A stretch of 25,740 nt of DNA. It comes from a virus. A program made the translations under genes and the position numbers. Positions 1 through 25,740 of the stretch are shown one piece after another (position 1 is the stretch's first letter; each line of letters begins with the position of its first letter). The stretch lies in IMG/VR virus record IMGVR_UViG_3300022934_000156, positions 1 through 25,740 of that record; one strand, written 5' to 3'. Under the pieces are notes generated by a model that saw only the letters and a list, made by a program, of their open reading frames with translations, searched no databases and was not told the DNA's origin.

Positions 1-573
1 CTGGCTGAACAGATCCATGGGGCTTTTTGTAATCGGTGAGCCGGTCAAGATGCGGCGATACTTCGACGCCTGTCCTACCTTGATCAGGTTCTTCGTGCGC
101 TGTGCGCCCTTGTTCTTAATACTGGTGCTTTCGTCCAGAATGGTCATGCAGTTTGGATTCAACTGCACAAACTTCTGAGCCGCCGACGCGCCCTTCTGCG
201 TCGAGAATGCTTCAGTGTTCATCACCAGTATGTGCAGGAACCCCGGCTCTCGGTTCTCCGGGTCGGCAATCTCCTGAATCTCTGCGCGGAACTTCTGCGT
301 GAAGTTGGGTTGCCATTTGACCAGCTTAGTCTGAATGCTGTCTGGCAGATGAACCGGGATCTCTTTTTTGACCCAGTTATCAAAGACGCCCTTCGGTGCA
401 ATGATCAACGCCGTATCGATGTCACCAGCTTGGTAAAGCGCGCCCATGGTATCGATGGCGACTTTTGATTTGCCTGTCCCCATCTCCATGAACAGCCCGA
501 AGTAAGGCCTACGCCACGATTCATCGAAGGCGGTACGTTGATGATCGTAAGGTGTTGTTTTGAATTCGTACAT
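1..573 (-). CDS. SNF2-like superfamily 2 DNA helicase, 5' part (partial)
   Basis: The reading frame starts at the ATG complementary to 571-573 and runs off the left edge, so 191 N-terminal residues are visible. Helicase motif I is MGTGKS (residues 31-36), motif Ia lies in LIIAPKGVFDNW (57-68), motif II is ILDEST (145-150, a DExx box) and motif III is LTGSP (176-180). This order fits the N-terminal RecA-like domain of SNF2/RapA-type superfamily 2 ATPases that many phages carry with their replication genes. They translocate on double-stranded DNA or remodel forks; which applies here is not visible. A GAGGGA ribosome-binding site sits seven bases or so before the ATG. It diverges from the replication operon starting at 664, so the two share a short promoter region. 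The second RecA domain lies outside the window. Confidence 0.9.
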   Translation of the reverse strand, partial: MYEFKTTPYDHQRTAFDESWRRPYFGLFMEMGTGKSKVAIDTMGALYQAGDIDTALIIAPKGVFDNWVKKEIPVHLPDSIQTKLVKWQPNFTQKFRAEIQEIADPENREPGFLHILVMNTEAFSTQKGASAAQKFVQLNPNCMTILDESTSIKNKGAQRTKNLIKVGQASKYRRILTGSPITKSPMDLFSQ

Positions 574-584
574 GTTTTCCCTCA

Positions 585-663
585 ACGCTTGACATAGGAG
601 GATATAGGATGCGAGACTGCGCGTCCAGCCCCCAAAAAGGGCCTGACCACGAAAGGAGAAAAA
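585..663 (+). promoter_or_regulatory. Divergent promoter region and hairpin leader of the replication operon
   Basis: The 90 bases between the divergent helicase and the gene at 664 hold GATATAGGATGCGAGAC (601-617), which resembles the TATGCGATA boxes found further right, then a hairpin with arms GCCC and GGGC around CCAAAAA (about 629-643), then a strong AAGGAG ribosome-binding site. A TTGACA-like hexamer is at 589-594, but no good -10 box lies 17 bases downstream of it. Promoter assignment is inferred; the hairpin and ribosome-binding site are visible. Confidence 0.45.
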
Positions 664-1236
664 ATGAGCGAGTTGCTCTTAAACATGGAAGCAGATCAAG
701 CCACTGCTTCCTCCATCGAGAAGGTGGCAAACACCGGCTTGGCCAGCGTAGCAGAGATTGCTCGCGCTGTTCGTAACCAAGAGGATCTTGTGGGCAAGCT
801 AGAAGATCAACTCAAGGAAGCGAAGCGAGAACTGCTGAAACTTACTGACGAAGATCTCCCTGCCATGTTGCTTGAACTCGGCCTTAGTTCGTTTGAACTG
901 GAGGACGGATCAAAGGTGACTGTGCGTCCGACCTACGGCGCGCACATCAAGGCGGAAAACAAAGCTACGGCATTTGATTGGCTACGGCAAAACGGTTTTG
1001 ATGACATCATCAAGAACACTGTTAGCTGTAACTTTGGTCGTGGCGAAGACCAAGAGGCGTCTCAATTCATTGAGTACGCGCAAGGTCTTGGTTATGCCGC
1101 CGAGCAGAAGACAGATGTGCATCCCAGCACTCTGAAAGCTTTTGTCAAGGAACGTGTACAAAACGGGGAAGCCTTCCCTATGGAACTTTTCGGGGCCTAT
1201 GTGGGCCAACGTGCTAACATCGTGAGGAAAAAGTAA
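664..1236 (+). CDS. Small coiled-coil protein at the head of the replication operon
   Basis: This 190-residue protein has a predicted coiled coil around residues 30-65 (heptad-like Leu/Val with many Glu and Lys: VGKLEDQLKEAKRELLKL) followed by a mixed domain with a short strand SKVTVRPTY. The start is fixed by AAGGAG six bases before ATG. Its stop overlaps the next start (TAATG), so it is probably co-translated with the putative ssDNA-binding protein. Phage replication operons often carry a 'coil-containing protein' at this place. I recognise no catalytic motif; a structural or accessory role with the ssDNA-binding protein is only an inference from position. Confidence 0.85.
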   Translation: MSELLLNMEADQATASSIEKVANTGLASVAEIARAVRNQEDLVGKLEDQLKEAKRELLKLTDEDLPAMLLELGLSSFELEDGSKVTVRPTYGAHIKAENKATAFDWLRQNGFDDIIKNTVSCNFGRGEDQEASQFIEYAQGLGYAAEQKTDVHPSTLKAFVKERVQNGEAFPMELFGAYVGQRANIVRKK

Positions 1237-2012
1237 TGAGTAAAGCAGTCGCAGAAACTAAGGAGACAATGAATGAAATTGTCACATTTGATGCAAGCAT
1301 CTTTGAACAAGATGCGGGAATGGGAATGGGTGACCTCAGTCAAGATGACATGGCAATCCCTTTCCTCAAAGTTCTCAGCCGCCAAGACCCAGTGTTGGAT
1401 GACCTTGATAACGCTAAAGCGGGCGATATTCTCAATACCGTATCGAATCAAGTGTATGCTGGTAAGACAGGTATTCGTGTCATACCTTGCGCTTATCAGC
1501 GGCGCTATCTTGAGTGGGCTCCTCGGGGCAGTGGTAACGGCGCTCCTTTAAATATCTACACGCCTGAAGACAAGCGGCCTCGCACTGAGCGCGGCGATGA
1601 CAACAAGGATTATGTTGTCGGCGGCTCGGGCACGTACATTGAGGAGACTCACCAGCACTACGTCCTGATCCTCAACGAGGACGGAACAACCACCACGGCA
1701 GTCATTGCAATGAAGTCTACGCAGATGAAGAAAAGCCGGAAGTGGAACTCTACGATTGCCCAGCGTACCCTGATGGGCAAGAACGGGCCATTCACACCAC
1801 CGCGTTTCAGCCATATCTATCTACTTAAAACTGTCTCGGAAGAGAACAGTAAAGGTAGCTGGCATGGTTGGGACATCAGCCTTGAAGGTGTGGTGGAGGA
1901 CGGCTCTCATTATCAGCAGGCCAAGGCCTTCGCAGATAGCATCATGAAAGGGGATGTGGAAGCGAAGCACACCGCAGAGGGTGACGACACGTCAGGCGAC
2001 GCGCCGTTTTAA
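1236..2012 (+). CDS. Putative single-stranded DNA-binding protein (gp2.5/SSB-like role)
   Basis: A 258-residue protein whose central part (about 60-215) is rich in beta-prone and aromatic residues (YQRRYLEWAPRG, YVLILNEDG, WHGWDISLEG) and whose tail is acidic and ends in an aromatic residue (GDDTSGDAPF). Acidic tails with a terminal Phe are the partner-binding element of bacterial SSB and of T7 gp2.5. With its place directly before the primase and helicase, this suggests a replication ssDNA-binding protein that recruits partners through the tail. The OB-fold itself cannot be proven by eye. Alternative: another recombination or annealing protein with an acidic tail. A GC-rich hairpin follows the stop. 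Confidence 0.65.
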   Translation: MSKAVAETKETMNEIVTFDASIFEQDAGMGMGDLSQDDMAIPFLKVLSRQDPVLDDLDNAKAGDILNTVSNQVYAGKTGIRVIPCAYQRRYLEWAPRGSGNGAPLNIYTPEDKRPRTERGDDNKDYVVGGSGTYIEETHQHYVLILNEDGTTTTAVIAMKSTQMKKSRKWNSTIAQRTLMGKNGPFTPPRFSHIYLLKTVSEENSKGSWHGWDISLEGVVEDGSHYQQAKAFADSIMKGDVEAKHTAEGDDTSGDAPF

Positions 2013-2019
2013 GTTGTAC

Positions 2020-2043
2020 GGGGGCCTCGCGCCCCCTTTCTTG
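2020..2043 (+). terminator. GC-rich hairpin between ssDNA-binding protein and primase
   Basis: GGGGGC (2020-2025) pairs with GCCCCC (2031-2036) around a five-base loop, followed by TTTCTTGG. The T-run is short and broken, so it may only attenuate read-through into the primase or stabilise the upstream mRNA end. No promoter-like box lies in the 42-base gap. Confidence 0.5.
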
Positions 2044-2054
2044 GTCTATAAAAA

Positions 2055-3593
2055 ATGTCTGATGCAAAAAGATTTGCGGCTATCTTCGATGGCTTAAAGC
2101 AAGCCTATGGCACCTATGAGATCGATAGCACAAAAGCCAACGGTAAGAACACCGGCAAAGCTCGCGTCGTTCGCGAACCACGGACCACGGAGCATTTTGA
2201 ACAGCACCTTGCTGGGGAAGGCGCTGGGATTGGAATTATTCCGATTAACGAAGACGACTCCTGTAAATGGGGTTGTATTGACATTGATGAATACCCGCTC
2301 GACCACACCCGACTGATCGAAAAGATCAGACATGGGAAGCTCCCTTTGGTAGTATGTCGTTCAAAATCTGGGGGCGCACACTGCTTTTTATTTTGCAGTG
2401 AGTGGGTGACTGCAAAGGCGATGCAGTCAACGTTACAACACTTGGCTAGTGGCTTAGGCTACGGCGGCAGTGAAATTTTCCCCAAACAGATTAAGTTGTT
2501 TTTAGATCGGGGGGATATCGGAAACTTCTTAAACATGCCGTACTTTGATGCGGAGGAGGGGTTGCGCTATGCGTTCAATGATGACGGCAGTGCGGCAACT
2601 CTGGAAGAATTTTTCGGACTACATGCGGCGCACGTCCAAACGCCAGAACAACTGGAAGCACTTACGCAAGCCACGGTTGAAGGAACAGCGATTGTGGACG
2701 GTCCGCCCTGTCTCCAAACCTTATGCGCCCAAAAAATCAGCGAAGGAGGACGAAACAACGGACTCTTCAGCATAGGCGTGTATTTACGGAAGGCATACCC
2801 CGACACGTGGCAGGATGAAGTGTTGCATCACAATATGGCGTACATCGATCCGCCGTTACCGTTGAGTGAAGTCAACATAGTCGTCAAACAGCTTGAGAAA
2901 AAAGACTACGCCTACCGGTGTAACGACGCCCCCATTCAGCCGTACTGCAACCGAGAGTTGTGTCAAACCCGGAAGTACGGCATTGGCGCGGCTGTCAGCG
3001 ACATGGCTGTGGCAAACTTACGGAAATACAACTCCATACCGCCTGTGTGGTTTCTTGACGTTAATGGCGTACCGCTTGAACTGGACACGGACGCGCTCCA
3101 GAACCAGACCATCTTCCAGAAAGCTTGTATTGAACAGCTTAACTTTATGCCTCAGACCATGCCTCGGCGCGGATGGGAAGCTCGCATTAACCAGTTGATG
3201 AAGGAAATGGCAGAAACCGACGGGGCCATCATGGAAGTGTCGGAGGACGCCAGTATCAATGGTCAGTTCTACGAGTACCTTGATGAGTTCTGCACCTCGA
3301 CGCAGAAAGCGGAAGACCGCGAGGAGATATTGCTTCGTAGACCATGGGTTGATGAAGAGAGCAACGCCGTTCATTTTCGGCTGAAAGATTTTGAAAGTTT
3401 CCTGCGAAAGAACCGCTTTAGTGAGTTTAAAACCCACAAAGTGGCACAACGTTTACGGGACATAAATGGGGAATCCATGCTGTTAAAAATAAAAGGAAAG
3501 CCGACACGCGTGTGGCGCGTACCTGTGCAGGACATCCCGCACGATCAAGTAGAGTCCAAAAGTTTTGAAACACGGGCCACGGACCCGTTCTAA
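2055..3593 (+). CDS. Archaeo-eukaryotic-type DNA primase (TOTE/PrimPol-like)
   Basis: This 512-residue protein carries the catalytic signature of archaeo-eukaryotic primases: CIDIDEY with the metal-binding DxD at Asp76 and Asp78, then SKSGGAHCF with the conserved Ser-x-His region (103-109), then EIFPKQ (140-145). A Cys-rich segment (Cys219, Cys224, Cys289, Cys298, Cys303, in YCNRELCQTRKYGIG) suggests a zinc or iron-sulfur site like that after the primase core in TOTE-type enzymes. It should make primers for the PolA encoded downstream. Its stop overlaps the UvrD-like helicase start (TAATG). The ribosome-binding site before ATG 2055 is weak. The last codons (3571-3586) contain CACGGGCCACGGACCC, a 16-base sequence found again in the nuclease gene at 9100-9115. 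Confidence 0.87.
   Translation: MSDAKRFAAIFDGLKQAYGTYEIDSTKANGKNTGKARVVREPRTTEHFEQHLAGEGAGIGIIPINEDDSCKWGCIDIDEYPLDHTRLIEKIRHGKLPLVVCRSKSGGAHCFLFCSEWVTAKAMQSTLQHLASGLGYGGSEIFPKQIKLFLDRGDIGNFLNMPYFDAEEGLRYAFNDDGSAATLEEFFGLHAAHVQTPEQLEALTQATVEGTAIVDGPPCLQTLCAQKISEGGRNNGLFSIGVYLRKAYPDTWQDEVLHHNMAYIDPPLPLSEVNIVVKQLEKKDYAYRCNDAPIQPYCNRELCQTRKYGIGAAVSDMAVANLRKYNSIPPVWFLDVNGVPLELDTDALQNQTIFQKACIEQLNFMPQTMPRRGWEARINQLMKEMAETDGAIMEVSEDASINGQFYEYLDEFCTSTQKAEDREEILLRRPWVDEESNAVHFRLKDFESFLRKNRFSEFKTHKVAQRLRDINGESMLLKIKGKPTRVWRVPVQDIPHDQVESKSFETRATDPF
3571..3586 (+). repeat. 16-base dispersed repeat, copy in primase gene
   Basis: CACGGGCCACGGACCC, identical to 9100-9115. Codes for TRATDP near the primase C-terminus. 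Confidence 0.85.
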
Positions 3594-5095
3594 TGTTTCG
3601 CATCTTTGGACCTCCGGGAACGGGGAAAACCACTACGTTGTTAAACATGGTGGAAAAATCGCTAGAAGCAGGAATAACCCCATCACAACTGGGGTTTTTT
3701 GCGTTTACTAAAAAAGCGGCAAACGAAGCGAGAGATCGGGCCGCTCAACGGTTTGACTTGGACCCCGTAAAAGACTTGCCGTATTTCCGCACAATCCATT
3801 CTCTGGCTTACAGGCTAATGGGCGTGAACGAAAACCAGTTGATGAGCGACCAAAACTATAAGGAATTGTCTAAAGCCATAGGGTTCACGCTTCATAGCTC
3901 AAGTAGCGAAGAGGAGGATGTGTCGTTTAAAGCGACAGATCACCCGATCCTTCAGCTAATAAACCTTGCAAAAACAAAAAAGACCGCGCTTCAGCATGAG
4001 TACAACCACTCGAACGTGAACTTCACGTGGCTTGAAGTCAAGTATGTGGCCGACTCTTACGAAAATTATAAGAAATCGTTTGGCCTCATGGACTTCACCG
4101 ACATGCTTTTGGCTTTCGTTAAGCAGGCCGATCACTTGATGCCCTCATTCAAAATATCTTTCCTTGACGAGGCGCAGGACCTTTCCCCGTTGCAGTGGGA
4201 CATTGCCCATAAATTGGACGCGAAGTCAGAGCGAATGTTTGTAGCGGGCGATGACGATCAGGCTATCTACCGTTGGGCAGGAGCCGACGTTGATCACTTC
4301 ATTAACTTGCCCGGCGGCGCGGAGGTATTGGAGCAAAGCTACCGCGTCCCTGCGGCCATTCACGCACTGGCTGAGAAAATAGCTTCACGAATACAAAACC
4401 GTTTCCCAAAGGTGTACCGCCCCCGGCAGGAGCAGGGGCAGATTTACCGTGTGCCCGACATTCGCTCTATCGATATGTCGGAAGGTGGCTGGCTAATCAT
4501 GGCGCAAGCACGGTTTATGCTTTACCCCATAGAGCAAGAATTAAAAAACGGCGGCTACTTATTTGAAAAGCAGAATGGGGGCCGCTCCATCCCGCAAAAG
4601 ATGTCTTTAGCCATCAATGGATGGGAAGGTTTGCGGAAAGGCCGTGCCGTGACCACGGGCACCGCGCAAGCCATCTACTCATACATGTCAGGAAATGGCG
4701 TCCGGGTCAAGCGCGGGCACAAAACCATCAACGCCGACGATAACCAAATGTTTGAACTCAGGGAGTTACAAGAACATTTCGGTCTATTGGCCACGGACGA
4801 GATGATCTGGCATGAGGCAATGGATAAAATACCTGATGGGGATCGGGCTTACATCACGGCACTTCTACGCCGGGGCGAAAAATTCAACGCCAAGCCCCGC
4901 ATTCGACTGTCCACGATCCACGGGGCAAAAGGCGGCGAGGCACAAAACGTTGTAATCCTTCCGGATCTGACTGCGGCGGCGCTTGAGTCGGCGGGGGACG
5001 ATCTTCACCGCGTCTTTTACGTGGGGGTGACGCGGGCACTTCAAAACCTCTACATCCTAGAACCAGAAGATTATTGGAGAGCTTACGCTTTATGA
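3593..5095 (+). CDS. UvrD/Rep-family superfamily 1 DNA helicase
   Basis: All main UvrD-like motifs are visible in 500 residues: Walker A GPPGTGKT (6-13), Walker B FLDEAQD (190-196), motif III GDDDQAIYRWAG (219-230), motif IV-like QSYRVPAAI (248-256), motif V STIHGAKGGEAQNVVIL (440-456) and motif VI VGVTRA (477-482). The family unwinds DNA 3' to 5' using ATP. At 500 residues it is shorter than bacterial UvrD (about 720), so insertion domains are reduced. It overlaps the primase stop by one base and the next small gene start by four (ATGA-type), so it is translationally coupled within the replication operon and is the likely fork helicase, as no DnaB-like helicase is seen. Confidence 0.93.
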   Translation: MFRIFGPPGTGKTTTLLNMVEKSLEAGITPSQLGFFAFTKKAANEARDRAAQRFDLDPVKDLPYFRTIHSLAYRLMGVNENQLMSDQNYKELSKAIGFTLHSSSSEEEDVSFKATDHPILQLINLAKTKKTALQHEYNHSNVNFTWLEVKYVADSYENYKKSFGLMDFTDMLLAFVKQADHLMPSFKISFLDEAQDLSPLQWDIAHKLDAKSERMFVAGDDDQAIYRWAGADVDHFINLPGGAEVLEQSYRVPAAIHALAEKIASRIQNRFPKVYRPRQEQGQIYRVPDIRSIDMSEGGWLIMAQARFMLYPIEQELKNGGYLFEKQNGGRSIPQKMSLAINGWEGLRKGRAVTTGTAQAIYSYMSGNGVRVKRGHKTINADDNQMFELRELQEHFGLLATDEMIWHEAMDKIPDGDRAYITALLRRGEKFNAKPRIRLSTIHGAKGGEAQNVVILPDLTAAALESAGDDLHRVFYVGVTRALQNLYILEPEDYWRAYAL

Positions 5096-5250
5096 AGCAA
5101 ATAACAGAAATGAGTTACATACCTTGTCCAAAGTGCGAGAAAAAGGCAGAAGAGATCATTCACGCGGCAGAAAATAAACGGGTGGGCTGGTGGTGCCGAG
5201 CTTGTGACTATTTTGAGAAAGCAATTTTACGCGAGCGTAAGGTGGCCTAA
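5092..5250 (+). CDS. 52-residue zinc-ribbon peptide
   Basis: A short frame between helicase and polymerase, overlapping both (ATGA at 5092-5095 and TAATG at 5248-5252). It has two CxxC knuckles, CPKC (residues 12-15) and CRAC (35-38), spaced as in a four-Cys zinc ribbon, with WW before the second knuckle. The tight coupling on both sides argues that it is a real gene. Function unknown; a protein-protein or nucleic-acid adaptor in the replisome is possible. Confidence 0.75.
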   Translation: MKQITEMSYIPCPKCEKKAEEIIHAAENKRVGWWCRACDYFEKAILRERKVA

Positions 5251-7169
5251 TGACAACCGGCAAACTGCAAATGGCTATGTTCCCGCCAAAGAGCGATTGG
5301 GTGCCTCCCGTGGAGTTGCCCAACATCTTTGACGCCGAAGAAATCGCCATCGACGTGGAAACACGGGACCCGAATCTGAAACAGAAAGGACCCGGCTGGC
5401 CCACAAAGGATGGCGAAGTGGTGGGTTACGCCATAGCAGTGCCGGGTTGGAAAGGCTACATCCCCGTCGGTCATGCTGGCGGGGGTAACCTTGACAAGCG
5501 CATCGTCAGTAAATGGCTCAAGAAAGTATTTGAGTGCCCTGCTGACAAGATCATGCACAACGCCCAGTATGATCTGGGCTGGATACGTGCAGAGGGGTTT
5601 GAGGTTAAGGGGCGCGTTATCGATACAATGATTACCGCTAGCCTGATTGACGAAAACCGCTTTAGCTACAGCCTGAACGCCCTCTGCTACGACCACCTTG
5701 GCAAAACCAAATCAGAAAAGACCTTGGTAGAGGCCGCGAAAGAATTTGGCGTAGACCCGAAAGGCGAGATGTGGAAGCTACCCGCCATGTACGTCGGCCC
5801 CTACGCCGAAACAGACGCGGAGATTACGCTGGAGCTTTGGGGACACTTCAAGACGTTGTTGAACCGTGAGGAGCTTTGGGATGTGTGGCGGCTTGAAATT
5901 GCACTCCTGCCGCACCTTGTGGATATGACTATGCGGGGCATCCGGGTAGACATCGACCGCGCCGAACGGACTAAGCAAATCCTAATGAAGCAGGAAAAAG
6001 AGACGATCAAACAGATCAAATCGCTGGCGGGCATGGACGTGGAGATCTGGGCCGCGCAATCCATAGCCAAGGCGTTTGACAAACTGAGCATCCCCTATCC
6101 GCGCACGGAGAAAGGAGCGCCTAGCTTTACCAAATCGTTTCTGTCTGAGCATAGCCATGAGCTTGCAAAGCACATCGTCAAAGCGCGCAACCTAAACAAG
6201 ACCAGCGGCTCGTTCATCGACGGCATTCTGAAATACGTTCACGATGGAAGAATACACAGTCATATCAATCAGTTACGGTCTGACGATGGCGGCACCGTCT
6301 CAGGCCGCATCTCCATGAACTCGCCCAACCTACAACAAATCCCGGCCCGCGACCCAGAGCTAGGCCCCATGATCCGCTCGCTGTTCCTACCAGAAGAAGG
6401 CCAGCAGTGGGCGGCCATAGACTTCTCCCAGCAGGAACCACGGATCTTGGTTCACTTCGCAAAAAACTACGGAGACTATAAAAATATGCCCATGGAGGGC
6501 GTAGAAAGCTTCGTGGACGGCTACCGCAACAACCCGGACATGGACTTCCACAGCATGGTCAGCGAGATGGCAGGCATCCCACGTAAGCAGGCTAAGGTGA
6601 TCAACCTCGGCATGATGTACGGCATGGGCGTTAACAAGCTGTCCGACCAGCTAGACCTATCCGTGGACGAAGCTAGGGCGTTAACGCAGAAGTATCACAA
6701 GCGCGTACCGTTTGTGAGGGGCCTGATGAAAGGCGTACAAAACAAGCTTGACGACCCACGGTCCTCGGGCAGTCTGCGTTCACTGCGCGGCAGGAAATGC
6801 CGCTTTGATCTGTGGGAACCTAACAGCTTTGAAATGCACAAGGCGCTTCCCCGCGAAGAAGCAATCGCGACCCACGGCCCAACGACCAGTTTGCGGCGGG
6901 CGTACACTTATAAGGCGTTGAACAGGCTGATACAGGCTTCTGCCGCAGATATGACCAAGCAGGCGATGGTAGACGTTTGTGAGGCGGGTTTTATTCCCAT
7001 GTTGCAGGTTCACGACGAACTGGCCTTTTCTGTAGACAGCCCGGAACAAGCAAGGGAACTTGCTACGATCATGGAGAATGCGGTGCCGCTACAGGTTCCG
7101 AACAAATGTGACGTAGAGGTAGGCCCAAGCTGGGGGGAATGCGAGGATCTTAACAATGACTCAGGTTAG
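5250..7169 (+). CDS. polA: Family A DNA polymerase with 3'-5' exonuclease
   Basis: 639 residues with an N-terminal proofreading domain and a C-terminal polymerase. Exo I is IDVET (Asp35, Glu37), Exo II is HNAQYD (Asp108) and Exo III is YAETD (Tyr185, Asp189). Polymerase motif A is AIDFSQQEPR (Asp391), motif B is RKQAKVINLGMMYGMG (445-460) and motif C is VHDE (Asp589). No 5'-3' exonuclease domain is present, as usual in phages. At the position of E. coli Phe762 (motif B, NFG) it has Leu453 (NLG); Leu at this site has been linked in marine virus studies to slower, more accurate synthesis and possibly temperate life. The gene overlaps its neighbours on both sides and is the replicative polymerase. 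Confidence 0.96.
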   Translation: MTTGKLQMAMFPPKSDWVPPVELPNIFDAEEIAIDVETRDPNLKQKGPGWPTKDGEVVGYAIAVPGWKGYIPVGHAGGGNLDKRIVSKWLKKVFECPADKIMHNAQYDLGWIRAEGFEVKGRVIDTMITASLIDENRFSYSLNALCYDHLGKTKSEKTLVEAAKEFGVDPKGEMWKLPAMYVGPYAETDAEITLELWGHFKTLLNREELWDVWRLEIALLPHLVDMTMRGIRVDIDRAERTKQILMKQEKETIKQIKSLAGMDVEIWAAQSIAKAFDKLSIPYPRTEKGAPSFTKSFLSEHSHELAKHIVKARNLNKTSGSFIDGILKYVHDGRIHSHINQLRSDDGGTVSGRISMNSPNLQQIPARDPELGPMIRSLFLPEEGQQWAAIDFSQQEPRILVHFAKNYGDYKNMPMEGVESFVDGYRNNPDMDFHSMVSEMAGIPRKQAKVINLGMMYGMGVNKLSDQLDLSVDEARALTQKYHKRVPFVRGLMKGVQNKLDDPRSSGSLRSLRGRKCRFDLWEPNSFEMHKALPREEAIATHGPTTSLRRAYTYKALNRLIQASAADMTKQAMVDVCEAGFIPMLQVHDELAFSVDSPEQARELATIMENAVPLQVPNKCDVEVGPSWGECEDLNNDSG

Positions 7170-7350
7170 AACCGCCGCAAAGGTAGGATCAATTTACTAC
7201 GACATGGATACCGGGGAGGGTTTTGTAGTATTGAACGAGCGATGGTACGTCATCTTTAGCGATAACACAGAAGAAGAAATCAACGTGATTTTGGACGTGC
7301 GTCGCGACATGGATGACTTCTATAAGCAGGTTCACGATGAGCTTGATTGA
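7156..7350 (+). CDS. Small acidic hypothetical protein
   Basis: 64 residues, starting inside the last codons of polA (14-base overlap) behind a GAGG ribosome-binding site. The N-terminal half looks like beta strands (VGSIYYDMDTGEGFVVLNERWYVIF), the C-terminal half is an acidic helix. No known motif. The overlap with polA suggests co-expression with the replisome. Confidence 0.65.
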   Translation: MTQVRTAAKVGSIYYDMDTGEGFVVLNERWYVIFSDNTEEEINVILDVRRDMDDFYKQVHDELD

Positions 7351-7363
7351 AGCTACGACCATC

Positions 7364-7398
7364 CGTATACTCTCCTATACCAAACTAGGAGAAGTGTG
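7364..7398 (+). promoter_or_regulatory. Leader with ribosome-binding site inside a hairpin
   Basis: CTCCTA (7372-7377) and TAGGAG (7386-7391) form a perfect six-base stem around TACCAAAC. The right arm contains the AGGAG ribosome-binding site of the gene at 7399, so folding would hide it. TATACTCTCCTATAC just upstream could be part of a promoter. The pairing is seen; regulation is inferred. Confidence 0.5.
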
Positions 7399-7629
7399 AT
7401 GGACACTACCAAATGGAAATCCGTGCTGTTGCCGCGTGACGTTTATGAAGAGCTTGTAGTGATTGCTCGCGTTGAAGGGCGTACAATTAGTGGACAGCTT
7501 CGTTATATCCATGAGGGCTGGAAGATGGCTAATCTGTCAGACGGCGATCAGGAATATATTGCGGAGCAAGTAGATTCGTTTAAAAAGGAGAATGGCGTAG
7601 ACCTTACGTCAAAAAGCTTTTCAATATGA
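7399..7629 (+). CDS. Ribbon-helix-helix-like small protein
   Basis: 76 residues. The N-terminal half (KSVLLPRDVYEELVVIARVE, then GRTISGQLRYIHEGW) follows the strand-helix-helix pattern of CopG/Arc-type DNA-binding proteins: a short strand with alternating residues, an amphipathic helix, a GRT turn and a second helix. I chose ATG 7399 over GTG 7396 because AGGAG lies seven bases before it. The ribosome-binding site is in a stem-loop, which fits a regulated or self-regulated gene. The stop overlaps the next start (ATGA). Regulator function is an inference from fold pattern. Confidence 0.65.
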   Translation: MDTTKWKSVLLPRDVYEELVVIARVEGRTISGQLRYIHEGWKMANLSDGDQEYIAEQVDSFKKENGVDLTSKSFSI

Positions 7630-7805
7630 GTCAATTTACAACCATGCAGGCGGAGTTTGACAAGGCGTTGAGAAAGCTTGAAAAAGCCTACGAAAGCGGC
7701 GACAAAATTAATCGATCTGACTTCGACAAACTGCATATGTGGCATGAGTTTCTCAAAACCAAGCTAGACGCGGAGAGAGAAAAAAATGCCCGAGAAGTCG
7801 GATAA
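7626..7805 (+). CDS. 59-residue helical hypothetical protein
   Basis: A short frame linked by ATGA overlap to the preceding gene and by a 20-base overlap to the next one. It is highly charged and helical (FDKALRKLEKAYESGDK) with a conserved-looking centre SDFDKLHMWHEFLKTKLD. No recognised family. The tight packing is the main evidence that it is expressed. Confidence 0.6.
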   Translation: MSQFTTMQAEFDKALRKLEKAYESGDKINRSDFDKLHMWHEFLKTKLDAEREKNAREVG

Positions 7806-8025
7806 CGTTAATTGTCCCTCGCACTACAACCAAGGTGCGGTGGAATGTATTGACGCCATCAAAGCAAGCTTGACCCAAGAAGGGTTTCGGGCATATCTCA
7901 AGGCGTCTTCAATGAAATATCTTTGGCGCTATGAGCACAAAGGAAAACCGTTAGAGGATCTGAGGAAAGCAGAATGGTTTCTGGGACGTTTGATAGACGA
8001 ACTGGTACATGGTGGTTCGGAATAG
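7786..8025 (+). CDS. DUF3310 family protein
   Basis: 79 residues matching the DUF3310 pattern of phage proteins sometimes labelled 'nucleotide kinase' without proof: VNCPSHYNQGAVECIDAIK at the start, a central helix, MKYLWRYEHKGKPLEDLRKAEWF, then a final helix. The family is common in phages of many hosts next to replication and nucleotide genes; its biochemical role is not settled. Start ATG 7786 has a GGAGAG site upstream. Confidence 0.85.
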   Translation: MPEKSDNVNCPSHYNQGAVECIDAIKASLTQEGFRAYLKASSMKYLWRYEHKGKPLEDLRKAEWFLGRLIDELVHGGSE

Positions 8026-8168
8026 CTAACGAAGATGTAAAGATTGCCATACAGGCCGCGCATCAAAGCGCCGACCGCTTACAAAAGCCCATAGCCATTC
8101 AATCCGACCTGTCGGTTGTGCCCGCCGATCAAGCCACCAAAGAAGTGCTTGAAATCGTCCGACCGTAG
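7974..8168 (+). CDS. Small hypothetical protein at the operon end
   Basis: 64 residues; GAGGAAAG lies before ATG 7974, which is inside the DUF3310 gene in another frame (52-base overlap). The C-terminal part (IAIQAAHQSADRLQKPIAI, VVPADQATKEVLEIVRP) looks like an alpha/beta unit; the first 13 residues read through the neighbour and may not be part of the real protein. No known family. It is the last gene before the hairpin/terminator block. Confidence 0.5.
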   Translation: MVSGTFDRRTGTWWFGIANEDVKIAIQAAHQSADRLQKPIAIQSDLSVVPADQATKEVLEIVRP

Positions 8169-8293
8169 TGTTAATTTGAGGGCGTGACATGTTCTCATGC
8201 GTGTCACTCCTAAAACGTTTGATTAGGGTTAATGTTAGACTCCCAAAGTGAACATACTCCTAACCCGGCCCCGCGCAATGCGGGGCTTTTTTT
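8169..8293 (+). ncRNA. Candidate small RNA with anti-ribosome-binding-site loop
   Basis: No coding frame of note fits this gap. It folds as: stem GTGACA/TGTCAC (8184-8207), a long hairpin with outer arms GGGTTA/TAACCC (8226-8231 and 8261-8266) and inner arms ATGTT/AACAT (8232-8236 and 8251-8255), and a terminal intrinsic terminator. The 14-base loop (8237-8250) contains CTCCCAAAGT, the exact complement of the ACTTTGGGAG box before the genes at 11186, 14575, 15992 and 16351, and nine bases of that at 16824 and 17823. It could be a separate RNA or a processed 3' end of the replication operon. The pairings are seen; the RNA and its targets are inferred. Confidence 0.45.
8268..8293 (+). terminator. 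Strong intrinsic terminator of the replication operon
   Basis: GCCCCGC (8268-8274) pairs with GCGGGGC (8280-8286) around GCAAT, followed by seven T. It closes the long plus-strand operon and would also form the 3' end of the candidate small RNA. Confidence 0.9.
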
Positions 8294-8307
8294 GCGCTCT
8301 TGCTTTT

Positions 8308-8348
8308 CATATGTTATTTTATCCAACTAATTCAGATGGGGCGCATAC
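8308..8348 (+). promoter_or_regulatory. AT-rich promoter-like leader before the Cas4-like gene
   Basis: CATATGTTATTTTATCC (8309-8325) directly after the terminator is a promoter candidate; it resembles TATATGCTTTAATAG before the large terminase. The GATGGGGCG segment serves as the ribosome-binding site for GTG 8349. No hairpin is seen here. Confidence 0.35.
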
Positions 8349-9149
8349 GTGCAGTTAATCGACGCGATTGATATGGGGACAGTGAAAACCTACAAGAACG
8401 AACGCCGATGCTACATAGGCGCAAGTAATGTAGGTAATCCCTGCCACGCCTTTCTTCAGTACAGCCTGCGCGGCTACCCACAAAACCTCCCACCACCCGC
8501 AGTCATGCGGATCTTCGCCCTCGGCCACTATCTGGAAGAAGTGGTTGTTGAAGACCTGAAGATGGCGGGCGTTTACGTTCAGGAGGTTAACCCAAAGACC
8601 GGGAAACAATGGACGTACACGGCCCTCGGTGGACACCTACGCGGCCACGCCGACGGCGTCATCAACAACGGCGAATCGATGCAGATCCTTGAGATCAAGT
8701 CGATGAACGAAAAGAAATGGCGCACCTTTAAAAACTTGGGGATCGAAAAAAGTCACCCAATCTACTACGACCAGATGCAACTCCTCATGGGGTTGTCTGG
8801 CTTCACATCCGCATGGATGGTGGCGTACAACAAAAACACCTCCGTGTACCACGCACAGAACGTCCCCTTTGACGAACCACGGTTCAAGGACCTGTTGCGT
8901 AAATCCCTATCCGTGGTCCGTGGCTCGTCCACTACTCGCATCTCAGATACCCCGGATTGCTTTGAGTGCAAGTACTGTAACTACAAGCCACACTGCTGGC
9001 CCGACGGTGAACAACCTCTTCCCCTATCCGTCGAGTGCCGCACCTGTCGTCACGCCAAACCGACAGCGAAACGCAAGTGGTATTGTACGCTACACAAGTC
9101 ACGGGCCACGGACCCTTGTTCACAATGGTCAAAGTTGCAACCGGAATGA
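8349..9149 (+). CDS. Cas4/RecB-like PD-(D/E)XK nuclease with Cys clusters
   Basis: 266 residues, GTG start (the ATG at 8335 is in another frame). Nuclease core: GHADGV (His100, Asp102), ILEIKS (Glu115, Lys117) and YYDQMQLLM (Gln142), the order of RecB-family exonucleases. Cys32 and Cys204, Cys207, Cys210, Cys216 (CFECKYCNYKPHC) match the four-Cys iron-sulfur site of Cas4/AddB-type enzymes. A second group (Cys230, Cys233, Cys246, Cys257) forms an extra zinc-like knuckle at the C-terminus. Likely role: end resection in phage recombination or replication; no Cas1/Cas2 or CRISPR array is nearby. The codons for SRATDP contain the 16-base repeat shared with the primase gene end. Confidence 0.88.
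   Translation: MQLIDAIDMGTVKTYKNERRCYIGASNVGNPCHAFLQYSLRGYPQNLPPPAVMRIFALGHYLEEVVVEDLKMAGVYVQEVNPKTGKQWTYTALGGHLRGHADGVINNGESMQILEIKSMNEKKWRTFKNLGIEKSHPIYYDQMQLLMGLSGFTSAWMVAYNKNTSVYHAQNVPFDEPRFKDLLRKSLSVVRGSSTTRISDTPDCFECKYCNYKPHCWPDGEQPLPLSVECRTCRHAKPTAKRKWYCTLHKSRATDPCSQWSKLQPE
9100..9115 (+). repeat. 16-base dispersed repeat, copy in nuclease gene
   Basis: Same 16 bases as 3571-3586, in the same frame, coding for SRATDP near the nuclease C-terminus. Confidence 0.85.
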
Positions 9150-9319
9150 CTATGAGCGGAGACATTTGTTGGTGGTGTCGCGGAAAGCTGATATGGGGCG
9201 GAGACCATGACGTAGAAGACGACAACTTCTTTGACATGTCCACAAACCTGACCTGCTCCGACTGCGGCGCACACGTCATTTATTACCGACCCACTGAGGA
9301 GGAAAACCCTGATGGCTAA
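9146..9319 (+). CDS. 57-residue zinc-ribbon protein
   Basis: The start ATG 9146 overlaps the nuclease stop (ATGA), which is the natural coupling point; a longer frame upstream lies inside the nuclease gene and is not used. Two CxxC knuckles (CWWC at 8-11 and CSDC near residue 37) make a four-Cys zinc ribbon around an acidic insert. Unknown function. Confidence 0.75.
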   Translation: MTMSGDICWWCRGKLIWGGDHDVEDDNFFDMSTNLTCSDCGAHVIYYRPTEEENPDG

Positions 9320-9566
9320 CAAAAAACGCCGCGCCCGTGGCAAAGACGGACGATTTATCGCGGACAATCCTGAGACAGAAGTGAACGAAGCGTGGGAACA
9401 ACCGCAGAACGCTAGCGTGTCCATAACCGCGCCTCCTGCGGCGGAGGGAGATTCATCGAAAAAACTTCACCGCATTGCAGAACCTGAGAAAAAATTAATG
9501 GGTTGGCAGGGATACCTCGCGTTGTTTCTAATTTTCTTGTTTATCTCCTTGCTTAAGATAGTTTAA
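9312..9566 (+). CDS. Small tail-anchored membrane protein
   Basis: 84 residues: a basic, Lys/Arg-rich start (MANKKRRARGKDGRF), a polar linker, and one C-terminal hydrophobic helix (YLALFLIFLFISLLKIV) ending one residue before the stop, typical of a tail-anchored inner-membrane protein with its head in the cytoplasm. GAGGAGG lies before the ATG, which overlaps the preceding gene by eight bases. The basic head resembles small phage proteins that start KKRRARGKDGRF. Function unknown; too long and polar for a classic holin. Confidence 0.75.
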   Translation: MANKKRRARGKDGRFIADNPETEVNEAWEQPQNASVSITAPPAAEGDSSKKLHRIAEPEKKLMGWQGYLALFLIFLFISLLKIV

Positions 9567-9613
9567 TCACGTATACCTGACTCCCGAGATTAATCGCATG
9601 TGGGGGCAGGCGG

Positions 9614-10120
9614 TTGAGTCGGCTTACTTGCAAGATTTGCAAGAAAAGAAAAGTTAAGAAATATTTTGGCGAGCGATTCCACAGTACGGGAATGTACCAA
9701 CGTGGGAAGCCCGTTTGCATCGAATGTGACTCAGCGCGTCAGAAAGTCTCCGTCTACAAATCCCCCCGCAACTACCTTTCCTCACGGCACAGGGACATGC
9801 GGCAACGCGTCCGGCGCTACGAGATAGAATTTGACGAAAGGGTTGACTTAGATTTTCTATGTGGTCTATTCAAAGAACAGCAGGGACTATGTGCCGTGTC
9901 CAACCTGCCCATGACATGGATGCACGAAGGACTGTCATCGAACCACGGCTCACGGCGCGGGACCAATATTTCTATCGACAGGATTGACCCAGACATCGGC
10001 TACGTGCCCGGTAACATTCGACTCGTTTGCGACCGCGTCAATAAAATGCGGTCCAACATGACCGACGGCGACCTTTATTTCTGGTGCGCGGTGCTAACAA
10101 ACGCGCTTCAAAAAGACTAA
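9614..10120 (+). CDS. HNH endonuclease
   Basis: 168 residues, TTG start behind GGGGGCAGG; the ATG at 9598 is in another frame. An N-terminal four-Cys zinc finger (Cys6, Cys9, Cys35, Cys38) precedes an HNH core: CAVSNLPM (93-100), SIDRIDPDIGYVPGNIRLVCD (120-140). The phage family with SxDRID in place of the canonical His pair is common as free-standing HNH or homing-type enzymes. It could be a genome-packaging cofactor or a selfish homing gene; its distance from both terminases and its own start signal favour the latter. It converges with the minus-strand gene at 10117 (four-base overlap). Confidence 0.85.
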   Translation: MSRLTCKICKKRKVKKYFGERFHSTGMYQRGKPVCIECDSARQKVSVYKSPRNYLSSRHRDMRQRVRRYEIEFDERVDLDFLCGLFKEQQGLCAVSNLPMTWMHEGLSSNHGSRRGTNISIDRIDPDIGYVPGNIRLVCDRVNKMRSNMTDGDLYFWCAVLTNALQKD

Positions 10121-10296
10121 GCCTGCCTCACCCGACGCGCGACTTCTTCAATCATCTGAAGGCGGCTGGCATAAAAAACTTCGTCCCGCTCTTCCTCTTC
10201 TTCCTCACGCGCTTCCGACTCTCCGAAATTTAATTCACTCTCTTCTTCCAGATCGTCAAGCACCAAGTCTTCCCAATCATCGTCTCTTTCAGCCAT
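10117..10296 (-). CDS. 59-residue highly acidic protein
   Basis: ATG complementary to 10294-10296, stop at 10117-10119. More than a third of residues are Asp or Glu (DDWEDLVLDDLEEESELNF, then REEEEEERDEV), ending in a basic amphipathic helix (RLQMIEEVARRVRQA). It overlaps the minus-strand gene before it by eight bases, so both form an operon. Such acidic phage peptides sometimes mimic DNA or inhibit host enzymes; that is speculation here. Confidence 0.6.
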   Translation of the reverse strand: MAERDDDWEDLVLDDLEEESELNFGESEAREEEEEERDEVFYASRLQMIEEVARRVRQA

Positions 10297-10552
10297 GAGT
10301 TTTCCACTCCTCCACGCTAATTACCCAATCCATCGGTATTGCAATCTCCGCGTCCCCCTCTTCCACTTCACCCCTGTCATTTAACAAAACGTGCGGACAC
10401 AGCAAAAGACGCCGCTCGTCCTGATGAAGTATCACGCCCATAGATAACACCGACGCCTCTTTCGTCTCCTTCATCTCCTCAACCGAACGCCAACCCACAC
10501 GGCTCCCGCCACACGCATCACGCCACTTGACCAAAAAAAGTCTCGGCATCAT
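10289..10552 (-). CDS. Hypothetical protein of the minus-strand pocket
   Basis: 87 residues starting with two Met (10550-10552 and 10547-10549), with GGGGGA upstream on the minus strand. The sequence alternates strands and polar turns (RLFLVKWRDACGG, SVLSMGVILHQDERRLLLCPHVLL, EIAIPMDWVISVEEW), suggesting a compact beta-rich fold. No known family. Together with the acidic gene it is the only minus-strand unit apart from the SNF2-like helicase. Confidence 0.65.
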   Translation of the reverse strand: MMPRLFLVKWRDACGGSRVGWRSVEEMKETKEASVLSMGVILHQDERRLLLCPHVLLNDRGEVEEGDAEIAIPMDWVISVEEWKTHG

Positions 10553-10560
10553 CTTGCTAT

Positions 10561-10630
10561 CCCCCAGATATAAGATAGAGTTAGTCCTTCTATTGAAGTA
10601 GACTACTACAGTCCGCCGGGAGAGTCTGAT
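10561..10630 (+). promoter_or_regulatory. Divergent promoter region with hairpin leader
   Basis: TATAAGATA (10569-10577) resembles TATGCGATA; it is followed by a near-perfect hairpin TAGTCCTTC-TATT-GAAG-TA-GACTA (10582-10605) and a GGGAGA ribosome-binding site. On the minus strand the same AT-rich box reads TATCTTATATC before the gene at 10552. Promoter calls are inferred from similarity to the repeated cassettes. Confidence 0.45.
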
Positions 10631-10891
10631 ATGGGATTGGCAATTGATTCAGAAAAAAGAGTAGATGTCGCCAAACTACTGGAAAGTAGCGAAGACTTCC
10701 GCGAATTCGTAGCCAACGCGCTACAAAACGAAATCTGGTTGGGCGACGAACAAAGCAAGCACATAATGGAAACCCTGATGGCCGACGACGAACAGGAATT
10801 TGTGATGGCCCTGTGCCAAATCGGATTCATCGTCTACACCGACTACCTCATCGAAACCCGCGACCTATACAAGAACAAGAGCTTCCACTAA
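10631..10891 (+). CDS. Acidic helical hypothetical protein
   Basis: 86 residues, strong GGGAGA before the ATG. Mostly helical with many Asp/Glu (VAKLLESSEDFREFVANAL, MADDEQEFVMALCQIGFIVYTDYL). No known family. Its stop overlaps the next start by one base, so the two are coupled. Confidence 0.65.
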   Translation: MGLAIDSEKRVDVAKLLESSEDFREFVANALQNEIWLGDEQSKHIMETLMADDEQEFVMALCQIGFIVYTDYLIETRDLYKNKSFH

Positions 10892-11073
10892 TGAGACACT
10901 GCTACGTCTGCAACCGATGCGGGGTGCCCATCAACAACGCACTGTGCGAGCAGTGCCACAGCAACAACAAAAAGAAAGAAGTGAAAATGGAAATCGCTGA
11001 ACACTTCCTAGCCCTCGCCTTCATCTCCGGAATGACCCTCTACTTCGTGTTTTTCGTCACGCCACCCGCGTAA
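10891..11073 (+). CDS. Zinc-ribbon protein with C-terminal membrane helix
   Basis: 60 residues. The first 25 hold CYVCNRCG and CEQCH, a compact four-Cys zinc ribbon; a Lys-rich linker follows, then one hydrophobic helix (FLALAFISGMTLYFVFFV). The architecture, a small cytoplasmic zinc ribbon anchored in the membrane, is visible; the role is not known. The start was chosen at the TAATG coupling with the upstream gene. Confidence 0.7.
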   Translation: MRHCYVCNRCGVPINNALCEQCHSNNKKKEVKMEIAEHFLALAFISGMTLYFVFFVTPPA

Positions 11074-11079
11074 ACGTTT

Positions 11080-11102
11080 ATAACCATATCGCATATGGTT
11101 AT
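11080..11102. repeat. Perfect inverted repeat ATAACCATAT-CGC-ATATGGTTAT
   Basis: Ten-base arms around CGC, directly downstream of the gene ending at 11073. No T-run follows, so it is not a standard terminator. The centre reads TATCGCATA, the reverse complement of the TATGCGATA box, so it may be an operator or a leftward promoter box. Confidence 0.7.
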
Positions 11103-11133
11103 GAAAAAATAATATTGGACAGCCTATCCCATA

Positions 11134-11185
11134 TATGCGATATTCGGGAGTGTTCCACGTGGAACATCAACTTTGGGAGAACACC
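11134..11185 (+). promoter_or_regulatory. Leader cassette 1 with parS-like palindrome
   Basis: TATGCGATA (11134-11142), then the perfect 16-base palindrome TGTTCCACGTGGAACA (11151-11166), then ACTTTGGGAG (11170-11179) and ATG 11186. In the other cassettes the same slot holds a GC-rich hairpin, so here the palindrome may serve as leader hairpin TGTTCC/GGAACA. It also matches the form of ParB-binding parS sites. Confidence 0.65.
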
Positions 11186-11404
11186 ATGATTAGACATACA
11201 AAACTTTCCGTCGATGTGACAGATACATACACCAACGCGCTTTACAACAGGTATCGCGAATTACGAGAGGCGCTTCACCGGCTTGAACGTTTTAGACGAG
11301 GCGCTTCAGAATATGATCTTGAAATGCTGAAGGGTGAAGTTCAAACCGCAGTTGACTACATTTTAGAAACAGACCCGGAGTCCGGATTCTATGCTAACAA
11401 TTGA
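11186..11404 (+). CDS. Small helical hypothetical protein
   Basis: 72 residues, start fixed by the ACTTTGGGAG box. A predicted two-helix hairpin with many Arg, Glu and Leu (NALYNRYRELREALHRLERF, EMLKGEVQTAVDYILE). No known family. It is the first gene under a cassette-type leader. Confidence 0.65.
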   Translation: MIRHTKLSVDVTDTYTNALYNRYRELREALHRLERFRRGASEYDLEMLKGEVQTAVDYILETDPESGFYANN

Positions 11405-11522
11405 AGAAATGGCCCACACCTTACGGACCACGGACCACGAGTCAGCCTCTCAACTAGATGAGATCACCAACAACATTACCAAAACACTTAACGGAGAAGA
11501 CCATGAAACCAGAAACAACTAA
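11391..11522 (+). CDS. Possible 43-residue protein carrying a short repeat
   Basis: ATG 11391 lies in the end of the previous gene, with GGAG ten bases before it; the frame ends at 11522, past the next start. The codons for LRTTDH consist of the sequence ACGGACCACGGACCACGA (11423-11440), a member of the short repeat family found in other genes here. It may be a real small protein or a frame that only bridges the gap. Confidence 0.4.
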   Translation: MLTIEEMAHTLRTTDHESASQLDEITNNITKTLNGEDHETRNN

Positions 11523-11760
11523 CGACGTGCCGCTAACTGAAGCAGAAGCGCAATACGGCAAACCACAAGACCGCATCGTCAAGCTACTCCAGCTAGGATT
11601 CAGCCGGGATGAAGTCTTTCACGACATCTGCGAAAAATGCTCCATGTCTACCACCCACAGCCGGTCACCCAAAAAGCGTAAGCAGGAACTCGCTAACATC
11701 ATCGCCCAGATAGACGACATCAGCGTCTTCTCTAAAGGCACGATTCCAAAAGGCGCATGA
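11503..11760 (+). CDS. Hypothetical protein
   Basis: 85 residues, ATG 11503 behind AACGGAGAAGACC. The centre (DRIVKLLQLGFSRDEVFHDICEKCSMSTTHSRSPKKRKQELANII) resembles a helix-turn-helix-like arrangement followed by a basic patch, but no family can be named. Its stop overlaps the next start (ATGA). Confidence 0.65.
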   Translation: MKPETTNDVPLTEAEAQYGKPQDRIVKLLQLGFSRDEVFHDICEKCSMSTTHSRSPKKRKQELANIIAQIDDISVFSKGTIPKGA

Positions 11761-11858
11761 GCGACCGCACAGGGGAACTGCTCGTCGGGGCGGCTGTCAT
11801 CGTCGGCGGAATCTGCATCATACTCAGCGGGATCTTCCTCTTCCTCCTCTTACCGTGA
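11757..11858 (+). CDS. 33-residue single-span membrane peptide
   Basis: Begins at the ATGA overlap with the gene before. After a short polar start (MSDRTGE) nearly all residues are hydrophobic (LLVGAAVIVGGICIILSG, IFLFLLLP), enough for one long membrane helix. It could be a lysis or superinfection peptide, but with no endolysin in the window this cannot be decided. Confidence 0.55.
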   Translation: MSDRTGELLVGAAVIVGGICIILSGIFLFLLLP

Positions 11859-11882
11859 GCCGTGGGCCGTGGGCCGTGGGCC
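11859..11882 (+). repeat. Triple GCCGTGGG repeat
   Basis: Three head-to-tail copies of GCCGTGGG ending in GCC. At 11910-11936 the reverse-complement theme (CACGGGCCACG, then CACGGACCACGGG) follows, so the two parts could pair. The same theme recurs at 18516-18532 and inside several genes. Confidence 0.75.
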
Positions 11883-12036
11883 ATCAGCCCCATGTCGCGA
11901 GACAGCAGGCACGGGCCACGTATCACGGACCACGGGTCTTAATTTCGCTATCTATATAGTGTTTTCCCAGAGAAATAAAAAAATAAAAAATAAATTCTAA
12001 ATAGCCGTTACCGGCGTTACCGCGTTACCTTGCCCC

Positions 12037-12054
12037 GAAAGCCGCATAAACACT
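12037..12054 (+). repeat. Left arm of an 18-base inverted repeat
   Basis: GAAAGCCGCATAAACACT here is the exact reverse complement of 18371-18388. The two arms enclose 6.3 kb with the small terminase, the nuclease and the cassette genes. Confidence 0.85.
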
Positions 12055-12064
12055 GGGTTTTGTA

Positions 12065-12085
12065 GTAACACGTGGGTAACGTGGG
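12065..12085 (+). repeat. GTAACACGTGG / GTAACGTGGG iteron-like repeats
   Basis: GTAACACGTGG (12065-12075) overlaps GGTAACGTGGG. Three GTTACC units in the opposite sense lie at 12007-12012, 12016-12021 and 12024-12029. GTAACACGTGG occurs again at 18449-18459 before the large terminase, and GTAACAC-type repeats at 18779-18818. Confidence 0.6.
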
Positions 12086-12195
12086 TATACACCACTTATG
12101 TTCAAGCTCGTTAATCAAGCTATTTGCATTAAGGCGTTTGAGATTCAAAAAAAAATATTTTTATTTTTCTGGAAAATATATATATAGGGAGCCAA

Positions 12196-12241
12196 ATTAA
12201 GGTATGGTTATCCGGACTTACTCACATACCGAGGTACTCCT
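12196..12241 (+). promoter_or_regulatory. Leader of the small terminase gene
   Basis: TATGGTTATCCGGACT (12203-12218) is a degenerate form of TATGCGATAGTCCGACT in the cassettes at 15.9 and 16.3 kb. GGTATG (12201-12206) and CATACC (12225-12230) can pair. The ribosome-binding site before GTG 12242 is weak (GAGGTACTCC). Confidence 0.4.
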
Positions 12242-12889
12242 GTGACAAAGAAAGCCAAGCGATACGCCAAGGTACTGGACACCAAGGCAGTGGCACTTCC
12301 TGAAGCAAAACGACAGCAAACCAACCGTCCGCCATTGGCACAAAAGCGTTTGACCAGAAGGCAGGAGCTTTTTGTCCGCGAACTCGTGTCAAAAGATGGA
12401 CAGATCACAATGCGGGAGGCCGCGATCAACGCGGGCTATCCTGAACGGTCTGCCCATGTCAGGGCCTCTGAACTCACCAATCCCCGAATCCACCCTCATG
12501 TCTGCCGCGCGATCCGTGAATACAGGCAAGAGCTTGACGAAAAGTATGGCGTGGAATACCAGAGGCATCTCAGGGATCTCCAGATCATCCGTGACGCGGC
12601 GTTAGAGAATGGTGCGTACAGTGCCGCAGTGCAGGCGGAATATCGCCGTGGTCAGGCACAGGGAGACATCTACGTGAATAAAACGGAGATACGTCACGGC
12701 ACTATTGATCAAATGAGCAAGGAAGAGGTCATGAAGGCCTTGAACGAACTCAAGCAGACATACGCCCCGTTGACACATGATGCGGGAGCCGAGGACGGTG
12801 GAAACAGAAAGCGGGCGCGTGAGCGGTTAGCCGAGGATGTGATCGATGGACATATTGGAAACGAAGGCGAAGCCGAAGAAACAGCGTGA
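12242..12889 (+). CDS. terS: Terminase small subunit
   Basis: 215 residues, GTG start. The N-terminal DNA-binding domain reads LTRRQELFVRELV, then ITMREAAINAGYPERSAHVRA, then NPRIHPHVCRAI: the pattern of phage small terminase subunits (LTxxQxxFV...AAIxAGY...A...L.NP.V), with a helix-turn-helix for recognising packaging sites. The middle is helical and probably oligomerises; the tail is acidic. Known partner is the large subunit at 18913, but here 6 kb of other genes lie between them. It overlaps the following nuclease by 44 bases. Confidence 0.85.
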   Translation: MTKKAKRYAKVLDTKAVALPEAKRQQTNRPPLAQKRLTRRQELFVRELVSKDGQITMREAAINAGYPERSAHVRASELTNPRIHPHVCRAIREYRQELDEKYGVEYQRHLRDLQIIRDAALENGAYSAAVQAEYRRGQAQGDIYVNKTEIRHGTIDQMSKEEVMKALNELKQTYAPLTHDAGAEDGGNRKRARERLAEDVIDGHIGNEGEAEETA

Positions 12890-13277
12890 AGCCAGCTTTT
12901 GGCAATCGTTGAAGAAGGCGATTCGGGACAACTGTCCTGATTGGTCTGCCACGCGGTTGGAGTCTAGGGCCACGTTGGGTGTGCCGGATGTCCTGATCAT
13001 GGACGGTAGGGGCGCTTGGCATATGGTGGAATTGAAGACCACGCAGAATATGTCGGTGGAAATCACGCCGCATCAGGTGGCGTTTGCTACCAAACACGCG
13101 CGGGGCAGTTGCTGGATTGCGGTGAAGCTTTGTACTGCCACGGGGAGCGAGATCTTCCTGTACCGTGGCGACCGTGCGGTTGATCTGAAGATGGACGGAC
13201 TGCGCGCCACACCCACCAAACATTTCAGCCACCCTGTTTCGTACCGGAGTGTTCTTCACGCTATTGCCACTATGTGA
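12846..13277 (+). CDS. VRR-NUC-like PD-(D/E)XK nuclease
   Basis: 143 residues. The core is RATLGVPDVLIMDGRGAW followed by MVELKT and TPHQVAFATKHA: Asp48, Glu62, Lys64 and Gln77 match the active site of VRR-NUC/Holliday-junction-resolvase-like phage nucleases. An N-terminal FWQSLKKAIRD helix is also typical. The start ATG 12846 lies inside the small terminase gene with GAGG ten bases upstream. Likely role: resolving branched DNA before packaging. Confidence 0.85.
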   Translation: MDILETKAKPKKQREASFWQSLKKAIRDNCPDWSATRLESRATLGVPDVLIMDGRGAWHMVELKTTQNMSVEITPHQVAFATKHARGSCWIAVKLCTATGSEIFLYRGDRAVDLKMDGLRATPTKHFSHPVSYRSVLHAIATM

Positions 13278-13280
13278 GTT

Positions 13281-13330
13281 ATCCCATACTATGGTGGTGG
13301 GCATGTGCCCTGATTAACGGAGAACGAACG
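13281..13330 (+). promoter_or_regulatory. Leader with hairpin before the gene at 13331
   Basis: CCATACTATGG (13284-13294) is palindromic and may hold a promoter box; GGGC-ATGT-GCCC (13299-13310) forms a hairpin; AACGGAGAAC serves as ribosome-binding site. The order box, hairpin, ribosome-binding site is that of the repeated cassettes, though the sequence differs. Confidence 0.4.
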
Positions 13331-13582
13331 ATGCAAACGGAAGTATTAAAACGTGTGATTTCCATGCTAGAGGCTTATCACGGGGACTTGGAGTATTGGA
13401 TGGGTTGCGGCCTTGAAAATTGGGTGTCTTGTACGTCAGGCACACCGACTCCCCATTACAAAGCCTTGAGCGATTTGAACGAATCCGAATGGCAAGAGGC
13501 AGAAGCCTTTGTGGAAAATTATGTTGCGGATGTTGCACAAGCGGCGGAAGCCCTGAAGAAGATGGTGGAGGCGCGGCCATGA
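13331..13582 (+). CDS. Hypothetical protein
   Basis: 83 residues, ATG 13331 with CGGAGAA upstream; an upstream in-frame ATG would swallow the leader hairpin. Features: an N-terminal helix (EVLKRVISMLEAYHGDLEYW), a Cys/Trp-rich middle, and a long acidic-alanine helix (WQEAEAFVENYVADVAQAAEALKKM). No family recognised. It starts a run of coupled genes (ATGA overlap with the next). Confidence 0.6.
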   Translation: MQTEVLKRVISMLEAYHGDLEYWMGCGLENWVSCTSGTPTPHYKALSDLNESEWQEAEAFVENYVADVAQAAEALKKMVEARP

Positions 13583-13869
13583 GACTTGAATACGCATTGG
13601 CGATTCTGGCGAAAGAGATGGCTTTTTCTGCGGATGCTTTTTTCGATAAAGAATCAGAGATCTACCAAGACATTTGGGAAGCCATTGAAACGGTGAAACG
13701 GGTGACTACTTCACGGTTGATAGAAGAACTCGTCGAGCATGAAGAGCAGAATGATCAACCCGCCCATTTAGAAAGCCTGAAGATACATTGGCGCAGGCAG
13801 GGTTTTACTGATCTGGTACAGGAGTATTGCGACTATTTTCCCGCTTCAGGTCAGGAGGCTTTGTCATGA
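13579..13869 (+). CDS. Helical hypothetical protein
   Basis: 96 residues, start at the ATGA overlap. Almost all helix (LEYALAILAKEMAFSADAF, IWEAIETVKRVTTSRLIEELVEHEE). No motif recognised. It is coupled on both sides (13579-13582 and 13866-13869). Confidence 0.6.
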   Translation: MRLEYALAILAKEMAFSADAFFDKESEIYQDIWEAIETVKRVTTSRLIEELVEHEEQNDQPAHLESLKIHWRRQGFTDLVQEYCDYFPASGQEALS

Positions 13870-14123
13870 GAGAACTAAGATTACCGGTGTGGACCGTGGT
13901 GTGTGGCGAGCGGTGCAGGTGGTTTCCTGACCATGCCTCTGCAAAGGAGTTTGCAAACAATGAATGGGACAAAGAAGCGGACGGTGTGCCCTTTGTCGAA
14001 TCGAAAACCATTTGGGATGTGGAAGAGGTCTGCGAGATTCTGAACAACATTGAATCGTTTGCGGACAACGCACCGGTTAAGGGGGAGCTTCGACTAAGTG
14101 TTTTTGCTGATCGGATGGCTTGA
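13866..14123 (+). CDS. Hypothetical protein
   Basis: 85 residues, start at the ATGA overlap with AGGAGG eleven or so bases upstream. Begins with strands (RLPVWTVVCGERCRWFPDHASAKEFANN), resembling the short 'strand plus helix' phage proteins that modify or sense small ligands, then an acidic region. No family recognised. Confidence 0.6.
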   Translation: MRELRLPVWTVVCGERCRWFPDHASAKEFANNEWDKEADGVPFVESKTIWDVEEVCEILNNIESFADNAPVKGELRLSVFADRMA

Positions 14124-14130
14124 AAAACGA

Positions 14131-14436
14131 ATGCGGACACCGGACTTTGAAGAAAAACCACAGCCGTATTTCAGATATCCGATGCCCGATCCTTACCACG
14201 GTTTTTTTGAAAAGAGGAAAACACAAATGCAGACAGTAGGCGAAGCCGCCGAGGCTAGATACTCCGGCCTCACTTATGACCATGCCCTGCCGCAGGGCTG
14301 GGTAGATCAGTGCTGTGACAAAGGCCTTGATCCGCGAGGCCATTTCGTTTGGCTTTACGACGATTACGTTGGAAGGCCTGCCCCTATCACTGACGAGGGG
14401 GATCGGATTGTGTCCCTGCTCGCCCGTGATCCGTAG
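14131..14436 (+). CDS. Hypothetical protein with uncertain start
   Basis: From ATG 14131 the protein has 101 residues; a second start at ATG 14227 (69 residues) has the better ribosome-binding site (AAGAGG, nine bases before it). The Tyr/Pro-rich segment between them (PQPYFRYPMPDPYHGFFEKR) may be coding or leader. The C-terminal part (YDHALPQGWVDQCCDKGLDPRGHFVWLYDDY) looks like a folded unit. It ends before a terminator that opens the cassette array. Confidence 0.5.
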   Translation: MRTPDFEEKPQPYFRYPMPDPYHGFFEKRKTQMQTVGEAAEARYSGLTYDHALPQGWVDQCCDKGLDPRGHFVWLYDDYVGRPAPITDEGDRIVSLLARDP

Positions 14437-14477
14437 GCGCTAGCACCTACGCCAAGCCGCCTTCGGGCGGCTTTTTT
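14432..14477 (+). terminator. Hairpin pair and intrinsic terminator
   Basis: CGTAGG/CCTACG (about 14432-14452) makes a first hairpin; AGCCGCC-TTCG-GGCGGCT (14455-14472) followed by six T is a textbook terminator with a stable TTCG loop. It separates the small-gene operon from the cassette array. Confidence 0.9.
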
Positions 14478-14522
14478 GTGCCCAAAGAAATTTTAAAAAG
14501 AGCATTGCAGGGCGGGGCGGTG

Positions 14523-14574
14523 TATGCGATAGTTCGGGTGCGGCAATCCTGCCGCATACTTTGGGAGATATACC
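14523..14574 (+). promoter_or_regulatory. Leader cassette 2
   Basis: TATGCGATA (14523-14531), GTTCGGG, hairpin TGCGGC-AATCCT-GCCGCA (14539-14556), ACTTTGGGAG (14558-14567), ATG 14575. All four elements occur in the same order and spacing as in the cassettes at 11.1, 15.9, 16.3, 16.8 and 17.8 kb. Confidence 0.75.
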
Positions 14575-15714
14575 ATGCAACATTCGATTGAAAATTCAGA
14601 CCACACCCTGACCCGCTTGCTTCAACAGGTGCAGGACCAAGCCGCCAGATCGCAGGACTTTCTGGCACCGACTAACCAGCTTCAACTTATGACCGGTGAT
14701 CGGGGTGACGGTAGCAAGGTCAGCCAGATTGTTTTGGAGCAATCAGGCGGGATGCCCACTCAGATCCTGACCGCTAATGATGTGGCGTTTGATCAGATCA
14801 GCCAGCGGGCCGGTATCGATGTCCGGACTGCCCGCCGCCTTCAGCAGGATTACTCCACCGAATTCGATGGACTGATCAATGCTATCTGGCAGAAAGAACC
14901 GGCGGTGCGAATGATCCGCACGTTTCAACACGCGACCCATGCCAATCTTGGGGAGGCGAGGGGCTTTCTGAGCGATAAGTTTAAGACCTTCGACAATGTT
15001 CATTTGTTGCAGTCGGCGTTGCCGGAACTGATGGATAGCGATGCCCAATGGCAAGTGGTGAACGGGACGGTGACTGATAAGCGCCTATACCTTCGCTTGA
15101 AATCAGCGGTCATCACCGGCGAGGGCGCGGCGGTTGGCGACATCATGGCGCTGGGAATTGGCATGAGTAACAGCGAAGTCGGTTGCGGTAGCGTGAACGT
15201 TTATCAAATGTTCTGGACGCTGGCCTGCCTTAACGGGATGCAGACCGAAAAGCGCCATCGCAAGTCGCACATCACCGGCGCGCGTGGCGATGCTGATACG
15301 TGGGGCCTGCTGACAGATGAAGCGAAGGATACGGACAATCACGCGCTGGCGCTTCAAATGCGGGATGTGACTAAGGCCTACGCTAGCCGCGAATCATTCG
15401 ATGAAGTGCTGGAAAAAATGAAAACAGCGCATCAAGACAAAGTCGAAGGTTCGCCGCAGTCAGCAGTAGAAGCCATGGGCAAAGTGCTGGCGTTAACTAA
15501 AAAGGATACTGCCAGCCTAATGGACGGCTTGCTCGCCACTATCGGGCAGGCGGGCTATGCCGGTCAGCCAGTAACCCGCGCTACCATGATTAACGCGGTC
15601 ACGGCGGTAGCGCATCAAGCGGACGCGGATAGCGTGGACGATTGGCAGAAACTGGGCGGGCGCGTTCTGGATCTGCCCCGTTCCGATTGGCAACGCGTGG
15701 CGATGGCGGCCTAA
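14575..15714 (+). CDS. DUF932 phage/plasmid-like protein
   Basis: 379 residues. The centre and C-terminus fit the DUF932 family of phages, plasmids and integrative elements: ARGFLSDKFKTFDN (128-141) near the middle, ALPELMD, then a beta-rich region with GIGMSNSEVGCGSVNVYQMFWTLACLNGM. Members often sit beside antirestriction or mobile-element genes; their biochemical role is not proven. It has its own leader cassette and is followed at once by a small gene, so both probably form a two-gene unit ended by the terminator at 15903. Confidence 0.85.
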   Translation: MQHSIENSDHTLTRLLQQVQDQAARSQDFLAPTNQLQLMTGDRGDGSKVSQIVLEQSGGMPTQILTANDVAFDQISQRAGIDVRTARRLQQDYSTEFDGLINAIWQKEPAVRMIRTFQHATHANLGEARGFLSDKFKTFDNVHLLQSALPELMDSDAQWQVVNGTVTDKRLYLRLKSAVITGEGAAVGDIMALGIGMSNSEVGCGSVNVYQMFWTLACLNGMQTEKRHRKSHITGARGDADTWGLLTDEAKDTDNHALALQMRDVTKAYASRESFDEVLEKMKTAHQDKVEGSPQSAVEAMGKVLALTKKDTASLMDGLLATIGQAGYAGQPVTRATMINAVTAVAHQADADSVDDWQKLGGRVLDLPRSDWQRVAMAA

Positions 15715-15715
15715 C

Positions 15716-15883
15716 GTGCCTGCCTATCGCGTGGAAGTAGTGCAGACCAATGTTTTCTATTTTGATGCAGATAGCCCCGAGGAAGCTCGCCAAATCGCTA
15801 CCGAGGATTTTATCTGGGATGAGGATCAGGATGCCCCTAACAGCTACGGCGTTCACTTCAACATTTTTGAGATAGAAAACTGA
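15716..15883 (+). CDS. DpnD/PcfM-like small protein
   Basis: 55 residues, GTG start one base after the DUF932 stop. The pattern YRVEVVQTNVFYFDADSPEEARQIA, then an acidic stretch and a final strand VHFNIFEIE, resembles the short DpnD/PcfM-type proteins (strand, 'D/A-S-xEEA' helix, strand) seen on phages and plasmids. Assignment is by pattern only. Role unknown. Confidence 0.6.
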   Translation: MPAYRVEVVQTNVFYFDADSPEEARQIATEDFIWDEDQDAPNSYGVHFNIFEIEN

Positions 15884-15886
15884 CTT

Positions 15887-15928
15887 ACACTCCCCAAAGT
15901 GTGCCCCGCTCCGGCGGGGCTTTTTTTT
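15887..15928 (+). terminator. Intrinsic terminator with preceding CCCCAA-loop hairpin
   Basis: GCCCCGC-TCCG-GCGGGGC (15903-15920) plus eight T is the terminator. Just before it ACACT-CCCCAA-AGTGT (15887-15902) forms a small hairpin whose sequence CCCCAAAGT is complementary to most of the ACTTTGGGAG box, much like the loop at 8240. Confidence 0.9.
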
Positions 15929-15938
15929 GCCCGAAAGC

Positions 15939-15991
15939 TATGCGATAGTCCGACTGCTGTAATGTTGCGGCGAAACTTTGGGAGAAATTAA
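15939..15991 (+). promoter_or_regulatory. Leader cassette 3
   Basis: TATGCGATA (15939-15947), GTCCGAC, hairpin GCTGT-AATGTT-GCGGC with two G-T pairs (15956-15971), ACTTTGGGAG (15975-15984), ATG 15992. Together with the terminator before it, it is nearly identical to 16273-16342. Confidence 0.75.
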
Positions 15992-16255
15992 ATGGCTAGA
16001 AAATGCAGTATTAATGATCCAGAAATACTTATAAGTAAAATCCGAACCGATGTCCCCATACCTAGAATAAACATTACTTCGGGGTTAGGTCGGGTAATTG
16101 ATTCAATGCCCGTAGGCGGGTGCGTGTATGGCGTCACAGTAAATCAAGCGAAAAGTTTGTGTGCGGCTTTGCATCGAGCGGGTTTTCGCGGGGTGCAACG
16201 CAGGCTCCCAGACGGTAAACAGTTTGCAGTGTGGAAAGCGGAAAAATCCAATTGA
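15992..16255 (+). CDS. Hypothetical protein with VGG..V and basic C-terminus
   Basis: 87 residues. A helix-rich start is followed by a compact region IDSMPVGGCVYGVTVNQAKSLCAALHRAGF and a basic tail (RGVQRRLPDGKQFAVWKA). The order 'strand with VGxxxxV, helix, basic strand ending in WK/WR' is seen in many small phage proteins of unknown role, some of which resemble nucleic-acid binders. Single-gene unit between a leader and a terminator. Confidence 0.65.
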   Translation: MARKCSINDPEILISKIRTDVPIPRINITSGLGRVIDSMPVGGCVYGVTVNQAKSLCAALHRAGFRGVQRRLPDGKQFAVWKAEKSN

Positions 16256-16261
16256 AATCAA

Positions 16262-16287
16262 GCCTCGCTTCGGCGGGGCTTTTTTTT
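16262..16287 (+). terminator. Intrinsic terminator
   Basis: GCCTCGC-TTCG-GCGGGGC (16262-16279, one T-G pair) with eight T. It ends the unit at 15992 and leads directly into the next leader. Confidence 0.9.
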
Positions 16288-16297
16288 GCCCGCAAGG

Positions 16298-16350
16298 TAT
16301 GCGATAGTCCGACTGCCGCAATGTCGCGGCTAACTTTGGGAGAATTTGTT
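16298..16350 (+). promoter_or_regulatory. Leader cassette 4
   Basis: TATGCGATA (16298-16306), GTCCGAC, hairpin GCCGC-AATGTC-GCGGC (16315-16330), ACTTTGGGAG (16333-16342), ATG 16351. Compared with cassette 3, the changes T-to-C and G-kept in the stem convert G-T pairs into G-C pairs, so the fold is kept while bases differ. Confidence 0.75.
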
Positions 16351-16719
16351 ATGGGAACTACAGTCACAATTGAAGATGTCGAATTGGATAGCGGATCCGT
16401 TTATTGCGACCGCGCATATGACATTGTCGAAATCATGAGTAACAGCGGCATCACGTTAGATGATGTGATTCATGAGGCGGTAAGCTCGGGATGGGAATCA
16501 CCGGAATTGGATTTTGATGCCATTGCCGATTGGATTCCGGCAGGCCATGCAACCGACACGCAACTGAGCGATTTGGCGTACCGCATCGCTCGCGAATTTG
16601 TGAGCCGTTTGGATAACGTCCGCCAGTGCGCGGATCGATACCTTGACACTACCCGCCAGCAGGCGGACCGCATCCGCGAATTGGACAGCCGCCTCGGGCC
16701 GGATGCCGCGACAGCGTAG
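16351..16719 (+). CDS. Acidic hypothetical protein with C-terminal helix
   Basis: 122 residues, start fixed by the leader box. The N-terminal part is acidic (TIEDVELDSGSVYCDRAYDIVEIM, DDVIHEAVSSGWESPELDFDAIADWI); the C-terminal third is a long charged helix (VSRLDNVRQCADRYLDTTRQ, then QADRIRELDSRLG). No family recognised. Single-gene unit. Confidence 0.65.
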   Translation: MGTTVTIEDVELDSGSVYCDRAYDIVEIMSNSGITLDDVIHEAVSSGWESPELDFDAIADWIPAGHATDTQLSDLAYRIAREFVSRLDNVRQCADRYLDTTRQQADRIRELDSRLGPDAATA

Positions 16720-16735
16720 GAAACCCCGCCCCAGT

Positions 16736-16762
16736 AGCCCGCCGAATGGCGGGCTTTTTTTT
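16736..16762 (+). terminator. Intrinsic terminator
   Basis: AGCCCGCC-GAAT-GGCGGGCT (16736-16755) with eight T in all. Ends the unit at 16351. Confidence 0.9.
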
Positions 16763-16770
16763 GCCTAGCG

Positions 16771-16823
16771 TATGCGATACCCTGAGCGGGCCGCGATTGG
16801 CGGCGACACTTTGGGAAACTGAT
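16771..16823 (+). promoter_or_regulatory. Leader cassette 5
   Basis: TATGCGATA (16771-16779), CCCTGAGCG, hairpin GCCGC-GATTG-GCGGC (16790-16804), CACTTTGGGA (16807-16816), ATG 16824. Confidence 0.75.
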
Positions 16824-17534
16824 ATGCAACTACTCGATACGCGGGGCGCAAACCCCAAATTGAAAAAAACGGCGGAGCTGGGGAACGTGTTCGGCTCATT
16901 TCGTTACGCGGGCCTATCGCTTTATCCTGACGCGGAATTGTGCCCCGCATCTAAGGCGGCGGGGTGCGCTGATACTTGTTTGGCCGATCAAGGGCGCGGG
17001 CGGTTTGATAACGTGCGCGAAGCGCGACAGCGGAAGGCGGCATTTTTTCGCGAGGATCGCGCGGCTTTTCTTGATCAACTCCACCGCGAGCTATCCAATT
17101 TCGGAAAGCTTTGCGAGCGCGAGGGGCGGCTGGGTGTAGTACGGCTAAATGTTCTGTCCGATGTCCGTTGGGAAATGCTCGGCATACCCCAAGCGCATCC
17201 GAATCTTTTTATGCTGGACTATACAAAGCGGGCGGATCGGCTCTGTAAAACCCCCGATAACTATCGGCTGATTTTCAGTTACAGCGGGCGGCCCCAGTAT
17301 CGCCGCCAAAATGAAAAAGCATTGGCGACACTGTTACCGATTGCGGTTGTATTTCGCGGCGGCTTGCCCGCTAAGTTTCTCGGGCGGCGCGTGATAGACG
17401 GGGACCGCTCCGATTATTTGAACGCAACCGAGGGCACTGGGTGCATTGTCGGATTAACCGCCAAGGGTAGCGCGCGGCGGGATCGCACCGGCTTTGTGAT
17501 CGATAACCCCGACTTGATCGGGTGCGCGTCATGA
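16824..17534 (+). CDS. GP88-like phage protein with conserved Cys cluster
   Basis: 236 residues. The start NPKLKKTAELGNVFGSFRYAG, LSLYPDAELCPASKAAGCADTCLADQGRG and then an R/F-rich stretch with FFREDRAAFLDQL resemble phage proteins usually labelled 'gene product 88' (GP88) or simply hypothetical, which share CP-x-(4,5)-GC-x3-C followed by GRG. The Cys group (Cys42, Cys48 or so, Cys52) could bind a metal or iron-sulfur site. Function unknown. Base composition here is visibly richer in G and C than in the replication operon. Its stop is coupled to the next gene (ATGA). Confidence 0.65.
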   Translation: MQLLDTRGANPKLKKTAELGNVFGSFRYAGLSLYPDAELCPASKAAGCADTCLADQGRGRFDNVREARQRKAAFFREDRAAFLDQLHRELSNFGKLCEREGRLGVVRLNVLSDVRWEMLGIPQAHPNLFMLDYTKRADRLCKTPDNYRLIFSYSGRPQYRRQNEKALATLLPIAVVFRGGLPAKFLGRRVIDGDRSDYLNATEGTGCIVGLTAKGSARRDRTGFVIDNPDLIGCAS

Positions 17535-17728
17535 CTAAGCGGGATCAGTGGCGAGTGAAGGCGGCGCGTTATTTGCGTTGGCATCGGGCGGCCCGCAAAG
17601 CTCCGCTAAACGATTGGGAAAGTAGCGGCGCGTGGCTCCGGATGTATCGCGAGGCGCGGCAGTATGCCGACTACTGGCAACGCCACGGGGAGCAAGCCCG
17701 CGCCCCCAGTTGGTACTATCCCGACTGA
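17531..17728 (+). CDS. Trp-rich basic small protein
   Basis: 65 residues, start at the ATGA overlap with the GP88-like gene. Six Trp and many Arg/Lys (DQWRVKAARYLRWHRAARKA, WLRMYREARQYADYWQRHG) make two or three amphipathic basic helices. It may bind nucleic acid or its coupled neighbour. No family recognised. Confidence 0.6.
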   Translation: MTKRDQWRVKAARYLRWHRAARKAPLNDWESSGAWLRMYREARQYADYWQRHGEQARAPSWYYPD

Positions 17729-17734
17729 AACCAG

Positions 17735-17759
17735 ACCCCGCCACGGCGGGGTTTTTTTT
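17735..17759 (+). terminator. Intrinsic terminator
   Basis: ACCCCGCC-AC-GGCGGGGT (17735-17752) followed by eight T in all. Closes the GP88-like two-gene unit. Confidence 0.9.
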
Positions 17760-17767
17760 GGGCCGCG

Positions 17768-17822
17768 TATGCGATACCCTCGGCGGGCCGCAATGTCGCG
17801 GTGACACTTTGGGAATGTGATT
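17768..17822 (+). promoter_or_regulatory. Leader cassette 6
   Basis: TATGCGATA (17768-17776), CCCTCGGCG, hairpin GCCGC-AATGTC-GCGGT (17787-17802), CACTTTGGGA (17805-17814), ATG 17823. Very close to cassette 5 upstream of the hairpin and to cassette 4 in the hairpin loop. Confidence 0.75.
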
Positions 17823-18242
17823 ATGACAATCGAGTATGTAGTGGTAGCGGATAATCATTGCTGGGGCGCGGGCAAGTCTCTTCGCAAAGCTTTGAGCAAT
17901 GCTCACTTGCGCGAGGATACGCGCCTTTCTTTTTTTGATTGGATTGTTGATGCGGCGGAACTGCGCGAACGGTGGGACAGTTGGTGCAAATGGGGGCGCG
18001 AGGATTGGCGTCACGCGGGCGAGGATGCCAAACCAGTGCAGTGCATGATTTACCCGCTGGATCGTGAGCAGTGGGCATCATGGCGCGTTTGCGACATTAC
18101 CGGCGGGCTATCCGCTACCCCCAGCGACGAGAGCGTGACGGGCCGCGAGGCGTCCGCCCGCCTTCGGGACCTAGTGATCCACGCCGAATGGTGCAACGGT
18201 GAACTGCGGCCCGTGAGCGATCCCGAGGCGTCCGCCCAGTAG
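17823..18242 (+). CDS. Hypothetical protein of the last cassette
   Basis: 139 residues from ATG 17823 (a GTG two codons upstream is too close to the ribosome-binding box). N-terminal strand-helix (TIEYVVVADNHCWGAGKSLRKALSNA), a Trp-rich middle (FFDWIVDAAELRERWDSWCKWGREDW), then YPLDREQWASWRVCDITGG and a charged tail. No family recognised. High G+C, like its neighbour units. Confidence 0.65.
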   Translation: MTIEYVVVADNHCWGAGKSLRKALSNAHLREDTRLSFFDWIVDAAELRERWDSWCKWGREDWRHAGEDAKPVQCMIYPLDREQWASWRVCDITGGLSATPSDESVTGREASARLRDLVIHAEWCNGELRPVSDPEASAQ

Positions 18243-18261
18243 CGCCCGCCGCCGATCCGAT

Positions 18262-18285
18262 AGCCCGCCCCGAGCGGGCTTTTTT
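18262..18285 (+). terminator. Intrinsic terminator of the last cassette
   Basis: AGCCCGC-CCCGA-GCGGGCT (18262-18280) followed by six T in all. Ends the transcription unit at 17823. Confidence 0.9.
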
Positions 18286-18340
18286 GTGCCCGCCGTTCGC
18301 GACAGTTTTTGCTTTTTGGCACGGCTACCCTTTCGGCAGC

Positions 18341-18363
18341 GTATGCGTCCAGGAATCGCATAC
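18341..18363. repeat. Inverted repeat GTATGCG...CGCATAC
   Basis: Seven-base arms GTATGCG (18341-18347) and CGCATAC (18357-18363) around TCCAGGAAT. It sits after a terminator at the place where the other cassettes have TATGCGATA, but no ACTTTGGGAG box or gene follows. Confidence 0.6.
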
Positions 18364-18370
18364 ACCCCCT

Positions 18371-18388
18371 AGTGTTTATGCGGCTTTC
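18371..18388 (-). repeat. Right arm of the 18-base inverted repeat
   Basis: AGTGTTTATGCGGCTTTC, exact reverse complement of 12037-12054. Neither arm extends beyond 18 matching bases. Confidence 0.85.
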
Positions 18389-18778
18389 CGAGCGATTCGC
18401 GGGAGAGCGCCAAAAAAAGCCCTCTAGAATTCACTTTAACTCGCAACCGTAACACGTGGCGCGGGGGCCGCGCCCCGAGAGCCGCCCGAAACGTACCGCG
18501 CCCCCTGCCGCCGGTCCCGTGGGCCGTGGGCCGCCGCCCCAGCGGCGCGGGCCGCGTGTCTAACTGCCTTAAATGTATGTTTACGTCAGTTGACCGGCGC
18601 GGGGGTCCCGTGGGACCCAGTCGCGGAGCGCGTCACCGCCGCCGCAGACCGCCGCCCGTGGCAAAAAATCGCGAAAAATCGCCCCCGCCTGAGCGAGCGG
18701 CTACATGTGCCATGTTTTTCACAAACAGTACTGAGATAAAACGATACGAGTTTGAAAAAACCCGTAAGTGGGAAGAAA

Positions 18779-18818
18779 GGTAACACTTTGTGTTACCGTG
18801 ATACGAAAAGTAACACTT
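18779..18818. repeat. GTAACAC inverted and direct repeats
   Basis: GGTAACAC (18779-18786) and GTGTTACC (18790-18797) form a perfect hairpin with a TTT loop; GTAACACTT occurs at 18780-18788 and again at 18810-18818. These are candidates for a protein-binding or packaging site just before the large terminase gene. Confidence 0.65.
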
Positions 18819-18865
18819 AGGAGTCCCGAGGCCCAAAAATTTATAAAAAAATTCCAAACCTACGG

Positions 18866-18912
18866 TGTCTTATATGCTTTAATAGTTTTCTGTAATTAAA
18901 AGAGCGTCCTAT
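18866..18912 (+). promoter_or_regulatory. AT-rich promoter-like leader of the large terminase gene
   Basis: TATATGCTTTAATAG (18871-18885) in an AT-rich stretch after the GC-rich repeats; it may start the structural operon. The ribosome-binding site is weak (AAAAGAGCG). No hairpin is seen. Confidence 0.35.
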
Positions 18913-20382
18913 ATGTCAGTTGAGCGCATTTCAGATGAGGAAGCCGAAGAAAAAATTCTGAAGCTTGAGTACCGTTTGGCGCAGATTGAGCGGGTCGAAG
19001 CGTGTCAGGGGAATTTCTTGAGCTTTGTCCGTTCGATGTGGCCCGAGTTCATTGCCGGTAGGCATCATCGGATCATGGCCGAGAAGCTTGAACGGGTGGC
19101 CAATGGCGAATTAAAGCGCCTGATTATCAACATGCCACCTCGACACACCAAGTCTGAGTTCGCGAGCTTCCTGTTTCCTGCTTGGATGATTGGGAAAAAG
19201 CCTGCGATGAAGATTATTCAGGCGACTCACACTACTGAACTGGCGGTCAACTTTGGTCGAAAGGTCAAAAACCTGCTTGAACGCGAGGATTATCTTGAGA
19301 TATTCCCCGACGCCGCCCTGTCGGCGGACTCAAAGGCCTCTGGTCGGTGGGACACGGCCCGTGGAGGAATGTATTACGGCGTGGGTGTTGGCTCAAACTT
19401 GGCGGGACGTGGTGGTGATTTGATCATTATTGACGATCCGCACTCTGAGCAGACGGCGATGTCGTTGAATGGTTTTGATGATGCGTGGGATTGGTACACG
19501 GGTGGTCCTCGACAGCGTTTGCAACCGGGCGGGGCGATCATTGTGGTGATGACGCGGTGGTCGGAGAAGGATTTGACGGGTCAATTGATCCGCGCGCAGG
19601 GACGGGATGCGTTGGCGGACAGTTGGGAGGTCATTGAGTTCCCGATGGAGATGCCTTCTGGCAATCCTTTGTGGCCTGAGTTCTGGTCTTTTGAGGAAAT
19701 GCAGGCGGTTAAGGCGTCGATTCCGTTGCCGAAGTGGAATGCTCAGTATCAACAAAATCCCACCGGCGACGAAAACGCGATTATTAAGCGGGAGTGGTGG
19801 AAAACGTGGGACAAGCAACAGATTCCGCAGTTGCAGTACGTGATTCAGAGCTATGACACGGCGTTTTCCAAGAATACGCGGGCGGACTACAGTGCGATTA
19901 CGACGTGGGGTGTATTTTATCCTGAAGAGGGTCAGGTTTCGGCGTTAATTTTGCTTGATGCGAAGAAGGGGCGTTGGGATTTCCCAGAACTGAAGCAGGT
20001 TGCGTTGGAGTCTTACAGGTTTTGGGAGCCTGAGACGGTGATTATTGAGGCAAAAGCGAGCGGGATGCCGTTAACGCATGAATTGCGGAATATGGGCATT
20101 CCTGTGGTAAACTTTACGCCTAGCCGAGGGAACGACAAGGTGTCAAGGGTTCATAGTGTATCACCACTTTTTGAAAGCGGCATGATCTGGGCACCGGATG
20201 AGTCTTGGGCGCATGATGTTATTGAGGAGTGCGCGGCGTTTCCTAATGGCGAATTTGATGATTTGGTGGACAGCACCACGCAGGCCTTGATGCGGTATCG
20301 ACAGGGCAATTTTGTACAACTGCCGTCGGATTATTGGGAAGATGAGTCTGCCAATCTCCGACCGATGCAATATTACGGGTAA
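18913..20382 (+). CDS. terL: Terminase large subunit
   Basis: 489 residues with both expected domains. ATPase: adenine/Walker A region INMPPRHTKSE (72-82), Walker B LIIIDDPH (170-177) and coupling motif IIVVMTRW (209-216). Nuclease: SYDTAF (Asp315), VIIEAKASG (Glu379) and EFDDLVDS (Asp449/450/453), the RNase-H-like acidic triad. The enzyme cuts concatemers and drives DNA into the procapsid at the portal. The PPRHTKSE Walker A is typical of terminases in marine and proteobacterial podovirus- and siphovirus-like phages. Genes for structural proteins follow directly. Confidence 0.96.
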   Translation: MSVERISDEEAEEKILKLEYRLAQIERVEACQGNFLSFVRSMWPEFIAGRHHRIMAEKLERVANGELKRLIINMPPRHTKSEFASFLFPAWMIGKKPAMKIIQATHTTELAVNFGRKVKNLLEREDYLEIFPDAALSADSKASGRWDTARGGMYYGVGVGSNLAGRGGDLIIIDDPHSEQTAMSLNGFDDAWDWYTGGPRQRLQPGGAIIVVMTRWSEKDLTGQLIRAQGRDALADSWEVIEFPMEMPSGNPLWPEFWSFEEMQAVKASIPLPKWNAQYQQNPTGDENAIIKREWWKTWDKQQIPQLQYVIQSYDTAFSKNTRADYSAITTWGVFYPEEGQVSALILLDAKKGRWDFPELKQVALESYRFWEPETVIIEAKASGMPLTHELRNMGIPVVNFTPSRGNDKVSRVHSVSPLFESGMIWAPDESWAHDVIEECAAFPNGEFDDLVDSTTQALMRYRQGNFVQLPSDYWEDESANLRPMQYYG

Positions 20383-20387
20383 CCTTT

Positions 20388-22445
20388 ATGTCGATGTATT
20401 CCGGGATTGGCAGTTTTGCCAAAAGGTTTCAAACGGGTGGCGGAGTTCAACAAGAAGATGGCGGCACTTCGGGCGGCTCCGGAGCATTCTTGGTAGACAC
20501 TTCGGGCGGCTCCGGAGCAAATCAGAGCTTTGAGCAATGGAAGGCCACGCTAGATCCTGCAATTTTTTCAAATATGACTGACGAACAGTTACGTGCAATG
20601 TACAACGCGACAAGAGCCCTTTCGGCTGGCTTCACGGGTATCGGTAGCGGTTATGTAGGGAGCGTGGGCGCTGGCGCGGTAGGCGGGAGTGTTTTACCGG
20701 ACTACATGAGGATTAACGACGCCGGTCAAGTTGTTTTTGTAGAAGGCGTTACTAACCGGCAATTTGTTGAGGGCCTAAAACTTCTTGGTTTGCTTGATAC
20801 GGAGCATAGTGAGGGAAAGACTGACTATGATTGGTTGATTGAGTGGTTTGATGATACTGGCGGGGGCGGTGGAGAAGATACTTGGCTCAATGTTCATCTC
20901 ACGGACCCAGACCGGACATTAAATTTTGAAGCGGATTATGCAGACTCTGATTTAACCGCACAAAATAAAGCAACCCTCCGCCGTCTTTATGACATTGTCA
21001 ATAATGCCAGTACGGCGGGCGGTTATTTTACGCCGAGCCAAGGATTTTTAAACGAGTACAGCACTCCGACGACACCCGGACAAAACTACGGAAATGGCAC
21101 TGCCGCATCACGGCCCGTGTTCATTGGCCAGCCCCCGACGGGCGGCACGGCGGAACAACCGTATTACAGCCTGTCGGACATTTTGGTTTCGTCTTCTGAG
21201 CAACCCAATTTGTATGACCGTTTTAATCCGTATCCGGAGAGCGGGTTTAGTCAGGTCAATCCTTATGTGACGCCGGTAACGACGCAATATTCATATCGCC
21301 CGCCGTTAATTACGCCAAGCTTAGTTTCTGACACGCAGGGCGCTACAAATGTAACGGGCACCGTTGGTGGTGCGGACACAACCACGACTACTACAACAGG
21401 CACGGGTGGAGAAACCGTTAGTCGAGCCGAAATTGACGCGCTTTATCAGGAATTGTTTGGCCGGAATGCTTTAGACGCTGGAGCCAACTATTGGATGGGT
21501 GAAGTGGCCAGCGGTAATGTATCTCGTGCCGGTTTGCGTGATGCGTTGATTAGAGGCGCACAAGGCTCTGACCTTGATTATTATCAGCAAAATGTTTTAG
21601 GTGGTGGCACGACGGGAACCACCGGTACTACTGGCACGACGGGAACCACCGGTACTACTGGCACGACGGGAACCACCAATACCACCACTACAACCCCCAC
21701 GGCCCCCGCTTCGGGCTACATCAGTTTTGCTAAAGCACAAGGCCTTGATGATTATCTGTATGGTCAGCGTGACGTTGGTTACCGAGGGGACATTCAGGCG
21801 CTTCTCGGTTCGCGACAAGATTTAACAGCACAAGAATTTCAAGCGTTGCTGGCTAGTCAGCAGGGTCGTTATGGCGAGGGTTCTACCTTAGCGTATGACC
21901 CGCGTTTTGGTATTTACAGTACGTTAAATGAAGATCAATTAGCCAGATATCAATCTGGAGAGATTGGTTATGGGCGCGGTTCTGGGCGTACTTTTGATGC
22001 CAGTTATTTAAACCCCAATTTAATGAGTGACGAAGATCGCATTAGGCAAAACATGCTGGGATGGAATCGCGGCACGATTCGTTACACTGACGATCAGGGC
22101 CGATTGTTTAACATAAACAAGGCTCGCCAGCGTCTTCGCATTGGCGACAAACAATATATCATGAACCCCGACGGCACGATCACGTCTTACACTGTTCGTG
22201 ATACGCCCCGTGAAGATGGACCGAGTTTTGACCGACAAAACAAGTCCGAAGTAGGCTTTGCCGAAGGCGGCATTGTTGATGTTTACAGTGGCGACATGGC
22301 CAACATGCGGACTACTGGTGAAGGCATTGAGTCTTTCTTGAACCCCGAGCGGTCAAAGGCGACTCTTCGTCGTAACCTTGCGAAACTCGCACCACGGCCC
22401 ACGGTCCCTGTAATGCAACAGGGCATCATGCCCATGGCTAGGTAA
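20388..22445 (+). CDS. Gly/Thr-rich structural-type protein with DUF4214-like segment
   Basis: 685 residues, six bases after the terminase; ATG 20394 is an alternative start. Order: Gly-rich start with a repeated TSGGSGA (22-base direct repeat, 20465-20486 and 20498-20519); low-complexity Ser/Pro/Tyr region; a DUF4214-like segment at about 345-400 (AEIDALYQELFGRNALDAGA, then NYWMGEVASG), known from secreted, S-layer and virion proteins; a Gly-Thr-Thr repeat (about 406-430); FAKAQGLDDYLYGQRDVGY; and a C-terminal VGFAEGGIVDVYSG with MQQGIMPMAR. FAEGG-type tails are common in marine phage virion proteins. Likely a virion or ejection protein. It overlaps the next start by one base (TAATG). Confidence 0.75.
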   Translation: MSMYSGIGSFAKRFQTGGGVQQEDGGTSGGSGAFLVDTSGGSGANQSFEQWKATLDPAIFSNMTDEQLRAMYNATRALSAGFTGIGSGYVGSVGAGAVGGSVLPDYMRINDAGQVVFVEGVTNRQFVEGLKLLGLLDTEHSEGKTDYDWLIEWFDDTGGGGGEDTWLNVHLTDPDRTLNFEADYADSDLTAQNKATLRRLYDIVNNASTAGGYFTPSQGFLNEYSTPTTPGQNYGNGTAASRPVFIGQPPTGGTAEQPYYSLSDILVSSSEQPNLYDRFNPYPESGFSQVNPYVTPVTTQYSYRPPLITPSLVSDTQGATNVTGTVGGADTTTTTTTGTGGETVSRAEIDALYQELFGRNALDAGANYWMGEVASGNVSRAGLRDALIRGAQGSDLDYYQQNVLGGGTTGTTGTTGTTGTTGTTGTTGTTNTTTTTPTAPASGYISFAKAQGLDDYLYGQRDVGYRGDIQALLGSRQDLTAQEFQALLASQQGRYGEGSTLAYDPRFGIYSTLNEDQLARYQSGEIGYGRGSGRTFDASYLNPNLMSDEDRIRQNMLGWNRGTIRYTDDQGRLFNINKARQRLRIGDKQYIMNPDGTITSYTVRDTPREDGPSFDRQNKSEVGFAEGGIVDVYSGDMANMRTTGEGIESFLNPERSKATLRRNLAKLAPRPTVPVMQQGIMPMAR
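20465..20519 (+). repeat. 22-base direct repeat in the Gly-rich protein
   Basis: CACTTCGGGCGGCTCCGGAG plus CA occurs at 20465-20486 and 20498-20519 (33-base period), encoding TSGGSGA twice, 11 residues apart. Confidence 0.85.
21606..21677 (+). repeat. 27-base tandem repeat encoding Gly-Thr-Thr
   Basis: Two full copies (21606-21632, 21633-21659) and 18 bases of a third (21660-21677) of a 27-base unit, identical between copies. It encodes (GTT)n followed by Thr and Pro, a flexible or fibrous linker between the DUF4214-like segment and the C-terminal part. Identical copies suggest recent expansion. Confidence 0.9.
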
Positions 22446-24145
22446 TGGCCGCGCCTACGCTTACATTTGCGGAAAAAGAACGTCCGGTTGAGCAAACTAT
22501 GACCCCGGAAGAGCAATATGGGGTAATTAAAGCGCCTGATTCGCCTTTGATGGCTAAAGCGGCAATGATGTTCCGTGACGTAGAACGCAGTGTCGAAGGT
22601 AGCCCCGCAGAGTTCATGTTGCCCGGTGGCGGCATTGCGACTGTCTTAGAAAAGAAAGCTTACGGACAAGAACCTACAGTTCTTGATTACGGCTTTGCCG
22701 CTTTGGATACGGCGGATTTCGTTCCGGGGCTTGGCAAAATGGCCATATTTGCGGGGGCCGCGTCAGCTAGTGGGATGAAAAAAATCCGCGAACTGTTGGA
22801 ACGCGAGCAGGCGGGCCAGACGCCCGAACAGATATTTGCAGAAACAAACGCTTTTCGTTCTCCTATACATGGTCGCCCGCAGTTTGAGATTGACCCCAGC
22901 AAGGCATCTTTAAAAGAAAACAGTGCTTTTTCAAATGCAAACACGCCTGTTAGAAGCATCAGAAGGCGTCAAACATTACAAGAGCGATTAGATGAGCTAG
23001 ATCCGATAAAGTATCCCGACTTGTACCGTAGGTACGTTAACGACATTCAAAGAGAAAAAGAACTTTTTGGAGATGTTGTGCCGGTAGGAGGTGTAGTGGA
23101 TGAAACTAAATTTTATCCCGGCTACATGGGACCACATAAATTCAGTGCCGAAAACAAAGGCCCGCTCACTTTATCTGAAATTGTAGACTTTCCAGAATTA
23201 TTTCAAGAATACCCCGAAGCTAAAAACATTCCGATAGAAAACTTGCCAGCACATAAAGGTTACGGAATGTTTGATCCCGTTACAGAAACGATATACATCA
23301 GGGCGGGTAAAAAAGAAGACGTTCTCCCAACCCTGATGCATGAAGTTCAACATTGGGTCCAAAACCAAGAAGGGTTTCCTTTTGGAGATTCTCCTGACGC
23401 GATACCCAATGATTTAAAAGAACGAATTATGGCGTCAAACAAAAGAGTTAGTGATCTTAAAGACAAGGTTAAGTCTTTAATTCGACCAAATATAATTTCA
23501 GCAATGCAAGTAAGGGCTATAACTTCCGGGTTACGGGGTGCGGAAATTCCACAGGTTATGGTGGATCGACAAGTAGAGAGCGCCGCTAATAATCTTTTTA
23601 GCCTGTACAAGTCTTTGGGTAAAGAAAACACAGCACCCACCACTAAAGAATTTTTGGAATACGCTAAAAAACAGGGGTTTGGCGATGTTTCTGATCTTAT
23701 AGAAAACGCTCCGGGGGGTGCTGAAGCGTTTTTTAATTTAGCTGGCCCTTTTATGCGCCGATTTAATGCAGAAGCAGAAGAAGCGTTTAATTTAGCTTAT
23801 GCAACAAGATTGGCACAAGAACGGGCAGATAAAAAATATTCGTCTACGGCAGGTGAAATAGAAGCTAGGATTGTTGAAGACACGGCTAGTACTGGAAACA
23901 GACCAGCCCCTAGCCAACGTTTGCAAGAAGAGCTAGAAAAATCTGAGATTGACCAAATTCGTTTTGCCGAAAGATTTCCTCCCACCTCTGAGATCATTGA
24001 TGATTTTGGCGGTGTGCGTGTTCCCGAGCAAAAAGCGATGGGCGGCGGCGTGGGTTCCATGACCCCTGTAGCACGGAACATGTTCCAAGGGTATGATATC
24101 CGACGCGGCGTAGGCGCATATGCCCCGTATACTAGGAGAGCCTGA
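22445..24145 (+). CDS. Zincin-like metallopeptidase domain protein (LPD-type)
   Basis: 566 residues. A hydrophobic stretch at about 80-108 (FAALDTADFVPGLGKMAIF, then AGAASASG) may be membrane-active. The centre reads TLSEIVDFPELFQEYP, then YGMFDPVTETIYIRAG and LPTLMHEVQHWVQNQEG: His299, Glu300 and His303 form the HExxH zinc site, and AGEIEARIVE (Glu471) can give the third ligand. This layout matches the zincin-like domain of large polyvalent phage and plasmid proteins. The C-terminus (MGGGVGSMTPVARNMFQGYD) resembles that of the preceding protein. Likely packed in the virion and released on infection, or a maturation protease; both are inferred. It overlaps the portal start (TGATG). Confidence 0.8.
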   Translation: MAAPTLTFAEKERPVEQTMTPEEQYGVIKAPDSPLMAKAAMMFRDVERSVEGSPAEFMLPGGGIATVLEKKAYGQEPTVLDYGFAALDTADFVPGLGKMAIFAGAASASGMKKIRELLEREQAGQTPEQIFAETNAFRSPIHGRPQFEIDPSKASLKENSAFSNANTPVRSIRRRQTLQERLDELDPIKYPDLYRRYVNDIQREKELFGDVVPVGGVVDETKFYPGYMGPHKFSAENKGPLTLSEIVDFPELFQEYPEAKNIPIENLPAHKGYGMFDPVTETIYIRAGKKEDVLPTLMHEVQHWVQNQEGFPFGDSPDAIPNDLKERIMASNKRVSDLKDKVKSLIRPNIISAMQVRAITSGLRGAEIPQVMVDRQVESAANNLFSLYKSLGKENTAPTTKEFLEYAKKQGFGDVSDLIENAPGGAEAFFNLAGPFMRRFNAEAEEAFNLAYATRLAQERADKKYSSTAGEIEARIVEDTASTGNRPAPSQRLQEELEKSEIDQIRFAERFPPTSEIIDDFGGVRVPEQKAMGGGVGSMTPVARNMFQGYDIRRGVGAYAPYTRRA

Positions 24146-25740
24146 TGGCTAATGGTGACGATAAATCACAACTTTCTTCTTTGATGGACAGTACGGCGAT
24201 GATGCCGGAAGTTACCGAAGAAGATATGGAATTGGACATTGAGATAGCCGCACCGGGCACTTTTGTCGGTTCTGTCAATGAAATCTTGCCGGAAGGCATA
24301 GAAATTGAGGAGGACGAAGATGGTGGCGTCACTGTGGACTTTGATCCGATGGCCATGCTTGGTGGTTCTGACGGTGATTTCTATGGCAACTTGGCAGAGG
24401 AGTTGGACGATAGAGCGTTGGGCCAGCTTTCTTCTGAGCTTTTAGGGGATTTTGAGGCTAATAAATCTTCTCGTTCTGAGTGGGAAGACGCGTATTCAAA
24501 GGGTTTAGAGCTTCTTGGTTATAGTTACGAGGAGCGCACGATGCCGTTTCGGGGTGCGACGGGTGTAACGCACCCGTTGTTGGCGGAAGCGGCCACACAG
24601 TTTCAGGCGCAGGCATTTAACGAGCTATTGCCTCCTGCGGGTCCGGTCAGGACGCATGTTGTTGGTGAGAAAACCAAGGACAGTGAGGCGCAGGCGCACC
24701 GTGTTAAGGATTTTATGAACTACTACATCACGAACGTGATGGAGGAGTACACGCCTGAATTTGATCAGATGTTGTTTTATTTGCCTTTGGCGGGGTCAAC
24801 TTTTAAGAAAGTTTACTATGACGAGGCGATTGACCGGGCGGTAAGCAAGTTTGTCCCAGCAGAGGACATTGTGGTGCCGTATGGCGCTAGTGATCTTGAT
24901 TCCTGCGAAAACATTACGCAGGTAGTGAAGATGTCAATGAATGACCTGCGTATTCGTCAGGTCATGGGGTTCTATAGAGACATTCCTGTTATTCCATCTC
25001 AGTCTAATGACGATGAAGTCACGGACACGATGAACAAGTTGGATGGAGTAGAGCCTAGCAACATTGATTATGACTGCACGTTGTTGGAGTGCCACGTCAA
25101 TCTTGATCTGCCCGGCTTTGAAGACATGGGGGAAGATGGTGAACCAACAGGAATTAAAGTTCCTTACGTTGTTACGATTAGTGAGGATAGCGGACAAGTA
25201 CTTGCCATTAGACGAAATTATCGCGAGGAGGATGAAAGACGACGAAAGATTCAGTATTTCGTCCATTATAAGTTCCTTCCGGGATTCGGATTTTATGGCC
25301 TCGGGCTTATCCACACTATTGGCGGCCTGTCCCGAACAGCTACGGCGGCTCTTCGCCAGCTTATTGATGCTGGCACTCTCTCTAATCTCCCTGCTGGTTT
25401 CAAGGCTCGCGGACTTAGGGTACGAGATGACGAAGAACCCCTTCAGCCGGGAGAGTTCCGCGATGTAGACGCTCCGGGTGGCGCGATCCGTGATTCTTTG
25501 ATGCCGTTGCCTTTCAAGGGTCCTGACGGCACGTTGTTCCAGCTTTTGGGCTTTGTGGTTGAGGCGGGCCGTCGGTTTGCCACGATCACTGACATGAAGG
25601 TGGGCGACGGCAACCAGCAGGCGGCTGTTGGTACGACGGTAGCGTTATTGGAGCAGGGTTCACGGGTCATGAGTGCGGTGCATAAGCGCCTGCACTACAG
25701 CATGAAGCAGGAGTTTAAGCTTCTTGCTCGGGTGATGTCG
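24145..25740 (+). CDS. Portal protein, P22-like type (partial)
   Basis: The frame opens at ATG 24145 (AGGAGAG upstream, TGATG overlap with the protease gene) and stays open to the end of the window, giving 532 residues without a stop. An acidic N-terminus (TEEDMELDIEI, EIEEDEDGGVTVDF) is followed by a body typical of podovirus portals: WEDAYSKGLELLGYSYEERT, MPFRGATGVTHPLLAEAATQ, FQAQAFNELLP, then FLPGFGFYGLGLIHTIGG and LRQLIDAGTLSNLPAGF. It would form the dodecameric ring at the packaging vertex, partner of the terminase. The acidic N-terminal extension is longer than usual. The C-terminal part is outside the window. Confidence 0.9.
   Translation, partial: MANGDDKSQLSSLMDSTAMMPEVTEEDMELDIEIAAPGTFVGSVNEILPEGIEIEEDEDGGVTVDFDPMAMLGGSDGDFYGNLAEELDDRALGQLSSELLGDFEANKSSRSEWEDAYSKGLELLGYSYEERTMPFRGATGVTHPLLAEAATQFQAQAFNELLPPAGPVRTHVVGEKTKDSEAQAHRVKDFMNYYITNVMEEYTPEFDQMLFYLPLAGSTFKKVYYDEAIDRAVSKFVPAEDIVVPYGASDLDSCENITQVVKMSMNDLRIRQVMGFYRDIPVIPSQSNDDEVTDTMNKLDGVEPSNIDYDCTLLECHVNLDLPGFEDMGEDGEPTGIKVPYVVTISEDSGQVLAIRRNYREEDERRRKIQYFVHYKFLPGFGFYGLGLIHTIGGLSRTATAALRQLIDAGTLSNLPAGFKARGLRVRDDEEPLQPGEFRDVDAPGGAIRDSLMPLPFKGPDGTLFQLLGFVVEAGRRFATITDMKVGDGNQQAAVGTTVALLEQGSRVMSAVHKRLHYSMKQEFKLLARVMS

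Follow-up and report, generated by a model that had tools for sequence, protein, structure and literature searches.

In the 25,740 nt of viral DNA analysed here (IMG/VR record IMGVR_UViG_3300022934_000156; hereafter the window), a tandem array of small gene cassettes shares one leader. The common ribosome-binding site (RBS) of this leader, ACTTTGGGAG, is mirrored in the same genome by two conserved, putative anti-RBS elements, which were overlooked in the preliminary description. We consider it probable that exchangeable cassettes stand under a common leader and that two 3′UTR antisense RNAs repress all of them at the RBS. To the fuller proposal we give a slight preference: a riboregulon in which the common RBS would be the address, two RNAs from other 3′UTRs would act on it in trans, and address and antisense sequence would co-evolve in a lineage-specific manner. 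Since the hairpins mirror the leader RBS and change in step with it, a single antisense signal may switch off the whole row.

A tandem array of cassettes with a common leader

The array had been described as five repeats of a box, a hairpin, an RBS and an ATG, each leading into a small gene or a pair of them and ending in an intrinsic terminator. This observation was confirmed and is bigger than first described. The recurrence in this order held, but TATGCGATA, 26–29 nt including the hairpin, ACTTTGGGA and a start codon occur in six copies in the window, five of which form the tandem array; the unit at 11134–11178 had been missed. The layout from box to start codon also held, whereas the Shine–Dalgarno (SD) sequence is not uniform (GGGAG in four leaders, GGGAA in two). 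In the array, exact TATGCGATA copies lie at 14523, 15939, 16298, 16771 and 17768, each with ACTTTGGGA 26–29 nt downstream and then a start codon. The features are as follows.

11134–11178, +, sixth leader: box, GTTCCACGTGGAAC hairpin and ACTTTGGGA; precedes the gene at 11186–11404
14454–14473, +, intrinsic terminator 5′ of cassette 1
14505–14533, +, cassette 1 promoter: TTGCAG (14505–14510), 17 nt, extended −10 TATGC-GATAGT, homologous to TATAAT in DSL-LC04
14523–14567, +, leader 1: TATGCGATA, hairpin GCGGCAATCCTGCCGC (14540–14555), RBS ACTTTGGGAG (14558–14567)
14575–15714, +, cassette 1 gene: DUF932-like, PHROG_1362
15716–15883, +, small inserted ORF that separates the DUF932-like gene from its 3′UTR element; missing from L007
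15903–15920, +, cassette 1 intrinsic terminator
15939–16255, +, cassette 2: box 15939–15947, RBS 15975–15984, gene 15992–16255 (function unassigned)
16260–16281, +, cassette 2 intrinsic terminator
16298–16719, +, cassette 3: box 16298–16306, RBS 16333–16342, gene 16351–16719 (function unassigned)
16736–16755, +, cassette 3 intrinsic terminator
16771–17728, +, cassette 4: box 16771–16779, RBS 16808–16816, GP88-family gene 16824–17534, ORF 17531–17728
17733–17754, +, cassette 4 intrinsic terminator
17768–18242, +, cassette 5: box 17768–17776, RBS 17806–17814, gene 17823–18242 (function unassigned)
18262–18280, +, cassette 5 intrinsic terminator

The reversed leader pattern, used as a control, gave 0 matches in the window. 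With at most one mismatch, TATGCGATA was observed 10 times against 4.1 expected, a number reached in only 2 of 100 shuffles. An alignment of leaders, one row of which (L029:72-116) is a non-leader, showed double-sided changes at all five consensus pairs of the hairpin. The 16-bp TGTTCCACGTGGAACA of the leader at 11134 was considered as a parS site and rejected, as the parS core is broken in relatives while the stem is kept.

The units are bracketed by six intrinsic terminators, and every array unit is closed by one. Near-identity of terminator plus leader at 15914 and at 16273 was confirmed. The claim that the enclosed genes are unrelated was borne out: the five leading genes have no Pfam or PHROG family in common, and only two of them gave a family match (14575, PHROG_1362, DUF932-like; 16824, GP88).

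The carriers are a family of aquatic phages; no named phage gave a near DNA match to the window. The exact leader pattern was found in 78 IMG/VR stretches, many with 2–7 copies, well beyond what chance would give. As the preliminary description had anticipated for viral metagenomes, the leader recurs before unrelated genes, in ~70 virus contigs and upstream of ~20 unrelated gene families. Among 186 leader–gene instances with ~20 first-gene families, at most seven families follow any one leader type, and six families stand behind at least two leader types. Whole cassettes are present or absent between relatives (all of cassette 2 is missing from L007), with breakpoints inside the terminator–leader repeat, in agreement with the suggestion that genes are swapped while control is kept. 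In 257 Gb of prokaryote genomes, searched for prophages that would reveal the host, a tightened pattern gave three single-copy matches, which is chance level (~4 expected by our estimate). Occurrence before unrelated families and cassette presence or absence at the terminator–leader together support a common control unit with exchangeable genes, in a phage-specific arrangement.

Candidate anti-RBS elements and their change with the RBS

Two conserved 3′UTR elements, at 8240–8250 and 15887–15902, contain the common RBS in reverse complement (CCCAAAGTG), and both adjoin a terminator on its 5′ side.

7974–8168, +, small gene directly 5′ of antisense RNA 1; conserved (80 loci), no Pfam match
8215–8293, +, candidate antisense RNA 1: outer stem GGGTTA/TAACCC, inner stem ATGTT/AACAT, loop CTCCCAAAGTG (8240–8250), terminator 8267–8287
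15887–15902, +, anti-RBS element 2: ACACTCCCCAAAGTGT, with CCCAAAGTG at 15893–15901; adjoins the terminator at 15903–15920

Candidate antisense RNA 1 is structured and conserved across 15 aligned relatives, in which compensatory changes maintain the stems and the loop is near-invariant. The loop, CTCCCAAAGTG, is complementary to the RBS CACTTTGGGAG, and the two change together. Duplex energies beat those of shuffles for most pairs, not all, and the GC-rich stems contribute part of this. No Rfam 15 family scored above its gathering score. A covariance model of the RNA matched the lineage with GG leaders described below (E ~1e-12) and gave no match in the DSL lineage; a distant-mode DNA search with the same stretch returned only a 25-nt match, judged to be chance. 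No promoter of its own was evident, so the RNA would need to be processed from the 3′UTR. Many contigs retain element 2 downstream of their DUF932-like cassette.

These elements are extremely unlikely to be incidental to terminators behind a merely strong RBS copied with the cassettes. On the + strand of the window, CCCAAAGT occurs only twice, both times within 45 nt 5′ of a terminator (two of seven terminators), against 0.004 expected, and antisense RNA 1 was found, near-invariant, in 42 of 46 distinct 3′UTRs retrieved independently through the upstream gene. Recombination does spread common leaders along with cassettes, and the motif is in part an ordinary SD, but the elements also follow the RBS between lineages. 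In a sub-lineage with a 95% identical terminase, one G was lost at all cassette sites examined (CTTTGGAG) and one C in both anti-elements: contigs with the loop CTCC-AAAGTG combine CTTTGGAG cassette sites with CTCCAAAGT, the CC form of element 2, in the DUF932 3′UTR, at 95% terL and 92% DUF932 identity. In a census, GGG leaders were present in 29 strain groups, with 139 leaders and 49 CCC anti-elements in all; the six strain groups with GG leaders held 30 leaders, no CCC and nine CC anti-elements. Segregation of GGG/CCC versus GG/CC was perfect with two exceptions, a wobble-compatible match and a chance match in coding sequence; GGG and GG leaders are mixed in two contigs.

The distant DSL-LC04 lineage has the site CATACAGGAG and, in four contigs, a pre-terminator 3′UTR element, CCTGTATG(G). 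Contigs with the upstream gene and without the array lack both loop and site. No anti-element was found in the Pelagibacter-phage relatives examined, nor 5′ of the terminators of HTVC023P (RBS ACTAACAAAGGAG), HTVC027P and 023Pt_psg01. In L145/L154 (RBS AACAAAGGAG), CTCCTTTG is present; it was not counted as an anti-element because it is too similar to a generic anti-SD. At the level of sequence, concerted changes between lineages are shown to maintain complementarity, and the predicted pairing of the anti-elements with the common site is well supported.

One DNA-binding specificity would equally give concerted change, if ACTTTGG(G)AG were a double-stranded DNA site of a phage or host protein and both orientations shifted with that protein. 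This is very unlikely: the motif lies exactly at the SD position one way and, reversed, in the loop of an RNA hairpin with covarying stems. Moreover, the loop TTTTCCAAAGTG of L043/L259 can still pair with its own ACTTTGGGAGG through G–U pairs, which are relevant in RNA only. The doubling of some TATGCGATA boxes into palindromes suggests DNA-binding proteins at work in the vicinity, but an HTH_3 regulator had no match in four near-complete relatives.

Pairing in cis only, with the RBS of the next cassette on read-through (insulation) or with that of the element's own mRNA (as in icaR), has more in its favour, yet we regard it as unlikely. Element 2 could act in this way because it lies just 5′ of the next leader, 75–85 nt from that cassette's RBS; the DSL-LC04 anti-element is likewise located 5′ of a cassette, and SD pairing between 5′ and 3′UTRs is already known (PMC3868564). 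However, the gene downstream of antisense RNA 1 lacks the common RBS, and this RNA belongs to a transcription unit other than that of the array. Insulation would need an element at each terminator, and the remaining cassette terminators in the window have none. The RBS that follows the element in DSL-LC04 is the mismatched one (ACATACTGGAG).

The probable leader promoter and a proposed model of control

TATGCGATA had been proposed as a promoter box, perhaps for a phage-modified RNA polymerase. That it is part of a host-type sigma-70 extended −10 promoter appears likelier, because TATGCGATAGT aligns without gaps to TATAAT in the homologous DSL-LC04 leader and TTG-type −35 sequences lie 17 nt upstream at several leader copies. 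Judged by the features of an extended −10 promoter (TRTGn, A at −11, T at −7, −35 ~17 nt upstream), TATG and the A are present; of 122 distinct leaders from the GGG lineage, only 64 have T at −7. The GG lineage has GAnAnT and TTGCAA-17-TATAGT. A promoter for a phage-encoded or phage-modified polymerase, which would fit the frequent absence of the −7 T and the much stronger conservation of the nine box bases than of their flanks, is highly improbable given this alignment and spacing. A single-subunit RNA polymerase gave no match in the window, four near-complete relatives or DSL-LC04, in a search where control genomes also gave no match, and sigma region 4 had no match in near-complete relatives; the earlier proposal is thus unsupported. 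Some boxes are doubled into a palindrome, so a DNA-binding protein may also be involved.

We propose that the array consists mostly of one-gene transcription units with one control leader common to all. In each unit, transcription from the extended −10 promoter (TATGC-GATA) would begin close to a predicted 5′ hairpin and run through the RBS (C)ACTTTGGGAG and one or two small genes to an intrinsic terminator. The sequences indicate that recombination in the repeated terminator–leader allows genes to be gained, lost and exchanged. Both anti-elements would be released as antisense RNAs, or stay part of them, probably derived from 3′UTRs. By binding the common site these RNAs would block ribosomes and repress all cassettes at translation. 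The signal would rise with transcription of the upstream genes, turning every cassette down together, and any gene newly arriving behind the leader would automatically come under antisense control.

How newly acquired accessory genes are controlled without a separate regulator evolving for each is an open question, to which a common RBS address with a matching antisense RNA would, if true, be a simple and general answer. The model also poses an evolutionary puzzle, as ~10 sites changed in concert between phages with 95% identical terminases. The same computational recipe, a common start motif and then its reverse complement 5′ of terminators, can be applied to other phages.

Comparison with known systems

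The nearest parallel to the cassettes is the promoter-early stem-loop (PeSL) mobile regulatory cassettes of T4-type phages (Arbiol 2010 and Comeau 2014, as cited in PMC4503421). There too, a promoter and stem-loop are repeated between unrelated small genes, and shuffling by homologous recombination has been proposed, so promoter–terminator motifs as recombination handles are an idea already known from PeSLs. The system described here likewise has a host-like promoter (putatively sigma-70) and a terminator before each unit, with different genes behind the motif in relatives. However, this phage is not T4-type: it has a family A DNA polymerase, and its terminase is nearest those of DSL-LC04, 023Pt_psg01 and HTVC027P. 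Here the motif runs through the 5′ hairpin into a common RBS, and the accessible literature on PeSLs reports no matching anti-RBS RNAs.

The start-associated sequences (SAS/ESAS) of cluster K mycobacteriophages (PMC3203893, PMC12699233) resemble the leader in that a conserved motif overlaps the SD a few bases 5′ of the starts of genes that are unrelated and non-structural. An inverted repeat often lies upstream, and the consensus varies by subcluster; in both systems the RBS motif is conserved before genes from different families. The 13-bp consensus there is GGGATAGGAGCCC, in contrast to ACTTTGGGAG here; the inverted repeats there, in their authors' view, show no covariation of the kind expected for an RNA hairpin, and no complementary RNA was described.

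Phage antisense RNAs such as c4 of P1/P7 and sar of P22 (reviewed in PMC12197685) pair with a phage mRNA in the region of its RBS, with the complementary sequences of c4 probably in loops, as the loop of antisense RNA 1 is complementary to its putative target RBS. They target a single antirepressor mRNA, whereas here one complementary sequence fits the RBS of every cassette and is itself present in two copies, both pre-terminator. In icaR of S. aureus a C-rich 3′UTR motif is complementary to the SD (PMC3868564); that pairing serves one gene in cis, whereas the present system would be a phage regulon, of which at least one element belongs to a separate transcription unit.

The shared leader and its distribution

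A pattern scan of the window, a 25,740-base virus record, for the leader (promoter box, 5' hairpin and shared ribosome-binding site, RBS), written as TATGCGATA-N26-29-ACTTTGGGA, revealed six exact copies, on the + strand only, and zero copies of the reversed control pattern.

14523-18242, + strand: array of five leader units (exact pattern)
11134, + strand: sixth leader copy, separate from the array (exact pattern)

The five units proposed in the preliminary description thus stand as an array, but the window total is six. A start codon lies 6-11 nt past each copy, and six intrinsic terminators bracket the units. Two terminator-leader stretches described as nearly identical indeed showed a handful of differences over 71 aligned positions. 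In the 5' hairpin between box and RBS, all five consensus pairs (5/5) carry double-sided changes with pairing kept. The hairpin of the 11134 leader (11152-11167), TGTTCCACGTGGAACA, is identical to a ParB parS-type palindrome; in relatives its core is altered and its stem kept, which makes a plain hairpin the probable reading. GC-rich, low-complexity, non-coding 'gccgtgggcc' repeats lie around the array (11860-11930 and 18430-18560), and likewise at 14500-14990 of L088; such repeats also stand before terL in the distant lake-phage relative DSL-LC04.

The exact pattern was found in 78 IMG/VR stretches, leaving ~70 contigs with real leaders, many with 2-7 copies, once chance singletons were removed. 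A tightened pattern, scanned against bacterial and archaeal genomes (257 Gb), gave three single-copy matches in unrelated phyla. As this is about chance level, the leader is viral, and the recurrence predicted for viral metagenomes was observed.

Terminase relatives (54-62% identity) occur in Pelagibacter phages HTVC027P and HTVC023P, 023Pt_psg01 and DSL-LC04. In DSL-LC04 and HTVC023P, too, the terS-terL interval holds genes under separate control, with different shared start motifs (CATACAGGAG and ACTAACAAAGGAG, respectively). The same terS-array-terL layout was seen in HTVC023P (L180 2300-7260), which has TTGAC-type promoters, and its relatives L145 and L154, with their own start motifs ACTAACAAAGGAG and AACAAAGGAG; no convincing anti-element was found in these three.

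The promoter box

Within the DUF932-like gene leader, TATAATTCACGGGCGGGAATCCTCCCGC of DSL-LC04 aligns gaplessly with GATAGTTCGGGTGCGGCAATCCTGCCGC in the window, which TTGCAG precedes at 17 nt spacing; TTGACA, TTGACC or TTGCAA occurs at 17 nt in other leader copies. These features suggest that TATGCGATA is an extended -10 element (TRTGn), a reading that is likely rather than certain because the T at -7 is absent in about half of the copies in the GGG lineage (three Gs in the shared RBS). The GG sub-lineage has the hexamers GATAGT, GACACT, GAGAGT, GAAAGT and TATAGT. Near-complete relatives gave no match to sigma region 4, HTH_3 or, in a search that had no positive control, single-subunit RNA polymerase.

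Some boxes are palindromes, with TATCGCATA adjoining or overlapping TATGCGATA (L011, L019, L022, L030, L045, L067, L077) or as AACCATATCGCATATGGTT at window 11080-11102, and look as if bound by a dimeric protein. Another leader class (L015, L016, L020, L022, L043, L047, L056, L066, L067) combines the TATGCGATA promoter with an rRNA-type boxA (GCTCTTTAACA) before ACTTTGGGAG, which suggests NusB-type antitermination of a phage operon.

Exchange of genes behind the leader

The 186 leader-gene instances comprised 24 first-gene clusters (about 20 allowing for truncated ends). Each main leader type was paired with 2-7 unrelated families, and six gene families sit behind at least two leader types. 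Comparison with relative L007 reveals two clean insertions in the window.

15716-15883: insertion 1, an ORF placed after the DUF932-like stop codon, ahead of the 3'UTR of that gene
Gene 15992: insertion 2, a complete terminator-leader-gene unit with breakpoints inside the repeated terminator

Since families exchange behind leaders and breakpoints fall in the repeated terminator, the earlier proposal that the regulatory unit is a recombination handle is supported; the same idea is already known for T4-type phages as PeSLs (PMC4503421).

Anti-RBS elements

On the window + strand, CCCAAAGT occurs only twice (0.004 expected), each time at most 45 nt before an intrinsic terminator.

8240-8250, + strand: anti-RBS element 1, CTCCCAAAGTG, loop sequence of a double hairpin that lies 3' of a 64-aa gene and ahead of a terminator
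15887-15902, + strand: anti-RBS element 2, ACACTCCCCAAAGTGT, preceding the DUF932-like cassette terminator

No match to an Rfam family was found. Relatives of element 1 were gathered via the 64-aa upstream gene, hence independently of the motif, and 42 of 46 distinct 3'UTRs contained the loop; the contigs of the other four lack a detected terL, terS, DUF932 or GP88 homolog and the shared RBS. Sequence comparison and RNAalifold showed paired variants in the outer stem (GGGTTA/TAACCC, GGGTTC/GAACCC, GGATTC/GAATCC, GGGATC/GATCCC and others) and inner stem (ATGTT/AACAT, GTTT/GAAC, AAACTT/GAGTTT, AGAC/GTCT, AAATACG/TGTATTT). A different conserved structured 3'UTR (GGCGAGCCGTGGCGTCAAAAGATTTGATG...) follows the upstream gene in the array-less L251-L253, L255 and L257. 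Element 2 is kept at the DUF932-like cassette position in many contigs.

Site and anti-element change together. In sub-lineage L240, L242-L246 (terL 95% and DUF932-like protein 92% identical to the window), all cassette leaders examined, 4-9 per region, read CTTTGGAG, the element 1 loop is CTCC-AAAGTG and the DUF932 3'UTR element is CTCCAAAGT. Across all contigs, the 29 strain groups with GGG leaders had 139 leaders, 49 CCC elements and 2 CC elements (the L043/L259 loop, still pairing through G-U, and one chance coding match), and the 6 with GG leaders had 30 leaders, 0 CCC and 9 CC elements. Both leader types occur together in two contigs. In the DSL-LC04 lineage (shared site CATACAGGAG), CCTGTATG directly precedes a terminator in four contigs, and a fifth, L110, has the shorter CTGTATG. 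Most leader pairs gave better duplex energies than shuffled sequences did, but GC-rich stems inflate these values, so the antisense case rests on co-change rather than on energies.

At the sequence level, complementarity, RNA structure and concerted change are established alongside the shared leader and gene exchange. We infer that the anti-RBS elements would be antisense RNAs whose pairing with the shared RBS represses translation of all cassettes. As no adjacent promoter was detected, candidate antisense RNA 1 (8215-8293) is probably released by cleavage from the 3'UTR of the genes upstream. Two observations speak against a role solely in cis: the gene after antisense RNA 1 has no shared RBS, and the other cassette terminators have no anti-element.

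In the accessible literature, none of the three systems that are closest in kind is described as having both a shared RBS and antisense elements that match it: PeSLs, similar in array and shuffling; the SAS/ESAS motifs of cluster K mycobacteriophages (PMC3203893, PMC12699233), similar in having a shared start motif; and the c4/sar antisense RNAs (PMC12197685), which are RBS-directed phage RNAs.
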